Shown here in pieces: positions 1-64,000 of a stretch of 64,000 nt of DNA. Below the pieces are notes generated by a model. It did not search any database, was not told the origin of the DNA, and saw nothing but the letters and a program-made list of their open reading frames with translations. Each line of letters opens with the position of its first letter. The stretch's first letter is position 1. The position numbers and the translations under genes are program-made. The stretch is from Acidobacteriota bacterium (GTDB lineage Bacteria > Acidobacteriota > Holophagae > Holophagales > Holophagaceae): assembly GCA_016195985.1 (NCBI GenBank), contig JACPYP010000007.1, positions 248,001 through 312,000 of the forward strand. The letters run 5' to 3'.

Positions 1-324
1 GGCGATCTGATCGTAGGCCAGGCCGTACTTGGCGCAGAGTTCATCCAGTACGGGCTTCTTGGCCAGGTGCCCGGCGAAGCAGTCCGCCACGCCCAGATCC
101 TGGGCCCGGTGCTCCGTGGCCTTGGAGGCCAGGCCGGAGATGAAGGCCACGGGGATGCCCGAGCGCTGCAGCCACTTGATGGCCGCGCCGTCCCGCACGT
201 GGAAGGCCTTGTCATGGCCCGGGGCGCCCCCGTACTGCAGGGCGCCCGTGGTGAGCACGCCGTCGATATCGGTGCACAACAGGCGGATCTTGGCGGCGCG
301 AAGGTCCAGGTCGTCCACGGGCAT
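1..324 (-). CDS. KdsC-type HAD phosphatase, partial (C-terminus outside window)
   Basis: The first 108 residues of a HAD-superfamily phosphatase of the KdsC type, which removes the phosphate from 3-deoxy-D-manno-octulosonate 8-phosphate in lipopolysaccharide core synthesis. The nucleophile motif CTDIDGVLT carries Asp19 and Asp21, and motif II is the ISG near residue 64. A compact cap-less start followed by LAKKPVLDEL matches the family. The ATG at 324 is chosen because KdsC proteins begin shortly before a DLRAAKIR-like segment, but the frame stays open upstream and a GTG near 396 is possible. The gene runs off the left edge, so its length and partners are unknown. It is divergent from the ArsR gene. 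Confidence 0.75.
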   Translation of the reverse strand, partial: MPVDDLDLRAAKIRLLCTDIDGVLTTGALQYGGAPGHDKAFHVRDGAAIKWLQRSGIPVAFISGLASKATEHRAQDLGVADCFAGHLAKKPVLDELCAKYGLAYDQIA

Positions 325-466
325 CTCCAGCACCAGCCTAGCAAATCCAAGAGCCGGTGGAAGATGCCTTCGCTGTCCAGCTTTCACGGGGCCGGGCTGG
401 GCAGAAGTTAGGTGGCCAGATGAACCGATGGGTATAGAGTTTTCGAAAGAGATGAATATTTGGGTA

Positions 467-498
467 TTGACAAGATTGAAAACTGAATGACTATAGTC
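467..498 (+). promoter_or_regulatory. Candidate arsR promoter and autoregulatory operator
   Basis: A TTGACA hexamer at 467-472 is followed after 19 bases by TATAGT at 492-497. A perfect 10-base palindrome, GACTATAGTC (489-498), overlaps this candidate -10 element. ArsR-family repressors typically bind palindromes over their own promoter, so this is the likeliest operator for the gene starting at 515. The local sequence is AT-rich compared with its surroundings. Confidence 0.5.
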
Positions 499-514
499 GC
501 ATGGAGTTTTGAAC

Positions 515-844
515 GTGAACCACCAGCTGAGCAATCCCATGATCGACGAAGTGAGCGGCCTCTTCAGCGCGCTGGGGGATGCTTCGCGGTTGAAGATCCT
601 GCGTTCCCTGCTGGATTCCAAGACCCCCCTCAGCCAGGGCGGGGTGGCCGAGGCGGCGGGTCTGTCCCAGGCCAATGCCTCCAAGCACCTGGCCTGTCTG
701 GTGCGGGTGGGGCTTGTGGTGCGGGAACCCGAAGGCAACGCGGTGTATTTCACCCCGGTGATGCCCCTGGTGGGCGAGCTGTGCGACCTCGTCTGCGGCC
801 ATGTCAGTGACCGGGCGCGGCTCACCTACAAGGCCCTGAAATGA
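515..844 (+). CDS. ArsR/SmtB-family transcriptional regulator
   Basis: A 109-residue winged-helix repressor of the ArsR/SmtB family. The segment FSALGDASRLKILRSLL is the typical first helix, and LSQANASKHLACLVRVGLV is the recognition helix-turn-helix region. The GTG at 515 is preferred because GGAG lies eight bases upstream; a TTG at 509 and an ATG at 539 are alternatives. It has two cysteines (in HLACL and ELCDLVC) but no classical ELCVCD metal-binding motif, so the ligand is uncertain. It heads an RND efflux gene set and probably represses it. A short terminator-like hairpin follows its stop codon. Confidence 0.85.
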   Translation: MNHQLSNPMIDEVSGLFSALGDASRLKILRSLLDSKTPLSQGGVAEAAGLSQANASKHLACLVRVGLVVREPEGNAVYFTPVMPLVGELCDLVCGHVSDRARLTYKALK

Positions 845-846
845 TC

Positions 847-866
847 GGGCCCCAGGCCCTTTTTTT
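847..866 (+). terminator. Intrinsic terminator or attenuator between arsR and the efflux genes
   Basis: The stem GGGCC/GGCCC with a three-base loop (847-859) is followed by seven T residues (860-866). It sits between the arsR stop and the ribosome-binding site of the next gene, leaving only 18 bases before that ATG. There is little room for a separate promoter, so partial read-through (attenuation) is the simplest reading. Confidence 0.6.
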
Positions 867-884
867 GATTCGGAGTATTCCTTT

Positions 885-2186
885 ATGAGTATTAAGCTAA
901 AATTACCCTGGATGTTGGTCGGCGCGGGGCTTCTGGCCCAGGAACCGCTTACGGTGGCCGAGGCCATCCAGCGGGCCTGGAAGGACCAGGCAGGCCTGCG
1001 GGCCGGCCAGGCCCTGGTGGAGGCCCGCCAGGCCGATGCGGAGGCCCTGCGCGGCCTTCGCCTGCCGAGCCTCACCCTGAGCGCCAATGGCGTGCGCACC
1101 AATGAGCCCATGCAGACCTTCGGCATCAAGCTGAACCAGGCCCGCATCACCGCCTCGGACTTCAACCCCGCCTCCTTGAACCATCCCGATCCCATCAGCG
1201 CTTTCGGTGGCACCTTCGTGGTGCAGCAGCCCCTCTACGCGGGCGGCCGCATCCGTTCGGCCAGCCGGGCCGGGGCCTTCATGGCGCAGGCGGAACAGGC
1301 CAGCCAGGAACGCCGGAAGCAGGAGACGGCCCAACTGGTGGTGGAAGCCTATTTTGGCGCCCAGGCGGCCGAGCAGGCCCTGGCCTGGGCGGACGAGACC
1401 CTGGCCTGGGTGCGGGGGCTTCAGGCCTTTGTGGATGCCCGGGTGGCCCAGGGCCTGATGCTGGAAGCGGAGGCCCAGCGCTTGAAGGCCGCCCAAGCCC
1501 AAGTGGAGGCCCAGCGGGCCGAGGCCCAGGCCCGGGTGCGCAACGCCCGCTCGGGCCTGGGCCTGCTGACGGGCAGCGGCCCCTTCCAGGGCAGCTTCGC
1601 CACGCAGTTGGCCTCAGAACTCCCCGAAGCGGCGCCGGAGGGGAAGCGCGCGGATGTCGCGGCCGCCTCCCTCCAGGCGCAGGCCGCCCAGGAACAAGCC
1701 AAGGCGGCTTCGGGCAGCCTGCGGCCTGAAGTGGGGCTCGAACTGGGCGCCGGCGCCCTGCATCAATCCTGGTCCGAGAAGGGCAACTGGACCTGGGCGG
1801 CGGTGGGCGTGAAGTGGCGGGTCTTCTCGGCGCCGGACCGTTCCAAGGCCAACGCAGCGAGGGCCCAGGCCCGGGCCGCCGAAGAGAGCAGAACCTTCAA
1901 ACAGCAGCAGGCCGAGCACGAAGTCCGCGTGGCGCGGGAGGGCATTCTGGCCGCCGAAGCGCGCGTGGCGGCGGCCCGCCAGGCCATGGCCGCGGCGGAA
2001 GAATCGAAGCGGCTCCGCGAGGCACGGCACCGGGAGGGGCTCACGCCCCTGACGGACGTGCTGGACGCCGAAGCCGCCCGCCAGGGCGCCCGCGCCCTTC
2101 TGTTGCAAAGCCTCTACGACCTGCGCACCAGCCGGGCGGCCCTGGACCTGGCCACCGGCGCCCCCATCGAAGGAGTGAAGCCATGA
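885..2186 (+). CDS. TolC-family outer membrane efflux protein
   Basis: A 433-residue outer membrane factor of the TolC family, the exit duct of a tripartite efflux pump. A short hydrophobic signal (about residues 1-18) ends near LLAQE. The body shows the paired alpha-helical repeats of the family, rich in Ala, Gln and Glu with long coiled-coil stretches such as the AQAQVEAQRAEAQARV region, and a QQPLYAGGRIR segment typical of the first beta-strand pair. CGGAG precedes the ATG by a suitable distance. Its stop overlaps the start of the adaptor gene (ATGA at 2183-2186), so the two are translationally coupled. Confidence 0.9.
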   Translation: MSIKLKLPWMLVGAGLLAQEPLTVAEAIQRAWKDQAGLRAGQALVEARQADAEALRGLRLPSLTLSANGVRTNEPMQTFGIKLNQARITASDFNPASLNHPDPISAFGGTFVVQQPLYAGGRIRSASRAGAFMAQAEQASQERRKQETAQLVVEAYFGAQAAEQALAWADETLAWVRGLQAFVDARVAQGLMLEAEAQRLKAAQAQVEAQRAEAQARVRNARSGLGLLTGSGPFQGSFATQLASELPEAAPEGKRADVAAASLQAQAAQEQAKAASGSLRPEVGLELGAGALHQSWSEKGNWTWAAVGVKWRVFSAPDRSKANAARAQARAAEESRTFKQQQAEHEVRVAREGILAAEARVAAARQAMAAAEESKRLREARHREGLTPLTDVLDAEAARQGARALLLQSLYDLRTSRAALDLATGAPIEGVKP

Positions 2187-3235
2187 CGTCGAATCTGAAG
2201 GCTACGGGCGCCTTCGCCCTCACGGTTGCGTTGACAGCTGCGTTGTCCGGAGCCCTCGCCTGTGGGCGCCGGGAGGCTCATTCAGAGGACAAGGCGTTGC
2301 CGAAAGCCGCCGTCACGCTTGCCGAGGGTGGTTCCTCAGAGGGAGGCAGCTGGGTGGCCGCCACCCTGCAATCCACTCGCACGGCAAACCTGTCCACCCG
2401 CATGGGCGCCCAGGTGAAGCGCGTGCTGGCCCAGGAAGGCCAGCGCGTGGCCGCGGGGAGCCTGCTGCTCGTGCTGGGCGACGAGGACCTTCAGGCCCAG
2501 TTCAAAGCCGCCGAAACGGGCCTGGCTGCTGTGGAAGCCCAGCACCGGCGCATGACGGCGCTCTTCGCCCAGAAGGCGGCCACGGCCGCCGAAGTGGAAC
2601 AAGCCCAGGCCCAGCTGGCCCAGGCCCAGGCGGGCGTGGCCTCGCTCAAGGCGGCCATCGCCTACACGCAGATCCGTGCGCCCTTCGCCGGTGTGGTGCA
2701 GGCCCGCAAGGTCAACGAGGGCGACTTCGTGGGGCCTGGCATGCCCCTGGTGGAGCTGGTGGGCGAAGGCGAGCAGGAGTGGGTCGCCACCCTATCTGAG
2801 TCAGAAGGGAGGCTGCTGAAGCCGGGCCAGAAGGTGCGGTTCGAATCCGAGGGCGTGACGGGCGAGGCCCAGGTGGCGGCCCTGTCGCCCGGGGGCGATG
2901 CCTTCAGCCACAAGGGCACCCTGCGCGCCCGGGTGCTGGCGCCCAAGGGGCTGCGCCAGGGCGCCTTCGGCAGGATCCTCGTGCCCGGCGCCAAAACAGA
3001 GGGACTGATGGTGCCCCGCAGCGCGCTGGTACTGCGTGGCGAACTCACCGGCGTGTTCGTCGCCAGGGAAGGGCGGGCGGAACTGCGCTGGATCACCCTC
3101 GGCGAAGGAAGCGGGGACAGCCTGCCCGTGCGCTCGGGGCTGAAGGCGGAAGACCGCGTCATCGACCGGCCCGGTGCCCTTCAGGATGGTCAGCACATCG
3201 AGATCAGGCGGGACGGGGTGAACCATGGCCAGTGA
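2183..3235 (+). CDS. RND efflux periplasmic adaptor (membrane fusion protein)
   Basis: A 350-residue HlyD/AcrA-type adaptor linking the inner membrane pump to the TolC partner. An N-terminal hydrophobic segment ends in LSGALACG, a weak lipobox, so it may be a lipoprotein anchored in the inner membrane. A biotinyl-lipoyl half (VKRVLAQEGQRVAAGSLLLV) is followed by an Ala/Gln-rich hairpin, then the second lipoyl half containing YTQIRAPFAGVV, the classic signature, and beta-barrel and membrane-proximal domains. The start is the ATG overlapping the tolC stop; the end overlaps the pump gene by 11 bases. Confidence 0.9.
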   Translation: MTSNLKATGAFALTVALTAALSGALACGRREAHSEDKALPKAAVTLAEGGSSEGGSWVAATLQSTRTANLSTRMGAQVKRVLAQEGQRVAAGSLLLVLGDEDLQAQFKAAETGLAAVEAQHRRMTALFAQKAATAAEVEQAQAQLAQAQAGVASLKAAIAYTQIRAPFAGVVQARKVNEGDFVGPGMPLVELVGEGEQEWVATLSESEGRLLKPGQKVRFESEGVTGEAQVAALSPGGDAFSHKGTLRARVLAPKGLRQGAFGRILVPGAKTEGLMVPRSALVLRGELTGVFVAREGRAELRWITLGEGSGDSLPVRSGLKAEDRVIDRPGALQDGQHIEIRRDGVNHGQ

Positions 3236-6200
3236 GCCCCGACTCGGATTGGCGGGAAGGCTCGCCAAGGGCTTCCTCCGCAGCAAGCTGACGCCCCTGC
3301 TGGTGCTGGCCTCGCTCCTGCTGGGCCTCCTGGCGGTATGGCTCACGCCCCGCGAAGAGGAACCCCAGATCGTCGTTCCCATGGTGGATCTGTACGTGCC
3401 CTACCCGGGCGCCAGTCCCAAGGAAGTGGAAAGCCAGGTCACGACGCCGTTGGAGCGGCGCCTGTGGGGCATCCCCGGCGTGGAGTACCTCTACAGCCTG
3501 AGCCGGCCCGGCATGGCCCTCATCACCGTGCGCTTCAAGGTGAATGAGCCGCAGGAGCCCAGCCTGGTGAAGCTGCACCAGGAATTGGCGGCCCACCCGG
3601 AGCTGCTGCCCGCCGGGGCCATGAAGCCCATCGTCAAGCTGCAGACCATCGATGATGTGCCCTTCTTGGGGCTCACCCTCCATGGCAAAGATCAAACGCC
3701 CGGCCAGCTGCGCAAGGTGGCCGAGGTGCTTGGACAGGAACTGTCCGCCGTGCCCGATACGGCGCAGGTGAAGGTGCTGGGCGGGGCCCGCCGCATGGTG
3801 CGGATCGAGCCGGATCCCGACCGCATGCGCGCCCTGGGCTTTTCGCTGGGTGAACTCCAACCCGCCCTGCAATCGGCGGAGGCTCAGCTGCCCGCGGGCG
3901 CCCTGGTGGACCGCGGCCGCCGCACGGAAGTGGAAGCCACGGGCTTCATCCTGCAGGCCGCCGAACTGAACCGCCTGGTGGTGGGGGTGCGCAACCAGCG
4001 GCCCATCTACCTGAGCGATGTGGCCAAGGTGGTGGACGGCCCCGACCCCGAACCGCCGGTCACGCTCTTCGCAGGGCGCGGCGCCCAGGGCTTCGAGACC
4101 GCCGTCAGCATCACCCTCTCCAAGCGGGCGGGCGCCAACGCCACGGCCCTGGCCGGACAGGTGCTAGCGAAGGTGGAAGCCCTGAAGGGCGGCCTCATCC
4201 CCCGGGACCTCACCCTCACCGTGACGCGGAACTACGGCGAGACCGCCGGCGACAAATCCAACGAACTGATCGAGCACCTCCTCATCGCCACGCTCAGCGT
4301 CATCGCGCTGATCCTCCTGGCCATGGGCTGGCGCAGCGCCGTGGTGGTGGGCATCGCGGTGCCCGTGACCCTGGCCCTCACGCTGCTCATTACCTATCTG
4401 TTTGGCTACACGCTGAACCGGGTGACCCTCTTCGCCCTCATCTTTTCCATCGGCATCCTGGTGGACGACGCCATCGTGGTGGTGGAGAACATCCACCGGC
4501 ACATGCACCTGCCGGGGCAACGGAAATCCTTCGCCGCAATGGTGGTGGAGGCCGTGGACGAGGTGGGCAATCCCACCATCCTGGCCACTTTCGCGGTCAT
4601 CGCCGCCATCCTGCCCATGGCCTTCGTGCGCGGGCTCATGGGCCCCTATATGCGGCCCATCCCCGTGGGCGCCAGCCTGGCCATGTTGTTCAGCCTGGTT
4701 ATCGCCTTCGTCATCAGCCCCTGGGCCAGCCTCATCGTGTTCAAAAAGGAAGCCCATCTTCCGGAGGTGGATGACAGCGGCTTGCACCCGGCCACCCCCG
4801 AGAATGCCGCCGCGGAGCCCGTCCACGACTGGCCCCACAAGAACCCCGAAGTGGCCCCCGACAGCCGCATGACGGCCCTCTACCGCAAGGTCATGCACGC
4901 CCTGCTGACCCGCGCTTCCGTGCGCTGGGCCTTCTTCGGCGGCGTCGCCGCCCTGCTGCTCGGCGCCATGGCCCTGGTGGGATCCGGCGTGGTGAAGGTG
5001 AAGATGCTGCCCTTCGACAACAAGTCGGAGTTCATGGTGCAGCTGGATCTCCCCGCAGGCACGCCCCGGGAGGATGCCCTGGCCCTGGGCCAGGATCTGG
5101 CGCGGCGGCTGCTGAAGGAAGCCACGGTCAAGGACGTGCAGGTCTACGCCGGGGAGGCGGCGCCCTTCACCTTCGTGGGCATGGTGCGCCACAGCTTCCT
5201 CCGCCAGGAGGCGGAGATGGTGGACCTCCAGGTGAACCTGGTGCCCAAGGCGGACCGCAAGGAGCAGAGCCACGCCATCGTGGTGCGCCTGCGGCCTGAG
5301 CTGGAGAAGATCTCCAGGCCTGCCGGGGCGAGGATGAAGCTGGTGGAGATTCCTCCGGGGCCGCCCGTCATGGACACCATTGTGGCGGAGATCTACGGCC
5401 CCACCGAGGCGGAAAGATCGCGGCTCTCGAAGGAGGTGCTGGGCGCCTTCCGGCAGGTGGACGGCATCGTCGATGTGGACTCCACCCTCAACGCCACCGG
5501 CCCGAAGACCAGCCTGGTCCTGGATCGGGAAAAGGCCGCCCTGCATGGTGTGGCGCCCGCCCACGTCATCCAGACCCTGGCCATGGCAGGCTACGGCCAC
5601 CAGGCCGGCGCCTTCCACGTGCTGCGCGGGTCCAGCCAAGTGCCAGTGGTGGTGCGACTGGCTCCAGGCAAGCGGCAGAACCTCGATCAGCTGCTCCAGC
5701 TCACAGTGCCTGGCGCCCGCGGCCAGGTGCCGGTCCGGGAGCTGGTGTCGGTGAAGGAAGGCGTCGAAGAACCCGCCATCCACCACAAGAACCTCATGCC
5801 CGTGACCTATGTGTTCTCGGATCTGGCGGGGGCCATCGAAAGCCCGGTCTACGCCCTGGCGGCGCTCAACAAGAAGATCGACGCCCTGAAGGGCACGGCG
5901 GGCGCCACGGTTCCGCGCCTGGGCCTGGCCCATCCGGAGAACACGGAATCACTGTCCTTGAAATGGGACGGGGAATGGCACATCACGCTTGAAGTGTTCC
6001 GTGACCTGGGCCTAGCCTTCGCCGCCGTGCTGGTGCTCATCTTCGTGCTGGTGGTGGGCTGGTTCGAAAGCTTCGAGATCCCCTGGGTGATCCTGGTCCC
6101 CATCCCCCTCTCGCTCATCGGCATCATTCCGGCCCACGGCCTGATGGGGGCCTTCTTCACGGCCACCAGCATGATCGGCTTCATCGCCGGGGCCGGCATC

Positions 6201-6521
6201 ATCGTCCGCAACAGCATCATCCTCGTGGATTTCATTGAGCTGAAGCTGAAGGAGGGCATGTCCCTGGAAGCCGCCGTGGAGGAGGCCGGCGTGGTGCGAT
6301 TCCGCCCCATGCTGCTCACGGCCGCGGCCGTGCTGGTGGGCAGCGCCGTCATGCTGGCCGATCCCATCTTCCAGGGCCTGGCCATCAGCCTCATGGCGGG
6401 CGAAGTGGCTGCCACGCTGCTCTCCCGCATCGCCGTGCCCGTCCTCTACTACCTCGTGGCCCGAAGGGGACACGCGGCCCGCCTGCAACGCCAAGCCACG
6501 ATCCGAACCGCCCAGGAGTGA
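3225..6521 (+). CDS. RND-family efflux pump (AcrB/HAE-like permease)
   Basis: A 1098-residue proton-driven inner membrane pump with the duplicated RND layout of 12 membrane helices and two large periplasmic loops. TM4 carries the paired proton-relay aspartates (Asp414 and Asp415 in GILVDDAIVVVEN), the hydrophobe-exporter pattern rather than that of CzcA metal pumps. The TM10 segment IIVRNSIILVDF has Arg where AcrB has Lys, as seen in a subgroup of COG0841 proteins whose N-terminus also carries a PREEEPQI motif. Gene order ArsR, TolC, adaptor, pump, small membrane protein, rhodanese suggests a stress-inducible exporter; the substrate cannot be read from sequence. Confidence 0.93.
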   Translation: MASEPRLGLAGRLAKGFLRSKLTPLLVLASLLLGLLAVWLTPREEEPQIVVPMVDLYVPYPGASPKEVESQVTTPLERRLWGIPGVEYLYSLSRPGMALITVRFKVNEPQEPSLVKLHQELAAHPELLPAGAMKPIVKLQTIDDVPFLGLTLHGKDQTPGQLRKVAEVLGQELSAVPDTAQVKVLGGARRMVRIEPDPDRMRALGFSLGELQPALQSAEAQLPAGALVDRGRRTEVEATGFILQAAELNRLVVGVRNQRPIYLSDVAKVVDGPDPEPPVTLFAGRGAQGFETAVSITLSKRAGANATALAGQVLAKVEALKGGLIPRDLTLTVTRNYGETAGDKSNELIEHLLIATLSVIALILLAMGWRSAVVVGIAVPVTLALTLLITYLFGYTLNRVTLFALIFSIGILVDDAIVVVENIHRHMHLPGQRKSFAAMVVEAVDEVGNPTILATFAVIAAILPMAFVRGLMGPYMRPIPVGASLAMLFSLVIAFVISPWASLIVFKKEAHLPEVDDSGLHPATPENAAAEPVHDWPHKNPEVAPDSRMTALYRKVMHALLTRASVRWAFFGGVAALLLGAMALVGSGVVKVKMLPFDNKSEFMVQLDLPAGTPREDALALGQDLARRLLKEATVKDVQVYAGEAAPFTFVGMVRHSFLRQEAEMVDLQVNLVPKADRKEQSHAIVVRLRPELEKISRPAGARMKLVEIPPGPPVMDTIVAEIYGPTEAERSRLSKEVLGAFRQVDGIVDVDSTLNATGPKTSLVLDREKAALHGVAPAHVIQTLAMAGYGHQAGAFHVLRGSSQVPVVVRLAPGKRQNLDQLLQLTVPGARGQVPVRELVSVKEGVEEPAIHHKNLMPVTYVFSDLAGAIESPVYALAALNKKIDALKGTAGATVPRLGLAHPENTESLSLKWDGEWHITLEVFRDLGLAFAAVLVLIFVLVVGWFESFEIPWVILVPIPLSLIGIIPAHGLMGAFFTATSMIGFIAGAGIIVRNSIILVDFIELKLKEGMSLEAAVEEAGVVRFRPMLLTAAAVLVGSAVMLADPIFQGLAISLMAGEVAATLLSRIAVPVLYYLVARRGHAARLQRQATIRTAQE

Positions 6522-6524
6522 AAC

Positions 6525-6737
6525 ATGACCGTTGACCGAATCGTCCATATCGTCGCTGGAACCTTCATTCTGGCCAGCCTCGCCCTGGCGAAGCTGCACC
6601 ATCCCAACTGGCTCTGGTTCACCGCTTTCGTGGGCGCCAACCTGCTGCAGAGCGGCCTCACCAACTGGTGCCTGATGTCGTCCATCTTGCGCAAGCTGGG
6701 CGTGCCCGAGGGCGGCGCCGTGGGATGCTCGCGGTGA
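6525..6737 (+). CDS. DUF2892 / YgaP-like small membrane protein
   Basis: A 70-residue protein matching the YgaP transmembrane domain (DUF2892): two short hydrophobic helices (AGTFILASLALA and WFTAFVGANLLQ) followed by the recognisable GANLLQSGLTNWC..ILRKLG pattern. In Escherichia coli YgaP this domain anchors a rhodanese; here the rhodanese is encoded separately by the next gene, which overlaps it by 13 bases. It starts three bases after the pump stop, so it belongs to the efflux operon. Confidence 0.8.
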   Translation: MTVDRIVHIVAGTFILASLALAKLHHPNWLWFTAFVGANLLQSGLTNWCLMSSILRKLGVPEGGAVGCSR

Positions 6738-7111
6738 AGGCGGTGTCGATCCTTCATGCGCTGAGCGAGTACTGGATCTACCTGCTGCCCCTGGGCGCCG
6801 TGGGCTACCTGCTGTGGAGCCGCCGTTCGGCCTCGCCGTCGGATGTGAAGGCTCTGCTTGAGAGGGGTGCCCAGATCGTGGATGTGCGCACCAAGGCCGA
6901 ATTCCAGGCCGCCGCCCATCCCCGTGCTGTCAACCTCCCCCTGGATCAGCTGCAGGAGCGCCTGGAGGAGCTGGACCGGTCGAGGCCCGTGCTCTGCTGC
7001 TGTGAATCCGGCGCCCGCAGCGGCTCTGCCGTGGCCCTCCTGAAACGCTCCGGATTCGCCGAGGTGGCCAACCTGGGCTCCTGGCGCCGCATCGCCAGCC
7101 TCCTCCCCTGA
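6725..7111 (+). CDS. Membrane-anchored rhodanese-like sulfurtransferase
   Basis: A 128-residue protein with one N-terminal membrane helix (about residues 17-31) and a rhodanese domain. The active-site loop CESGARS supplies the catalytic Cys93 in the CX4R pattern; it is preceded by two more cysteines, giving CCC. Residues 51-56 (IVDVRT) and the PLDQL segment fit the family. Start: the ATG at 6725 overlaps the previous gene by 13 bases; a GTG at 6734 overlapping its stop (GTGA) is equally possible. Together with the DUF2892 gene it forms a split version of YgaP. A role in persulfide or oxidant handling alongside the pump is an inference. Confidence 0.83.
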   Translation: MLAVKAVSILHALSEYWIYLLPLGAVGYLLWSRRSASPSDVKALLERGAQIVDVRTKAEFQAAAHPRAVNLPLDQLQERLEELDRSRPVLCCCESGARSGSAVALLKRSGFAEVANLGSWRRIASLLP

Positions 7112-7486
7112 GGGAGGTGCCGCGCGATTCCGCCGAGGCGGCCAGGCCGGCGGGCGGGGCGAAGGTGTAGGGACAAGGAATGGGGGGGCCGGGCCACGGT
7201 TGGCCCGGCCCTGGAACGGGTCGCCCCCAGGGGCTGCGGCTCCGCCCCTGGAATCTGGCTGCCTGGTCTGAGATAGCCAGATTGAGGGGCCATGCATCGC
7301 ATCCCCGGCTGTCGAACCTTCTGTCCGGCCCCTTTGAGGGCCTGGCGGAGGTTTGGATATTTGCGACCTGAAAGGGGTTCGCTCCTTTCTGGGCGGGGTG
7401 CCCCCTGACCTCGATCCGTCCCCCACGGGTGGAGGCCCCCCTCACCCCGGGACGCGCCCCCAAGCGTCCCTGCTTCTGGAGTCCCC
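7112..7486 (+). other. 375-base gene-free leader with a run of strong hairpins
   Basis: No gene is visible here. Four separate perfect or near-perfect stems follow one another: 7186-7196 with 7201-7211 (11 pairs, loop CGGT); 7227-7234 with 7244-7251 (8 pairs); 7252-7260 with 7275-7283 (9 pairs, 14-base loop); and 7370-7377 with 7382-7389 (8 pairs including one G-T, loop TTCG). None is followed by a T run. The stretch lies immediately upstream of the TonB-receptor gene on the same strand, so it could be a structured 5' leader, a small RNA, or a set of dispersed palindromes. Confidence 0.5.
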
Positions 7487-10333
7487 ATGAACCTCATGGC
7501 CCACCGCATCGGCCGGCTGACGGCCCTCATCGCCCTGGGAGGCGCCGTGCTCTGCGCCCAGGGCACCCAGACCGGCAACATCGCCGGCATCGTCAAGGAA
7601 ACCGGCACGAACAAGCCCATCGCCGGGGCCCGCGTGGTGCTGACCACACAGCAGGGCGACCGGGTCACCACCACCAATGCGCAGGGCGCCTTCCGTTTCG
7701 CGTTGCTGATCCCGGGCCCGGTGACGGTGAAGGTCACCGCGGACGGTTTCATCGGCGCCTCCCTGAATGCCCGCGTCCTCGTGGGAGACACGAACATCAC
7801 CGACTTTCCCCTGAAGTCCGTTAGCGCGGCCCAGACCACGGTGGTGGTGGTGGCCTCCGCCAACATCGTCGACAAGACCGACGCGAAGACGGGCCAGACC
7901 TTCGCCCTGGAGAACATCAACGATCTGCCCATCCAGAACCGCACGGTCAACAACATCGCTTCTCTGGCGCCGGGCGTGAGCGCCGATGCCAACGGCTTGA
8001 CCATCCGCGGCGCCCAGAGCACCCAGGTGCTCTACCTGGTGGACGGCGCCGACGTGGCCGATCCGGTCACCGGCGGATTCACCGCCCAGTTGAACGAGGA
8101 CATGCTCTCCGACGTGCAGGTGCTCAGCGGGGGCATCTCTGCGGAATACGGCCGCTTCACGGGCGGCGTGGTGAACACTGTCACCCGGTCCGGCACCAAC
8201 GAATTTTCCGGTGTCATCCGTTTAAGCGTGGTCGATCCGGCATGGAACGCCTACAACCCATTGGGACGGGGCCTGGCGGGAACCACGACCTTCAAGGATG
8301 CTCACAGCGTCCAGCAGAACATCGTGATTGCGGGCCCCATCCTCAAGGACCGGCTCTTCTTCGTGGTGGGTTACCGGGCCCAGGCGCCCTTCGCACGGCT
8401 CACAGCGAACCAGACCACGGCGGATCCCATCTACGGCGGGGGGCAGCAGTATTACCTGGCGCAGACGGACGACCGCAAGGACATCAAGCTGGACTGGCAG
8501 ATCAACACGGACCATCGCGTGTTCTGGCAGTACAACAAGACGCAGATCGATCAGAAGGGCCGGGACTACGGCTTCTTCCTGGGGGGCGGCAGCACCTCCC
8601 TGGCGACCCTCAGCAACCAGCCCAACACCTTCTCCTACTACACGCTGGGGTACCAGGGCCAGCTCACGTCGAGCATGCTTGTCACCGCGCATTACGGCTA
8701 CAAGAAGGAGATCCTCGGCGGGCCCGGGGGCGGCGGCCAGGGCGGCTCGGCGCCGCTGATGTCGGACAACCAGACAGGCAACGTCTTCGACAATGGTTTC
8801 TTCGGCGCGGACGGTGACTCCCGGCCCATCCAGAACGGTTCCATCAGCCTGCTGAACTACCTCACCGGGGCAGGCGAGCACGAGCTGAAGGTGGGCATCG
8901 ACTGGTACCAGTCGGCCCATGCGGCGGCCAATTCCCAGAGCCCCACCAACACCTTCATCTACTTCAACGGCTTCACCGTGGATCCCGCCGCTGGCGGGAG
9001 CACCGCCATTTCCAATCGCGTCTTCGACGTCAACAGCCCCACCACGACTTGGCTGCAGATCTGGGTCCCGGTGTTTGGGGCGAAGACCAAGAACACCATC
9101 CAGGCCGCCTACGTGAATGACAAGTGGAAGCTCAATGCCAATTGGAGCTTCAACCTGGGCCTGCGCGCGGACAATTTCAAGTCCACCAACGATCTGGGAA
9201 CCAACAATTTCACCCTGACCACCCTGACGCCGCGCCTGGCGGCCATCTGGGATTTCAAGGGCGACGGCGCCTGGATCGGCCAGCTTTCCTACGGGGAGTA
9301 CGCGGGGCAGGTGCTTCAGGGCTCCACGGACGGATCCTCCGTGGTGGGCAATCCCGCCGAGTACGACTACGTCTACCTGGGCGGCGACCCCCTGCAGCGC
9401 TCCAGCTTCTCGGCCACCCCCTTCAAGGTCGTGGATCCGAACCGCTACCGCGGTTCCTTCTCGATCGACCCCGGCCTCAAGATGCCCACCATGCAGGAGG
9501 TGTCCATCAGCCTCAAGCACGCGGACGCCCAGAGCGGCATCTGGAGCTTGGCCTACAGCCGCCGCCGGTGGAAGAACTTCGTCGATGACGCGGTGGATCT
9601 CCAGACCAATCCCGTGGATGCCACGGATCTCATCAAGACGGTGATCCGGAATGACCATACCCTCTGGCGCACGTACCAGAGCCTGGAGCTGCAGTTCCAG
9701 CAGCAGACCACCGAAGCCTTCAGCTGGGGCGGCAGCGTCACCCTCAGCGAGCTGCGCGGCAACTACGAGGGCGGCCAGGTCGGCACCACCGAGCAGCTGA
9801 ACAATTTCGGTCCCATGGCGGGCGCGCCTGGCGCCTCGCCGGATGCGCTGAGCCGAGCCCAGCTGGGGCCGGACGGCTACCTCATCGCGGATGTGCCCAT
9901 CCGGGCCCGCATCACCTCCAACTACTCGATCCATCTGGGAACCGGGAAGCTGAACTTCGGCGCCATCCTGGCCTACACCTCCGGCGCGCCCTACAACAAG
10001 AGCGTTCCGACAGCTCCCGTGCCGGCCTCTCTGGCGGTGTTCGGCGGCACCTACACCGAGTACTTCGCCCCCCGGGGCGCCTTCCGCTTCCCGGACACCT
10101 ACCGGGTGGACATGCAGATCGCCTACGAAGTCCCGGTGTGGCGGAAAGCCTCCTTCTTCACGCAGCTCAACTTGATCAACTTCCCCAACCACCAGCTGCA
10201 GCAGACCTGGAACACCACGGCCTCGGTGGTGGGCGGCGCGTGGAGGCCCGGCGCCAACTATGGCCTGGCCCGCACCTCCAACGACTACATCCCGGCCCGC
10301 ACCGTTCAGGTGTCGGCCGGACTCAAGTTCTGA
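7487..10333 (+). CDS. Oar-like TonB-dependent receptor with carboxypeptidase-regulatory domain
   Basis: A 948-residue outer membrane beta-barrel. Residues 1-25 form a signal peptide ending VLCAQ. Residues about 28-110 form a carboxypeptidase-regulatory-like beta-sandwich (GNIAGIVKETGTNKPIAGAR, then NAQGAFRFALL), followed by a plug domain (LTIRGAQSTQVLYLVDGADV, then EYGRFTGGVVNTVTRSGTNE) and the barrel, which ends with a C-terminal Phe (VSAGLKF) as expected for outer membrane assembly. The family is greatly expanded in acidobacteria and related to Myxococcus Oar; substrates are mostly unknown. GGAG lies seven bases before the ATG. No TonB/ExbBD partner is in the window. Confidence 0.9.
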   Translation: MNLMAHRIGRLTALIALGGAVLCAQGTQTGNIAGIVKETGTNKPIAGARVVLTTQQGDRVTTTNAQGAFRFALLIPGPVTVKVTADGFIGASLNARVLVGDTNITDFPLKSVSAAQTTVVVVASANIVDKTDAKTGQTFALENINDLPIQNRTVNNIASLAPGVSADANGLTIRGAQSTQVLYLVDGADVADPVTGGFTAQLNEDMLSDVQVLSGGISAEYGRFTGGVVNTVTRSGTNEFSGVIRLSVVDPAWNAYNPLGRGLAGTTTFKDAHSVQQNIVIAGPILKDRLFFVVGYRAQAPFARLTANQTTADPIYGGGQQYYLAQTDDRKDIKLDWQINTDHRVFWQYNKTQIDQKGRDYGFFLGGGSTSLATLSNQPNTFSYYTLGYQGQLTSSMLVTAHYGYKKEILGGPGGGGQGGSAPLMSDNQTGNVFDNGFFGADGDSRPIQNGSISLLNYLTGAGEHELKVGIDWYQSAHAAANSQSPTNTFIYFNGFTVDPAAGGSTAISNRVFDVNSPTTTWLQIWVPVFGAKTKNTIQAAYVNDKWKLNANWSFNLGLRADNFKSTNDLGTNNFTLTTLTPRLAAIWDFKGDGAWIGQLSYGEYAGQVLQGSTDGSSVVGNPAEYDYVYLGGDPLQRSSFSATPFKVVDPNRYRGSFSIDPGLKMPTMQEVSISLKHADAQSGIWSLAYSRRRWKNFVDDAVDLQTNPVDATDLIKTVIRNDHTLWRTYQSLELQFQQQTTEAFSWGGSVTLSELRGNYEGGQVGTTEQLNNFGPMAGAPGASPDALSRAQLGPDGYLIADVPIRARITSNYSIHLGTGKLNFGAILAYTSGAPYNKSVPTAPVPASLAVFGGTYTEYFAPRGAFRFPDTYRVDMQIAYEVPVWRKASFFTQLNLINFPNHQLQQTWNTTASVVGGAWRPGANYGLARTSNDYIPARTVQVSAGLKF

Positions 10334-10343
10334 GCGCCGCCCT

Positions 10344-10371
10344 TTGACGCATTGTGAACGCAATGAATAAA
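10344..10371 (+). promoter_or_regulatory. Possible cydA promoter
   Basis: TTGACG at 10344-10349 and AATAAA at 10366-10371 are separated by 16 bases in the only AT-rich stretch between the receptor and cydA. The spacer includes the small inverted repeat CATTG-N6-CAATG (10350-10365). Weak by eye. Confidence 0.3.
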
Positions 10372-10478
10372 CGGTGCATAAGCATGGTTTGAATTGAGAT
10401 TGAGCGATCCGGGGAGGCCTCGTCCGTGGGAAAATGGACCGTCGGCGTCAGCTGTGGATGCCGGGTCCGGGAGGCACC

Positions 10479-11807
10479 GTGGGCGATCCACTGTTTTGGC
10501 ATAGGCTGCAGTTCGGCTTCACAGCCACCTACCACTACCTGTTTCCCCAGCTCACCATGGGCCTGGCCTTCATCATCTTGGTGCTGAAGGCCATGGGCCT
10601 GAAGACCGGCGAGGCCCGCTACAACGACGCGGCACGGTTCTGGATCCGCATCTTCGGCATCAACTTCGCCGTGGGCGTGGTGACGGGCATCCCCCTGGAG
10701 TTCCAGTTCGGCACCAACTGGGCGCGCTTCTCAAGGCTGTCCGGCGGCATCATCGGCCAGACGCTGGGCATGGAGGGCATGTTCGCCTTCTTCCTGGAGA
10801 GCAGTTTCCTGGGCCTGCTCATCTGGGGCGAAAAGAAACTGTCGCCCAAGGGACATTTCGGCGCGGCGATGGCCCTGTGGCTGGGCAGTTGGCTCTCGGG
10901 GTACTTCATCGTGGCCACCAACGCCTTCATGCAGCATCCCGTGGGCTACACCCTGCTGCCCGACGGCACCCTTCAGCTGCAAAGCTTCTGGGCCTTCCTG
11001 ATGAACCCCTGGGCCCACGTGCAGTACGCCCACACGATGATCGCCTCCGTGGTCACCGGCTCCTTCGTGGTGGCGGCCATCGGCGCCTTCTGGACCCTCA
11101 AGGGCATCCATGGCGAACAGGCCAGGCTGAACCTGCGGGTGGGCACCATCCTGGGCCTTGTCTTCAGTGTTCTCGTGGCCTTTCCCACGGGCGATCTGCA
11201 GGGCAAGCAGGTGGCCAAGCACCAGCCCATTACCCTGGCGGCCATGGAGGGCCGCTTCGAGAGCGGGCCCCGGGCCAGCCTCACCCTCATCGGGCAGCCC
11301 GATGTGGCACAGCGGAAGATCGAGAATCCCGTGAAGGTGCCCGCGGTGCTGAGCTTCATCGCCTACGGCACCTTCTCCAGCAACGTGAGGGGTCTTCAGG
11401 AATTCCCCGAGGACCAGTGGCCCCAGAACATCGAGCTGCTCTACTACAGCTTCCACATCATGGCGGGCCTGGGCACGATCATGATCGCGCTGATGGCCTT
11501 GGCGGCGCTGCTCCTCTGGAAGGGGAAGCTGGACGGCAACCGGCCCGTGCTTTGGGCGCTGATGCTGGCCTTTCCCTTCCCCTACATCGCCACCACGGCG
11601 GGTTGGGCCGTGGCGGAATTCGGCCGCCAGCCCTGGCTCATCTACGGCGTGCTCCGCACGGTCCACGGCGCCTCCCCCACGGTGCACGCCGGCCATACCG
11701 CGTTCACCACTCTGGGTTTCGCGGGCATCTTCGTGGTGCTGAGCGCCCTCTGGCTCTACCTCATCGGCCGCGAGATCGCCCACGGCCCCGTTTCCCGCCA
11801 CGCCTAG
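10479..11807 (+). CDS. cydA: Cytochrome bd quinol oxidase subunit I
   Basis: Subunit I of cytochrome bd, the high-affinity terminal oxidase that passes quinol electrons to oxygen. The GTG at 10479 is chosen because GGAGG lies four bases upstream, and because this start places the high-spin haem ligand at His19 (TATYHYLF), as in Escherichia coli; an ATG at 10434 would add 15 residues. Further signatures are His185 in VQYAHTMIASVVTG (haem b558 ligand region), KHQPITLAAMEG in the Q-loop area and AEFGRQPWLIYG. The protein is 442 residues with about nine membrane helices. cydB follows after nine bases. In an organism with otherwise anaerobic features it probably serves microaerobic respiration or oxygen detoxification. 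Confidence 0.95.
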   Translation: MGDPLFWHRLQFGFTATYHYLFPQLTMGLAFIILVLKAMGLKTGEARYNDAARFWIRIFGINFAVGVVTGIPLEFQFGTNWARFSRLSGGIIGQTLGMEGMFAFFLESSFLGLLIWGEKKLSPKGHFGAAMALWLGSWLSGYFIVATNAFMQHPVGYTLLPDGTLQLQSFWAFLMNPWAHVQYAHTMIASVVTGSFVVAAIGAFWTLKGIHGEQARLNLRVGTILGLVFSVLVAFPTGDLQGKQVAKHQPITLAAMEGRFESGPRASLTLIGQPDVAQRKIENPVKVPAVLSFIAYGTFSSNVRGLQEFPEDQWPQNIELLYYSFHIMAGLGTIMIALMALAALLLWKGKLDGNRPVLWALMLAFPFPYIATTAGWAVAEFGRQPWLIYGVLRTVHGASPTVHAGHTAFTTLGFAGIFVVLSALWLYLIGREIAHGPVSRHA

Positions 11808-11816
11808 GAGGTCGCC

Positions 11817-12863
11817 ATGGAAATGCTCTGGTTCTGGCTGGTTTCCGTGATGATCGCCATTTACGTGGTGTTGGACGGTTTTGATTTCGGCGCGGGCATC
11901 CTTCACCTCTTCGTGGCGAAGACCAACGAGGAGCGCCGCGAGGTGCTGGGCGCCATCGGCCCCTTCTGGGACGGCAACGAGGTGTGGCTGCTGGCGGGCG
12001 GAGGCTCCCTCTTCCTGGCCTTTCCCAAGGTGCTGGCCGCGGGCTTCTCGGGGTTCTACCTGGCCATGTGGCTGGTGGTGTGGTGCCTGATGCTGCGGGG
12101 CATCTCCATCGAGTTCCGTTCCCACGTGGAAGACAGACTGTGGCGGGCCTTCTGGGATGGCACCTTCGCCGTCTCCAGCATCCTGCTGCCGGTGCTGCTG
12201 GGCGCCGCCCTGGGCAACGTGCTGCGCGGCGTGCCCCTGGATGCCAGCGGCTACTTCGGCATGGCTCTTTGGACCAATTTCCGCATGGGGCCCCAGCCCG
12301 GCATCCTCGATTGGTACACCCTCCTGGTGGGCGTGCTGGTATTGGCCACCATGGCGGGCCACGGCGCGCTCTTCCTCGCCTGGAAGACCGCGGGAGCCGT
12401 GCACGAGCGCTCCCGGAAGCTGGCCGGGCCCCTGTGGCTTGGAGTGCTGGTGCTGTGGGCGCTGGCCACCTTCGCCACTTACACAGTCAATTCCGGCCTC
12501 TTCGTGAACTGGCAGAAGGCGCCCCTGGCCTGGCTGGCCACGGCCATCTTCCTGGGCGGGCTGGGAGCAGTGTTCGCCGGGTTGCGGCAGGAGCGCCCCC
12601 TGACGGCCTTCCTGGGCTCGGGCGCCTTCATCATCGGCATCCTGGCGGCCAGTGCCGCCTGCTCCTACCCCGTGATGCTGAAATCGACCCTCGACCCCGC
12701 CTACGATCTGACGGCGCTCAACGCCAGCGTGGGCCAGCACGGTCTCCGCACGGGCCTGGTGTGGTGGTTCATCGGCTTCCCCCTGGCCATCGGGTACCTG
12801 ACCTTCCTCTTCCGCTTCCACAGGGGCAAGGTGAAGGCGGCGGCGGAGGGCGAGGGCTACTGA
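11817..12863 (+). CDS. cydB: Cytochrome bd quinol oxidase subunit II
   Basis: A 348-residue polytopic membrane protein, the partner of CydA. Diagnostic segments are YVVLDGFDFGAGIL near the N-terminus, GPFWDGNEVWLLAGGG, and RGISIEFR in the following helix. Eight or nine hydrophobic helices are visible. AGGAGGTCGCC precedes the ATG, an excellent ribosome-binding site. No cydX-like small gene or cydDC transporter follows; the next sequence is a palindromic repeat and then convergent cmk. Confidence 0.95.
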   Translation: MEMLWFWLVSVMIAIYVVLDGFDFGAGILHLFVAKTNEERREVLGAIGPFWDGNEVWLLAGGGSLFLAFPKVLAAGFSGFYLAMWLVVWCLMLRGISIEFRSHVEDRLWRAFWDGTFAVSSILLPVLLGAALGNVLRGVPLDASGYFGMALWTNFRMGPQPGILDWYTLLVGVLVLATMAGHGALFLAWKTAGAVHERSRKLAGPLWLGVLVLWALATFATYTVNSGLFVNWQKAPLAWLATAIFLGGLGAVFAGLRQERPLTAFLGSGAFIIGILAASAACSYPVMLKSTLDPAYDLTALNASVGQHGLRTGLVWWFIGFPLAIGYLTFLFRFHRGKVKAAAEGEGY

Positions 12864-12892
12864 GGCCGATGCCGGCCGCTCCTATCCCTATT

Positions 12893-12938
12893 CCCTTCAT
12901 TCTGGCAAAAGAAGATGTTTAGCCAGGATGAAGGGGAT
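12893..12938. repeat. Dispersed palindromic repeat, family A, copy 1
   Basis: The arms at 12893-12906 and 12922-12935 pair over 14 positions with one G-T, around a 15-base loop. The segment 12902-12938 recurs in reverse complement at 63678-63713 with one substitution and one single-base gap. It lies between the convergent ends of cydB and cmk and may act as a transcription barrier, but has no T run. Confidence 0.7.
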
Positions 12939-12965
12939 GGGTGGGATGGGCGGTGCTTTCCTTTC

Positions 12966-12998
12966 ATCCGTGCCATCTGTGGCCAACCTGCTTTTCCA
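12966..12998. repeat. Dispersed repeat, family B, copy 1
   Basis: The sequence beginning ATCCGTGCCATCTGTGGCCA recurs in diverged reverse-complement form at 63741-63774, sharing the core GTGGCCAAC. Both copies lie within 130 bases of a family A copy, though in a different order, so the two elements travel near each other. Confidence 0.5.
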
Positions 12999-13095
12999 GC
13001 GGCAGCCACAATTCACATGTGGGCGCGGGTTCCGGTTCAGACGCCCGGCCCGTCTTCATCGGCGGCTCGTCCTCAAGATTGAAGGCGAAATGGCA

Positions 13096-13761
13096 TCAGG
13101 CATGGGCCTGGTGCTTCGCCACGATCCAATCCACCACCTGGTCCAGGCTCAGATCGCTGGAATCCAGTTCGGTGGCGTCATCGGCCCTGCGGAGCGGCGC
13201 CACGGCGCGGGTGCTGTCGGCGAGGTCGCGGCGCTGGAGATCCGCCAGCACCTCGCCGAAATCCGGGGTCTGTCCCTTGGCCTGAAGCTCCAGGAAGCGG
13301 CGGCGGGCCCGGGCTTCGGGGCTGGCAGTGAGGAAGACCTTGCAGCAGGCCTGGGTGAACACCACGGTGCCGATGTCGCGGCCGTCCACCACCCAGCCGC
13401 CGCTGGCGCCGATGCGGCGCTGCTGATCCACGAGCACCTCGCGCACCCGGGCCTTGGCGCTCACGGGTGAGACCATCCGCGTGACTTCCTGGCTGCGGAT
13501 GGCCTCGCTGATGTCTTCGTCCCCGAGGTACATGCGGCCAGCGTCCTGGGCCAGATCCAATTTGGCCAACAGGCCTTCCAGGGCGGGCGCATCCTCCAGG
13601 GAGATTCCCGCGCGCTGGATGGCCAAGGCCACGGCGCGATACATGGCGCCGGTATCGAGGTACTGCCAGCCCAGGCGCGCGGCGACCCGCCGGGCTGTGG
13701 TGGATTTTCCCACGCCGGACGGGCCGTCGATGGCGATCAGTGGAAGGGCGGAAGCGGTCAT
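13096..13761 (-). CDS. cmk: Cytidylate kinase
   Basis: A 221-residue (d)CMP kinase, which phosphorylates CMP and dCMP with ATP in pyrimidine nucleotide synthesis. The Walker A loop GPSGVGKST follows the family start LIAIDG; YLDTGAMYRA is the CMP-binding segment, and VVDGRDIGTVVF is the conserved region before the lid. The start at 13761 gives the usual family length; a GTG at 13800, whose GTGA overlaps the cytochrome gene stop, would add 13 residues and would fit translational coupling. It is the downstream partner of the multihaem cytochrome gene on the same strand. Confidence 0.92.
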   Translation of the reverse strand: MTASALPLIAIDGPSGVGKSTTARRVAARLGWQYLDTGAMYRAVALAIQRAGISLEDAPALEGLLAKLDLAQDAGRMYLGDEDISEAIRSQEVTRMVSPVSAKARVREVLVDQQRRIGASGGWVVDGRDIGTVVFTQACCKVFLTASPEARARRRFLELQAKGQTPDFGEVLADLQRRDLADSTRAVAPLRRADDATELDSSDLSLDQVVDWIVAKHQAHA

Positions 13762-13796
13762 TCCTTCATTCTGGAGTGCCGCGAACCGCCATTCCA

Positions 13797-15248
13797 TCAC
13801 TTCATGCCGAAGTCCTTGAGGATCTTCGGATCCTTCTCATCCTGGGCCAGGATGGTGTGGCAGGTGTCGCAGTCGCCCTTGATGGTGCGGCCGTCGGCGG
13901 AGGTGTGCATGCCGTCGTGGCAGCGGAAACAGCCCACGGCTTCCTCGTGCCCGATGTTGTTGGGGTGGGTGCCCCAGGTGATCTTCATTTCGGGGAAGAC
14001 GTTGCGCAGGTAGATGGATTTCACCACCTCGCCGGCGGCGTCCACGGCCGCGCGCTTCTGCTTGTAGATCTCGGGGTAGGTGGTGCGGTAGTACTCGGCC
14101 AGCTCCACGGGGATCTTGGCGGCAGCGGCCTTCTGATCGGCGTATTCGACCTTGAGCAGTTCCACGGCCTTCTTCTTGATGAAGGGCAGGTCGGCGCTGA
14201 TGCGCTTGTTGGCCAGGGCCTTGTCCACCGCGCGGTCCGGCAGCTGGAAGGCGTGGGTGGGGCGGTTGTGGCAGTCGATGCAGTCCATGGCCCGGGTGCT
14301 GGCCTTGTCCAGCTTCTCCTTGGGCATGGTCTTGAAGTCGTCGGACACGTATTCGGTGAGGGTGCCGTTCTCCTCCCGGTAGGTGACCTTGGGGATCTCC
14401 TGGCGGCGGGGATCGGTGCTCACGTAGCTGATGCGGGACATGGCGTCGAGGTGGCGGCCGTGGATGCCCGTGGTGCCGTTGGGCGTGTGGCCGCCGATCT
14501 TCAGGAGCAGGACGCTGGTGGTGGCGGTATTGGCTTCGTCATCCGCGAACTTGGTGCGCACGATGAGTTTGTCGTCGGAGAACTTCTGGGGCCAGTGGCA
14601 CTGCTCGCAGGTCTCGCGGGCGGGACGCAGGTGCTCGACGGGGCTGGGAATGGGCCGGGAGAAGGTGCCGAAGGCCACCGCGAAGAGCTGGCGGGTGCCG
14701 GAGAGCTTGGCCCTCACCAGGGCCGGGGCGCCGTGGCCGATGTGGCACTGGGCGCAGCCCACGCGGGAGTGGGGCGAATCCAGGAAGGCCGTGTATTCGG
14801 GGCTCATCACGGTGTGGCAGGTGAGGCCGCAGAACTGGTTGGAGTCCATGTACTCCACGCCCTTGAGGCCGGCGGTGCCCAGGATGCCCACATTGATGAA
14901 GGTGAGCAGGCCCACCACGGTGAGCAGGCGCCTCACGCCCGGCTGCTTGAAATCCACGGCTTGCAGCGGCAAGGGAGACTCGCCCGCGGCCCTGTGCTTG
15001 CGGCGTTCCCGCAGGATGCCGATGGGAATGAGCACCAGGCCCACGAGGAACAGGGCGGGCAGGCAGATGAACAGCAGGATGCCTGCGTAGGGGTGGATCT
15101 GCCTGGGGCTGCTGAGCTCCATGAGCCAGAACCAGATGAGCACGAAAGCTGAGCTGGTGGTCAGGGCGGTGCCTGCCAGGGTCATCCAGTTGTTGCCCAT
15201 CTGGAAAGCCAGCCGGGTCAGGTCCCTGACGCGTTCTCCCAAAGCCAT
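13797..15248 (-). CDS. ImcH-like NapC/NirT-family multihaem cytochrome c
   Basis: A 483-residue inner membrane cytochrome, probably a quinol dehydrogenase that sends electrons to the periplasm. Three N-terminal hydrophobic helices (about 22-44, 54-78 and 108-126) precede haem-binding motifs: five CXXCH at residues 165, 214, 323, 440 and 460, plus CGLTCH at 140-145, which has three residues between the cysteines. Three N-terminal helices plus a NapC-like region is the layout of Geobacter ImcH, used with high-potential extracellular acceptors; orthology is inferred. The ATG at 15248 is preceded by GGAGGTGGTTC. A perfect FNR-type box lies 125 bases upstream. cmk follows directly. Confidence 0.82.
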   Translation of the reverse strand: MALGERVRDLTRLAFQMGNNWMTLAGTALTTSSAFVLIWFWLMELSSPRQIHPYAGILLFICLPALFLVGLVLIPIGILRERRKHRAAGESPLPLQAVDFKQPGVRRLLTVVGLLTFINVGILGTAGLKGVEYMDSNQFCGLTCHTVMSPEYTAFLDSPHSRVGCAQCHIGHGAPALVRAKLSGTRQLFAVAFGTFSRPIPSPVEHLRPARETCEQCHWPQKFSDDKLIVRTKFADDEANTATTSVLLLKIGGHTPNGTTGIHGRHLDAMSRISYVSTDPRRQEIPKVTYREENGTLTEYVSDDFKTMPKEKLDKASTRAMDCIDCHNRPTHAFQLPDRAVDKALANKRISADLPFIKKKAVELLKVEYADQKAAAAKIPVELAEYYRTTYPEIYKQKRAAVDAAGEVVKSIYLRNVFPEMKITWGTHPNNIGHEEAVGCFRCHDGMHTSADGRTIKGDCDTCHTILAQDEKDPKILKDFGMK

Positions 15249-15372
15249 GAACCACCTCCAAAATGCCGGGGCATACCAAAGGACATCCGAGTGTGAAATG
15301 CCTTCGATAACCCTAATTTCCACCCCCGGGCTTCCGCAAGACCGCCGCGGGGCATTTCAGGCGTTAACTGCT

Positions 15373-15386
15373 TTGATATCAATCAA
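15373..15386 (-). promoter_or_regulatory. FNR/CRP-family binding site upstream of the multihaem cytochrome
   Basis: TTGATATCAATCAA on the plus strand reads TTGATTGATATCAA on the minus strand, an exact match to the FNR consensus TTGAT-N4-ATCAA. It lies in the 181-base gap between recQ and the cytochrome gene and can only drive the cytochrome-cmk pair among its neighbours. Anaerobic activation is the expected outcome if an FNR homologue exists in this genome. Confidence 0.75.
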
Positions 15387-15429
15387 GGGCGTTCCAGGTT
15401 GTGACAGATGTCCTGACTTGGACCGGCTT

Positions 15430-17118
15430 TCAACGCCCCTGCTGGTGCAGCAGGTGCAGGAAGGCTTCGCCGTATTTCTGAAGCTTTTTCGGACCAACGC
15501 CGCTCAAGGCTAAGAATTCGGCTTCGGTGGCAGGCTGGAACCGCGCCATCTGCTGGAGGGTGGCGTCGCTGAAGATCACGTAGGCCGGCACGCCGTTTGC
15601 ATCGGCCAGGCGCTTTCGCAGCGCCTTCAAATCGCGGTACAGCCCTTCCTCGACATCCACGGGCCCCTCGGGCAGCGGCGCGCGGGCGCCCCGAGGCGAA
15701 CCCCGCTTGGCCTTTCCGGGTTTCGGAGCCGCTTCCAGGGGATCGGCGCCGCTGCAGATGTCGCAGGAACCGCCGCAGGCGGCCATGCTCTCGCCGAAGT
15801 GGGCCAGCAGGGCCTGGTGGCGGCAGCGCAGGGATTCCGCGAGCCGGAAGAGGTCGCGGGTCTGCTTCTGCTGGGCCTGGGCCAGGGAGGTTTCCAGATC
15901 TTCCGTGAAGCGATCGTAGCTGAGCACGTCGCCCCAGCTGTAGAACATCACGCAGTCGGCATCGGCGCCATCGCGGCCGGCGCGGCCGATCTCCTGGTAC
16001 CAGCCCTCCACGCTCTTGGGCATGTCGCGGTGGATGACGTAGCGGATGTTGCTCTTGTCGATGCCCATGCCGAAGGCCACCGTGGCCACGATGACATCCA
16101 CATCGTCGCGCTGGAAGGCCTCCTGGGCGGCTGAGCGGGCGGCTGTGTCCATGCCTGCGTGGTAGGCGGCGGCGCGCAGGCCCTCGCTCGAGAGGAAGGC
16201 GGCCGTTGCTTCCACGGCTTTCCGCGACAGGCAGTAGATGATGCCGCTCTCGCCGCGCCGGGCGAGCACCAGGCGCAGCAGGGCCTCGCGTACCGGAGGC
16301 AGCCCCTCGGCGCCCTTGCGGTAGGCGCTGACGCGCAGGTTGGAGCGGTAGAAGGATCCCTGCACTTCCAGGGGGCTGCGCATCTCCAGCTGGGCGGCGA
16401 TGTCGCGGCGCACCTCGGGGGTGGCCGTGGCCGTCAGGGCCAGCACCGGCACCTTGGGGAAGCGCTGCTTGAGGCCGGCGAGGGTGCGGTAGGCGGGGCG
16501 GAAATCATGGCCCCAATGGCTGATGCAGTGGGCCTCGTCCACGGCGATGAGGCGAAGGTCCACTTCCCGCAGCAGGTCGGCCAGGTAGAGCTCCAGGCCT
16601 TCAGGCGCGGCGTAGATCAGTTCCAATTCGCCGTTCTTGAGGGACCGGATGCGCTCGCGGCGGGCTTCGGCATCGAGGCTGGAATTCAGGAAGGTGGCGC
16701 GCAGACCCGCTTCGGTGAGGGCGTCCACTTGGTCCTTCATGAGCGCGATCAGCGGGGACACCACCAGGGTTACGCCGCCCATGAGCCTGGCCGGAAGCTG
16801 GTAGGTGAGGGACTTGCCCGCGCCCGTGGGCATGATGCCCACCACGTCCCGGCCCGCGAGCACGGCCTCGACGATCTGCCGCTGTCCTGGGCGGAAGGTG
16901 CTGTAGCCGAAGGTTTCCTTCAGGGCGGATTCGAGATCCGGCGGGGCTTCCAGATGGGCGGCGAGGGTCTTGAGCGCGGCGATGGAAGCGGCGTCGAAGC
17001 CGCCGGAATCCTGCCGGTAGCGGGCCCGGAGCGCTTCGATTCCCTGGCGGCAGGCCTGCCGTTCCCCGCGCTGGAGGAGATCCTTCAGGAGGCTGATCTC
17101 CTCAGCGACCGGTGCCAA
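15430..17118 (-). CDS. recQ: ATP-dependent DNA helicase RecQ
   Basis: A 562-residue 3'-5' DNA helicase. After a leader of about 60 residues come the helicase motifs: FRPGQRQIV (motif 0), MPTGAGKS with Lys102, DEAH at 194-197 followed by [19 protein letters not shown], and [10 protein letters not shown] (motif VI). The zinc site has CRHQ and [10 protein letters not shown]-terminal HRDC domain (about 490-560) includes [12 protein letters not shown]. The start is an unusual TTG at 17118, directly after the hisC stop; no better start precedes the helicase core, so initiation by coupling is likely. The leader resembles neither a known RecQ extension nor a nuclease. Confidence 0.92.
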
Positions 17119-18246
17119 TCAACAGCCGCCATCGAGGATGGGGGCCGCCGCGTCCCAGAACGCCCGCATCTCCTCGGGCTTGCCGAAGGTGATGCGGATG
17201 TGGTTTGGCAGTCCGTAGCCCTGCATGGGGCGCACGATGACGCCGCGTTGCAAAAGCTCCTTGAACAGGTCGGCCGCGGGCAGGGCGGTCTCCATCAGCA
17301 CGAAGTTGCCGCTGGTGCCTGTAAGCTGGCAGCGGTGGTTTGCGGCTTCGAGGCTGAATGCCTGGCGGGCTTCGGCGTTCTTCTGGCGGGAAAAGGCCTC
17401 GAAAGCCAGATCCTGCACGGAGACTTCGGCCGCGGCCTGGGCCAGGTGGTTGGTGTTGAAGGGGCTGCGGACCCGGTCGAGGTAGGCCATCAGCTCATTG
17501 GAGCCCAGGCCGTAGCCGATCCGCAGACCGGCCAGGGCGTGGATCTTGGAGAAAGTGTGGAGCACCAGCAGGTTGGGCCGCTCGTCCAGGTAGGCCGCCG
17601 CATCGGGGTATTCCGCGGGGTCCTCGTATTCGGCGTAGGCCTGATCCACCACCAGCACGATGTCTTCGCGAAGCTGGCGCACGAGGCGCTCCAGGGCGCT
17701 GCGTTCGATGCGGATGCCGGTGGGGTTGTTGGGATGACCCAGGTAGACCAGGCGGGTGTCATCCACCACGGAGCGCAGGATGTCGTCCACATCGAGTTCC
17801 GTGGCGCTGGCGCGGGTTTCGATCACCCGGCCTCCGGCGGTCTGAGTGGCGATGCCGTAGATGGCGAAGCTGTGCTTGGGGATGACCGAGCTGCCGCCAT
17901 CCAGGAAGGCGGCCTTGGCCACCATCTCGAGGATCTCGCTGCTGCCGTTGCCCAGCACCACGCGGTCCACCGACACGCCCCTGCGTTCGGCAATGCGCTT
18001 GCGCAGGTAGTAGCCGTCGCTGACCGGGTAAAGGCCCAGGCCTTCGAATTCGGAACCGGCGATGACGGAGGCCACGCGGGCCTTCACAGCCTCGGTGGGG
18101 CCCCAGGGGTTTTCATTGGAGGCGAGTTTGACGATGCGGCTGAGGCCCAGCTCACGCTGGACCTCCTGGATCGGCTTGCCGGGCACATAGAGGGGAATGC
18201 GGGACAGGCGGTCGAAGCCGGAGACGCAGGAAAGCTTGGAATTCAT
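17119..18246 (-). CDS. hisC: Histidinol-phosphate aminotransferase
   Basis: A 375-residue fold-type I PLP aminotransferase that converts imidazole-acetol phosphate and glutamate to histidinol phosphate. LASNENPWGPTEAV near the N-terminus is the HisC signature; the PLP lysine is Lys234 in TFSKIHALAGLRIGYG; GHPNNPTG binds the substrate carboxylate; and NHIRITFGKPEEM is the C-terminal arginine motif. The start overlaps the clpP stop (ATGA), so it is translationally coupled. No other his genes are nearby, so a broader aromatic aminotransferase activity is possible. Confidence 0.88.
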   Translation of the reverse strand: MNSKLSCVSGFDRLSRIPLYVPGKPIQEVQRELGLSRIVKLASNENPWGPTEAVKARVASVIAGSEFEGLGLYPVSDGYYLRKRIAERRGVSVDRVVLGNGSSEILEMVAKAAFLDGGSSVIPKHSFAIYGIATQTAGGRVIETRASATELDVDDILRSVVDDTRLVYLGHPNNPTGIRIERSALERLVRQLREDIVLVVDQAYAEYEDPAEYPDAAAYLDERPNLLVLHTFSKIHALAGLRIGYGLGSNELMAYLDRVRSPFNTNHLAQAAAEVSVQDLAFEAFSRQKNAEARQAFSLEAANHRCQLTGTSGNFVLMETALPAADLFKELLQRGVIVRPMQGYGLPNHIRITFGKPEEMRAFWDAAAPILDGGC

Positions 18247-18842
18247 CAGGCGGGCCGCTCCGAAAGCACCTTGTCGACGATGCCGTATTCGAGCGCTTCT
18301 TCGGCGCTCATGAAGAAGTCGCGGTCCATGTCCTTGATGACCTTCTTCAAGGGCTGGCCGGTGTGCTTGGCGAAGGTGGCGGCCAGATTGTCCTTCAGGC
18401 GCTGGATCTCCTTGAAGGTGATCTCGATTTCCGTGGCCTGGCCCTGGGCGCCGCCGCTGGGCTGGTGGATCATGATGCGGGCATTGGGCAGGGCGAAGCG
18501 CTTGCCCTTGGTGCCTGCGGACAGCAGGTGGGCGCCCATGGAGGCGCACTGGCCGATGCAGTAGGTGACGATGTCGTTCTTCACGAACTGCATGGTGTCG
18601 TAGATGGCCAGGCCCGCAGTGACGCTGCCGCCGGGGCTGTTGATGTAGATCTGGATGTCCTTGTCCGGGTCCTCGCTTTCGAGGAACAGCATCTGGGCCA
18701 CGATGGCGTTGGCCACGCTGTCGTCGATGGGCGTGCCCAGGAAGATGATGTTGTCCTTCAGCAGGCGCGAGTAGATGTCGTAGCTGCGCTCGCCGCGGGG
18801 CGTCTGCTCGATGACGATGGGGGGATAGTAGCTGCTGGGCAT
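18246..18842 (-). CDS. clpP: ATP-dependent Clp protease proteolytic subunit
   Basis: A 198-residue ClpP, the serine protease barrel that works with ClpX or ClpA. The catalytic triad is visible as Ser101 (GQCASMGA), His126 ([11 protein letters not shown]) and Asp175 ([11 protein letters not shown]). [18 protein letters not shown] and the family spacing are intact. GGAGG lies four bases before the ATG at 18842. It follows tig, the usual tig-clpP pairing, but clpX is replaced by hisC here and is not in the window. Confidence 0.96.
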
Positions 18843-18915
18843 GGGCCCTCCGGCTGGACCTTCAGGATAAAGCAGGAAGGCGCCTGGCGGCGCCCTCCCA
18901 ATGAACGGATGCCGA

Positions 18916-20547
18916 CTACTTCTTGGCTGCGGGGGCTTTCTTGGCCTTGGGCTTTTCCTCAGCTGCTTCCTCAGCCTTGGGTTCCTTGGCTTTGGCGGCC
19001 TTTTTCGGTTTCTCCACCGCAGACTCCTCGGCGGGTTCCTCGGCCTTCTTGACGGCCTTCTTCTTGGGCTTGGCCTCTTCCGCCGGGGCCTCGTGTTCGT
19101 GATCGTGATCGCAGTCGGGGCCGTGGACGTGGCCCGCGGGTGCCACGGCGACGGGCTCGCCGCCCTCCTGGCCTTCCAGATCGCCGCCTTCCAGGCCGCC
19201 CGCATCGAAGCGGTTCACAGGGATGCCGGCTTCGCGCTTGCGCTCAAGCTCGACCAGGGCCTCGAAGGCCTCCTTGTCCAGCAGCTCCTCGGTCACTTTC
19301 GCGGTGGCGAGCAGGTGGTCGAAGATGCGGTCCGTGCGGAGGCGGCCCTTGATCTCGGTGGTATTGCCGCGCTTGTCCAGCTCGGCCTTGAAGGCTTCGA
19401 AGGGCTGCTGGATCTGGTGCTCGGCCATGAGGTTGCGGATCTCGGCGTCGATGTCGGCCTCGGGCACCTCGATGGCCTCCGCGTTGCCGACGGCCTGCAG
19501 CAGGTAGCCGCTGCGCACGGCGCGTTCGGCGTCGTTGAGGCGGTACTGGCGGTAGGCCTGCCAATTCACCTTCTTGGGATCCATGCCCTGGCGGCTCACG
19601 TGCTGGGCGAACTCCTGGCAGTAGTCGTCCAGCTGCAGGCCCACCATGGAGCGGGGCACCTCGAAGGGGGCCGCTTCCAGGAGGGTGTCGAGCATGGTGG
19701 CGTGGAGGCGGGCCACGGCGTCGCGCTCGGCGGCTTCTTCCAGATCCTTGCGGACGGCGGTTTTCAGGGCCTCGAAGTTCTCGAAGGCGCCCATGTCCTT
19801 GGCGAACTCATCGCCCAGCTCGGGCACTTCCTTGCGGCGCAGATCCTTGACGTGGACTTCGTAGGCGATGGTCTTGCCCGCGAGCACCCTGTTGGCGTCG
19901 TCGGCGGGGTGGGTCAGCGTGAAGGATTTCTTCTCGTCGGCCTTCATGCCGGCCAATTCGGCGTCGAAGGGGCGAGTGGCGTCGATTTCCAGCACCTGGT
20001 CCTGGTAGGACTGGGCCTTGAGGCCCTGGGGCTTCACGCGGATGTCGCAGGTGACGATGATGCCGGTGGCCACAGCGCCGTCATCGACGGGCAGGAACTT
20101 GGTGGCACGCTGACGCAGGCCTTCCAGGTGCTCGGCCAGCGCGGTTTCGTCGAGGGCGCGCTTCTTCTTCGTGAGGATCATGGCCTTGTAGTCGGGCAGG
20201 GCCACTTCGGGGGCCACGTCGAACTGGGCGCGGAAGATGGCGTCAGCGCCTTCCTTCAGATCCAGCTTTTCGAGGGAGGGATGGGAGATGGGCATGGCGC
20301 CGGCTTCCTGCGCGGCTTTCCAGAAATGCCGCTCCACCAGCTGCTGCGCCACGTCCGACTGGATCTCCCGGGCGTACTTCTGCATGAGCACGGGACGGGG
20401 GGCCTTGCCGGGGCGGAAGCCGGGGATGCGGACTTTGGGCGCGATCTTCGACACCACGTCGTTGAAGGTGGCGCTCACCTCGGCGGCGGGCACCGTCACC
20501 TCGACGGCTTTGCGGGTGGCGGACTGGTGGTGGAGGGTGGCGGACAT
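18916..20547 (-). CDS. tig: Trigger factor, with an unusual His-rich and Lys/Ala-rich tail
   Basis: A 543-residue ribosome-associated chaperone. The ribosome-binding loop appears as [11 protein letters not shown] (the family GFRxGKxP motif), followed by the peptidyl-prolyl isomerase-like middle domain and the helical C-terminal arms. Beyond the usual end of about 430-450 residues there is an extra tail: a histidine/aspartate cluster ([15 protein letters not shown]) and then about 60 residues built almost only of Lys, Ala, Glu and Pro, resembling histone H1 tails. The ATG at 20547 has GGAG six bases upstream. It leads the tig-clpP-hisC-recQ series. Confidence 0.93.
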
Positions 20548-20684
20548 GGATGCTCCGTGATGCGGTAAATGCGTGGGGATCATTCGGCTTTCGTGGTGAC
20601 TCGGGCGCGTCCTGTGCCCTCGTCACTTCGGGCGGCAATGGCCGCTGGCGCGTCCATTCCGTCCTATTCGTCAATCCTGACGAA

Positions 20685-20769
20685 TGGTGCGAACGGTCGG
20701 ACTCGAACCGACACGGTGTGAACCGCTGGAACCTAAATCCAGTGCGTCTACCAGTTCCGCCACGCTCGC
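20685..20769 (-). tRNA. tRNA-Leu (anticodon TAG)
   Basis: Read on the minus strand, the acceptor arms GCGAGCG and CGTTCGC pair fully (one G-T) and are followed by A and an encoded CCA. The anticodon arm is CTGGA-TTTAGGT-TCCAG, giving anticodon TAG. The long variable arm (CGGTTCACACCG) and the T-loop GGTTCGAGTCC are typical of class II leucine tRNAs. An 8-base-pair hairpin (20666-20685) follows its 3' end, and tig follows in the same direction. Confidence 0.97.
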
Positions 20770-20790
20770 AAAGCCGAATTGTCAAACCGG

Positions 20791-20867
20791 TGGTGCGCCC
20801 AGAGCGACTCGAACGCCCGACCCTCAGGTTCGAAGCCTGATGCTCTATCCAGCTGAGCTATGGGCGC
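20791..20867 (-). tRNA. tRNA-Arg (anticodon TCG)
   Basis: On the minus strand, GCGCCCA pairs with TGGGCGC and is followed by A and an encoded CCA. The anticodon arm TCAGG-CTTCGAA-CCTGA gives anticodon TCG. D arm GCTC-AGCTGGATA-GAGC and the GTTCGAG T-loop are standard. It lies 21 bases upstream of tRNA-Leu, so the two are probably co-transcribed. Confidence 0.97.
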
Positions 20868-20950
20868 GCACCGAATCCACTAGTCTACCTGGAACCGGGG
20901 GTGGCATCGACCCCTGGGTTGCGAATGGCCCGTGGAGCCTGCTGGCCAGG

Positions 20951-21892
20951 TCAATCCTGGAGGCACCAGGCATCTTCGGCCCCATTCCGCCGGAGGGTGG
21001 CCAGGGCCGCCTCGTCCAGCCCCATGGCGCGGCAGGCGTCGGCCTCGGCGCCCAGGTCGCAGGGAACCACTCCGGGGTCGTCAGTGCCCAGGGCACAGCG
21101 CACGCCGGCGCCCAGCATGCGGGGCAGGGGATGAGGCACCACGTCCGCGGCGAGGGCCCGGTTGGAGGAAGGGCATACATCCACCGGAATGCGGCGTTCC
21201 GCCAGCAGTTCGAAGGTGGCCGAATCGGCCCGGAGGCCGTGGACGATGCGCCCGACACCGCCTTCCAGCACGGCTTCGCGCACATTGGAGCCGGGCCCGT
21301 TCTCGCCCGCGTGGGCGGCGATCCGCAGGCCCGCAGCCCGGGCGCGGTCGAAGACAGGGGCCCACTCGCGGAAGGGGGTGCCCTCCAGGCCGCCGGTGGA
21401 GAAGCCCTTCACGAAGGGGGGCAGGCCGGGCAGCACCAGGTCGAGCACGGCCTGGCCGTGGGCGGGGCCGAAGTGGTTGACGGCATCGATCACCAGGCAC
21501 CCGCGCAGGCCCAGGCTGGCCGCCTCGGCGAGTCCATCCTCCAGGCCCCGCCAGAAATCATCGAGGCGGATCTGGGCGCGGTGGACCACCAGGAAATGGG
21601 GCGATGCCCACAGGTCGAAGCCCGAGCCGCCCGCGCGCTGCGTGCGCCTCGCCACGGCCGACACGGCCTGCTGGATGGCCAGCCGGCCATCCAGCAGGGA
21701 AGCGCCGAAGAGGAAAGCCTCGATGAATCCCTCGAAGGGGACGGCTCCGCCGGACCACAGCGCCTCAAGACTCCGGGGCAGGGCCATCCCCCGCCGCTCT
21801 GATTCCCGGCGCACCCAAGGTGGATCCAGGGACCCTTCGAGATGGGTGTGGCGATCGATGAGGGCGGGGGGGGCGGGGAGAATCACTCGCAC
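20951..21892 (-). CDS. Adenosine deaminase family amidohydrolase
   Basis: A 313-residue metal-dependent deaminase of the adenosine deaminase fold. The zinc-binding HxH is in DRHTHLEGS, the catalytic Glu in RIAAHAGENG, a further His in IVHGLRADS, and the metal/base Asp pair in LGTDDPGVV. PSSNRAL matches the CPxSN segment of the family. The protein is slightly shorter than typical adenosine deaminases (330-350), so adenine or another nucleoside could be the substrate. The start is a GTG at 21892 with a moderate GAGGGTGAG upstream. It is the last gene of a minus-strand series with the FYDLN and GAF-like genes. Confidence 0.8.
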   Translation of the reverse strand: MRVILPAPPALIDRHTHLEGSLDPPWVRRESERRGMALPRSLEALWSGGAVPFEGFIEAFLFGASLLDGRLAIQQAVSAVARRTQRAGGSGFDLWASPHFLVVHRAQIRLDDFWRGLEDGLAEAASLGLRGCLVIDAVNHFGPAHGQAVLDLVLPGLPPFVKGFSTGGLEGTPFREWAPVFDRARAAGLRIAAHAGENGPGSNVREAVLEGGVGRIVHGLRADSATFELLAERRIPVDVCPSSNRALAADVVPHPLPRMLGAGVRCALGTDDPGVVPCDLGAEADACRAMGLDEAALATLRRNGAEDAWCLQD

Positions 21893-21927
21893 ATTATGCT
21901 CACCCTCGCCGGGTCGCCCGACTCGCC

Positions 21928-22221
21928 CTATTCGTCGTAGTCGTCCATGCGGAGGTCGCCGGGATCGAAGCCCTCGCCGCGGCCGCGTTCGACAACCACG
22001 CCGCTCTCGCTGAAGGTCTCTTCCAGGTTCTCGGCTTCGGGTTCGGCGGCGAAATCATCCTCGATGACGTGGACGGTCTTTTCCTTCTTCACGGCCTTGG
22101 GTTTGGCGGGTGCGGCCTTCTGGTTGGCCCCGCATTTGGGACAGACGGCCTCGGGCTTTCCGAAGTCGTAGAACTTCCCCGCGCACTGGAAACATGTGAA
22201 TTTCTTGCCAAGGTCCGCCAT
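21928..22221 (-). CDS. FYDLN acid domain protein (zinc-ribbon, TIGR02300-like)
   Basis: A 97-residue protein with an N-terminal zinc ribbon (Cys10, Cys13, Cys27 and Cys30) containing the KFYDF segment that names the family, a basic Lys/Ala linker, and an acidic C-terminal half rich in Glu and Asp. The family is widespread in proteobacteria and acidobacteria without a settled function; the fold suggests nucleic-acid or protein binding. The ATG at 22221 is chosen because family members start MA(D/K).LGxK; an upstream ATG at 22227 is nearly equivalent. Confidence 0.82.
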   Translation of the reverse strand: MADLGKKFTCFQCAGKFYDFGKPEAVCPKCGANQKAAPAKPKAVKKEKTVHVIEDDFAAEPEAENLEETFSESGVVVERGRGEGFDPGDLRMDDYDE

Positions 22222-22299
22222 TGCCATCCCCGTCCAAACCCAAAGGAACAAGGTTTTACCAGAATCCGACAGGAATGTCACCTGGCTTGCGGCAGGACT

Positions 22300-23352
22300 T
22301 CAGGCCCAGGGGGCGGCTCCCAGTTTGGAGGCGTCGCCATCGCATAGCAATTGAACGAGGGTGGTGGTGAAAATCCGGTGTCGCTTTTCTACCTCTTCGC
22401 CGAACCGTTCCACGAAGGTGGCCCGGCTGCGTTCGAGTTCGGCCCGGAGCTGCCGGTAGAGATCCCCCTGGGCGCGGGCCTGGGCCACCTTGGCCGGGAA
22501 GTAGAGCTCCACATCCCCCACCAGAACCCGTGCGAGACGCTCGGCAGCGGCCCGGGACTTGGGGTCGAGCTCCACCGGCGCAGGCGGTTCGATGGGTTCC
22601 GGAATGATCTGGGTGGGGCCGCTGGAGCCGGGATTCGCGGCGGGGGCCATCTGAGTCCCCGTCTGGGCCTTGGGTTCTTCTTCCTTGGCGGCGGCCAGGA
22701 GCCCCAGCATGGCGGAGGCGGCAAGGACCAGGGCACGGGCCTGCTCAGGGTGGTCGAGCTTCTGGCGGAGGCCGCTGTCCACCAGGACCAGGGCCACAGC
22801 CCGCCGCTTGTGCAGCAGGGGGAAGAGGGCCACGTCCGCGGCCTCGAACCCGCTGACGGCGGCCAGCAGCGAGGAATAGGCGGGCCCCTTCTTCCGCAGA
22901 TTCTTGAGGCTTCCGTGGATGAGCCCCTCCAATTCGGGAGGAGGGAGCACCGCTCCGGACTTCTGGGGCGAGTCGGCTTCGAAGCCCCGGTGGGCGTAGG
23001 CTGAAGCCAGGCCCTGCTTGATGATGAAGATGGCGCTCCGCTCCACCAGGATGGCCAGGCCGTCCAGCAGGCGCTTGAGCAGGTCGCTCTGGCTGGTGGC
23101 CCCCTCCAGCAGGTCCAGGGCGGCCGCCAGATCCTGATCGGCCGACCCGGTGGGGGCGGCGGCCTCGGTGGCGGGCATGGCCTCCTGAAGGTCCGCCAAC
23201 AGGACTGCGTCAGGCCGGAAGTGGTTGAGCCCCTTCTGCCAAGAGGCCATGACTTCTTCGAGGAGCGCCTGGTTCTGGCGGTTGAGCCAAGTCTCCAGAC
23301 GGGTCCGGAGGGCTTCGTTCTGGGGCTGGTCCGCAAGGCGGGGATCGCTCAT
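22300..23352 (-). CDS. Uncharacterised GAF-like protein
   Basis: A 350-residue cytoplasmic protein I cannot name. Residues about 80-235 have the alternation expected of a GAF sensor (LLKRLLDGLAILVERSAIFI, VALFPLLHKRRAVALVLV). A Pro/Gly-rich linker follows (about 245-280), then an alpha-helical tail (AAAERLARVLVGDVELYFP, then LYRQLRAELERSRATFVERF) of a type I associate with acidobacterial and deltaproteobacterial regulators; that association is from memory. There is no catalytic motif and no membrane helix. It is divergent from the STAS/RsbW/PP2C genes, with about 110 bases between, which hints at a role in the same signalling set. Confidence 0.6.
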   Translation of the reverse strand: MSDPRLADQPQNEALRTRLETWLNRQNQALLEEVMASWQKGLNHFRPDAVLLADLQEAMPATEAAAPTGSADQDLAAALDLLEGATSQSDLLKRLLDGLAILVERSAIFIIKQGLASAYAHRGFEADSPQKSGAVLPPPELEGLIHGSLKNLRKKGPAYSSLLAAVSGFEAADVALFPLLHKRRAVALVLVDSGLRQKLDHPEQARALVLAASAMLGLLAAAKEEEPKAQTGTQMAPAANPGSSGPTQIIPEPIEPPAPVELDPKSRAAAERLARVLVGDVELYFPAKVAQARAQGDLYRQLRAELERSRATFVERFGEEVEKRHRIFTTTLVQLLCDGDASKLGAAPWA

Positions 23353-23465
23353 CAGTGGCTCGCCGGTAGTAGGCTTCAAGGGTATCCGATTCCAGGCGGT
23401 TTCCAGTCTGCTGGCATTTGGCCCGGGGAGCCGATAGCATGGCGCAGGTTCCTTGGAGTCGGCGG

Positions 23466-23825
23466 ATGGCGGATCTTTCTATTGCGGTAAGGCAAGTCGG
23501 GGATGTGGCGGTGGTCCTTCCGGCCGGCTTCATCAATGCCCATACCGTCCGGGACTTCGAGGAGTGCCTCGAGGGGCTGGTCCAAGAGGGGCGCTACACC
23601 ATCCTGCTCAACTGCAAGGATCTTCATTACATCAGTTCGGCTGGCCTGGGCGCCATCATGGGGTTGATCGAGACCGTGCGGGAGCACGGCGGCGACATTC
23701 TGCTCTCCAACCTCCAGGCGAACGTTTTCGCCATCTTCGACACCCTCGGATTCACCCAGCTCTACCGGGTTTTCGACGAAGAGGAGCAGGCCCTTGCGGC
23801 GGCGACGCCGGAGCGGAAGGGCTGA
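23466..23825 (+). CDS. STAS-domain anti-sigma factor antagonist (RsbV/SpoIIAA-like)
   Basis: A 119-residue single STAS domain. DLHYISSAGLGAI carries the phosphorylatable serine at Ser58, the same number as in SpoIIAA. These proteins bind and neutralise an RsbW-type kinase when dephosphorylated. The ATG at 23466 has TTGGAG upstream; upstream in-frame ATGs (23418 and 23439) would add a non-conserved leader. The kinase gene follows after two bases and a PP2C phosphatase comes next, giving a complete partner-switching module. Confidence 0.9.
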   Translation: MADLSIAVRQVGDVAVVLPAGFINAHTVRDFEECLEGLVQEGRYTILLNCKDLHYISSAGLGAIMGLIETVREHGGDILLSNLQANVFAIFDTLGFTQLYRVFDEEEQALAAATPERKG

Positions 23826-23827
23826 GG

Positions 23828-24265
23828 GTGGCGGCGAAAATGGACCACGCCCAATTCAGGCTCGTCATTCCGAGCCAGACCCGCTATCTGAACCTGGTGA
23901 CAGGTTTGGCCAAGCGGGCCTCCCTGGTGGCGGGACTGGACGACGCCGCCGCCGCCAAGGTGAGCATCGCCGTCGATGAAGCCGTGACCAACGTGATCCT
24001 CCACGCCTATGGTGGCGAAGGCGAGCACAGCGTCGAGCTGGAACTGCGCTTCACGGAGGCCGCGCTGGAAATCCACATTTGGCATTCGGGCAAGGGCATC
24101 CGCGGCGACCAGGTGGTGCTGCCGGATCCGAAGGAATACATCAAGCATCCGCGCAAAGGCGGGCTGGGACTGCTGCTCATGAGCCGCTTCATGGACGAGG
24201 TCCAGTTCAAGGCCGACGAAGTCTCCGGCCGCAACGAGTGCTGTCTGATCAAAAAGATCAGCTGA
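23828..24265 (+). CDS. RsbW-type anti-sigma factor serine kinase
   Basis: A 145-residue GHKL-type ATPase of the anti-sigma kinase group. The N-box is AVDEAVTNVILHAY, the G1 box is HSGKGI, and GGLGLLLMSRFMDEV is the G2 region, all as in SpoIIAB/RsbW. It should phosphorylate the STAS protein encoded just upstream and hold either a sigma factor or another output. The GTG at 23828 has GGAAGGG upstream at good spacing; the ATG at 23840 is an alternative. No sigma factor gene is adjacent, so the final target is unknown. Confidence 0.88.
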   Translation: MAAKMDHAQFRLVIPSQTRYLNLVTGLAKRASLVAGLDDAAAAKVSIAVDEAVTNVILHAYGGEGEHSVELELRFTEAALEIHIWHSGKGIRGDQVVLPDPKEYIKHPRKGGLGLLLMSRFMDEVQFKADEVSGRNECCLIKKIS

Positions 24266-24285
24266 ACCGCTCCGGTTCGCCGCCC

Positions 24286-25854
24286 ATGCCCACCAATCCC
24301 TTCGACCGCCTCCGCCTCCTGGCGCTCAAGATCCCTGAAGGCGCCCAGGAACTCCTTCCGCTCCTCGACTTCCTGGAGACCTTCCCGGAGCAGGGCACAG
24401 AAGAGGGCCTGGTCCACCTGGTGGGCATCACGGCCATGGGCATCGCCAAGGCCCGCCAGGGGGGCATCTGGGACGGCAGCAAGTGGCTGTTCCTGCGCGG
24501 CGCGGCCCCGGCCTTCCCCACCCATCCCGGCGAGGGCTGGCAGGTGCTGGCCTGGCAGTACTGCGACGAGCAGTACGGGCACCTGGTGCTGAAGGCGGAG
24601 CCGCCTCCGGACGCGGTGCCTCTCCTGCTTTCCATCAGCGCCCCCCTTCTGGCCTGGCGCCGGGCCGAGGCCGTGCGCAGCATCCAGAACCAGTCGCTGG
24701 CCCTGCAGCTGTCCCGCCTGAACACGGTCTTCGACCTGACGCGCAGCCTAGGCGAAGTGGAAACCCGCCGCGACTTGGTGCGGCTCATGGCCAACACCCT
24801 CATGGGCGAGTTCCGCATCATGCGGCTGCTGGTGGTGGACGCCCAGGGCCAGGTGCTCCACGCCAAGGGCCTGGGCGCTGTGCCCGAGGTGCTGGAGGGC
24901 GAGCAGCTCCACGAGGTGGTGCAGGCGCGGGAACTCGTCCACGCCATCGAGCTGGGGGACCAGTCCCACAGCCACGGATTCGCCTACGCCGCCGAGCCCG
25001 CCGTGGGGCACCTGTCCGAGGACGACCTGGTCTTCCTTCGCACGCTGCTGAACCTCACCTCCTCCCAGTTGTCGAGCCTGGAATTGCGGGAGGCCCGCCA
25101 CCAGGCCGAGCGCATGGAGAAGGATCTGGATCTGGCCCGCAACATCCAGCGCAGCCTGCTGCCCAACACCTTGCCCGAGCCCGAAGGCTGGCAGTGCGTG
25201 GCGGCCAACCTGCCCTACCAGGCCGTGGGCGGCGACCTCTACGATCTCTGGATGGCCCGGGACGAGAGCCACGGCGACCGGCTGCACATCGCCGTGGGCG
25301 ACATTTCCGGCAAGGGGCTGCCCGCCTCGCTCATGATGACCCAGCTTTCGGCCTTCCTGCGCGCCATGGCGGACCGCCGGGTGGACCACTGGGGCAAGCT
25401 GGCGGAACGGGTGAACCGCCGCATGAACAATGTCCGGGACGGAAACCGCTACACCACCCTGTTCGCCGGAAGCCTGAACCCCTTGAATGGGGATCTCCGC
25501 TACGTGAACGGCGGGCACAATCCGCCGCTGTTGGTGCGGGCCAACCGGGAGGTGGTCCGGCTGGCCCCCACCGGCCCCATGGTGGGCCTGCTGCCGGGCG
25601 TCAGCTTCGCCGAGGGGCGGGCCCACGTGGATCCGGGCGATGCCCTGGTGATCTTCACGGATGGCGTGGTGGAAGCGGAAAATGCCGCGGGAGAGGAACT
25701 GGGGGATGGCCGCTTGGCCGACGTGGTGCTCCGCCGGCCCGACGCTGGTGCGGACGAGTTGTTCGAGGCCTTGCTGGTGGAGGCCTTCCAGCATCTGGAG
25801 GAGGGCCGGTTCCGGGACGACGTCACGCTGGTGGTCATCAAGCGCATGGGCTGA
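24286..25854 (+). CDS. GAF-PP2C serine phosphatase (RsbU/SpoIIE-like)
   Basis: A 522-residue regulatory phosphatase. The N-terminal 120 residues are novel to me. A GAF-like sensor spans about 140-270, a coiled helix follows (EARHQAERMEKDLDLARNIQ), and the PP2C/SpoIIE domain occupies about 290-520. Metal-binding motifs are present: VGGDLYDLW, VGDISGKGLPASLMM, IFTDGVVEAEN and RDDVTLVVI. It probably dephosphorylates the STAS protein of the same cluster in response to a signal sensed by the GAF region. The ATG at 24286 lacks a strong ribosome-binding site and lies 20 bases after the kinase gene. Confidence 0.88.
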   Translation: MPTNPFDRLRLLALKIPEGAQELLPLLDFLETFPEQGTEEGLVHLVGITAMGIAKARQGGIWDGSKWLFLRGAAPAFPTHPGEGWQVLAWQYCDEQYGHLVLKAEPPPDAVPLLLSISAPLLAWRRAEAVRSIQNQSLALQLSRLNTVFDLTRSLGEVETRRDLVRLMANTLMGEFRIMRLLVVDAQGQVLHAKGLGAVPEVLEGEQLHEVVQARELVHAIELGDQSHSHGFAYAAEPAVGHLSEDDLVFLRTLLNLTSSQLSSLELREARHQAERMEKDLDLARNIQRSLLPNTLPEPEGWQCVAANLPYQAVGGDLYDLWMARDESHGDRLHIAVGDISGKGLPASLMMTQLSAFLRAMADRRVDHWGKLAERVNRRMNNVRDGNRYTTLFAGSLNPLNGDLRYVNGGHNPPLLVRANREVVRLAPTGPMVGLLPGVSFAEGRAHVDPGDALVIFTDGVVEAENAAGEELGDGRLADVVLRRPDAGADELFEALLVEAFQHLEEGRFRDDVTLVVIKRMG

Positions 25855-25896
25855 CGGCTCTTGATGGCTTCCGTATCCTGGTTGTTGGAGGCCTGA

Positions 25897-26736
25897 ATGA
25901 ACCAGACCAAGACCCTGCTCATCATCGTGGCTATGACCGGCCTGCTGGTGTGGATCGGCGGGATGGTGGGGGGCCAATCAGGCATGGTGCTGGCTTTGGC
26001 CATCGGCTTGGTGATGAATGGCGTGAGCTACTTCTTCTCGGACAAGATTGTGCTGGCCAGCTACGGCGCCCAGCCCGTCACTCAGGCCCAGGCGCCTGAA
26101 CTGCACGCCATCGTGGCCAACCTGGCCCAGCGGGCGGGCTTGCCTACGCCCCGCATCGCCATCATCCCCGAGGACACGCCCAACGCCTTCGCCACGGGAC
26201 GGAACCCGGAGCGCGCGGTGGTGGCGGTCACCGAAGGGATCATGCGGGTGCTGAGCCGGCCCGAGCTGGAGGCCGTCATCGGCCACGAGCTGGGCCACGT
26301 GAAGCACCGCGACATCCTCATCGGCAGTCTGGCCGCGGTGCTGGCCCAGGCCATCATGTTCCTTTCCCGGATCGCCGGGTATTTCGGCGCGCGGGACGAA
26401 GAGGGCCGCTCCAATCCCATCGCCGGCATCGCCATCATGATCCTGGGGCCCATCGCCGCCTTCCTGCTGCAGATGGCCGTCAGCCGGTCCCGCGAGTACA
26501 TGGCCGACGCCTATAGCGCCCATCTCACCGGGCGGCCGGACATGCTGGCTTCGGCCCTGGAACGGCTGCACAACTACAATCAGCAGCTGCCCATGCGCGG
26601 CGCCGAGCCGGCCACGGCCCACATGATGATCGTGAATCCCCTCAGCGGCGGCGGTCTCATGGGCCTTTTTTCCACCCACCCTCCCATGGCCGCCAGGATT
26701 GAGCGCCTGCGGAACATGCCCGTCGAGGCCCGGTGA
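25897..26736 (+). CDS. htpX: HtpX-family membrane zinc metalloprotease
   Basis: A 279-residue M48 protease of the inner membrane, part of membrane-protein quality control. Two N-terminal helices (about 7-24 and 28-47) are followed by the zinc motif HELGH (130-134) in VIGHELGHVKHRD, two further helices, and the third zinc ligand Glu in SRSREYMADAYSA. The C-terminal FSTHPPMAARIERL motif is conserved in the family. GGAG lies upstream of the ATG. Its stop overlaps the GTG start of the kinase gene (GTGA), suggesting coupled expression. Confidence 0.93.
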   Translation: MNQTKTLLIIVAMTGLLVWIGGMVGGQSGMVLALAIGLVMNGVSYFFSDKIVLASYGAQPVTQAQAPELHAIVANLAQRAGLPTPRIAIIPEDTPNAFATGRNPERAVVAVTEGIMRVLSRPELEAVIGHELGHVKHRDILIGSLAAVLAQAIMFLSRIAGYFGARDEEGRSNPIAGIAIMILGPIAAFLLQMAVSRSREYMADAYSAHLTGRPDMLASALERLHNYNQQLPMRGAEPATAHMMIVNPLSGGGLMGLFSTHPPMAARIERLRNMPVEAR

Positions 26737-28937
26737 TCCCCGATCTGAATGCCAGCCCGGGATCTGCCGATAGAGGGTTCATGCGGGAGAGGCTCGGGAA
26801 ATTCGAGGTGGTGCGCCTTCTGGGCAAGGGCGCCATGGGCGAGGTGTACCTGGGCCGCGATCCCAAATTGGGCCGCGAGGTGGCCCTGAAGGTGATCAGC
26901 ACGGGCTCGGCCTTCGGCGAGGAGGCCAACGCGCGCTTCGAGCGGGAGGCCCGGGCCGCGGCCTTGTTGAACCATCCCCACATCGTCACGGTCTTCGAAT
27001 TCGGCGAGGATGAAGGCACCCACTACCTGGCCATGGAGTACATCCAGGGCGAGGAACTGGAGGCCATCATCCGCTCCCGCAAGGTGCCCAAGGCCGAGCT
27101 GCTGGAAGTGCTGGCCCAGGTCTGCGAAGGCCTGGCCTACGCCCACGAGCGGGGCGTGATCCACCGGGACATCAAGCCTGCCAACATCCTGGTGACGCGG
27201 CAGGGCAAGCGCGTTCGGGCCAAGCTCATGGATTTCGGCGTGGCGCAGCTGGGGCCCTCGGGCCTGACCCAGGCCGGCACCTGGATGGGGACCGTGAGCT
27301 ACATGGCGCCTGAGTACCTGGATTCCGGACAGGCCAATGCCAGCTCCGACATGTTCGCCCTGGGCGTGATCCTCTACGAAATCCTCACCGGGGGCCGCAA
27401 GCCCTTCCAGGGCGACAGCACTTCTGCGGTGCTGAACCGCATCCTGCTGCACCCCCATGCCCCCCTGGCGGCCGAGGATCTGCGTGACGTTCCGCGGCGG
27501 CTTCAGGCCGTGGTGGAACGCGCCCTGGCGAAGCGGCCCGAGGACCGCTTTCCCGATGCGGAGGCCCTGGGCGCAGCCATCCGCCAGGCCCTGGCGGAAC
27601 CGGCTGAATCCGTCCGCCCCATGCCCCTGGTCGTTCCGGCGCCGGTGGAGCGGGAAGCCACCGGCCAGCGCATCCGCGTGGGCAAGGGAGGCCAAGGCCA
27701 GTGCCTGAGCCTCAAGGTGGCCCTGCGACAGGCGCGGAACGGCTCGGAGATCATCCTGCTCCCGGGGACCTACCGGGAATCGGTCGTGGTAGACAAGGAC
27801 GTGGCCATCCTGGCCCTGGGCGAGCCGGGGGAGGTGGTCATCGAAGGCGGCGCGGCCTCCGCCCTGATCATCCAGACCCCTGCGGCGATCCTCCGCGGTC
27901 TCGTGCTCCAGTCCACAGGTCCGGCGCCGGCGCTGCGGATCCAAAGCGGAGCGCCCCTGATCGAGAATTGCGTGATCCGGGCCCAGGCCCGTTGCGCCGA
28001 GCTGGAAGGCGCGGGTTCCTCGCCGCTCTTCCGCAATTGCACCTTCCTGGCCGAAGGGGCCGGAGGCCTGCGCGTCGGCGTGGGCACCCAGGCCCGGATC
28101 GAAGGCGGGCACGTGCTCGTGTTTCCAGGCGTCGGCATCGCCGTGGAGCAGGGCGCCCAAATATCGATGCAGGGCGTGGCGGTGGGACCCGGCGAAGGGC
28201 TGGGCCTGAAGATCCACAGCCGGGCCCACGCCAACCTGGACGGGTGCTCGATTTCGGCCGCCTCGGGTTCAGTGGAGGTGGAGGGCGACGGCCGGGTGCA
28301 GCTTAGCCACTGCCGTCTCATGGAGAGCCGCTTCGCGGGCCTGGTGGCCCTGGAACACAGCCAGGCGGTGTTGGAATCCTGCGACATCGACCAGCATGTC
28401 TGTTCCGGAGTGCACGTCCTGTCGGGCGCCAACGCCTTCCTGAAGCAGTGCCGGATCAACGGCAATGCCGGTTTCGGCGTGTCGATCATGGACCGGGGCC
28501 TGGCCACCCTGGAGGGATGTCAAGTCCTGGGCAATGGGGGGACCGGCTTGTTGATCCACCACGGGGCCACCGTGCAGGCCCGCAACTGCTCTTTTTCCGA
28601 GGGCAAGTCTCTGGGGGTGGATTGCGCCGAAGGCGGCCAGGGCGTGCTGGAGGCCTGCGAGATTTCGGGCAACGGCAGCGCGGGCGTGCAGGTGGAGCCG
28701 GGCGGCAGTCTGCTGCTGGTCCGCTGCACCCTCAAGGAAGGCCGGGACACGGGGCTGCTGCTGCTGGAGGATTCCCGGGTGACCCTGGAGGAATGCGTGG
28801 TCCACCGCAACGCCAGGGGCGGCATCCTGCTGGCCAAGGAGGCGGCGGATCCGGTGCTTCGGGGCGGCAACCGCATCGAGGATGGCTTCCTCCGGGTGGA
28901 TGCCGGCGGCAATTTGGTGCGATTGGCGCCGCTCTAG
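26733..28937 (+). CDS. Ser/Thr protein kinase fused to a parallel beta-helix domain
   Basis: A 734-residue two-part protein. Residues about 24-295 are a complete Hanks-type kinase: glycine loop LGKGAMGEVYLG, Lys53, HRDIKPANIL with Asp146, DFG at 167-169 and MAPEY. After a short linker, residues about 320-725 form a right-handed parallel beta-helix of the pectate-lyase/NosD type, with roughly 22-residue turns such as NCVIRA, GCSISA, SCDIDQ and GCQVLGNGGTGLLI. There is no membrane helix or signal peptide, so the whole protein should be cytoplasmic. The GTG at 26733 overlaps the htpX stop; an ATG at 26781 is an alternative. The stop shares the palindrome CTAG with the convergent PilZ gene. Confidence 0.88.
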   Translation: MIPDLNASPGSADRGFMRERLGKFEVVRLLGKGAMGEVYLGRDPKLGREVALKVISTGSAFGEEANARFEREARAAALLNHPHIVTVFEFGEDEGTHYLAMEYIQGEELEAIIRSRKVPKAELLEVLAQVCEGLAYAHERGVIHRDIKPANILVTRQGKRVRAKLMDFGVAQLGPSGLTQAGTWMGTVSYMAPEYLDSGQANASSDMFALGVILYEILTGGRKPFQGDSTSAVLNRILLHPHAPLAAEDLRDVPRRLQAVVERALAKRPEDRFPDAEALGAAIRQALAEPAESVRPMPLVVPAPVEREATGQRIRVGKGGQGQCLSLKVALRQARNGSEIILLPGTYRESVVVDKDVAILALGEPGEVVIEGGAASALIIQTPAAILRGLVLQSTGPAPALRIQSGAPLIENCVIRAQARCAELEGAGSSPLFRNCTFLAEGAGGLRVGVGTQARIEGGHVLVFPGVGIAVEQGAQISMQGVAVGPGEGLGLKIHSRAHANLDGCSISAASGSVEVEGDGRVQLSHCRLMESRFAGLVALEHSQAVLESCDIDQHVCSGVHVLSGANAFLKQCRINGNAGFGVSIMDRGLATLEGCQVLGNGGTGLLIHHGATVQARNCSFSEGKSLGVDCAEGGQGVLEACEISGNGSAGVQVEPGGSLLLVRCTLKEGRDTGLLLLEDSRVTLEECVVHRNARGGILLAKEAADPVLRGGNRIEDGFLRVDAGGNLVRLAPL

Positions 28938-30193
28938 GCGTTGTATTCCAACCCGGCCAGCTCGTCGAGAATGGGCAGCCAGGCGGTGTTGGCGGCGTCG
29001 GGCCAGGGCACCGGGCGGATGAGCGGATCTTCCGTGGGCGGCAGGGGCTCCTCCCGGACCAGCAGCGCGGCGGTCAGTTCCCGGGTTTCGCCCAGGTCCT
29101 TCTGGAGGGACTGGATGGCGGAGATGGCGCGGTCCTTGGCGGGGCCGGATTCCAGCACGAGCAGGGGGCAGGCGGCGCTTCGCTCGGCCCGGACTTCGGC
29201 CAGGGCGCGGTCTAGGGTGTCCACGGCTTCCATCCTGAGGAACCCCGCCGAACTGAATGCCTGTTGGATCTGTTCCCGGCCTGCACCCGGCTCCATGGCC
29301 AGGATGATGCGGGTGCAGCGGCGTCCCAGGCGATGGAGGGCATCCGGGGTCTGGGTTCCGGCAGGGGAGATCCGCGCGGCAGGTCCCTTGTTTTCCCGGG
29401 AGCCCCTGGAACCCGCATCCCGCCTGATCTCGCCGGAAGACACCGTCGCCGCCCGCTGCATGTTTTCCCGGATGGCCAGAACATCCAGGATCTCCTTGAA
29501 CTCGGATTCCCGGAGTTCTCCGAACTGCACGCCGATGATGAATTCCCCATCGCGCTCGCAGGCGTTGGCCAGGGTGCCGCGGGCGTCGAAGACGGGCAGG
29601 TTGGGCAAGTCGCGGATCTTGAGCATGGGGAGCGCCTTGCCGCGCTCGAAAAAGCCCAGGCCGGGCGTGATGCGCATGTGATCATCCAGCCGCATGACCC
29701 GGTCCACCCGGAAGGCGAGGCCGCCGACCGAGAGGTTGACCAGGGGGCCGGAGAGGCCGTGCCCGGGAACGCCGCCGTCCTGGGCGATCACGTAGGCCTT
29801 TTCGCGGGGCCGGAAAGGATAGCGCTTGGCCACCCGCCGGTCGGAAGGCTGCAAGCGGATGGGGATGCTGAAACGGTAGAGCAGATAATCTTCCCTGCCC
29901 TGGAACACCGTGGGGGCCTCGAAGCGCAGTTCCATCAGTGAGAACAGCATCTCGAAGGCGGCGCCCACGGCCAATTCGTGGGGCAGGGGGCGGATGAGCT
30001 TGAGGTGGATCAGGCCTTTGCCCTCGTCCACCCGCAGCACCCGCGCCGTGTAGGGAAGGGTATGGGTGCCCTCCACCTTGATGGGGAATTCCACTTCATG
30101 GGTCCGGAGATCCTGCATGGCCTGACGGATGAGGACAGGATCCTCTACCGGCGTGGCACGCCCGGACCCTCCGCTGGCCTTCACCTGGTTCAT
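28934..30193 (-). CDS. PilZ-domain protein with a degenerate receiver-like tail
   Basis: A 419-residue cytoplasmic protein. Residues about 90-260 contain a YcgR-type arrangement: an N-terminal beta domain followed by PilZ with RRVAKR (the RxxxR cyclic-di-GMP arm) and NLSVGG (the [D/N]xSxxG motif), so nucleotide binding is plausible. Residues about 290-419 look like a response-regulator fold (CTRIILAMEPGAGREQIQQA, CPLLVLESGP) but the phospho-acceptor Asp and the conserved Lys are not evident. The ATG at 30193 is preferred over 30211. It follows ychF by 50 bases on the same strand. Confidence 0.75.
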   Translation of the reverse strand: MNQVKASGGSGRATPVEDPVLIRQAMQDLRTHEVEFPIKVEGTHTLPYTARVLRVDEGKGLIHLKLIRPLPHELAVGAAFEMLFSLMELRFEAPTVFQGREDYLLYRFSIPIRLQPSDRRVAKRYPFRPREKAYVIAQDGGVPGHGLSGPLVNLSVGGLAFRVDRVMRLDDHMRITPGLGFFERGKALPMLKIRDLPNLPVFDARGTLANACERDGEFIIGVQFGELRESEFKEILDVLAIRENMQRAATVSSGEIRRDAGSRGSRENKGPAARISPAGTQTPDALHRLGRRCTRIILAMEPGAGREQIQQAFSSAGFLRMEAVDTLDRALAEVRAERSAACPLLVLESGPAKDRAISAIQSLQKDLGETRELTAALLVREEPLPPTEDPLIRPVPWPDAANTAWLPILDELAGLEYNA

Positions 30194-30243
30194 CGCCCCG
30201 CCTGTGACCATGGCATCGGGAGGAGGGGCATCAGGAATGAATC

Positions 30244-31344
30244 CTAGACATTGAACAGGAAGTTCATGAGATCGCCGTCCTTCACGACGTATTCCTTGCC
30301 TTCGGTGCGCATTTTCCCAGCATCCTTCGCGCCCTGCTCGCCCTTGCAGGCGAGGAAATCCTCATAGGCGATGACCTGCGCCCGGATGAAGCCCTTCTCG
30401 AAGTCGGTATGGATGACGCCGGCGGCCTGGGGGGCTGTGTCGCCTTTGTGGATGGTCCAGGCCCGGACCTCCTTCACGCCAGCGGTGAAGTAGGTCTGGA
30501 GGCCCAGGAGGTCGTAGCTGGCGTGGATGAGCACGTTCAGGCCAGGTTCGGCCAGCCCGGCCTCCTCCAGGAAGAGCGGGCGATCCTCCTCAGGCAGATC
30601 CTGGATCTCAGCCTCGAGTTTGGAGCAGATGGGGATGCAGGGCGCATCGCGTTCGGCGGCCAAGGCCTGGAGCTTGACGTAATGCGGGTTGCCCTCGGGA
30701 TTCCGGATGTCGTCCTCGCCGATGTTGCCCACGAAGAGGGTGGGCTTGAGGGTGAGCAGGCCGTAAGACTTGACCAGGGCCTTGTCCTCCGCGGACAGTC
30801 CTGCCGTGCGGGCCCACTTCCCGTCGTTCAGGACGGCGAAGAGCCGCTCCAGGACGGCCACCATGGCGATGGATTCCTTGTTGCCCGTTTTGGCCACCTT
30901 CCGGTGGCGCTCCAGGCCCTTCTCGATGGCATCGAGATCCTTGATGACCAGCTCCGTCTCGATGATGCTCAGGTCGCGCTCAGGATTCACGCCGCCTTCC
31001 ACGTGGGTGACGTTGCTGTCCTCGAAGCAGCGCACCACCTGCACGATGGCATCCGTCTCCCGGATGTGGCCCAGAAAGGCGTTGCCCAGGCCCTCGCCCT
31101 TGCTGGCGCCCCGGACCAGGCCCGCGATGTCCACGAATTCCTGGGCCGCGGGCAGGATCCGCTGGGGCTTGACGATGTCGGCGAGGAACTGGAGCCGGGG
31201 ATCCGGGACATCCACCACCCCCGTGTTGGGCTCGATGGTGCAGAAGGGGTAGTTGGCCGAAGCCGCGCCCGCCCGGGTGAGGGCGTTGAAAAGGGTGGAT
31301 TTCCCCACGTTGGGCAAGCCCACGATGCCACAAGCGACCGCCAT
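30244..31344 (-). CDS. ychF: Redox-regulated ATPase YchF (Obg-like)
   Basis: A 366-residue P-loop ATPase of the universally conserved YchF/OLA1 family. The G1 motif is GLPNVGKST, the G3 region [18 protein letters not shown], and the nucleotide-specificity motif is of the NxxE type (NIGEDD), which favours ATP over GTP. The C-terminal TGS domain includes [16 protein letters not shown] and the [15 protein letters not shown] ending. GGAGGA lies four bases before the ATG at 31344. It is divergent from the carrier-domain genes. Confidence 0.96.
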
Positions 31345-31474
31345 TCCATCCTCCAAGCCTTCCAGTATCCCAGAGACGAGATGTGACGAAAAGAACTGCT
31401 TCCGGGGCTTGCGCGAGACCGTGCGGCGCCATACTCTCCCCGCCAAGGTCACGGTTGGACTGAGGGGAGGCAGC

Positions 31475-31711
31475 ATGATTGTGCGGGCGGAATGGCCGGG
31501 TTATGTGGTGGACGTTCTCGTCCGCCCCGGCCAGGAAGTGGAAGAGGATGAGCCCCTGATGATTCTCGAGGGCACGGATTCCTCCCGCACCTCGTTCTAC
31601 ATCAATGCCCCTGAAGGCGGCAAAATCCGGGAGATTCTCCTGGAAGAAGGGGATTTCGCCTACGAGGACGACGATCTGGTGGTCATCGGCGATTCCGACC
31701 GGGAGGATTGA
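31475..31711 (+). CDS. Biotinyl/lipoyl-like domain protein lacking the modified lysine
   Basis: A 78-residue single biotinyl/lipoyl-fold domain ([20 protein letters not shown] then [18 protein letters not shown]). In true carriers the central hairpin reads ESMKM or ETDKA; here it reads [10 protein letters not shown] with no lysine, so it cannot be biotinylated or lipoylated at the standard site. It precedes an intact biotin carrier gene by 155 bases. The ATG at 31475 follows GGGGAGGCAGC. It may be a structural or regulatory relative of the carrier; the function is unknown. Confidence 0.72.
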
Positions 31712-31865
31712 TGCCGGTCCCGGGGGACCGCCTGCTCGCTTTGCGCGCGATGTCCCCCCGGAGCCCCGCTCCTGGCTCCGGTTGAACCCGGGCCAGAAGC
31801 CAGGCCGCTTGAAGGGCGTGGTGGCTGGATACACTGAAGCCAACAATCTCAACAAGGAGCGGCAG

Positions 31866-32078
31866 ATGGTCGTGGTGCGTGCCGAGATGGCCGGGAAGGT
31901 TCTGGAAGTCTGCGTGGCTGAAGGCGAGGCCGTGGGCGAGGACCAGGATCTGGTCATCATCGAATCCATGAAGATGCAGATCCCGGTGGGGAGCCCCGAA
32001 GAAGGCACGGTCAAGAAGGTGTTCGTGGCGGCCGAGCAGTTCCTCAACGAAGGGGATCCCATCGTCGAGCTGGGCTGA
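31866..32078 (+). CDS. Stand-alone biotin carboxyl carrier protein (YngHB-like)
   Basis: A 70-residue biotinyl domain with the biotinylation motif ESMKMQIP, modified residue Lys36. The length and sequence resemble Bacillus YngHB, the free-standing carrier of an acyl-CoA carboxylase encoded with leucine-degradation-type genes. AAGGAG lies six bases before the ATG. Its stop overlaps the ATG of the enoyl-CoA hydratase gene (TGATG), which supports a shared acyl-CoA pathway. The matching carboxylase and carboxyltransferase subunits are not in the window. Confidence 0.88.
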   Translation: MVVVRAEMAGKVLEVCVAEGEAVGEDQDLVIIESMKMQIPVGSPEEGTVKKVFVAAEQFLNEGDPIVELG

Positions 32079-32863
32079 TGGAGATCCGCCTGGAACCCCT
32101 GGAAGGGGCGGACGCGGGGATCGTCCTGCTGGGCCTGGATCGTCCCGCCGCCAAGAACGCTTTGGGACGCCAGCTCCTCCGGGAGTTCCGCGGAGCTGTG
32201 CAAGCCCTGGGCGCGGATCAGGCGGCGCGCGTGGTCGTCGTCCACAGCCTGGTGCCGGGCGTGTTCTGCGCTGGGGCCGACCTGAAGGAACGGGAGGGCA
32301 TGTCCCAGGAGGAGGCGACTGGTTTCGTGAAGGGGCTTCGCGCCGCGTTCACGGAGCTGGCCGAGCTGCCCATGCCCGTGCTGGCCGCCCTGGAGGGCGC
32401 AGCCTTTGGCGGCGGCCTGGAGCTGGCCCTGGCCGCGGACCTGCGGGTGGCCGGAAGTGAAACCCGGCTGGGCCTGGTGGAAACGTCTCTGGCCATCATT
32501 CCCGGCGCCGGGGGAACCCAGCGCCTGCCTCGCCTCATCGGGGCTTCGCGGGCCAAGGAACTGATCTTCACCGCCCGCCGGCTGGGCGCCGAGGAGGCGA
32601 ACCGCCTTGGCGTGGTGGACCGGGTGGTTCCCGCCGGACAGGCCTTGGAATCGGCCTTGGCTCTGGCCCGGGAGATCCTGCCCAACGGCCCCATCGCCGT
32701 GCGGATGGCGAAACGCGCCATCCAGGAAGGCCTGGCGCTGGACATGGCTGCGGGCCTGGCGCTGGAGGAAGCCTGTTACGCGGAGATCCTCCCTACCACG
32801 GACCGGCTGGAGGGCTTGGCAGCGTTTCGAGAAAAACGCAAACCGCGGTACAAAGGCCAGTGA
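32078..32863 (+). CDS. Enoyl-CoA hydratase, methylglutaconyl-CoA hydratase-like
   Basis: A 261-residue crotonase-fold enzyme. The oxyanion-hole and acid/base segments are intact: FCAGADLKER, AAFGGGLELALAADLR with Glu115, and ETSLAIIPGAGGTQRLPRLIG with Glu135. The last segment is characteristic of AUH/LiuC-type methylglutaconyl-CoA hydratases of leucine breakdown, which fits its coupling to a biotin carrier; a general short-chain enoyl-CoA hydratase cannot be excluded. Start and stop each overlap the neighbouring gene (TGATG at both ends). Confidence 0.88.
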   Translation: MEIRLEPLEGADAGIVLLGLDRPAAKNALGRQLLREFRGAVQALGADQAARVVVVHSLVPGVFCAGADLKEREGMSQEEATGFVKGLRAAFTELAELPMPVLAALEGAAFGGGLELALAADLRVAGSETRLGLVETSLAIIPGAGGTQRLPRLIGASRAKELIFTARRLGAEEANRLGVVDRVVPAGQALESALALAREILPNGPIAVRMAKRAIQEGLALDMAAGLALEEACYAEILPTTDRLEGLAAFREKRKPRYKGQ

Positions 32864-33798
32864 TGAGTCATTCCCACGGCACCACCACCGGGCGCTTGGC
32901 CCTCAGTTCGGCGATCTTCGGGCTGAATTTCCTGGTTCAGGGCCTGGGTGGGCTGTGGACGGGTTCGTTGGGCCTGGTTTCAGACAGCCTGGAGAACTTG
33001 AACGACGCGGCCGTGAACCTGCTGGCCCTGGGCAGCATCCGGCTGGCGAACCGCCGCGAACCATGCGACCGCTGGACCTACGGATGGCACCGCATCGAGA
33101 TTTTCAACACGCTCCTGGGGGCCTTCCTGCTGGTGGCGCTGGCGGGCGCCGTGCTGTTCGAGGCCTGGAACCGCGTGCGCCATCCCCGTCCCATCCTGCT
33201 GGGCTGGGCCATCGGGTTTTCCGTTCTGGGCCTGCTGCTGAACCTGGCGGCCACCTTCGTGCTGGTGCCCGCCGAAGGCTCGGGGCAGGAGCGCGACCTC
33301 AACCTTCGCAGCGCCTACCTCCACGCCCTGGGTGACAGCCTGGCCAATGTGGCGGTCGTGTTGGGCATGGTGATCATCCGTTTCACGGGCTGGCGCTGGG
33401 TGGATCCCCTGCTGGCCGCGGGCATCGCGGCGGTGATCCTCCGCGGGGCCTACCTTCTGCTGAAGGACGCGGTGGGCATCCTCATGCACCGGGCGGCCTT
33501 CGACCAGGAGGAAGCCAAGGCGGCTCTGCTCCGGCTGCCGGGAATCCGGGGCGTGGAGGATCTTCGTTCCTGGCGCCTTTGCAGCCATCTGACCGTATGC
33601 TCGGCCCATATCATCGTGGAGGCCGAGCGCCTGGAGGACACCGAAGCGCATCAGCACCGCATCGAGCACGTGCTGGCGGATCATTTCGGCGTCCGCCACC
33701 TCACCCTGCATTTCGAGACCCTCGCCATGGCGGAAAGACACCAGCACCGCTTCGTGCACGAGCATGAGGCCGAAGGCCACGACCACCATCACGAGTGA
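32863..33798 (+). CDS. Cation diffusion facilitator (CDF) family metal transporter
   Basis: A 311-residue CDF exporter with six membrane helices and a C-terminal cytoplasmic domain. The metal site in TM5 is His154-Asp158 (YLHALGDSLAN); the paired TM2 site reads Glu44-Asp48 (DSLENLND), where zinc exporters of the ZitB/CzcD group have His-Asp and YiiP has Asp-Asp. Short histidine-rich ends (MSHSHG and a C-terminal EHEAEGHDHHHE) probably bind metal. It overlaps the hydratase stop by one base but is functionally unrelated. A strong terminator follows. Confidence 0.87.
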   Translation: MSHSHGTTTGRLALSSAIFGLNFLVQGLGGLWTGSLGLVSDSLENLNDAAVNLLALGSIRLANRREPCDRWTYGWHRIEIFNTLLGAFLLVALAGAVLFEAWNRVRHPRPILLGWAIGFSVLGLLLNLAATFVLVPAEGSGQERDLNLRSAYLHALGDSLANVAVVLGMVIIRFTGWRWVDPLLAAGIAAVILRGAYLLLKDAVGILMHRAAFDQEEAKAALLRLPGIRGVEDLRSWRLCSHLTVCSAHIIVEAERLEDTEAHQHRIEHVLADHFGVRHLTLHFETLAMAERHQHRFVHEHEAEGHDHHHE

Positions 33799-33847
33799 GG
33801 GTTCGGTCTCCCGTCTTCAGGAACGCGGGCGGTGCCCGCGCCTTAAC

Positions 33848-33879
33848 AAAAGGATGCGGCCCGGAGGCCGCATCCTTTT
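33848..33879. terminator. Strong bidirectional hairpin terminator
   Basis: A perfect 14-base-pair stem (33848-33861 with 33866-33879) with loop CGGA. It begins AAAA and ends TTTT, so each strand has a short T tail. It lies between the convergent CDF transporter and SPFH genes. Confidence 0.85.
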
Positions 33880-33882
33880 CCA

Positions 33883-33916
33883 CTGAAGACTGAAGACTGG
33901 AACCTGAAGACTGAAG
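33883..33916. repeat. Short direct repeats of CTGAAG
   Basis: Four copies of CTGAAG lie at 33883, 33890, 33904 and 33911, in two pairs with a 7-base period, next to the terminator and just before the stop codon of the SPFH gene. A related CTTCAG in opposite orientation lies near 33820, so the block may be the remnant of a dispersed palindrome. Confidence 0.5.
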
Positions 33917-33921
33917 GCCCC

Positions 33922-34962
33922 TCAGCCCATGCCGTGCTTCTTCATGATGGCGCTGCGCTGGGTGTCGTACTCGGCCTGGTTGATGAGCTGGCTGTCGAAG
34001 AGATCCTTCAGCTCGGTCAGCTCCTCCTTCAGCGACTTGACGGGGGCCGCGGCGGAAGGGGCGCTGCCGGCAGGAAAGGTCTGCTGACCCATCTGCTGCT
34101 GAGCTCCGGCCATCTGCTGGCCCATCATGTTGCCCATGCCGAAACCCACGCCCATGCCCATGCCCAGGCCGGCGACGCCACCCTGATTCTGGGCGGCCAG
34201 GGGAATGCTGTCGGCCACCTGCATCTGCGTGTAGGCGCCCATGACGGGGGCCATCATGCCCACGCCCGTGCGCTTGTCCATCATGGCTTCCACTTCTTCG
34301 GGGAGGCTGATGTTCTCCACGAAGAATTTCGACAGTTCCAGGCCCATGGTCTTGAATTCTTCGGACAGCTTCTGCCTCACCAGGTCCGACAGCTCGTCGT
34401 ACTTGGAGGCCAAGTCCAGGGCCGGCACCTTGGACTCGCCCAGCACATCGGTGAAGCGGCTCATGATGGTCTTGCGCAGCTGCTCGCTGATGTCGGGCAC
34501 CGTGTAGACGCCGTTGGTGCCCACCAGTTGGCGGAGGAAGGTGGCGCTGTCCACGACTTTGATGGAGTAGATGCCGAAGGCTCGGATGCGCAGCATGCCG
34601 AAATCGGCGTCGCGCATCATGATGGGGTTCGAGGTGCCCCACTTGAGGTCGTTGTAGAGCTTGGTGGAGATGAAATAGACATCGCTCTTGAAGGGGCTTT
34701 CGAAGCCGTACTTCCAGCCCTTGAGCGTGGCGAGGATGGGCAGGTTCTGGGTGGTCAGCCGGTGGGTGCCGGGCTTGAACACGTCCGCCATCTGGCCTTC
34801 GTTGACGAAGACCGCCTCCTGGCTTTCCCGCACGACGAGCTGGCCGCCGTTCTGGATTTCCTGGCCCCGCATGGGGAAACGCCAGGCCAGGGTGTCGTTG
34901 GAGTCATCCAGCCACTCGAGGATGTCGAGGAATTGGGCTTTGCCCCAGTCCATCAGACCCAT
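33922..34962 (-). CDS. SPFH-domain protein with C-terminal SHOCT-like segment (YdjI-like)
   Basis: A 346-residue cytoplasmic protein. Residues about 35-240 are an SPFH/band-7-like domain (LVVRESQEAVFVNEGQMADV, GTHRLTTQNLPIL, FGIYSIKVVD). A Gly/Met/Gln-rich linker (GMGMGVGFGMGNMMGQQ) follows, and the last 35 residues (LTELKDLFDSQLINQAEYDT) are a SHOCT-type short helical domain. The same order occurs in Bacillus YdjI, associated with membrane stress or phage-shock-type responses. AAGGAG lies eight bases before the ATG at 34962. No pspA gene is adjacent. Confidence 0.82.
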   Translation of the reverse strand: MGLMDWGKAQFLDILEWLDDSNDTLAWRFPMRGQEIQNGGQLVVRESQEAVFVNEGQMADVFKPGTHRLTTQNLPILATLKGWKYGFESPFKSDVYFISTKLYNDLKWGTSNPIMMRDADFGMLRIRAFGIYSIKVVDSATFLRQLVGTNGVYTVPDISEQLRKTIMSRFTDVLGESKVPALDLASKYDELSDLVRQKLSEEFKTMGLELSKFFVENISLPEEVEAMMDKRTGVGMMAPVMGAYTQMQVADSIPLAAQNQGGVAGLGMGMGVGFGMGNMMGQQMAGAQQQMGQQTFPAGSAPSAAAPVKSLKEELTELKDLFDSQLINQAEYDTQRSAIMKKHGMG

Positions 34963-35078
34963 GTGTCGTTCTCCTTGTGGCATCGGCCACAGGTACGATT
35001 CTAGGCCCGGTGGCAAGCGAGACGGGGCGATCCGTGGGAAAAACCGGCGAATCGACGGCCTGGGCCGGGCAGCCGCCC

Positions 35079-35450
35079 TCAGCGGGTTCCCTTGATCATC
35101 CTGACGGGCCCTTCGGCCTTGGCGCCCGGCTGATTGATGCGGCCCGGCTGATTGATGCGAGTCTTTGTATGGACCATGCGGGTGTCGGCATCCACCACGC
35201 ACCGCCAGCCCTGGCTTTCATGGGGCATGCGCACATCCACCTCCCAGCCTCCCGAAGCCCCGTTGAGGGGAATGCGACGGGCGGAGACGGCCTTGCCACC
35301 GGTGTCCTGTTCGGCGATGGCCTTGGCTTCCTTGGCGGATTTGACGGGCCCCGAGCCGTGCTTGTGCGGCTTGGAGGCGGCTGCCAGAGGGGCCGGGCCG
35401 CCGACAGCGGCAGCTACGGCCAAGGCGAGGGCCAGAGGGGCGATGCGCAT
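35079..35450 (-). CDS. Secreted PepSY-like domain protein
   Basis: A 123-residue exported protein. Residues 1-25 are a signal peptide ending PLAAA. The mature part has a lysine/histidine-rich start and one PepSY-like domain (KEAKAIAEQDTGGKAVSARR, then WEVDVRM and VVDADTRMVH). The tail contains RINQPGRINQPG, encoded by an exact 18-base tandem duplication. GGAG precedes the ATG at 35450. PepSY proteins often inhibit proteases or sit near metal enzymes; no partner is evident here. Confidence 0.72.
   Translation of the reverse strand: MRIAPLALALAVAAAVGGPAPLAAASKPHKHGSGPVKSAKEAKAIAEQDTGGKAVSARRIPLNGASGGWEVDVRMPHESQGWRCVVDADTRMVHTKTRINQPGRINQPGAKAEGPVRMIKGTR
35124..35159. repeat. Exact 18-base tandem duplication inside a coding region
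   Basis: GCCCGGCTGATTGATGCG occurs twice back to back (35124-35141 and 35142-35159). It is in frame and duplicates the hexapeptide RINQPG near the C-terminus of the PepSY protein. Likely a recent slippage event. Confidence 0.9.
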
Positions 35451-35532
35451 GGGGACTCCGGAGGGGTGCCAGGATTCTAGCCAATGCCGGGGGGGACAGG
35501 CAAATCGGGCGCGGCGGAGCGGAAACGGGTTT

Positions 35533-37965
35533 TCAGGACAGGTGGGCCGCGGCTTCCAGGAATTGAGCCACGGCCCGGTCCAGGTCCTCGCAGCAGGGTT
35601 CCCAGGCGCCCACAGGCTCCTGGCGCAGGCGGGACTCCAGCTCCTTGAGGGCCTCCGCGATCTGGACGAGGCCCAGGGTGGCGGCCCCTCCGCGCATGGC
35701 GTGGGCCTCGCCCAGGGCCCTGGCGCGGTCCCCCCGGGCCATGGCTGCGCGGATGGCCCCGGCACCGGCAGGATCCTTCGCGTAGGCCTTGAGGAAGGTG
35801 CGGAGCAGATCCCGCTTTCCATCGAGCCGGACCAGGGTGCGGCGCAGATCCATGACTTCCGCCATTCCATCCAGCCCATCCTCAGGAGAGGCGCCGTCTT
35901 CAGGCCTGTCGGCAGGGTTTTCATCGGCGGGCAGGATGCCCCCGGGAATCCAGTGGGCCATGGCGTCCAGGAGCTGCCCTGGGGCGATGGGTTTGGTCAG
36001 GCAGTCATCCATGCCCACGGCCAGGCACCGGTCCCGGTAGGTGGAGAGGGCATGCGCCGTAAGGGCGAGGATGGGGGTGCCGCGGTTCCTTCCCTGGGAC
36101 CGGATGCGCCGGGCGGCCTCGAACCCATCCATGCCCGGCATCTCCAGATCCATGAGGATGGCGTCGAAGGTCGTGGCCTGGGCGAGGGCAGCGGCTTCCT
36201 CGCCGTTGCTGGCCGCCTCCACCTGCAGGCCCGCCTCCCGCAGCAGGATCACGGACAATTCACGGCTGATGGGGTTGTCTTCCACCACCAGCGCCCTCTT
36301 GCCAGCCAGATTGGGGCGGCCTCGACGGGGCCGCGGGGATGCCGGAACAGGCAGGGTTTGTTCTGGGGCCAGGGGAAAACCCACTGCGAATTGGAAATGG
36401 CTTCCGGGGCCGGGACCGCTCTCCACCCAGATCCGTCCCCCCATGAGTTCCACCAGCTGCTTGGAGATGGCAAGGCCCAGTCCCGTTCCGCCGAAGTGGC
36501 GGGTGGTGCTGGCTTCGGCCTGGGTGAAGGGCGTGAAGAGGCGCGTCACCTGGTCGGCGCGAAGGCCGATGCCCGTGTCCAGGACGGAGAAGCGGAATGC
36601 GGCCTCGCCTTCCGGCGCCGCCAACGGATCCACCCGGACTTCGACGCTGCCTTCCTCCGTGAACTTGAGGGCATTGCCCACCAGGTTGATCAGCACCTGG
36701 CGGAGGCGGGTCGGGTCGCCCAGCAGCGCCAGGGGGGCCTTTTCCGCGCCGCAGATGGCCAGTGCCAGGCCCTTCGCCGCGGCGGCTTGGCTGAACAGAT
36801 CCGCCACCTGGAGCAGCAGATCCGGGATGCGGAAGGGGATGCGTTCCAGATCCACCCGTCCCGCCTCGATCTTCGAGAGGTCCAGCACGTCGTCGAGAAG
36901 GGCCAGCAGGGCCTGGCCGGACTGCTCGACCCGCCGCAGGTACCCCTCCGCCGCAGGCGGCAGGGTCTCCTTCAGGGCCAGATGGAGGAAGCCCTGGATG
37001 GCGTTCATGGGCGTGCGCATCTCGTGGCTCATGCGCGCGAGGAAATCGCTCTTGGCCTGGGTGGCCGCCTCCACCGCCCTGAGCTCCTGTTCGAGGGTCT
37101 CCTTATGGCGCAGCTCCTCCGACAGGCGCTGTCGCAGCACCCGCGCCGCGGCCAGGTTGCCCAGGGAGGCCACCAGGCGGAGCTCGTTCTCGGAAAAGGG
37201 CGGACGGCTGCGGCCCGCGTCGAAGTAGAAAAGACCGAGCACTTCGCCGGCGTGCTCAAGCGGGATGGCCATGGCGCTCGACGTGGCCACACCGGATGGG
37301 GAAGCGGCTTCGGGCTCGTCGCGCAGCAGCATGGCTTCCCGGCGCTCAAGGGCGCTCTGCACGGTCTTCGGCGCCCATCGCAGCGGCGACGTGTCATCGG
37401 GCCTCAGGCTGTGCGAAGCCAACGGGACCAGCTGCCCCGAGTCATCCGGCAGCAGGATGGCTCCTTGCCCAGCGCCCAGGAAATGGAACAACCGCTCCAG
37501 CATCGTCTCCAGCAGCCCCGTGGTGGTGGGCTCCTGGAGAAGGAGCAGGCTGAACTCGTAGAAAAGGTCCAACGCCGCCTGGGCCATGGGGGCGGCCCCG
37601 CCATCGCGGCGCCAGCCCTGGAGATCCCCGATGGGCAGGGACTGGGTGGTTTCCTCGCCGGGAAGCGGAGCCTCGTCAACTTCCTCGATCCGAACTTCGA
37701 TGCCGCCCAGGCGGATCACATCCCTGGCCGCGACCGCCTGGGGGGAATGGACACGTTTGCCATTGAGGAAGCTGCCGTGTCTGGAGCCGAGATCCTCGAA
37801 GGTGAGGCGCCCTTTCCGCCAGAGGATCTGGGCATGGCTCCTGGAGACGGCGGGATCCTCCAGGATGAGATCCTGGTCCGGCGTCCGCCCGATCCGGCAG
37901 CAGGCGGACGCCTTCGACAGCCGGAAGGGCTGGAGGCCGGTGGCGCGGATGAGGTAGTCGGGCAC
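35533..37965 (-). CDS. Hybrid histidine kinase: FHA-GAF-HisKA-HATPase-REC-Hpt
   Basis: An 810-residue soluble hybrid sensor kinase. Domains in order: FHA (residues 1-95: IGRTPD, VSRSHAQI, DLGSRHGSFLNGKRV), GAF (about 130-290), HisKA with the phospho-His near 313 (ARMSHEMRTPMNAIQG), HATPase (NLVGNALKF, DTGIGL, GGTGLGLAI), receiver with the acceptor Asp near 604 (AILMDLEMPGMDG), and Hpt with its His near 753 (AHAMRGGAATLG). There is no membrane helix. The start is a GTG at 37965. An FHA domain binds phospho-threonine, and a Ser/Thr kinase gene is divergently encoded 60 bases away, so cross-talk between the two is likely. Confidence 0.92.
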   Translation of the reverse strand: MPDYLIRATGLQPFRLSKASACCRIGRTPDQDLILEDPAVSRSHAQILWRKGRLTFEDLGSRHGSFLNGKRVHSPQAVAARDVIRLGGIEVRIEEVDEAPLPGEETTQSLPIGDLQGWRRDGGAAPMAQAALDLFYEFSLLLLQEPTTTGLLETMLERLFHFLGAGQGAILLPDDSGQLVPLASHSLRPDDTSPLRWAPKTVQSALERREAMLLRDEPEAASPSGVATSSAMAIPLEHAGEVLGLFYFDAGRSRPPFSENELRLVASLGNLAAARVLRQRLSEELRHKETLEQELRAVEAATQAKSDFLARMSHEMRTPMNAIQGFLHLALKETLPPAAEGYLRRVEQSGQALLALLDDVLDLSKIEAGRVDLERIPFRIPDLLLQVADLFSQAAAAKGLALAICGAEKAPLALLGDPTRLRQVLINLVGNALKFTEEGSVEVRVDPLAAPEGEAAFRFSVLDTGIGLRADQVTRLFTPFTQAEASTTRHFGGTGLGLAISKQLVELMGGRIWVESGPGPGSHFQFAVGFPLAPEQTLPVPASPRPRRGRPNLAGKRALVVEDNPISRELSVILLREAGLQVEAASNGEEAAALAQATTFDAILMDLEMPGMDGFEAARRIRSQGRNRGTPILALTAHALSTYRDRCLAVGMDDCLTKPIAPGQLLDAMAHWIPGGILPADENPADRPEDGASPEDGLDGMAEVMDLRRTLVRLDGKRDLLRTFLKAYAKDPAGAGAIRAAMARGDRARALGEAHAMRGGAATLGLVQIAEALKELESRLRQEPVGAWEPCCEDLDRAVAQFLEAAAHLS

Positions 37966-38025
37966 GGGAATCCGGAGCGGGGGGCACCCCGTTATAGAAT
38001 GGGTCCTTCTCTCTGGAAAGTGTGC

Positions 38026-39522
38026 ATGGTCCTGAAATCCCGGCCAGATCTCCGCTTGACCCGGTTGGCGGGGGTGATGGAGGGGCGCTACACCTTCCTT
38101 TCGCTGTTGGGCGAAGGCGGTTCCGGGCGGGTCTACGAGGTGCGCAACCTGTCCCTGGACCGGCGCGAGGCCATGAAGGTGCTTTCAGAAACGCTGCTGG
38201 ACGACAGCGCTTCGGAACGCTTCACCCGGGAGGCGCGCATCGCTGCCTCCCTCGATCATCCCGGCATCGTGAAGATCCATGCCTTCGGCCGGAACGATGG
38301 CATCCATTGGTATTCCATGGCGCTGGTGGACGGGCCTACCCTCGGCGACCTGGTGGACAAGGGGCGGCTGCTGGACGGGCCCACGCTGGCGCAGGTGGCC
38401 CTGCCCCTGCTGGAGGCCCTGGCCTTCAGCCACGCCCAGGGGGTCATCCATCGCGACATCAAGCCAGCCAACATCCTCTTCGATCTGCAGGGCCGTCCCT
38501 ACCTGGCGGATTTCGGCATCGCCAAATCCGAAGCGAACGCCATGAAGACGCAGACCGGCATCCTCATGGGCACCCCGGCCTATGTGTCCCCGGAGCAGGC
38601 TCTGGGCGAGGTGGTGGATGCGCGGACGGATCAGTATTCTCTGGGCATCACGCTATACAAGGCCCTGACCGGCCGTCTGCCCTTCCACTCGGACAACCTG
38701 CTCCAGACCCTGGTGCTGCGGCTCAACGAAACGCCGGAGCCCCTGATGGCGCGGCGGCCGGATCTCGGGCCGGAGGTGTCCGGCGTCCTCATGAAAGCCC
38801 TGGCCCGGGACCGCAACGAAAGGTGGGCCAGCGTGGAGGAGATGCGGGAGGCGCTGGCGGCCGCCCTGGCCGGGGCGGCCCGTTCTCCCGGCTCTGCGCG
38901 GTTGCTCGAAGGCTTCGGGCCTCCGCCAAGGACGCCGCTTCCGGACATGGAGACGACCGCGGCAGGTCCTGTGGCGGATCGCGGTTCCTTCGCGCCCACG
39001 GCCGAATGGTCGCGGCCGCCCCAGTGGCGCCGAACGCCCTGGATCGTGGCGGCGGGCCTGGTGGTGGTGAGCGGCGGCGGCTTCGCCTGGTCGCGGCTGC
39101 GCCAGTCTTCCGCGCGGCCGGCCTTGCCGGCGGGCCCCCCGCCCATCCAGGCCGCAGCCCCAATCCCGCCCAAACCCGGCGACGCCGGGGGACCGGCCCG
39201 GAAGGCCATCGAGCCGCCAGGCGCGGTGCCCGGTCCCGTCCCTGAGCGGCGGGCGGTGGTCTATCCCCAGCTGATCGAGGAGGCGTCGAGTCCGGGGCCA
39301 GCGGCCGCCGGGTGCTCGGGCCTGCGGGTGAACCTCTCCCTGGTGGTGGGGGAGGACGGATCGGTCCGGCAGTGCAAGGTGCTCTCTTCCATTCCCGCCG
39401 AGTGCGCGGAGGCTGCCAAAGCCGTGGCGCTGCGCTATCGTTTCAAACCGGCCCTGGACGCCCAGGGCAAACCCCTTCAAACCACCGTCGCGGCCGCTGT
39501 GGATTTTCCGGAGATGCGATGA
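38026..39522 (+). CDS. Membrane Ser/Thr kinase with TonB-C-like extracytoplasmic domain
   Basis: A 498-residue protein. The kinase domain (about 20-290) has LGEGGSGRVYEV, Lys51, HRDIKPANIL with Asp144, ADFGIAKS with Asp162, and VSPEQ. One membrane helix lies near 338-356 (WIVAAGLVVVSGGGFAW), then a Pro/Ala-rich linker, then a C-terminal domain of the TonB-C kind (VNLSLVVGEDGSVRQCKVLS, AVALRYRFKPAL). Energy-transducing TonB proteins use this fold to contact outer membrane proteins; on a kinase it may act as a periplasmic sensor. The ATG at 38026 is favoured; an ATG at 37999 is in frame. Its stop overlaps the OmpA gene (ATGA). Confidence 0.88.
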   Translation: MVLKSRPDLRLTRLAGVMEGRYTFLSLLGEGGSGRVYEVRNLSLDRREAMKVLSETLLDDSASERFTREARIAASLDHPGIVKIHAFGRNDGIHWYSMALVDGPTLGDLVDKGRLLDGPTLAQVALPLLEALAFSHAQGVIHRDIKPANILFDLQGRPYLADFGIAKSEANAMKTQTGILMGTPAYVSPEQALGEVVDARTDQYSLGITLYKALTGRLPFHSDNLLQTLVLRLNETPEPLMARRPDLGPEVSGVLMKALARDRNERWASVEEMREALAAALAGAARSPGSARLLEGFGPPPRTPLPDMETTAAGPVADRGSFAPTAEWSRPPQWRRTPWIVAAGLVVVSGGGFAWSRLRQSSARPALPAGPPPIQAAAPIPPKPGDAGGPARKAIEPPGAVPGPVPERRAVVYPQLIEEASSPGPAAAGCSGLRVNLSLVVGEDGSVRQCKVLSSIPAECAEAAKAVALRYRFKPALDAQGKPLQTTVAAAVDFPEMR

Positions 39523-40202
39523 ACATGACGGCTCGTCTTTTTATCCTGAGTCTCCCGGTGCTGTTCGGCGTGGCCTGCACGCCGCCCAAGCCCATGCCCC
39601 ATGGGGCCATCCAGGTGAGGGTGGCCTCAGAACCTGAAAAAGCGGCCCTGTTCATGGCTGGCCGCCCCATCGGCGAAGCGCCTCACGCGCTGACTGTGGC
39701 CTCGGCCGAGGATCTCCTCCAGGTGAGCGCCACCCTGAGCAACGAGGTGGTCGTGGAGAAACGTATCCGCTTCCTCTCCCAGGACCAGGCTGAAATCCTG
39801 TTCGTGTTCGGCGCCGGGAAATCCACCATGGCGCGGACCCTGGGCCTGCCGAAGATCCTGGTCTTCGACTACGGCGCGGGAGTCACCTTCGATCTGAACC
39901 AGGCTTCCTTGAAACCAGGCTTTCTGCCTCTCCTCGAAAGGCAGGCGGGCCTCCTGAAAACCCATTTCCAGGGCCTCGACATTTTCGTGTGCGGCCACAC
40001 GGATTCCACCGGCACCCAGGAGCGCAACCTCTCCCTGTCGCTGGACAGGGCGCGGGCGGTCTCCAGCGATCTCAGCGGCCGCGGCGTGCCCGCCGAGCGG
40101 CTGAAGATCCAAGGCTTCGGAAGCCAGTACCCTGTCACCAGCAACGACACCGAGCAGGGCCGCGCCCTGAACCGCCGCACCGAACTGATCCTCCCCCAGT
40201 AG
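39519..40202 (+). CDS. OmpA-family peptidoglycan-binding lipoprotein
   Basis: A 227-residue envelope protein. Residues 1-20 form a signal sequence ending FGVAC, a loose lipobox. The N-terminal half is a small PEGA-like beta domain (IQVRVASEPEKAALFMAGRPIGEAPH). The C-terminal half is an OmpA domain (VTFDLNQASL, CGHTDSTGTQERNLSLSLDRA, GFGSQYPVTSNDTEQGRALNRRTEL) that retains the peptidoglycan-binding Asp of GHTD and the Arg of the SxxRA motif. It is coupled to the kinase gene upstream, which suggests the kinase senses or controls the envelope. Confidence 0.87.
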   Translation: MNMTARLFILSLPVLFGVACTPPKPMPHGAIQVRVASEPEKAALFMAGRPIGEAPHALTVASAEDLLQVSATLSNEVVVEKRIRFLSQDQAEILFVFGAGKSTMARTLGLPKILVFDYGAGVTFDLNQASLKPGFLPLLERQAGLLKTHFQGLDIFVCGHTDSTGTQERNLSLSLDRARAVSSDLSGRGVPAERLKIQGFGSQYPVTSNDTEQGRALNRRTELILPQ

Positions 40203-40211
40203 CCTGCCCGT

Positions 40212-40973
40212 TCAGGCCTGGTCCGGGACCGGCCCCTCGGCTTCGCTGAGGAAGGCGTAGCCCCGGCCGTGCCTCGCGCGCACCGGCAGCGGCTCCCCAG
40301 GGCTGGCCTTTTGCACCTTGGCGCGAAGCCGGCTGAGCATGGTCTCCATGCGGCGCATGGCGTAGATGTCGTGAATGTGTTCCAGGGCCTGGGAAAGCGC
40401 CTCGCGGTCCACCACTTCGCCGGGCTGGTCCAGCAGGGGCGTGAGAAACCGCAGTTCGTTGTCGGTGAGGGCGACGGCCACGCCGGAAGGGGTGACCAGG
40501 GAGGAGCGCAACCCGTCGAGCCGCCACCGGGCGGGCGAAGGTTCGGGCCTGCTCAGGGCCAGGCGGCGCTGGAGGCTGCCGATGGCGGAGGCCAGTTCCC
40601 GCAGATCGACGGGTTTCGAAAAATAAAGATCGGCGCCCGCATCCAGCCCCTGCACCCGGTCATCCGTCTGATCCCGGGCCGTGAGCATGATGATGCCCAG
40701 GTGGGGGCGGACCTGCCGCAGATCCGCTGCGATCGCGTAGCCATCTTCGCCGGGCAGTCCGATATCCAGAATGACGATGTCGGCTTGGTGCGCCTCCAGA
40801 TGGGCGCGCAGGGCAGGGCCGTCGGCCACGCCGGCGGTGGCGATGCCGAAGGAGGCCAGGCCCTCGATGAGGAATTCCCTCATGACCGGATGATCCTCGC
40901 AGGCCACCACTCGGATGGGTTTCGGCGCGCCCGGGGAGGCGGTTCCATCCGTCGAGAGGTGAGCAGGGGTCAT
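40212..40973 (-). CDS. OmpR-family response regulator
   Basis: A 253-residue two-domain regulator. The receiver carries the acidic pair in VVACEDHPVM, the phospho-Asp in DIVILDIGLPGEDG and the Lys in YFSKPVDL. The C-terminal winged helix fits the OmpR/PhoB class (ALTDNELRFLTPLLDQPGEV, then MLSRLRAKVQKASPGEPLPVRARHGRGYAF). No cognate histidine kinase is beside it; the FHA hybrid kinase 2.2 kb away is one candidate. It is convergent with the OmpA lipoprotein gene and divergent from the giant surface-protein gene, with 337 bases between. Confidence 0.9.
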   Translation of the reverse strand: MTPAHLSTDGTASPGAPKPIRVVACEDHPVMREFLIEGLASFGIATAGVADGPALRAHLEAHQADIVILDIGLPGEDGYAIAADLRQVRPHLGIIMLTARDQTDDRVQGLDAGADLYFSKPVDLRELASAIGSLQRRLALSRPEPSPARWRLDGLRSSLVTPSGVAVALTDNELRFLTPLLDQPGEVVDREALSQALEHIHDIYAMRRMETMLSRLRAKVQKASPGEPLPVRARHGRGYAFLSEAEGPVPDQA

Positions 40974-41310
40974 TCAGGCCTTCCAGAAAAAGATCGAGTT
41001 GCAAGGGGCGTTCAAACCTCAGGGCGGGCCCGCCGATTCGTTTTCCCCAGGCCCGACCAGAATATCAAACCTCCCTGTCACCTGAGGTGGGACGCCGCTT
41101 TTTGACGATCTCTGGATTCGAGATGGAATGGTTCTCCGGGCGTCAGAGATCCCGATTCGCCATTCAAAATCGAACCATCGCACGCGATTCCATTGATTGT
41201 AAGAAAGTGTAAGCAAATGTAATAAGGGAAGTTGTGACGATATCTCCAACACCCATGGAAGGGCCGGCCCTATCCGGTCCGGCATTGAATGCCTGTGCAG
41301 CGGAGTTTTC
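40974..41310. other. 337-base divergent control region
   Basis: No gene is visible. The right half (41161-41240) is AT-rich and holds three phased TGTAAG/TGTAAT repeats, listed separately. A TTGATT at 41193-41198 could be a -35 element for the downstream gene. The left half (40974-41100) shows nothing I can interpret. Confidence 0.5.
41198..41223 (+). promoter_or_regulatory. Three helically phased TGTAA repeats (candidate OmpR-type binding site)
   Basis: TGTAAG at 41198, TGTAAG at 41208 and TGTAAT at 41218 are spaced exactly 10 bases apart, so they present one DNA face. OmpR/PhoB-type regulators bind direct repeats with 10 or 11-base periods, and such a regulator is encoded divergently next door. 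The repeats lie 88-113 bases upstream of the surface-protein ATG. Confidence 0.55.
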
Positions 41311-44300
41311 ATGCGTCCTCAAATCTACCTGCCCCTTGCCCTGGCCTTGACGGCCTTGGCGATAGGCCCTGTCTCCTGCACCAGCTCCAGTTGGTGCGCC
41401 GATTGTGAGCATGCCGTGAACATCCTCGGCCTGAATTACCAGCCGGCCAACACCTACACGGTGGGGACAGCCATTCCCGTCAATCCGCCCAATCCTTCGG
41501 GTGGAACGCCGAAGGCCTACGACATCGCCGCCGGCAGCCTGCCGGCAGGGCTCGACCTGGATCCCGTCACAGGCCAGATCACCGGAACGCCCGCGGCGCC
41601 AGGCGTGTTCACGGTGACCGTGCGGGCCACCAACAGCGCCAACAGCGCCACCCAGACCATCCAGATCACCGTGCTGCCCGCCGCGGCCTTGGGCCTGAGC
41701 TACGCCACGCCGCAGGTCTTTCCTGCGGCCCTGGCCATCGCTCCCCAGAATCCCGTCCTGGCCCAGGCCACGCCCGGGATTCCCACGGCCTATGCCATCA
41801 CCGGCGGCAGCCTTCCCACGGGCCTGAACCTCAACGCCGACGGCACCATCGGAGGCACGCCCGCCACGCCGGGCGTCTTCTCCTTCAAGGTGACCGCCAC
41901 CAACGGGACCCGCACCGCCACGGCCTTCGCGGCCTACACCGTGACGCCCGCAGGCAGTCTGGGGCTGGCCTACGATACGCCCAAGACCTTCACGGCCGGC
42001 GCCGCGGTCCCCACCCAGCCCGCCACGTTGTCCAACGCCGTGCCGGGCCTCGGATCCTCCTTCTCCCTCACGGCGGGCAGCCTTCCCGCGGGGCTGAGCC
42101 TGGGTTCGACCACGGGCGACATTACCGGCACGCCCACGGCGCCCGGCCTCTACGCCTTCACCATCGTGGTCGCCCAGGGCGCCCGCACTGCTTCCACCTC
42201 TGCCAACTACACCGTGCTGCCCGCGGCCGCCCTCAGCCTGGCCTACACCACGCCCCAGACCTTCGCCGTGGGCACGGCCATCGCCACCCAGCTGCCCACG
42301 CTGGCCAGCGAGACCCCGGGCGTGCCCACCACCTTCGCCCTCACCGGCGGCGCGCTGCCGGTGGGACTGATGCTGAACGCGGATGGATCCATCACCGGCA
42401 AGCCCACCACCGCGGGCGTCTCCACCTTCACCGTGACGGCCACCAACGGCACCCGCACGGCCACGGCCACACCCACCTACACCGTGATCCCGATGGCACC
42501 CCAAGGGGCCTACCAGAGCGTGACCACCAATGTGAACCTGTCCCTGACGCTGACGCCCCAGAACGCGGGAGGTCCCATCACGGCCGCCACCCTGGCCCAA
42601 GGGCCGCTGCCCGCGGGGATGGTTCTGAACGCGGACGGCAGTCTCTCGGGGACGCCCAGCGTCGCCGGCGCTTTCCCCTTCAAGGTGCAGCTCTGCAACG
42701 GCACCGGCTGCATGACCACGGCCGCGGCGGTGATCACCGTGAACGCGAACGGGGCCACGCCCTTGAAGGCTGCCTATGCCGATGGCAATGGCCTGGTCGG
42801 CGCGCCTTTGACGGTGCCGCCCACGGTGACCATCGGAGGCCCGGTCACCAGCGCGACCCTGCAGAGCGGAACCCTTCCCGCCGGGATGACCCTCGATTCG
42901 CATGGAAGCATCGTAGGCACGCCCACGGCGGCCGGCAGTTCCATCCTGCTCGTCACCCTGGCCAATGCTTCCGGCGCTCTGGAAACGGTGCCCGTGACGA
43001 TCACGGTCAGCGCCAGTGCCAGCGTACTCGCCGCCGCCTATCCCGTTGGTTCCGGCCAGGTGGGGGTGCCGCTCACGGTGGCGCCCTTCCTCGCCAGCGG
43101 CGGCCCAGTGGCCACCGCGGTCCAACTCGGCGGAACCCTGCCTCCGGGCATGGTCCTGAACAGCGATGGCAGCATCACCGGCGCGCCCACCCAAGCGGGG
43201 AGCTACTCGGCCCAGATCCGGCTCTGCAATGCGGCCGGCGGATGCACCACGCAGACGGTCCAGATCGATGTGAACACCGCGGGGGGGTCCGCCCTGGTGG
43301 CCGCCTATGCGGACGCGATGGGAACGCTGGGAGCTCCCCTGGCGGTTCCGCCTTCGATCGCCAGCGGCGGTCCGGTGACGTCGTCGACCCTGCTGAGTGG
43401 AAGCCTGCCTCCCGGGATGACCCTGAATTCCAACGGCAGCATCACGGGAACCCCGACCCAGCCCGGCACCTACAGCCTGGCTGTTCAGCTCTGCAACGGG
43501 GCGGGGGGCTGCACCGTGCAGTCCGTCACCATCACGTTGAGGCATGCCGTTCCGGTGGTGGGTCCCCTTTCCGTCACGGAGGCCCTTGGCGCCACCGCCA
43601 CGCTGACGCCCGGCAACACGGGCGGCCCCATCACCTCCGCCACCGTCACCGCTGGCGGCCCCCTGGCTGCGGGCCTGACCTTGAACTCCGATGGCAGCGT
43701 CAGCCAGTCCGGCGCCACGCCGGTCGGAACCTACGGCCCCTACACGGTGAGCTACTGCAACACGGGCGGCTGCGCCAATTCCACGGTGACCATCACCGTG
43801 ACCCTCTCGGCGCCCACGGCCCTGAACTACGCCACGCCCGTCACCTACACGTCGGGACTCCCGATCGCATCGAACGATCCCAATCCCACCGGCGGCACGC
43901 CGACGGGCTACACCATCGCCAGCGGCAGCCTGCCCGCGGGGCTGAGCCTGAATCCCTCCACGGGTGTCATCAGCGGCACGCCCACCGTGTCCGGATCCTT
44001 CCCGGTGACCATTTCCGGGACCAACGGGGCGGGGCATGCTGATCAGACGCTCAACATCACGGTGCTCGCCCCCTTGACCGGAAGCCTCAGCGCCAATCCC
44101 GGCCTCGTGTCGGTGGGCCAGGCCACGGCCCTCACGGCCCTCTTCTCCGGGGGCACGGGCGTGGTGGATCAAGGCTTCGGTCCCGTCTCCTCCGGCAGCA
44201 GCCTGCCCACGGGCGCCTACGGCAGCACCGGGACCTACACCTACACGCTGACTGTGACGAACGGGGCGGGGGCTTCCATCACCCGGACCGCGACGGTGAC

Positions 44301-46374
44301 GGTGGTGTCGGCGCCGGCCAATTCCATCACCATCACCGTGCCGACCGGCGGCGTAACCAGCACGGTCCACAACCCTGGCGCCCCTCTCGACGGCCTTTCC
44401 GTTGTCGTGCCCAACCAAGGGGTGGCGGTCTGCGCGGACACGCTGTTGACCGTGACCCGCGAGATGGGCGCATCCCTTCCGGGCAGCCTGGGAACGGGCG
44501 TCGTGGCGGTCACGGATCCCTGGACCTTCAGCAGCACCGTCGGCTATCCCTTCCGCGTGCCCATGACCGTGACCCTTCCCTACGATGCCGCGGGTCTCGG
44601 CGCGAATGATGTGCCGGTTCCGTTCCACTGGGATGCCGCCTATGGGAAGTGGGTGGCCGCCGGCCTGAAGTCCATCGACACCGTGAACCATCGCATCACC
44701 TTCACCACGCTGCTCCCCGGGCAGTACGCGGTCCTGGCCATTCCCGGCCTCTCTGGATCCCTCGCCACCCAGAGCCTCGGCTTCGCCAACGGCACGGACA
44801 GCTGGTTCCAGCCCAATCAGGGGGTGTTCAACATTCCCGGCGGCGCCGGATTGGGCATGAGCGCCTATGCCGCCTGGTATTTCGGCTTCAAGAAGGCGGA
44901 CAACGCCAGCGCCGGCTTGTTCACGCTGCTCAAGGAAGGGGACCTCAATTCGGTTGCGGATGATGCGAAGGCCCGGGCCCTCATCAGCCGCCTCGGCAAC
45001 GGAACCGTCGAAAGCTGGGGCCAGGTCTGGCAGCAGTCGGGCTACGCGCTCACCAATCTCCAGACGGGCCTGGCCCTCATCACCGGACTCCGGGTGTCGG
45101 GCCAGCCTCAGATCTTCCTCATGGCGGATGCCCGCTCCACCACGGGCAATGCCATGACCACCCTCATCACGGGGTACAACACCGGCACCGGCAAATTCAA
45201 CGTGCTGGATCCCAACTATCCGGGCATGCCCCTCACCATCGCCTGGAACAGCGGCACGGGCGCCTTTACGGCCTACGACCGCGCGGCAGGCTACGTGCCC
45301 ACCTTCACCCAGTACGCCCAGGAGGGCCAGCCCAGCATCCACCGGATGTCCGACTATGAGCGGCTGTTCAATGGGGCCAACGAAGGCTGGTCCAACCCGC
45401 CCTTCGCCACCGTGGCGGTATCGGATGTGGCCTCCACCGGCGCGCCCTCGGGGGGCCAGGCCTCCGTGCCCAGTGCTGCCAACGTGACCGTGACTGGAGC
45501 CGTGACCAACGGCGATGCCTCCGCCAGCCACATTTTCTGGAGCCAGAACGGCGGCTCCAAGACCCCCGTGGCCCTGAGCTCGGGAACATTCTCCTTCACC
45601 ATTCCCGCGCTGGACGATCCCTACGGCACCCGCATCGCTTTGGAGACCACGGGCAACCCCTGCGACCCCACCTTCAGCTCCACGGGGTACACGGAATTCA
45701 TGATCAAGGAAACCGGCCGCACTCCGTGGTTCCCGAACATCTGTTTTGAATCGGGAGCGGCCGCGCCGTGGGTGCTGCAGACCGGCAGCAACAGCGGCAT
45801 CGGCTATCCTGCCTCGCCGGCCTGGAGCAGCGCCACCGGCGAGATCACGAACTACGGGGTGACCTGGTCGGCCGATGCGACCATGAGCGCCTTGGTGACG
45901 CCCGGAAGCGATGCCAACGTGCCGAGCATCCCCCGCGTCTATGACGGATCCTACGCCCTGCGCACCAACCACGTGGGCAACCAGTACCATGTCAGCCGGG
46001 TCACCCAGACCATCACGGTGCCGGGCGATGTGACCTGGCCCAAGCTCAGCTTCTACTGGGCGGCGGTCATGCAGAACGCGGGGCACTCCGCCGATGAGCA
46101 GCCCTTCGTGGACATCATCGTGGAAGACGTCAGCAATGCCAATGAGCGGGTCTTCTACAAGCACTTCTACGCCAACGACCCCAGCTATCCGGGCTGGATC
46201 GCCGGCAACGGATCGGGCGCCGCGCAGTGGTGGGGCATCAACTGGCAGCAGGTGAACCTCACCGACCTGACCGGCCGCAAGGGCCACACGCTCCGCATCC
46301 GAGTGGTGGGCGGCGACTGCAACCAGGGCGGCCACGGCGGCTACGCCTACCTCGACGGCGTGAATTGCAACTGA
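41311..46374 (+). CDS. Giant Ig-repeat surface lipoprotein with degenerate papain-like domain
   Basis: A 1687-residue exported protein; the signal ends near GPVSC, a possible lipidation site followed by more cysteines. Ten putative-Ig (He_PIG-type) repeats of about 85 residues follow (about 39-925), each with a SLPAGL and ITGTP-like core. Repeats 5-9 form a subtype with a CN..GGC cysteine pair, likely a disulfide. A PKD/Ig-like module comes next, then a ZU5-like region (about 1005-1145), a region resembling papain-like C39 peptidases (about 1147-1370: GMSAYAAWYFGFKK, NVLDPNYPGMPLTI) without the expected Cys and His, and a C-terminal jelly-roll (about 1480-1687). GGAG precedes the ATG. It is probably a surface adhesin; the OmpA gene follows after 17 bases. 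Confidence 0.8.
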   Translation: MRPQIYLPLALALTALAIGPVSCTSSSWCADCEHAVNILGLNYQPANTYTVGTAIPVNPPNPSGGTPKAYDIAAGSLPAGLDLDPVTGQITGTPAAPGVFTVTVRATNSANSATQTIQITVLPAAALGLSYATPQVFPAALAIAPQNPVLAQATPGIPTAYAITGGSLPTGLNLNADGTIGGTPATPGVFSFKVTATNGTRTATAFAAYTVTPAGSLGLAYDTPKTFTAGAAVPTQPATLSNAVPGLGSSFSLTAGSLPAGLSLGSTTGDITGTPTAPGLYAFTIVVAQGARTASTSANYTVLPAAALSLAYTTPQTFAVGTAIATQLPTLASETPGVPTTFALTGGALPVGLMLNADGSITGKPTTAGVSTFTVTATNGTRTATATPTYTVIPMAPQGAYQSVTTNVNLSLTLTPQNAGGPITAATLAQGPLPAGMVLNADGSLSGTPSVAGAFPFKVQLCNGTGCMTTAAAVITVNANGATPLKAAYADGNGLVGAPLTVPPTVTIGGPVTSATLQSGTLPAGMTLDSHGSIVGTPTAAGSSILLVTLANASGALETVPVTITVSASASVLAAAYPVGSGQVGVPLTVAPFLASGGPVATAVQLGGTLPPGMVLNSDGSITGAPTQAGSYSAQIRLCNAAGGCTTQTVQIDVNTAGGSALVAAYADAMGTLGAPLAVPPSIASGGPVTSSTLLSGSLPPGMTLNSNGSITGTPTQPGTYSLAVQLCNGAGGCTVQSVTITLRHAVPVVGPLSVTEALGATATLTPGNTGGPITSATVTAGGPLAAGLTLNSDGSVSQSGATPVGTYGPYTVSYCNTGGCANSTVTITVTLSAPTALNYATPVTYTSGLPIASNDPNPTGGTPTGYTIASGSLPAGLSLNPSTGVISGTPTVSGSFPVTISGTNGAGHADQTLNITVLAPLTGSLSANPGLVSVGQATALTALFSGGTGVVDQGFGPVSSGSSLPTGAYGSTGTYTYTLTVTNGAGASITRTATVTVVSAPANSITITVPTGGVTSTVHNPGAPLDGLSVVVPNQGVAVCADTLLTVTREMGASLPGSLGTGVVAVTDPWTFSSTVGYPFRVPMTVTLPYDAAGLGANDVPVPFHWDAAYGKWVAAGLKSIDTVNHRITFTTLLPGQYAVLAIPGLSGSLATQSLGFANGTDSWFQPNQGVFNIPGGAGLGMSAYAAWYFGFKKADNASAGLFTLLKEGDLNSVADDAKARALISRLGNGTVESWGQVWQQSGYALTNLQTGLALITGLRVSGQPQIFLMADARSTTGNAMTTLITGYNTGTGKFNVLDPNYPGMPLTIAWNSGTGAFTAYDRAAGYVPTFTQYAQEGQPSIHRMSDYERLFNGANEGWSNPPFATVAVSDVASTGAPSGGQASVPSAANVTVTGAVTNGDASASHIFWSQNGGSKTPVALSSGTFSFTIPALDDPYGTRIALETTGNPCDPTFSSTGYTEFMIKETGRTPWFPNICFESGAAAPWVLQTGSNSGIGYPASPAWSSATGEITNYGVTWSADATMSALVTPGSDANVPSIPRVYDGSYALRTNHVGNQYHVSRVTQTITVPGDVTWPKLSFYWAAVMQNAGHSADEQPFVDIIVEDVSNANERVFYKHFYANDPSYPGWIAGNGSGAAQWWGINWQQVNLTDLTGRKGHTLRIRVVGGDCNQGGHGGYAYLDGVNCN

Positions 46375-46391
46375 CCATGAGGACGTCCCAC

Positions 46392-47549
46392 ATGCGAACC
46401 CTGAAAACCCTTTCCAGCCTCCTGGCCCTGTCTGCCGGCCTCGGCGCAGCCGAAGTGACCGGCGCAGCCCAAGTGACCGGCGGCTTCTCCTGGGCCCAGA
46501 TCCAGCTGGGCTATCTTTCGCAGCAGAATTCCGCCTGCGTGAAGGATTCCACGGGCTTTGGCCTCGGCTTCGGACAGTGGCTGCAACCCCGCTGGGGGTG
46601 GGAGGCCGCCTACCTCCACAGCCGCATCGAGCCCACCAGCCATCTCTGGAAGGCCAAGGAGGATCACTTGGATGCGACCCTCCTTTTCCGCCCCTTTCTG
46701 GAGACGGGCCGTTGGATTCCTTTCGTGAGGGCGGGCGCCGGAGCCTCTCGTCTGGAGAACCCTCTCTCGCTGAGCGGATCCACTTCGACGCGCCTGAACC
46801 TGCTTCTCGGCGCTGGCACCCAGGTGCGGTTCGGCGCCAAGGGGTTGGGGTCGCTGGAAGTCCGCTCCGTCACCGTGGAGAGTTCCACCCAAAGGCAGGA
46901 ACTGGAGGCCCTGGTGGGCCTGGGGTTCCGCTGGGGCGGGACCGCGCGAACCAAGGCCGCGCCCGTTCCCGCGCCCCTACCGGCTCCGGTGGAACCCGCT
47001 CCGGTTCCGGCACCTGTCTCGGCTCCCGCACCGGTTCCGCCCCCTGTTCCGGCTCCCGCGCCCGCACCCGCTCCGGAGCCGTCTCCCGCGCCCCTGCCCG
47101 CCAAGATCGTGTTGGGCGATGCGGTGCTGCACTTCCCGAACAACGGCGACGCGCTTGATGCCGAGGCCGTTCAGGCCATCAAGGCCGTGGCCCGGCAGCT
47201 CAAGGCTTATGCCGGGGAATACACCCTCCAGGTGGGAGGCCATACTTCCAGCCTGGGCTCTGTGGCTCACAACAAGGCACTCTCCCTCCGGCGCGCCCGA
47301 TCCGTGGCCAACGTTCTGGTGGCCGCTGGCATTCCGGAAAGCCGAGTGGCCTGCGAAGGGTTCGGACCCGAGAAGCCAGTGGCGGACAATAAGACCCAGG
47401 AAGGCCAGAGCCGGAACCGCCGCGTGGAGATCGACGTGAAGACCACCCAAGCCGTGGACAAGATCCGCACGGAGACCGGCGTGATGGAGGCACCGGCGCC
47501 CGCCAGGAAGGCCCCCAAGGGCGGGAAGGTGGTCAAACCCAAGTCCTGA
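46392..47549 (+). CDS. OmpA-like outer membrane protein with Pro/Ala linker
   Basis: A 385-residue protein. A signal peptide (1-23) is followed by an OmpA-type eight-stranded barrel (about 30-185), a striking linker made almost entirely of Pro, Ala and Val (about 195-237), and a C-terminal OmpA domain (AVLHFPNNGDALDAEAVQAI, SLRRARSVANVLVAAGI, NRRVEIDV). In that domain the usual GHTD reads GHTS, so the Asp that binds diaminopimelate is missing. The ATG at 46392 has GAGGA eight bases upstream; 46377 is an alternative. It is probably co-expressed with the surface lipoprotein gene upstream. Confidence 0.85.
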   Translation: MRTLKTLSSLLALSAGLGAAEVTGAAQVTGGFSWAQIQLGYLSQQNSACVKDSTGFGLGFGQWLQPRWGWEAAYLHSRIEPTSHLWKAKEDHLDATLLFRPFLETGRWIPFVRAGAGASRLENPLSLSGSTSTRLNLLLGAGTQVRFGAKGLGSLEVRSVTVESSTQRQELEALVGLGFRWGGTARTKAAPVPAPLPAPVEPAPVPAPVSAPAPVPPPVPAPAPAPAPEPSPAPLPAKIVLGDAVLHFPNNGDALDAEAVQAIKAVARQLKAYAGEYTLQVGGHTSSLGSVAHNKALSLRRARSVANVLVAAGIPESRVACEGFGPEKPVADNKTQEGQSRNRRVEIDVKTTQAVDKIRTETGVMEAPAPARKAPKGGKVVKPKS

Positions 47550-47596
47550 TCAGGCTTTAGCCCTGTGGGCGGCGAGGGCGCGGGGTGGTTCGGGGC

Positions 47597-48517
47597 TCAG
47601 GCTTCGGGCCACCCTGCCTCGCGCAGGAGCTGCGCCTGCTCCGTGGGCCGCTCTACCCGGAGGCCGCGGGCCTTGAGGGTATGGATGCGCAGCGCCCCAT
47701 CGGCGAAGCCCAGCAGCAGGCCTCCCTCTGTCAGGCGGAAGCGCCCGGGGGGGCAGGGTTCCGCCGCTGGAAGGGCCCAGGTCACCTTGAGGGGCCCTTC
47801 GGCCGTTTCCAGGAAGGCGTTGGGCCAGGGATCCGCCACGGCGCGGATCTGGTTGAAGGCTTCCGCCACGTTCATGGCGGCATCCAACCTCGAATCCGCT
47901 GGCTTCCGCCCGCCGAAGTAGGTGGAGGGCCCCAGGGCTTTCTGGTCGATTCGAGAAAGAGAGCCGTCCATCAGGCCGGGAAGGGCCTTCCTCACCAGAT
48001 CGCGTCCCGCCGCGGCGGCCTTTTCGGTGAGGCTGAGGGCGGTCTCGTCCCAGTCGATGGGAATGGGGGCCTGGGCCACGATGGCCCCGTCGTCGGGCTT
48101 GGGAGTCATGGCGTGGAGGGTGATGCCGGTGCTCGTCTCTCCTCTCACCAGCACCCAGTTGATGGGGGCCCGGCCCCGGTACTTGGGCAGCAGGCTGCCG
48201 TGGAGGTTGTAGGCCCCCAGGCGGGGCAGAGCCAGGAAGCGGGCCTGGATCATTTCCCGGAAGTAGAAGCTGAACAGGAAGTCCGGGCGCTGGGCACGGA
48301 TGGCCTCGTAGACCGCATCGTCGTTGAAGGATGGCGCCAGGTGGACCGGGATGCCGTGGGCCTGCGCCACGGCCGCAGGTGGGGTGAACCACCCTTCATC
48401 AGGGGCAGGGCGATAGGAATAGAGGGCCAACACCTCGACACCCGCCTCCAGCAACCCCTCCAAGGCTGCGGTTCCCACGCTGGAATAGGCACAAACGACG
48501 GCGGTCGGCTTGGTCAT
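47597..48517 (-). CDS. ArnA N-domain-like formyltransferase
   Basis: A 306-residue 10-formyltetrahydrofolate-dependent formyltransferase. It resembles the N-terminal domain of ArnA (UDP-4-amino-4-deoxy-L-arabinose formyltransferase) more than methionyl-tRNA formyltransferase: YNLHGSLLPKYRGRAPINW, the catalytic Asn104, His106 and Asp142 (ArnA 102/104/140), and the FSFYFREMI segment. A C-terminal OB-like domain follows. The substrate is probably a nucleotide amino-sugar, but no sugar-pathway gene is adjacent. The ATG at 48517 has GAGGGA upstream. Confidence 0.83.
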   Translation of the reverse strand: MTKPTAVVCAYSSVGTAALEGLLEAGVEVLALYSYRPAPDEGWFTPPAAVAQAHGIPVHLAPSFNDDAVYEAIRAQRPDFLFSFYFREMIQARFLALPRLGAYNLHGSLLPKYRGRAPINWVLVRGETSTGITLHAMTPKPDDGAIVAQAPIPIDWDETALSLTEKAAAAGRDLVRKALPGLMDGSLSRIDQKALGPSTYFGGRKPADSRLDAAMNVAEAFNQIRAVADPWPNAFLETAEGPLKVTWALPAAEPCPPGRFRLTEGGLLLGFADGALRIHTLKARGLRVERPTEQAQLLREAGWPEA

Positions 48518-48599
48518 CAGGTTCCCTCGGTTCTTCAAGGATCGCATAATCGCTTGAAACCTCTGTCCGTAGACCTATGTTGTGATCGGGAGTGCCACT

Positions 48600-49655
48600 G
48601 TGCGCCTGCGAATTCTTCCCCTCCTGTTCGGCGCGGTCCTTCTGGCAGCGGGGGAGGATCCCTTCGAGGCGCCGCCGGAATTGAAGGCATTCGCGCGGCA
48701 GCACACCCTCAACCAGCAGGGGGCAACGAGCAAGGTGGCGGCTCTGGTGAGAGCTTTCTTCGCGCCGCAGGAGGCAGGCGGTCTGGGCATCACCTACGAC
48801 AACGCCTACACGAGAACGCCCATCGAGGCCTGGCGCGACCGCAAAGCCAACTGCCTCACCCTCACCACGATGTACGTGGCCGCATGCAAATCCATCGATC
48901 TGGATGCGCGATACGGCGAATCCATTCGAATCAGCCGTTGGCGGCGAGTGGGTGCCACGGTGCGTTACGAGCGCCATATTGTCGCGGTGGTGCCAGCGGG
49001 TGTAGGGCAAGAGCTCATCGCGGACTTTCTGCCCGAGGTGCGCCGGGAATCGCAGTTGATCGCCGTATTGGAACCCAAGCGCGTGCTGGCTCTCTTCTAC
49101 AGCAACCGGGCCGTGGAGCTCATGGCGGATGAGAAGACAGACGAGGCTTTGATCCATGCTCATCAATCCATTCAAGTGGACCCGACCTTGGGCGTGGGAT
49201 GGAACATCCTTGGCGTTGTGCAGCGCAAGCAAGGGCTCGAAGGCGATGCTGAGCAGTCCTTCCTGAAGGCTCTCCAGGCGGATCCCAAGGACGGCGCTCC
49301 CTGTGGCAACCTGGAAAACCTGCTGAGGGCCCAGGGCCGAATGGCTGAAGCCCAGACCTACCGCGACCGGGGCCTGGAAATCCGCAAGAAGGATCCTTTC
49401 TTCAACGCCTTCCTTGCCGAAGAGGCCTTCCAGGAGGGCCAGTGGGAGGAGGCGGGGAAGCGCATCAAGCAGGCCATCAAGCTGCTGCCCCAGGAATCGG
49501 ATTTCTATCTGATCCAGGCCCGCATCAATCTGGCCCAGGGACAGAGGAAGGAAGCCATCAAGTCGCTGGAGAAGGCCCGCAAATGGGCGCTCCCGGACAT
49601 GCAGGCCCGCTACGACACCAAGCTGGCGCTCCTGAAGGGCGACGTTCCGACCTAG
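48600..49655 (+). CDS. Exported transglutaminase-like protein with TPR repeats
   Basis: A 351-residue protein with a short signal peptide (1-18). Residues about 25-160 form a transglutaminase-like fold with a plausible triad Cys85 (RKANCLTLTT), His126 (YERHIVAVV) and Asp142 (LIADFLPEV). From about 165 to the end there are tetratricopeptide repeats (NRAVELMADEKTDEALIHAH, GWNILGVVQRKQGLEGDAEQ, NAFLAEEAFQEGQWEEAGKR). The GTG at 48600 has GGGAG at good spacing; an upstream GTG at 48582 is possible. A peptidase or cross-link-cleaving role is inferred only from the fold. Confidence 0.75.
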   Translation: MRLRILPLLFGAVLLAAGEDPFEAPPELKAFARQHTLNQQGATSKVAALVRAFFAPQEAGGLGITYDNAYTRTPIEAWRDRKANCLTLTTMYVAACKSIDLDARYGESIRISRWRRVGATVRYERHIVAVVPAGVGQELIADFLPEVRRESQLIAVLEPKRVLALFYSNRAVELMADEKTDEALIHAHQSIQVDPTLGVGWNILGVVQRKQGLEGDAEQSFLKALQADPKDGAPCGNLENLLRAQGRMAEAQTYRDRGLEIRKKDPFFNAFLAEEAFQEGQWEEAGKRIKQAIKLLPQESDFYLIQARINLAQGQRKEAIKSLEKARKWALPDMQARYDTKLALLKGDVPT

Positions 49656-49656
49656 T

Positions 49657-49704
49657 GTGCCTCGCCTGAAATAACTGGATCATTCAGGGCAGCTGGCGAG
49701 GCAC
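49657..49704. terminator. Hairpin after the transglutaminase/TPR gene
   Basis: Arms GTGCCTCGCC (49657-49666) and GGCGAGGCAC (49695-49704) pair perfectly over 10 positions, starting one base after the stop codon. An alternative nested pairing CCTGAA/TTCAGG lies inside. There is no T run, but its position suggests a transcription stop. Confidence 0.55.
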
Positions 49705-49769
49705 CCTTCCATCGGGGCATGGCCCCTCTGGCGCATGGGCGCGGGACCGCGTCCATGCTGTCACCCCGC

Positions 49770-49854
49770 TGGGGGCGCTGCCACGCCCCCAGACCCCCGC
49801 CCCGTGGTGTCCATGGGCGTAGAGATCGCACCAGGAATTTCGAGCGGACACCAC
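49770..49854. repeat. Two further inverted repeats in the convergent gap
   Basis: TGGGGGCG/CGCCCCCA (49770-49777 with 49784-49791, six-base loop) and GTGGTGTCC/GGACACCAC (49804-49812 with 49846-49854) follow the first hairpin. The second reaches the stop codon of the convergent TPR gene. They probably help end transcription from both sides. Confidence 0.55.
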
Positions 49855-51557
49855 TAGTTCACTTCAAGTTCGGCCAGGCGGTTCTGGGCCTCCACGCTGT
49901 CCGGATGATGCAGCAGGCATTCCCGCAGGTAGCGCCGGGCCCCGTCGATGTCCTCCAGTTCCCGCCGGGCATCGGCGAGGTGGATGAGGGCTTCTTCGGC
50001 CTGGGGCTCCACCTGGAGCGCCTGCCGCCAGTGGCTCTCGGCCCGGTCCCAATCGCTGAGTTCCGCGCAGGCGTGGCCGGCGTCCAGGAGGAAACGCAGG
50101 TCGTGGGGATCCATGCGTACCGCCCGTTCGAGATCTTGCCGGGCGGGCAGAGGGTCTCCCTGGTGGGCGCGGCAGAGCCCGCGGAGATGCCAGTAGACGG
50201 GGCGTTCGCGGCAGGCTTCCCCGAGGCCGTCCAGGTAGGGAAGCAGGGCCTCCCAGGCGGCCATGCCGGCGAGGCAATCCGCCTGGAGCAACAGGAGATC
50301 CACATCCTCCGGCTGCTTCTTCAGAAGCAAGAGAACCTCGGCGTAGGCCGCCTCGTAATCGCCTTCGGCCACTTGGATTTGCAGCCTGAGGGGGGGGTGA
50401 TGGTCGCCCTGCATTTCTAGGGGAACTTCCTCCAGCAATTCCCGGGCGAAGGCGGGACGGTCTTCCCACCAGAAGGCGAACTCGGCCCGGCGGAGCTGCC
50501 ATTCCTGCCGCAAGGAACGGCCCTCGTCGCCCTCAGGGATGGTGAGCCAGGCCTGTTCGAGGGTGTGCAGGGCATCCTGGTCGCGGCGCAGTTCGAGCGC
50601 GATCTGGTAGCGCTCCATCCAGAGGCGGAAGGCGGTGGGAAGGTGCTGGAGGGCGATTTCAATCACCCGCCAGGCGCCTTCCCGGTCGCCCAGCTGGCGC
50701 CGGGAAACGGTTTCCGCGAGCCAGTGCAGGGGATGAGTCCGGCAATCCGAGGGCAGCGCTTGGACCAGCGCGAGGGCCTCGGCGTGGCGGCCGTTCCGCA
50801 GCAGGTGCATGCCTGCGGCTCCCCGGTCCCAGGAAATCCGGGGATCGCCATGGCGGGTCATCAGGATGCCCAGCGCCTGCTCGGCCACGTCCTCCTTGCC
50901 ATGCTGAAGCCCCGCGAGCATGAGATCTTCCAGGAGAAGCGGGTCGTCCCATGACCGGGGGAGAGCCGCTTCGAAGTGGGTCCAGGCCTGATGCAGCGCG
51001 GCGGGTTCGGCCACCCGCAGCAGCAGAATGCCCTGCAGATGCCTCAACCGGCCCACTTCAGGCGCCAACCGGATGAGGCGCCGCCCCCAGGTGAGGCGCC
51101 GGCCCCCGGGAAGGCCCGGCACCTTTTGGAAGGCCCTGGAAACCAGCAGGCTTTTCCAGAGGGGAAGGCGCGCCAGTTGGGCTTCCAAAGCCACCAGCCA
51201 GGCGCGGTCCCGCTGTCCCAGGGCCAGATGGAGGGTGCTTTGCAACAGGAGCATCCGGTAGCTGGTTTCGCCCCGGTTCCAAACAGGGGTTCCCAGGGAC
51301 AGGAGGATGTCGTAGGGAGGTTCTCCCTGGGCCCATCGGCATTCAGCCCGGATTAACCGGGGGTAATCCACCCAGCGGTTCCGGGCGGCGAAGCCCAGCC
51401 AGCTTCCCAGGCTCATGATGCCGAGTGTGGCGGCCAGAGCCAGCGGCAAAGACATGCCTTCGGGGGATGTGGTCAGCAGGCCCACGCAGGCCGCCGCCGC
51501 CGCGGTTATCAGCAGGATCAGGAGGATCCTGGGCACCCAGGCGCGGCGGATCGACAT
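49854..51557 (-). CDS. Membrane-anchored TPR-repeat protein
   Basis: A 567-residue protein. Two hydrophobic helices near the N-terminus (about 10-28 and 37-56) anchor a long cytoplasmic alpha-solenoid of degenerate tetratricopeptide repeats. The clearest repeats are at the C-terminus (YWHLRGLCRAHQGDPLPARQ, FLLDAGHACAELSDWDRAES, ALIHLADARRELEDIDGARR). The composition is rich in Leu, Trp and Arg. No enzymatic motif is visible. It is probably a scaffold for a membrane complex; no partner can be named. Confidence 0.7.
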   Translation of the reverse strand: MSIRRAWVPRILLILLITAAAAACVGLLTTSPEGMSLPLALAATLGIMSLGSWLGFAARNRWVDYPRLIRAECRWAQGEPPYDILLSLGTPVWNRGETSYRMLLLQSTLHLALGQRDRAWLVALEAQLARLPLWKSLLVSRAFQKVPGLPGGRRLTWGRRLIRLAPEVGRLRHLQGILLLRVAEPAALHQAWTHFEAALPRSWDDPLLLEDLMLAGLQHGKEDVAEQALGILMTRHGDPRISWDRGAAGMHLLRNGRHAEALALVQALPSDCRTHPLHWLAETVSRRQLGDREGAWRVIEIALQHLPTAFRLWMERYQIALELRRDQDALHTLEQAWLTIPEGDEGRSLRQEWQLRRAEFAFWWEDRPAFARELLEEVPLEMQGDHHPPLRLQIQVAEGDYEAAYAEVLLLLKKQPEDVDLLLLQADCLAGMAAWEALLPYLDGLGEACRERPVYWHLRGLCRAHQGDPLPARQDLERAVRMDPHDLRFLLDAGHACAELSDWDRAESHWRQALQVEPQAEEALIHLADARRELEDIDGARRYLRECLLHHPDSVEAQNRLAELEVN

Positions 51558-51623
51558 GGGACGAGTATGAGCCCGTCCTGGGCCCGCGGGGAATCGCCGG
51601 GTGGCGATCGGATCAGGTGCGGT

Positions 51624-51827
51624 TCAGGCCTTGACGACGTTGGAGGCCTGAGGGCCCTTGGGCCCCTGCACGATGTCGAAGCTGACGCGCTGCTTTTCTT
51701 CCAGTGTGCGGAAGCCCTTGGCCTGCACGGCGGAATAATGGACGAAGATGTCTGCGCCGCCTTCATCGGGAGTGATGAAGCCGAAGCCCTTTTCAGCGTT
51801 GAACCACTTCACGGTACCTTCGGACAT
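51624..51827 (-). CDS. Cold-shock family RNA-binding protein
   Basis: A 67-residue single cold-shock domain that binds single-stranded RNA and DNA. RNP1 is KGFGFI within [20 protein letters not shown], and RNP2 is DIFVHYSAV. Length and sequence match CspA-type proteins closely. The ATG at 51827 lies behind GAAAGAAAGG. The next same-strand gene ends at 52045, so a 5' leader of up to about 200 bases is possible, as is common for csp mRNAs. Confidence 0.95.
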
Positions 51828-52044
51828 GACCTTTCTTTCCGGGGATGCGTCCCCACGCGCCTGGAGGTTGACCGCGCGACACGCACCAGGCATGCGGTCA
51901 CGGGGGCTCGGGCTCCGGGAAGTCCAGGGATCCGCATACGGTCCCCCTCCTTCACGATGCTCAGGCTGAAAAAGATGGTGGGTTGAAGGGATTCTAGAAT
52001 CCGGATCTGGGGCCTTCAAGATCAAAAATCCGGCCGGACTCCCC

Positions 52045-53128
52045 TCACGGAACGATGGTCGTGAAGAGGTACGTGGCGAAAAGGACCAGCAGCACAGCTC
52101 CTTGCATCACGGTGGTGCGCCCCGTTCCAAGCGATTGGCCGGTGACGAAGAGGGAGAGCAGCAGCAGCACCGTGGACTTGGAATCGATGCCCAGGGTGAG
52201 GTGCATGCCCGTGGCGATGGACACGACGGCTACCGCCGGAATGGTCAGTCCGATGCTGGCCAGGGCCGAGCCCAGGGCCAGGTTCAGGCTGGTCTGCAGG
52301 CGGTTGGTCCGGGCGGCCCGGAAGGCGGCCAGCCCCTCCGGAAGCAGCACCACGCCGGCGATGATCGCCCACCAGCGGTTTGGGGGCGCCAGCCGCCGCC
52401 ACGCTGGCCTCGATGCTGGGGGCCAGGGCCTTGGCCAGGAGCACCACGGCGCCCAGGCAGGCCAGCAGCAGACAGGCGCTCAGGGCAGCGGTCCTCTTGG
52501 CGGGGGGTGGGGTGTGAAGCTCATCGCCCCCGTCCGCGGTGGTCGGACCCAGGAAATAATCCCGGTGCCGCACCGACTGGACCACCACGAACACGCCGTA
52601 CAACCCAGCGGACACGATGGCGACGAAGGCCAGCTGGCTGGCCGAGTAGACGGGTCCAGGGTGGCTGGTGGTGTGGTTGGGAAGAACCAGGGTCAGAACC
52701 GCGATGGCGCCGAGGGTGGCCAGGGAGGCGCTCACTCCGTAAAGGCCGAAGCGCTGTTCCCGGAAACGGGCCCCGCCAACGATGAGGCAGAGTCCCACGA
52801 TGCCGTTGAGGATGATCATCACGGCGGCGAAGACCGTATCGCGAGCCAGGGACGGAGCATCGGGCCCGCCTGCCAGCATCAGCGACACGATGAGGGCCAC
52901 TTCGATGGCGGTCACAGACACGGCCAGCACCAGGGTGCCCAGGGGCTCACCCACGCAGTGGGCCACCACCTCCGCATGATGGACCGCAGCGAGGATGCCC
53001 CAAGCCAGGCCCAGGGCCACCAGCACCCGGAAGGGACCGCCCCAGCCGAGCGCGGTTCCGCCCAGCAGCAGCCAAGCAAACATGGGCCCAAGAAGGGTCC
53101 ACCAGGGGATGGGAAGGCGTTGGTTCAT
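52045..53128 (-). pseudogene. chaA: ChaA-type cation/proton antiporter, interrupted by a one-base frameshift
   Basis: Two frames together encode a ChaA-like calcium/sodium-proton antiporter. The first (from the ATG at 53128) has HHAEVVAHCVGEPLGTLVLA and the following membrane helices, and runs to about 52386. The second carries the rest (NRWWAIIAGVVLLPEGL, SLNLALGSALASIGLTIP, STVLLLLSLFVTGQ) to the stop at 52045. The break falls in a run of five G residues at 52382-52386 on the plus strand; deleting one restores a continuous antiporter of about 360 residues, the normal length. It may be a real mutation, a phase-variable tract or a sequencing error. Confidence 0.85.
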
Positions 53129-53305
53129 GGGGGTCTTGATCCACCTTCGGACATTGTCCTCGGTCAGGCCTAGTTGCCCTGCAGAATGTCCTTGAATGGG
53201 CGGCGTGGCCAACCTGGGGTTTGAACGAACCAGCGGGTCCCCACTCGGAACGCGCCATTCAGGCGCGTTCGCTCGTGACCCGCATGGTTGTCCGTTCTCT
53301 TCTGG

Positions 53306-54451
53306 TCAATTCCCCTGCTGGATCTCTTTTGCGATCACCAGGCGCTGAATCTGGTTCGTTCCCTCATAGATCTGCAGCAGCTTGGCGTCGCGCATGCACT
53401 TTTCCACGAGGTAATCGCGGCTGTAGCCGTTGCCGCCGAGGATCTGCACGGCATCCGTGGTGACTTCCATGGCGGTGTCGGTGGCGAACGTCTTGGCGAT
53501 GGCGCTCTGTTTGGAGTTCTTGATGCCATTGTCCGTCATCCAGGCGGCCTGCCAGGTGAGCAGGCGGCTGGCCTCGATCTTCTTGGCCATGTCCGCCAGC
53601 ATGAAGCTGATGGCCTGGTTGGCGAAGATGGGTTGTCCGAACTGGATGCGCGTCTTGGCGTATTCCAGGGCGATCTCGAAGGCGGCCCGGGCCACGCCCA
53701 CGCCCCCGGCGGCCACGGCGGCGCGGGTCTGATCGAGGGTCTTCATGGCGATGACGAAGCCCATGCCCTCCTTGCCCAGAAGGTTCTCCACTGGCACTTC
53801 GGCGTCGTTGAAGTAGAGCTCCACCTGGTTGCTGGCCCGCTGGCCCATCTTGTCCATGGCCTTGCCCACCACCAGGCCAGGCGTGCCGCGGGGCACCACG
53901 ATGCAGCTGGTGCCGCGGGCGCCCTTGCTGGGATCGGTGCTGCAGAAGAGCGCGTACCAGTCAGCGTAGCCGCCGTTGGTGCAGTAGCACTTCGTGCCGT
54001 TGATGATGTACTTGTCTCCGCGTTTTTCGGCGCGGCAGCTCATGCCGCCGGCATCGGAACCGGCGTTGGGCTCGGACAGCGAGAAGGCTGCGAACTTGGG
54101 TTCCTCGGCGATCATGCCCAGCCACTTCTTCTTCTGTTCGGGGCTGGCGGCGATGAGCAGGGGGGTCATGGCCAGGCCGTTGGCCATGATCGAAGTGTAA
54201 AGGCCGCCGCAGCCCCAGGCGAGCTCCTCGCAGACGATGGCTTCCTCCATCTGCGAATTGCCGGGGCCGCCGCATTCTTTGGGCACCAGGGCCTGCAGGT
54301 AGCCGAAATCAAAGGCCGCCTTGTAGACGTCTGTGGCCCATTCGCCGGTCTCGTCGTACTTCCTGGCCACGGGGCGGATGATCTTTTCCGCGAAGCCGTG
54401 GGCGCGCTCCTTCTCGGCCAGTTGTTCGGGAGAAAGGGAGAATCCGAGCAT
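53306..54451 (-). CDS. Acyl-CoA dehydrogenase (short/medium-chain type)
   Basis: A 381-residue FAD flavoenzyme that oxidises acyl-CoA to trans-2-enoyl-CoA. Signature segments are FAAFSLSEPNAGSDAGGM, RTRIQFGQPIF-like (AKTRIQFGQPIFANQ), VQILGGNGYSRDYLVEKCMRD, and the catalytic base Glu363 in QIYEGTNQIQRLVIA, the position used by short- and medium-chain enzymes. The ATG at 54451 is preceded by AGAGG. Together with the enoyl-CoA hydratase elsewhere in the window it suggests fatty or branched-chain acid oxidation, but no electron-transfer flavoprotein gene is nearby. Confidence 0.93.
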   Translation of the reverse strand: MLGFSLSPEQLAEKERAHGFAEKIIRPVARKYDETGEWATDVYKAAFDFGYLQALVPKECGGPGNSQMEEAIVCEELAWGCGGLYTSIMANGLAMTPLLIAASPEQKKKWLGMIAEEPKFAAFSLSEPNAGSDAGGMSCRAEKRGDKYIINGTKCYCTNGGYADWYALFCSTDPSKGARGTSCIVVPRGTPGLVVGKAMDKMGQRASNQVELYFNDAEVPVENLLGKEGMGFVIAMKTLDQTRAAVAAGGVGVARAAFEIALEYAKTRIQFGQPIFANQAISFMLADMAKKIEASRLLTWQAAWMTDNGIKNSKQSAIAKTFATDTAMEVTTDAVQILGGNGYSRDYLVEKCMRDAKLLQIYEGTNQIQRLVIAKEIQQGN

Positions 54452-54616
54452 GCGCGCCTCTTGAGGGATGGGTGGGGTGGGTGGCTTGAATGGGAAATGA
54501 ACTCCCAGTCTATCGCCGCTGCGCGCCACGCCAAGAGCTGGGCTCTCTTGACACAAAGTAGGATTGGCCCGGTCCGCAGGTGATACCGGGGTAAAGTTAT
54601 GCGTTGGAGCGACCCC

Positions 54617-55972
54617 ATGACCATTCGATTGACCGATCTTGGAAAAGCCGTTCTTGAGACCGAATACGCGGTCCGGGGACCCATCGTGGCCCGCGCCGCG
54701 GAGCTGGAGAAGCAGGGGCGCGAGATCATCTACTGCAACATCGGCAATCCCCAGTCCCTGGGGCAGAAGGCGCTCACCTGGAACCGGCAGATCCTGGCGC
54801 TCTGCGAATATCCCGCGCTCATGGAGCTGGCGCCCGGCGCCTTCCCGTCGGACGTGGTGGAAACCGCCAAGGCCATCCTGGGCGGCTCGAAGCACGGCCT
54901 GGGCGCCTACAGCGAAAGCCGTGGCGTGCGTTTCATCCGCGAGGCCGTGGCCGAGTTCATCCTGGAGCGCGACCACATCGGTGTGGACCCCGACGCCATC
55001 TTCCTCACGGACGGCGCCAGCAAGGGCGTGCAGACCATCCTGCGCCTGCTCATCGGCAAGCCAAGCGACGGCATCATGGTGCCCATCCCCCAGTACCCGC
55101 TCTACTCGGCCACCATCACGCTCTACGAGGGGCGCATGGTGCCCTACTACCTGGACGAGGCCAACGGCTGGAAGCTGAGCCGGGTCATGCTCGAATCTTC
55201 GCTCGCCAAGGCCAAGGCCGAAGGCACGGAGGTGAAGGCCATCTGCGTCATCAACCCCGGCAACCCCACTGGCGCGGTGCTGGACGAAACCAACATCGCG
55301 ATGATCATCGACTTCGCCAAGGCCCACGGCCTCTCGATCCTGGCCGACGAGGTCTACCAGGAGAACATCTACCTGCCGGGCGATGAGTTCGTATCCTTCG
55401 CCAAGGTGCTGCATCAGGCCGATGCGAAGGACGTGTCGCTGTTCAGCTTCCACTCCTGCTCCAAGGGCTTCCTGGGCGAGTGCGGTGTCCGCGGCGGCTA
55501 CTTCGAGTACCGCAACGTGCCGGAGGACGTCGCGGCCCAGATCCTCAAGCTGCAGAGCGTGAGCCTGTGCGCCAACCTGGCGGGCCAGGCGGCCACCTAC
55601 GCCATGGTGCGCCCCCCCAAGCCGGGGATGCCTTCCTACGCGCAGTACGCGGCCGAGAAGAAGGGCATCCTCGACACCCTCAAGCAGCGCGCCATCCTGC
55701 TGGCCGAAGGTCTCAACAAGGTGGAAGGCATCACCTGCAACGTCATCGCGGGCGCCATGTATGCCTTCCCCTGCGTGACGCTGCCCGCGGGCCGCACGGA
55801 CTTTGAATACGCCATGGCGCTGCTGGAGCAGACGGGCATCTGCGTGGTGCCCGGTTCTGGCTTCGGCCAGGCCGAAGGCACCGCCCACTTCCGCACCACC
55901 ATCCTGCCTCCCACCGAGAAGATCCAGAAAGTGGTGGAGGCCCTCGGCGCTTTTCACCGCAGCTTCAAGTAG
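54617..55972 (+). CDS. Alanine aminotransferase-like PLP enzyme
   Basis: A 451-residue class I aminotransferase close to the GPT/alanine aminotransferase group, which includes eukaryotic enzymes. IIYCNIGNPQSLGQKAL, GLGAYSESRGVRFIRE, FLTDGASKGVQTILRLL, VINPGNPTGAVLD and the PLP lysine Lys283 in SFHSCSKGFLGECGVRGGY are all characteristic. It interconverts alanine and 2-oxoglutarate with pyruvate and glutamate. GGAG lies seven bases before the ATG at 54617. It is divergent from the acyl-CoA dehydrogenase gene. Confidence 0.88.
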   Translation: MTIRLTDLGKAVLETEYAVRGPIVARAAELEKQGREIIYCNIGNPQSLGQKALTWNRQILALCEYPALMELAPGAFPSDVVETAKAILGGSKHGLGAYSESRGVRFIREAVAEFILERDHIGVDPDAIFLTDGASKGVQTILRLLIGKPSDGIMVPIPQYPLYSATITLYEGRMVPYYLDEANGWKLSRVMLESSLAKAKAEGTEVKAICVINPGNPTGAVLDETNIAMIIDFAKAHGLSILADEVYQENIYLPGDEFVSFAKVLHQADAKDVSLFSFHSCSKGFLGECGVRGGYFEYRNVPEDVAAQILKLQSVSLCANLAGQAATYAMVRPPKPGMPSYAQYAAEKKGILDTLKQRAILLAEGLNKVEGITCNVIAGAMYAFPCVTLPAGRTDFEYAMALLEQTGICVVPGSGFGQAEGTAHFRTTILPPTEKIQKVVEALGAFHRSFK

Positions 55973-55973
55973 G

Positions 55974-56060
55974 TCACCACGGAGACACGGAGAACAAACA
56001 CGGGGAAAGGCGCTTTGCTTTCTCTGTGCTTCCTCAGCGCCCTCCGTGTCTCCGTGGTGA
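55974..56060. repeat. Dispersed palindromic repeat of the CACCACGGAGACACGGAG type
   Basis: A perfect 19-base inverted repeat: TCACCACGGAGACACGGAG at 55974-55992 and its complement at 56042-56060, around a 49-base spacer. It fills the gap between the aminotransferase stop and the next ribosome-binding site. Very similar palindromes are known to be scattered through many unrelated bacterial genomes. Confidence 0.85.
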
Positions 56061-56085
56061 ATCTTCAACCTCGAACGGAGTCCCC

Positions 56086-56853
56086 ATGCGTCCCGAGCAT
56101 CCTGTCGTCCTCATCACCGGCGCTTCCAGCGGATTCGGCGAAGCCGTGGCGCGCCTGCTGGCGGCCAATGGCTTCCACTTGGCTCTGGGCGCCCGGCGCG
56201 TGGAGCGCGTGCGGGTTTTGGCCGATGAGCTGGTGAAGGCCCACGGCATCAAGGTTTTCGCGGGCGCCGTGGATACCCGCGAAACCGCCAGCGTGAACGC
56301 CTTCGTGGAGGCCGCCGCGACGGCCCTCGGCGGCCTCCACGTACTGGTGGCCAACGCAGGCCTGGCCAGCGGCACCTTCAAGCTGTGGGAAACGCCGGAC
56401 GAGGATCTGGAAGCCATGCTGCGCACCAATGTGGAAGGCGTGGTGAAGACCATCCGCGCCGGGCTGCCCCACGTGCGCAAGGCCGGCTGGGGCCATGTGT
56501 TTTTCATCGGCTCCACAGCGGGCCATCAGCCCTATGAGGGGGGCAGCGTCTACTGCGCCTCGAAATTCGGCGTGAAGGCCATGGCCCAGACCCTCCGTCT
56601 GGAAGTGAATGGCGAGCAGATCCGCGTCACCTCCGTGGATCCCGGCATGGCCGAAACCGAATTCTCCAACGTCCGCATGAAGGACGAGGCCAAGGCCAGG
56701 GCTGTCTACCAGGGGGTGAAGCCCCTCGCGGCCTTCGACGTGGCCGAATGCGTGCGCTGGTGCCTCATGCTTCCGGATCACGTGAACATCGACGAGATCC
56801 TGGTGAAGTGCACGGATCAGGCCAGCGTCCACAAGGTCCACCGGCGCGCCTGA
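56086..56853 (+). CDS. Short-chain dehydrogenase/reductase (YdfG-like)
   Basis: A 255-residue NAD(P)-dependent SDR. It has the cofactor motif TGASSGFG, NAG in VANAGLASG, the catalytic Ser in IGSTAGHQPYEGGS and YCASK for the Tyr/Lys pair. The segment IRVTSVDPGMAETEFSNVRM is highly typical of YdfG, a 3-hydroxy-acid/serine dehydrogenase that also reduces malonic semialdehyde. GGAG lies five bases before the ATG. A terminator-like hairpin follows. Confidence 0.85.
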   Translation: MRPEHPVVLITGASSGFGEAVARLLAANGFHLALGARRVERVRVLADELVKAHGIKVFAGAVDTRETASVNAFVEAAATALGGLHVLVANAGLASGTFKLWETPDEDLEAMLRTNVEGVVKTIRAGLPHVRKAGWGHVFFIGSTAGHQPYEGGSVYCASKFGVKAMAQTLRLEVNGEQIRVTSVDPGMAETEFSNVRMKDEAKARAVYQGVKPLAAFDVAECVRWCLMLPDHVNIDEILVKCTDQASVHKVHRRA

Positions 56854-56862
56854 CGCCCAGCG

Positions 56863-56906
56863 GGGAGGCCCAGCGGGAGACTTGGCCCAGGTCAGCCTCC
56901 CTTTTT
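56863..56906 (+). terminator. Terminator after the SDR gene
   Basis: GGGAGGC (56863-56869) pairs with GCCTCCC (56895-56901) and is followed by five T residues (56902-56906). The 25-base loop can form further pairs. It separates the SDR from the downstream operon. Confidence 0.6.
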
Positions 56907-56949
56907 GTTTATCCTTGGGTCCTTTTTTAGGAGACCCAGGTGCCCAAAC

Positions 56950-56966
56950 TGATATATTAGATATCA
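56950..56966 (+). promoter_or_regulatory. Candidate operator of the hydroxyproline-peptide operon
   Basis: TGATAT-ATTAG-ATATCA is a perfect 6-base inverted repeat with a 5-base centre, in a very AT-rich patch 24-40 bases before the ATG of the first operon gene. GntR-family FCD regulators bind such short AT-rich palindromes, and one is the second gene of the operon. The site would block initiation if bound. Confidence 0.5.
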
Positions 56967-56989
56967 AGACCCTTCATAGGAGGCCCAGG

Positions 56990-58372
56990 ATGACGAGCAC
57001 CCACCTCTACCTTGAACGGCGGAACCGGTTGCAGGCCCACCTGGGGCGAGGTCTGCTGCTGCTGCTGGGCAACGAGGAAAGCCCCATGAACTATGGGGAC
57101 AACACTTATCCCTTCAGGCAGGACAGCACCTTCCTCTATTTCACTGGGATCGCCAGGCCGGGTTGCGCCCTGTTGATGGATCTGGATGAGGACCAGACCA
57201 CCCTCTTCGCGGACGATCCCACCGTGGATGATCTGGTGTGGACAGGGCCGCAACCCACGGGTCGGGACCTGGCTGTGGCTGCAGACATCCCCCAGGTGGC
57301 GTCCACCCGCGATCTGAACGAAGCGCTGCGCCGGGCCCAGCAGGCGGGGCGCGCCATCCACTTCCTCCCCCCCTACCGGGCCGAGCACCGCCTGAAGCTG
57401 CAGGAGCTGCTGGGGCTGGATCCGGCAGGGCAGGCCGCCGCGGCATCCGTTCCCTTCATCCAGGCTGTGACCGATTTGCGCATCCGGAAATCCGCCGGCG
57501 AAATCGCCGATATCGAGAAGGCCGTGAACCTTTCGGTGGACATGCACCTGGCGGCCATGGCCATGGCCCGGCCGGGCATGACCGAAGCGGAGATCGCCGC
57601 GCGCGTCACGCAGATCGCCCAGGCGGCGGGCTGCGGCCTGTCCTATCCCGTCATCGCCACGGTGCACGGCGAGGTGCTGCACAACCACCACTACCACCAT
57701 CGCCTGGAGCCCGGGCAGCTCTTCCTCCTGGATGCCGGAGCGGAAACCCCCGCGGGCTACGCAGGCGACCTGACCAGCACCTTCCCCGTGTCTCCCGCCT
57801 TCACGCCACGGCAGCGGGACATCCACGATCTGGTGCTGCGCGCCTTCCTGGCGGCTGTGGAGGCGCTGCGCCCCGGGGTGAATTTCCGGGATGTGCACCT
57901 GCTGGCCTGCCGCACGCTGGCCTCGGGCCTGAAGGATCTGGGCCTCATGAAGGGCGACGCGGACGAGGCGGTGACCGCCGGAGCCCACGCCCTCTTCTTC
58001 CCCTGCGGACTGGGCCACCTGATGGGCCTCGACGTGCATGACATGGAAAACCTGGGCGAGGTTTGGGTGGGCTACCAGGGACAGTCCAAAAGCACGCAGT
58101 TCGGACTGAAATCCCTGCGCCTCGCCCGTCCCCTGGAGCCTGGCTTCGTGCTCACCGTGGAGCCGGGAATCTACTTCATGCCGGGCCTGATGGACCGCTG
58201 GCGCGCCGAAGGCCGCTTCCTCGATTTCATCGACTACGCGGCACTGGAGGCCTACCGGGATTTCGGCGGCCTGCGCATCGAAGAGGATTTCCTGGTGACG
58301 CCCGAAGGCAGCCGCCGCCTCGGCCGCCCCAAGCCCCGCACCGCGGCGGAAGTGGAAGCCCTGCGCGCCTGA
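56990..58372 (+). CDS. M24 Xaa-Pro peptidase (aminopeptidase P / prolidase type)
   Basis: A 460-residue metallopeptidase that cleaves bonds before proline. Residues about 5-140 are the aminopeptidase P N-terminal domain (YPFRQDSTFLYFTGI). The M24 pita-bread domain follows with its metal ligands: LLDAGAE (Asp), YAGDLTSTFPV (Asp), GLGHLMGLDVHD (His), LTVEPGIYF (Glu) and GLRIEEDFLV (Glu). AGGAGG precedes the ATG at 56990. It is the first gene of the operon ending in the hydroxyproline dehydratase, where it could release proline or hydroxyproline from imported peptides. Confidence 0.9.
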   Translation: MTSTHLYLERRNRLQAHLGRGLLLLLGNEESPMNYGDNTYPFRQDSTFLYFTGIARPGCALLMDLDEDQTTLFADDPTVDDLVWTGPQPTGRDLAVAADIPQVASTRDLNEALRRAQQAGRAIHFLPPYRAEHRLKLQELLGLDPAGQAAAASVPFIQAVTDLRIRKSAGEIADIEKAVNLSVDMHLAAMAMARPGMTEAEIAARVTQIAQAAGCGLSYPVIATVHGEVLHNHHYHHRLEPGQLFLLDAGAETPAGYAGDLTSTFPVSPAFTPRQRDIHDLVLRAFLAAVEALRPGVNFRDVHLLACRTLASGLKDLGLMKGDADEAVTAGAHALFFPCGLGHLMGLDVHDMENLGEVWVGYQGQSKSTQFGLKSLRLARPLEPGFVLTVEPGIYFMPGLMDRWRAEGRFLDFIDYAALEAYRDFGGLRIEEDFLVTPEGSRRLGRPKPRTAAEVEALRA

Positions 58373-58403
58373 TCGCCAGTCCCACCTCTTTCGGAGCCTC
58401 TGC

Positions 58404-59084
58404 ATGGTCCCCGGCAAGCCCATCATCGTGAAGTCCCTGCGGGAGCAGGTCTACGAGTATCTGAAGGCCGAGCTGAAGCGGGGCGCCCTCGACACAGACT
58501 CGTTCCTGGATCTCAACAAGCTGGCCAAGGATCTGGGGGTGAGCCGGACACCCCTGCGGGACGCCCTCATCCAGCTGGAGGTGGAGGAATTCGTCACCAT
58601 CGCGCCGCGCCGGGGCGTGGCGGTGCGCAGCCTCCAGCCCAAGGACATCCAGGAGATCTACCAGCTGGTGGGCGCTCTCGAAGGGGCCGCGCTGATGGCG
58701 GTGGGCCCCACCATGACCGCGGAAGACATCACGCATCTCCGGGAGCTGGATCAGCGCTCCCAGCGCGCCATCGATGCCGGCGACAAGGATGGATTCTACG
58801 AGACCAACTACGCGTTCCATGATTTCTTCCTGAACCGCCTGGGCAATAGCCGCATCACCGCTCTGGTGCACGCGAAGAAACAGCAGCTCTACGACTGGAA
58901 CCGCAAGTTCGAACGGTTGCATGTCAACTGGGAGAACAGCGGCGTCCATGAGCACGAGGAAGTGCTCCGCCTCCTGGAGACCGGAGCCATTCCCGAGGCC
59001 GCAGCCTACCTGCGGGATGTGCACTGGGGCTTCAATGTGCAGGAAGCCTTCGTGAACCAGGTCTACTTCACGGAGCAGGGATGA
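58404..59084 (+). CDS. GntR-family regulator, FCD subfamily
   Basis: A 226-residue regulator. The N-terminal winged helix has SLREQVYEYLKAELKRGAL and the recognition helix LAKDLGVSRTPLRDALIQL. The C-terminal helical FCD domain (about 85-220) contains the metal/ligand histidines expected of the family (NYAFHDFFLN, GVHEHEEVLRLLETG, VHWGF). FCD regulators usually bind small carboxylates and repress catabolic operons. It lies inside the operon, overlaps the transporter gene by four bases, and probably senses the substrate or a product such as hydroxyproline. Confidence 0.88.
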   Translation: MVPGKPIIVKSLREQVYEYLKAELKRGALDTDSFLDLNKLAKDLGVSRTPLRDALIQLEVEEFVTIAPRRGVAVRSLQPKDIQEIYQLVGALEGAALMAVGPTMTAEDITHLRELDQRSQRAIDAGDKDGFYETNYAFHDFFLNRLGNSRITALVHAKKQQLYDWNRKFERLHVNWENSGVHEHEEVLRLLETGAIPEAAAYLRDVHWGFNVQEAFVNQVYFTEQG

Positions 59085-60376
59085 GCGCCAACGCCGCCAC
59101 TTCTGAAAGGCACCCCGCGGGGCTCCGCACCCTCTTTCTCACCGAGATGTGGGAGCGCCTGGGCTTCTACATCCTCATGGCCATCCTCACCCTCTACATG
59201 GATCAGGAACTGGGCTGGGGAGATGCCACCAAAGGCAGCATCTACGGCGCCTTCCTGGGCCTCAGCTACTTCTCTCCGCTGCTGGGCGGATGGATGGGGG
59301 ACCGGCTCATCGGGCGCGTGGGCACCGTGCGGACCGGCGCGGTGCTCATGACGCTGGGCTACGCCAGCCTGGGCTGCTCCTCCCGCACCCTGGTGGCGCC
59401 CTTCTTCGCGGGCCTGCTGCTGGTGGGCATCGGCGCGGGCATCCTCAAGGCGAACCTCTCCGTGCTGGTGGGCACGCTCTACGAGGAGAGGCCCCACCTG
59501 CGGGACGCGGGCTACAACCTCTATTACATGGGCATCAACATCGGCGCGGCGGTGGCGCCCCTCGTGGCCACCGCCATGGCCGTCTGGTTCGGCAGCTACC
59601 GGGTTTCCTTCTGGATCGCCGCGGGAGGCATGATCCTGGCCCAGGCTTTCTTCCTCCGCGGCGTCCATCACTTCCCCGAATCCGGAAACAGCCATTCGGA
59701 GGCCGGAACCGAGGCTCCCGCCATGGCTTCCGGGGATATCCAGCGCCGGCTTCTGGCGCTGGGAGGCCTGTTCCTGGTGGCCATCTTCTTCTGGACAGCC
59801 TTCTATCAGAACGGCTTCGCCATGACGCTCTTCGCGCAGCGCTCGACCCTGGCCTACCGCTGGCTGCGCCCTGAGACCTACCAGTTCTTCCAGCCCGCCT
59901 TCATCCTGGTGGCCACGCCGCCCATGCTGGCCCTGTTCGCGTGGATGAAGCGGGGCAACCGCGAGCCCTCGACGCCCGGGAAGATCCTGTCGGGCATGCT
60001 GATCATGGGCGGCTCCATGCTCGTGATGGCCCTGGCCAGCCGCCTGGGCGGCAACCTGGACCAGCCCCTCATGTCGCCTGGCTGGCTCATCGGCGCCTAC
60101 GGGTTCATCACCCTGGCGGAGGTGCTCATCTCGCCCATGGGGCTTTCCTACGTTTCGAAGGTGGCGCCGCCCCGGTACCGCGGCCTCATGATGGGATGCT
60201 GGTTCGCGGCCACGGCCACGGGCTCCTACGGCTCCGGCTTCCTGGGCCGCAGCTACGGGCGTTTCCCCCATGACCAGTACTACCTGCTGCTGGCGGGCCT
60301 GCTGGGTTTCTCCGCCTGCCTGACCCTGCTCCTGTTCAAGCGGCTGCGCAGCTTCGACGCCCCAGGTGCGGCATGA
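59081..60376 (+). CDS. POT/PTR-family proton-coupled oligopeptide transporter
   Basis: A 431-residue major-facilitator protein of the POT family that imports di- and tripeptides with protons. The family motif ExxER is present in TM1 (Glu22, Glu25, Arg26 in TEMWERLGFYILM), and SYFSPLLGGWMGDRLIG and NLYYMGINIGA are the two classic PTR2 signatures. It is shorter than many POT proteins but has about 12 helices. Start and stop overlap the neighbouring genes (ATGA both times). Its place beside an Xaa-Pro peptidase suggests proline- or hydroxyproline-containing peptides as cargo. Confidence 0.9.
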   Translation: MSANAATSERHPAGLRTLFLTEMWERLGFYILMAILTLYMDQELGWGDATKGSIYGAFLGLSYFSPLLGGWMGDRLIGRVGTVRTGAVLMTLGYASLGCSSRTLVAPFFAGLLLVGIGAGILKANLSVLVGTLYEERPHLRDAGYNLYYMGINIGAAVAPLVATAMAVWFGSYRVSFWIAAGGMILAQAFFLRGVHHFPESGNSHSEAGTEAPAMASGDIQRRLLALGGLFLVAIFFWTAFYQNGFAMTLFAQRSTLAYRWLRPETYQFFQPAFILVATPPMLALFAWMKRGNREPSTPGKILSGMLIMGGSMLVMALASRLGGNLDQPLMSPGWLIGAYGFITLAEVLISPMGLSYVSKVAPPRYRGLMMGCWFAATATGSYGSGFLGRSYGRFPHDQYYLLLAGLLGFSACLTLLLFKRLRSFDAPGAA

Positions 60377-61275
60377 GCGCGGCACCCGTTCCGGCACCGG
60401 CGCCCACCGGCCGGATCTTCAACCTTCAGCGCTACTCGCTGCAGGACGGACCGGGCCTGCGGACCACGGTCTTCCTGAAGGGGTGCCCCCTGGCCTGCGC
60501 CTGGTGCCACAACCCGGAAAGCCAGTCGCCGGAGCCGGTGCTGGTCATGCAGGAGGGCCGCTGCATCGCCTGCGGCGCCTGCTACAAGGTCTGCGGCGAG
60601 GGCGAAGTGCCCAGCGATCACCCCGAGGCCTGCGTGGATGCCTGCCCCACCGGCGCCCGGCAGCTGCTGGGGCGCGACGTCGCCGTGGAGGAGCTGCTGG
60701 TGGAGGTGATGAAGGACCGCCTCTTCTTCGATCAGTCCGGCGGCGGCGTCACCCTCTCGGGGGGGGAACCGCTCATGCAGCCTGCCTTCGCCGTCGCCGT
60801 GCTGGAGGCGCTGCGCCAACGGGGCGTGCACACGGCCTTGGACACCTGCGGTCTGGGACGCTGGGAGGACCTGCTGGAGGCCGCGGCCCTCGCCGATCTT
60901 GTGCTTTTCGATCTGAAGCACATGGATGACGCGCAGCACCGCAAATGGACGGGGGTGGGCAACGGTGCCATCCTCGCCAACCTGGAGCGGCTGGGACGCC
61001 GCCATCCGCAGATCTGGATCCGCGTGCCGGTGGTGCCCGGCGTGAACGATGATCCGGCGAACCTGGAGGCCACAGCCCGGTTTGTGGCCTCCGTTCCGGG
61101 CGTCCGCCGCCTGGATCTATTGCCCTACCACAGCACCGGAGCGGCGAAGTTCCGCCGCCTCGGGCGGGAGTATCTCCTGGACCAGGTGGAGCCGCCGTCG
61201 GAGGCCCGCATGGCCAGCCTGGTGGACCTCTTCCAAGCTTTCGGCATTCCTGCCCACATCGGAGGCAACCCATGA
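60373..61275 (+). CDS. Radical-SAM activating enzyme for the glycyl radical dehydratase
   Basis: A 300-residue glycyl radical enzyme activase. The radical-SAM cluster motif is Cys38-X3-Cys42-X2-Cys45 (GCPLACAWCHNPE). A ferredoxin-like insert holds further cysteines (64, 67, 70, 74, and 87, 91), as in activases of dehydratase-type glycyl radical enzymes but not in the pyruvate formate-lyase activase. GGGVTLSGGEPLMQPAF and DLVLFDLKHMD are typical. It installs the glycyl radical on the product of the next gene, which it overlaps by four bases. It requires anoxic conditions. Confidence 0.93.
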   Translation: MSAAPVPAPAPTGRIFNLQRYSLQDGPGLRTTVFLKGCPLACAWCHNPESQSPEPVLVMQEGRCIACGACYKVCGEGEVPSDHPEACVDACPTGARQLLGRDVAVEELLVEVMKDRLFFDQSGGGVTLSGGEPLMQPAFAVAVLEALRQRGVHTALDTCGLGRWEDLLEAAALADLVLFDLKHMDDAQHRKWTGVGNGAILANLERLGRRHPQIWIRVPVVPGVNDDPANLEATARFVASVPGVRRLDLLPYHSTGAAKFRRLGREYLLDQVEPPSEARMASLVDLFQAFGIPAHIGGNP

Positions 61276-63638
61276 ACGAACGCACCGCACGGCTCCGCCA
61301 GGAAAGCCTCGACGCCACTCCTTCCCTCAGCTCCGAGCGGGCCGGGCTGATGACGGCTTTCTACCGCGAACACCTGGGGAAGCACGCCACGCCCATCCTC
61401 CGGGCCTTGGCCTTCAAGCACCTCTGCCAGCACAAGACCGTGTGGATCGGCGAGGGCGAGCTCATCGTGGGCGAGCGCGGGCCGCGCCCGAAGGCCGTGC
61501 CCACCTATCCCGAGCTCACCTGCCACACCGCGGAGGATCTGCGCATCCTCGACACGCGCCCCATGACCCGCTACACCGTGGCGCAGGAGATGATCCAGGC
61601 CTACGAGCAGGACATCATCCCCTACTGGCAGGGCCGGAGCTTGAGGGACCAACTCTTCGCGGCCCTGCCGGAGGAATGGCATGGGGCTTACGAGGCGGGC
61701 GCCTTCACCGAGTTCATGGAACAGCGGGCCCCGGGCCACACCGTGCTTGACGACAAGATCTACGGGAAGGGCCTGCGCGGCTTCCAGGCGGACATCGCCT
61801 GCTCGATGGCGCTGCTGGATTTCGAGAAGGATTCCGAAGCCCAGGACAAACGCGACCAGCTGGAGGCCATGGCCATCTCATGCGACGCCCTCATCCTGCT
61901 GGCGGAGCGGCACGCGGAGGAGGCCGATCGACTGGCCGCCGCGGCGGCCGACCCGGCCCGCGCCGCGGAACTGCGCCGCATCGCCGAAGTCTGCCGCCGC
62001 GTGCCGGCCCAGGCGCCGCGGGACTTCCAGGAGGCGCTGCAGTACTACTGGTTCTGCCACCAGGGCGTCATCACCGAACTGAACGGCTGGGACGCCTACA
62101 GCCCCGGCCACCTGGACCAGCACCTCTGGCCCTTCTACCAGCGCGGGCTGAAGGAAGGCAGCCTCACCCGCGAGGCGGCCCGCGAGCTGCTGGAATGCTT
62201 CTTCGTGAAGTTCAACAACCACACCTCGCCCTCCAAGGTGGGCGTCACCGCGGCTGAAAGCGGCACCTACACCGATTTCGCCAACCTCAACCTGGGCGGC
62301 CTCCTGCCCGACGGCAGCGATGGCAGCAACGAGCTGACGGACCTGCTTCTGGAGATCATTGACGAGATGCACCTGCTGCAGCCCAGCAGCAACATGCAGG
62401 TTTCGCGCAAGACGCCGGACGCCACCCTCAAGCACGCGCTGAAGGTGATCCGCAACGGCTACGGATTTCCCTCGCTCTTCAACGCCGACGCGGTCGTGGA
62501 GGAGCAGCTGCGTCAGGGCAAGTCCCTGGAGGATGCCCGCGCCGGCGGTTGCTCCGGTTGCGTAGAGGTGGGCGCCTTCGGCAAGGAGGCCTACATCCTC
62601 ACGGGCTACTTCAACCTCTCCAAGATGCTGGAGCTGGCCCTGCACGATGGTTTTGATCCCCGTCTGGGGCGGCAGCTGGGCCCGCGCAGCGGTGATCCCT
62701 CGGCGTTCCGAACCTTCGAGGACGTCATCCGAGCCTTCGAGATCCAGACCCGCCACTTCCTCGACATCAAGATCCGCGGAAACCAGATCATCGAGCGCCT
62801 CTACGCCACCCGCATGCCCGCGCCCTTCCTCTCCGTGCTGACGGACGACTGCATCAAGCGGGGCAAGGACTACAACGCCGGCGGCGCCCGCTACAACAAC
62901 ACCTTCATCCAGGCCGTGGGCATCGGGAGCCTCACGGACAGTCTGGCGGCGCTCAAACAGGTGGTCTTCGAGCGGGGCGATCTCTCCCTGTCCGAACTGG
63001 TGGTGACTCTGGACAGCGATTTCGCAGGCCACGAGCCTCTGCGCCAGCGGCTCCTGAACAAGGCGCCCAAGTACGGCAATGACGACAACGCCGCCGACGA
63101 CGTGATGGTCCGCGTCTTCCGCTTCCTCTTCCAGGCCATCGACGGCCGTCCCAATGGCAAGGGCGGGGCCTACCGCCTGGAGATGCTGCCCACCACCTGC
63201 CATGTCTATTTCGGCCAGGTCTGCCAGGCTTCCGCCGATGGCCGCCGCGCGGGGGAGCCGCTATCCGAGGGCATTTCCCCCGTGCAGGGCGCCGATCGCA
63301 ACGGCCCCACGGCCGTGTTGCGCTCCGCCGGGAAGATGGACCACGTGAAGACCGGCGGCACCCTTCTGAACATGAAGTTCACCCCAAGCCTGCTGGAAGG
63401 GGAGGGCGGCATCGACCGGCTGCACCACCTGGTGCGCAGCTACTTCAAGATGGACGGCCACCACATCCAGTTCAACGTGGTCACCGCCGCCAAGCTGCGC
63501 GAAGCCCAGGCCCACCCCGAGGCCCATCGCGGACTCATCGTGCGCGTGGCGGGCTACTCCGATTACTTCTGCGACCTGTCTCTCGCCCTGCAGGAAGAAA
63601 TCATCCGCCGCACCGAGCACGAAGCCTTCGCAGAGTGA
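61272..63638 (+). CDS. hypD: Glycyl radical enzyme, trans-4-hydroxy-L-proline dehydratase
   Basis: A 788-residue glycyl radical enzyme. The radical site is Gly761 in RVAGYSDYF and the thiyl radical site is Cys430 in GGCSGCVEVG, with Glu432. Compared with the active-site residues I recall for Clostridioides difficile hydroxyproline dehydratase (F152, H160, D278, S334, D339, F340, C434, E436, Y450, T645 and G765), this protein has the same residue at every position minus four: F148, H156, D274, S330, D335, F336, C430, E432, Y446, T641 and G761. It should convert trans-4-hydroxyproline to pyrroline-5-carboxylate. The name hypD also denotes an unrelated hydrogenase maturation gene. A pyrroline-5-carboxylate reductase gene is not in the window. 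Confidence 0.92.
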   Translation: MNERTARLRQESLDATPSLSSERAGLMTAFYREHLGKHATPILRALAFKHLCQHKTVWIGEGELIVGERGPRPKAVPTYPELTCHTAEDLRILDTRPMTRYTVAQEMIQAYEQDIIPYWQGRSLRDQLFAALPEEWHGAYEAGAFTEFMEQRAPGHTVLDDKIYGKGLRGFQADIACSMALLDFEKDSEAQDKRDQLEAMAISCDALILLAERHAEEADRLAAAAADPARAAELRRIAEVCRRVPAQAPRDFQEALQYYWFCHQGVITELNGWDAYSPGHLDQHLWPFYQRGLKEGSLTREAARELLECFFVKFNNHTSPSKVGVTAAESGTYTDFANLNLGGLLPDGSDGSNELTDLLLEIIDEMHLLQPSSNMQVSRKTPDATLKHALKVIRNGYGFPSLFNADAVVEEQLRQGKSLEDARAGGCSGCVEVGAFGKEAYILTGYFNLSKMLELALHDGFDPRLGRQLGPRSGDPSAFRTFEDVIRAFEIQTRHFLDIKIRGNQIIERLYATRMPAPFLSVLTDDCIKRGKDYNAGGARYNNTFIQAVGIGSLTDSLAALKQVVFERGDLSLSELVVTLDSDFAGHEPLRQRLLNKAPKYGNDDNAADDVMVRVFRFLFQAIDGRPNGKGGAYRLEMLPTTCHVYFGQVCQASADGRRAGEPLSEGISPVQGADRNGPTAVLRSAGKMDHVKTGGTLLNMKFTPSLLEGEGGIDRLHHLVRSYFKMDGHHIQFNVVTAAKLREAQAHPEAHRGLIVRVAGYSDYFCDLSLALQEEIIRRTEHEAFAE

Positions 63639-63677
63639 TGCCGGAAAGGGAGGAAGGCGGAGCGCGGATTCCCACGA

Positions 63678-63713
63678 ATCCCTTCATCCTGGCTGAACAT
63701 CTTCTTTTGCCAG
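63678..63713. repeat. Dispersed repeat, family A, copy 2
   Basis: The reverse complement of 12902-12938, differing by one substitution and one single-base gap. Unlike copy 1, only the inner part of the palindrome (CCTGGC/GCCAGG) is preserved. Confidence 0.75.
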
Positions 63714-63740
63714 GGATCTGTGTCTATGGATGCCATGGCT

Positions 63741-63774
63741 TTTCAAAAACAAGTTGGCCACGGGTGACGCGGAT
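63741..63774. repeat. Dispersed repeat, family B, copy 2
   Basis: A diverged reverse-complement copy of 12966-12998; the shared core reads GTTGGCCAC on this strand. It lies about 30 bases from family A copy 2. Confidence 0.5.
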
Positions 63775-63885
63775 TTGAAGAAGGCTGATCGAAAAAGGGC
63801 TTTCACCACCAAGACACCAAGAACTGCATGAACAGTGGCTCTGGCTGTTCTTGGTGGTGCTCCTTGGTTTTTTGAATTCAAATCC
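63771..63885. repeat. Nested inverted repeat of the CACCACCAAGACACCAAGAA type
   Basis: The outer arms GGATTTGAA (63771-63779) and TTCAAATCC (63877-63885) enclose an inner pair CACCAAGAAC (63815-63824) and GTTCTTGGTG (63847-63856). The CACCACCAAGACACCAAGAA sequence is of the same general style as the CACGGAGACACGGAG palindrome at 55974 but is a distinct family. Confidence 0.75.
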
Positions 63886-64000
63886 GTGTAAGGCCGCCAG
63901 AACGAGGATGCGTGCGGAGTTGTGAAACCTGGCCCAGGTGATCCGAGGCATCGAGTGGACCTCCCTCGGCCTCGGCGCGGCGGGCCAGAGCGAAACCCCC

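Follow-up and report, generated by a model that had tools for sequence, protein, structure and literature searches.

Described systems for hydroxyproline use

HypD, trans-4-hydroxy-L-proline dehydratase, is known mainly from gut Clostridia, in which hydroxyproline is converted to proline for Stickland fermentation. To our knowledge, the fate of plant cell-wall protein in anoxic soil has been little described. In C. difficile and its relatives among the gut Clostridia, HypD, HypD-AE, and a pyrroline-5-carboxylate (P5C) reductase form clusters (excerpts of PMC7077986 and PMC9044972). The locus reported here lies in the window (i.e. the whole stretch of 64,000 nucleotides that was analysed), and is like these clusters in its dehydratase chemistry, as judged from sequence and residues, and in having the activase adjacent. 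Unlike the clusters as those excerpts present them, it has no proC beside HypD, and it includes a GntR regulator, a POT importer, a prolidase-type peptidase, and an activase with a reduced cluster domain.

Peptide uptake, a proline dipeptidase, and hydroxyproline catabolism are also joined in the collagen utilization gene cluster of Colwellia BB5. That cluster, in the excerpt of PMC7883544, differs in degrading hydroxyproline oxidatively through an epimerase and in including an M9 collagenase and an MFS transporter, where the window has a glycyl radical HypD and a POT importer. FCD-type GntR repressors govern hydroxyproline genes in Streptomyces and Sinorhizobium, i.e. the HypR regulons of Streptomyces coelicolor and Sinorhizobium meliloti, and adjoin those genes as the regulator does in the window; however, these regulons control the oxidative route, and the S. 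coelicolor site TACAATGTCAC is unlike the TGATAT-N5-ATATCA palindrome found here (excerpt of PMC6608401). HypAA, HypBA2, and HypBA1 act on Hyp-linked arabinosides of extensin in Bifidobacterium and Xanthomonas (excerpts of PMC7263609 and PMC6085000). GH43 and GH127-type enzymes also occur in an island of the window genome, but whereas those systems, as far as the excerpts go, take the sugar, here the peptide and the imino acid would be taken too. A published description that combines HypD with both a peptide importer and a prolidase was not found in the literature searched, which was largely non-subscription; here, a dedicated dipeptide importer and a dedicated prolidase would supply HypD, within a regulon that has a recognizable operator.

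Organization and conservation of the locus

All five genes are on the + strand between 56990 and 63638 in the ORF list and encode, in order, an M24 peptidase, a GntR regulator, a POT importer, an activase, and a glycyl radical enzyme (GRE). The preliminary description had presented them as same-strand genes mostly joined by four-base overlaps, and this holds: a 4-base overlap is present at 3 of the 4 junctions (GntR/POT, POT/activase, and activase/GRE), M24 and GntR are 31 bases apart, and profiles confirm the families. The identical five-gene order, with the same overlaps, is present in 2 other species of the genus (genomes G009 and G033), which indicates that the arrangement is more than chance. 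Peptidase, regulator, importer, activase, and dehydratase are probably a single transcript. Import, cleavage, regulation, and dehydration had been placed in one transcript outright; the linkage stands and is conserved in two more species, while the transcript itself is graded as probable. Calling the operon "self-contained" was too strong, because an exported DPP-IV, ProC, and P5CDH are encoded elsewhere in the genome.

The POT gene adjoins HypD in only 3 genomes. A sister lineage (G030) has only SDR–activase–HypD at the same site, and M24 and POT are absent from another (G044), so HypD would work without them, perhaps on free hydroxyproline.

Identity of the dehydratase, peptidase, and importer

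The GRE (61272–63638, + strand) is, on its sequence, HypD, predicted to convert Hyp to (S)-pyrroline-5-carboxylate. It scores 1196 bits with the HypD equivalog model NF043068 (cut-off 1100), and a PDB search aligns positions 3–783 with 27–807 of the C. difficile HypD structure 6vxc at 974 bits, the next-best enzyme after HypD being glycerol dehydratase (496 bits). The CXE cysteine loop and the glycyl radical glycine are present, as are all the substrate residues known from the C. difficile structure. Eleven active-site residues at a constant offset of four had been counted earlier without being itemized; the set checked in their place, i.e. the 15 residues named for the C. difficile enzyme in the excerpt of PMC7077986, matches at 15 of 15 positions with the same constant offset of 4. 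The preliminary description had also staked the assignment on placement in the HypD clade, and the tree puts the enzyme inside it with 100/100 support, apart from other GREs. This tree holds 31 HypD rows and 7 other family GREs, with C. difficile HypD left outside it and covered by the PDB and profile scores. A single PF02901 gene was detected in the genome.

The M24 metallopeptidase (56990–58372, + strand) carries an AMP_N domain (PF05195 and PF00557) and looks like a prolidase (PEPD)-type enzyme that would split X-Pro and X-Hyp dipeptides, cutting before Pro or Hyp. Its best PDB matches are human prolidase, at 185 bits, vs aminopeptidase P at 168, and alignment with human PEPD matches all five metal ligands as well as His255, His377, and Arg398, which are the prolidase substrate residues named in the excerpt of PMC8438212. 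The loop arginine equivalent to Arg398 is present in 9 of 9 aligned orthologues and absent from two aminopeptidase-type paralogues; given this loop and the PDB scores, an aminopeptidase P identity appears less likely than prolidase. The M24 score falls far under every curated prolidase cut-off (e.g. 174.5 bits vs 339 for the Xaa-Pro dipeptidase model NF010133/PRK13607) and is also below that of the aminopeptidase model NF008131 (181.4 vs 465), and we therefore limit the claim to an M24 that works like a prolidase. For such an enzyme Gly-Hyp or Pro-Hyp would be the expected substrate and Hyp-Gly would not; the cleavage before the imino acid that was proposed earlier fits the prolidase type, but Hyp-Gly, named with it as a test substrate, does not.

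The importer (59081–60376, + strand) belongs by profile to the POT/PTR2 proton-coupled di/tripeptide transporters (PF00854, 160 bits; TIGR00924, 235.9 vs a cut-off of 130.2). Its best PDB match is a PepT_St-type transporter, and the ExxER motif is present in the alignment as TEMWER. At the site of PepT_St R33, which we take as the reference in judging this protein, the window POT has Met, as do its 2 orthologues and its paralogue in the same genome; 5 further POT rows from the genus have Arg there.

The regulator and a recurrent palindrome

The regulator (58404–59084, + strand) has GntR and FCD domains (PF00392 and PF07729) and is the probable repressor of the operon. Three histidines are invariant in 8 of 8 aligned sequences, and are matched to published metal-binding positions by pattern alone. 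A 6 + 6 inverted repeat, TGATAT-N5-ATATCA (TGATATATTAGATATCA), lies at 56950–56966 (no strand assigned), 24 positions before the A of the M24 start codon; it had not been recorded in the preliminary description. With up to 2 mismatches allowed, nothing else in the window matches it (0.14 expected), and it is exact at the G033 operon and has 2 mismatches at that of G009.

Among the loci compared, the exact palindrome is found at 11 distinct places, each of which directly precedes either a HypD/M24 operon with a GntR gene or an unlinked DPP-IV gene; in G066, the palindrome precedes a DPP-IV gene with neither HypD nor GntR beside it. Near-matches stand before GntR in further phyla. The palindrome is absent within 2 mismatches from the GntR locus of G062 (L154) and within 4 mismatches from the GntR locus L076. 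Taken together with its places, the palindrome is probably the GntR operator, which would bring DPP-IV into the regulon. The own-genome POT2–DPP-IV locus has no palindrome within 2 mismatches, so the DPP-IV there would not be under this operator. A recognizable operator would let the remaining regulon be found by sequence scan.

Proposed route and genes elsewhere in the genome

The genome search for proC that had been suggested earlier locates the gene at G000:C13:36197, unlinked to the operon. ProC was considered as a hidden operon partner and rejected, as it is unlinked and no ProC family is among those matched by at least 2 of 80 HypD neighbours. P5CDH is the gene at C13:114880 (TIGR01236, 780 vs a cut-off of 613.6); the aldehyde dehydrogenase beside proline dehydrogenase (C32) reaches no P5CDH cut-off and was discarded.

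We consider it probable, on sequence grounds, that the operon is regulated and serves the anaerobic utilization of hydroxyproline entering as short peptides. From the observed gene identities, linkage, conservation, and places of the palindrome, we infer the activities, operator role, inducer, and order of steps as follows. Outside the cytoplasm, the exported DPP-IV would shorten hydroxyproline-rich peptides until X-Pro/X-Hyp dipeptides are left. The POT importer would carry these inward with protons, and the M24 prolidase would cleave each dipeptide in front of its imino acid. Once activated by the radical-SAM activase, HypD would dehydrate trans-4-hydroxy-L-proline to P5C, which could go to proline through ProC or to glutamate through P5CDH. 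The FCD-GntR protein would repress the operon at TGATAT-N5-ATATCA until an inducer arrives, probably hydroxyproline or a derivative. The combination of dipeptide import, prolidase, and HypD is well supported by inference.

Possible origin of the peptides

A second locus in the same genome has a POT paralogue (65%), an M24, and a DPP-IV gene in one same-strand run, and it is part of an island that also carries GH127, GH43, GH51, and alpha-galactosidase-like genes, together with arabinose genes and oxidative hydroxyproline genes. The island holds two GH127 genes, assigned at family level, as PF07944 also covers GH146 and others. Such a setting fits plant hydroxyproline-rich glycoproteins (extensins). 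Strong GH127 matches occur in 5 of 77 family genomes, all 5 with HypD and M24; among HypD genomes of other groups GH127 is found in 31 of 50 vs 3 of 14 controls, figures that we do not count as evidence given the many carbohydrate-rich phyla and the lack of a matched HypD-free set.

Collagen or gelatin, the source favoured in the preliminary description, is somewhat unlikely as the origin of the peptides. It gains from the marine Colwellia collagen cluster, where prolidase and hydroxyproline genes stand together (excerpt of PMC7883544), and from genus g9, in which G065, G066, G067, and G070 have HypD and M24 with no GH127 match. Against it, related peptidase-importer genes share an island with arabinose-releasing glycosidases in the window genome, G009, and G033. 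The M9 collagenase search matched 0 of 77 genomes but gave no match in control genomes either, and so carries no weight here. By glycosidase island and GH127 distribution, plant cell-wall proteins are indicated at least as strongly, and the peptides come at least as plausibly from extensins as from collagen.

We tentatively suggest, as a possibility, that the operon forms the anaerobic branch of a programme, dispersed over the genome, for the consumption of plant hydroxyproline-rich glycoproteins (extensins): GH127, GH43, and GH51 would strip arabinose and the alpha-galactosidase-like enzyme galactose, DPP-IV and prolidases would cleave the Ser-Hyp/Hyp-Hyp backbone so exposed, POT or ABC systems would import the dipeptides, and HypD would act without oxygen, the epimerase route otherwise. 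If the plant reading is true, HypD would act on plant litter in soils and sediments, beyond its role with gut collagen, and the link to plant glycoproteins would name a route for anaerobes to use plant cell-wall protein, a carbon and nitrogen pool.

HypD neighbourhoods and alternative readings

Less probable still is an operon for free hydroxyproline, in which the peptidase and importer would serve peptide nutrition in general, would have ended up next to HypD, and would share its regulation through proximity only. The sister lineages with HypD alone at the same site speak for it, as do the many dipeptides that POT families carry and the 71 of 80 named HypD loci without an M24 match; a POT match was found in 1 of the 80 (L054), not adjacent. 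For the peptide reading, tblastn finds M24 close to HypD in 9 of the 80 named loci, vs about 1 expected from the own-genome rate. This is the unbiased figure; in the neighbour scan M24 is the commonest Pfam family (7 of 80), which is illustrative only, as the 80 were chosen from 232 neighbours, mostly same-strand, with some M24 genes known beforehand. Genes at the low-G+C loci (L141, L142, L147, L148, L082, L063, and L074) were read as plain ORFs.

The free-hydroxyproline reading also has to face the gene order conserved in three species, the palindrome before both M24 operons and unlinked DPP-IV, and the distribution of M24. Of the 77 family genomes, 12 have an orthologue at 56% identity or more, and every one of these has HypD (Fisher P = 2e-7, kinship ignored); the orthologues are confined to HypD genomes even when unlinked, apart from a contig-edge fragment in G060, which has no HypD. 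In G065, the M24 of the window type is accompanied by GntR and DPP-IV, and in G073 by DPP-IV and the second M24. In an independent pairing, at the Clostridiaceae locus L081, HypD shares its strand with M24 and an ABC peptide importer of five genes; that the combination recurs with different genes favours peptides over free hydroxyproline, which supports the earlier preference for peptides as the food.

A different substrate for the GRE (a diol, an alternative hydroxyproline isomer, or N-methyl-hydroxyproline) was set aside as very improbable: there are related enzymes, such as HplG, which matches the window GRE at 416 bits in the PDB search, and G072 carries a second GRE next to a proline-racemase-family gene, but the score (974 bits to HypD vs 496 to glycerol dehydratase), the 15 of 15 residues, and the 100/100 clade against seven other family GREs rule against it.

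The activase

The radical-SAM activase (60373–61275, + strand) scores 341 with the GRE activase model TIGR02494 (cut-off 174) and 321.7 bits with the HypD activase model NF043069, under its cut-off of 425; by profile it is assignable only as a GRE activase, and not to NF043069. Its iron-sulfur cluster domain is reduced, with 6 cysteines in place of the usual 8, and the eight-cysteine double-cluster ferredoxin pattern present in 57 of 73 HypD-linked activases is absent from it. Reduced activases of this kind offer a natural test of the role of the second auxiliary iron-sulfur cluster in such enzymes.

Operon structure and identity of the glycyl radical enzyme

Five genes span 56990–63638 on the + strand, and ORF and domain calls match the identities given in the preliminary description: an M24 peptidase (56990–58372), a regulator with GntR and FCD domains (58404–59084), a POT importer (59081–60376), a glycyl radical enzyme activase (60373–61275), and a glycyl radical enzyme (61272–63638). 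The first two genes are separated by 31 bases, and the last three junctions are 4-base overlaps. The window lies in the bacterium's own genome at G000:C14:248001–312000, and a profile search of that 4.26 Mb genome returned a single PF02901 match. The closest named relatives belong to the Holophagaceae (Acidobacteriota).

Judged by score, residues, and tree, the glycyl radical enzyme is HypD. It scores 1196 bits with NF043068 (curated cut-off 1100) and, among PDB entries, 974 bits with Clostridioides difficile HypD (6vxc) vs 496 for glycerol dehydratase and 416 for HplG. All 15 HypD residues named in a 2020 eLife study (PMC7077986), F152, R156, H160, W277, D278, K326, S334, D339, F340, C434, V435, E436, Y450, T645, and G765, are found at a constant offset of 4. 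In a 38-row tree, the 31 HypD rows form one clade (100/100) that excludes the 7 remaining rows, which are different glycyl radical enzymes from the family; placement outside this clade, named beforehand as evidence against the assignment, did not occur. The window enzyme pairs with those of family genomes G033 and G009 (95/96), followed by G030 and G044, and then by one Holophagaceae member from another genus. A second glycyl radical enzyme in G072 (L108/L181, G072:C130; 757 bits, below the HypD cut-off) lies directly 3′ of a proline-racemase-family gene and may act on a different hydroxyproline isomer. A proline-racemase-family gene also lies 3′ of HypD on a Zixibacteria contig (L080:3937–4980).

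Peptidase, importer, regulator, and activase

Among PDB entries, the M24 protein scores highest with human prolidase (up to 185 bits), followed by aminopeptidase P (168 bits). In human prolidase, Gly-Pro is held by His255, His377, and Arg398 (PMC8438212). All 9 aligned M24 orthologues retain the Arg398-equivalent loop (SLR in FGLKSLRLAR), which is absent from the own-genome C14 paralogue and the upstream paralogue at locus L074; the own C32 paralogue has the loop too and therefore provides no contrast. Because the protein reaches the cut-off of no curated Xaa-Pro model, we say only that it is predicted to work like a prolidase.

The importer scores above the TIGR00924 cut-off, and its closest solved structures are of the PepT_St kind. 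At the position of PepT_St R33, the window protein, its two orthologues, and the own paralogue have Met, whereas five further POT rows from the genus have Arg. Met here characterizes the POT clade that is associated with HypD and DPP-IV (window 59081–60376; L145:9102–10376). Three histidines of the regulator are invariant in 8 of 8 rows.

TIGR02494 identifies the activase in general terms, as a glycyl radical enzyme activase; its score with the HypD-activase model falls short of the cut-off. Among 73 HypD-linked activases, 57 show an 8-Cys double-cluster pattern and 3 have 8 Cys with other spacing, 11 (including the window's) have 4 to 6 Cys, and 2 are unreadable by pattern. The eleven reduced activases (window 60373–61275, L002, L003, L006, L007, L008, L009, L014, L020, L023, and L048) are without the 8-Cys double-cluster ferredoxin domain and retain about one CxxCxxC and a CP motif, and most would therefore hold at most one auxiliary cluster.

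ProC (C13:36197), P5CDH (C13:114880, above cut-off), and proline dehydrogenase (C32:108724) are all unlinked to the operon. Published work already describes HypD near P5C reductase in Clostridia, a Colwellia collagen cluster that combines proline dipeptidase with oxidative catabolism of hydroxyproline, and oxidative hydroxyproline genes under FCD-GntR control; the Colwellia cluster has the oxidative route, whereas HypD is found here. In the literature searched, whose scope excluded most subscription papers, we found no description of HypD combined with a dedicated dipeptide importer, a prolidase, and an operator.

Conservation of the operon

HypD is above cut-off in 18 of 77 family genomes, and in four more (G062, G063, G064, and G071; 72–80% identity) the HypD gene is truncated or divided at contig ends or at a break. 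The full five-gene order, with identical overlaps and shared flanking aminotransferase and SDR genes, recurs in G009 and G033. The equivalent site reads SDR-GntR-activase-HypD in G044 and SDR-activase-HypD in G030, and in another genus (G066, G067, and G070) M24-GntR-activase-HypD occurs without POT. On the HypD tree, the simplest history would be an old M24-GntR-activase-HypD unit, one POT gain, and losses in G044 and G030.

M24 orthologues (at least 56% identity) occur in 12 of 77 family genomes, all 12 with HypD (Fisher P = 2e-7, kinship ignored). A thirteenth match, 116 residues long and lying at the edge of a contig, comes from G060, which has no HypD match. In other phyla, 9 of 80 named HypD loci have an M24 match within the stretch around HypD vs ~1.1 expected from the own-genome rate (4 in 4.26 Mb); the remaining 71 have none, and the pairing is thus a minority pattern. 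One Clostridiaceae locus, L081, encodes a five-gene ABC peptide importer on the same strand as HypD, a PAS protein, and M24.

A palindrome upstream of GntR-bearing operons

Alignment of three upstream regions revealed TGATATATTAGATATCA (56950–56966), the sole match in the window at ≤2 mismatches (0.14 expected). This palindrome is probably the operator of GntR. We found its exact form, TGATAT-N5-ATATCA, at 11 distinct places, represented by 15 of 207 loci; the loci searched were chosen around the genes in question and are a non-random sample, so the site positions carry the weight. It stands just upstream of a GntR-bearing operon in the window, G033, G044, G066, G067, G069, G070, G065 (before M24-GntR-DPP-IV), L074, and L075. 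In G066 it also precedes an unlinked DPP-IV gene (L168:8820, gene start ~60 bases on), where shuffles expect no exact match. G009 has the site at 2 mismatches, and G071 and G072 have it at 1 mismatch upstream of GntR.

Of the 11 named loci that contain GntR, 8 carry a site at 0–2 mismatches within ~110 bases of the GntR match; random 460-base stretches from the loci, true sites included, reach ≤1 mismatch in 2.1% and ≤2 in 4.0%. As for the other three, L002 has the exact palindrome before M24, L048 begins within the gene, and in L076 the palindrome was not found. No site at ≤2 mismatches is present at four HypD loci that lack GntR (G030, G015, G036, and the G065 HypD locus), as expected if GntR reads the palindrome. 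Counting against this link, G062 has GntR and no site at ≤2 mismatches.

Peptide genes elsewhere and the source of the peptides

A second peptide set on contig C26 of the own genome comprises LacI, a POT paralogue (65% identical), M24 (396 aa), and DPP-IV (PF00930 and PF00326, with a putative export signal judged by eye) on one strand, and is kept in G009 and G033. DPP-IV orthologues (at least 55% identity) occur in 8 of 77 family genomes, 6 of them with HypD (P = 0.006). DPP-IV adjoins window-type M24 and GntR, apart from HypD, in G065, stands in a row with window-type M24 and a second M24 in G073, and adjoins the M24 fragment in G060. A C69 dipeptidase (loci L167, G009:C1:245000–263000; L144; and L154) is found in G009 next to hydroxyproline genes and a second DPP-IV, in G063 next to HypD, and in G062 near M24 and HypD.

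The C26 set ends a ~41 kb one-strand island that opens with oxidative hydroxyproline genes: a proline-racemase-family epimerase (model score 335.5, below the 442 cut-off; ORF called short), FAD oxidase, 2Fe-2S protein, FAD reductase, DHDPS-type deaminase, and aldehyde dehydrogenase. The genome thus holds, with HypD, two routes for one substrate. AraD, AraB, AraA, a symporter, a TonB-type receptor, GH51, two GH127-type enzymes, and a melibiase-type enzyme follow, then DUF5695, aldose epimerase, and LacI-POT-M24-DPP-IV; a GH43 gene lies alongside on the opposite strand. The oxidative operon adjoins the arabinose genes (L184, G000:C26:404000–423900), and a 525-aa island protein (L186:876–2453) has a metallopeptidase-like Pfam match below cut-off (24.5 vs 27.4 bits). 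The island is kept in G033 and, as two pieces, in G009.

Hyp-linked arabinose of extensin is released by GH127 and GH43 enzymes (PMC7263609, PMC6085000). Strong GH127-type matches occur in 5 of 77 family genomes—i.e. the three with the five-gene operon plus G071 and G072, which both carry HypD and M24—and co-occur with HypD (P = 0.001) and M24 (P = 7e-5; 77 genomes, kinship ignored); G056 and G057 have weak matches. In G071, GH127, an ABC peptide importer, and M24 form one run, with a 2-mismatch palindrome ~75 bases before it (expected number in the locus, 0.13). A Verrucomicrobiota locus, L055, has M24, aldose epimerase, and GH127 in a single run, which is separated from HypD by 3 kb containing restriction-modification genes. 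However, PF07944 covers pectin enzymes too, the HypD operon itself is without a glycosidase, the own GH127 island has no palindrome at ≤2 mismatches, and in genus g9 HypD and M24 occur in the absence of GH127. On balance, we take plant glycoprotein as a tentative lead for the peptide source, somewhat short of an even chance, and consider collagen, proposed in the preliminary description, somewhat less likely still. Upstream of the GH127-ABC peptide importer run of G071 there is also a further inverted repeat, TGAT...ATCA, that differs in spacing (L151:13540–13680).
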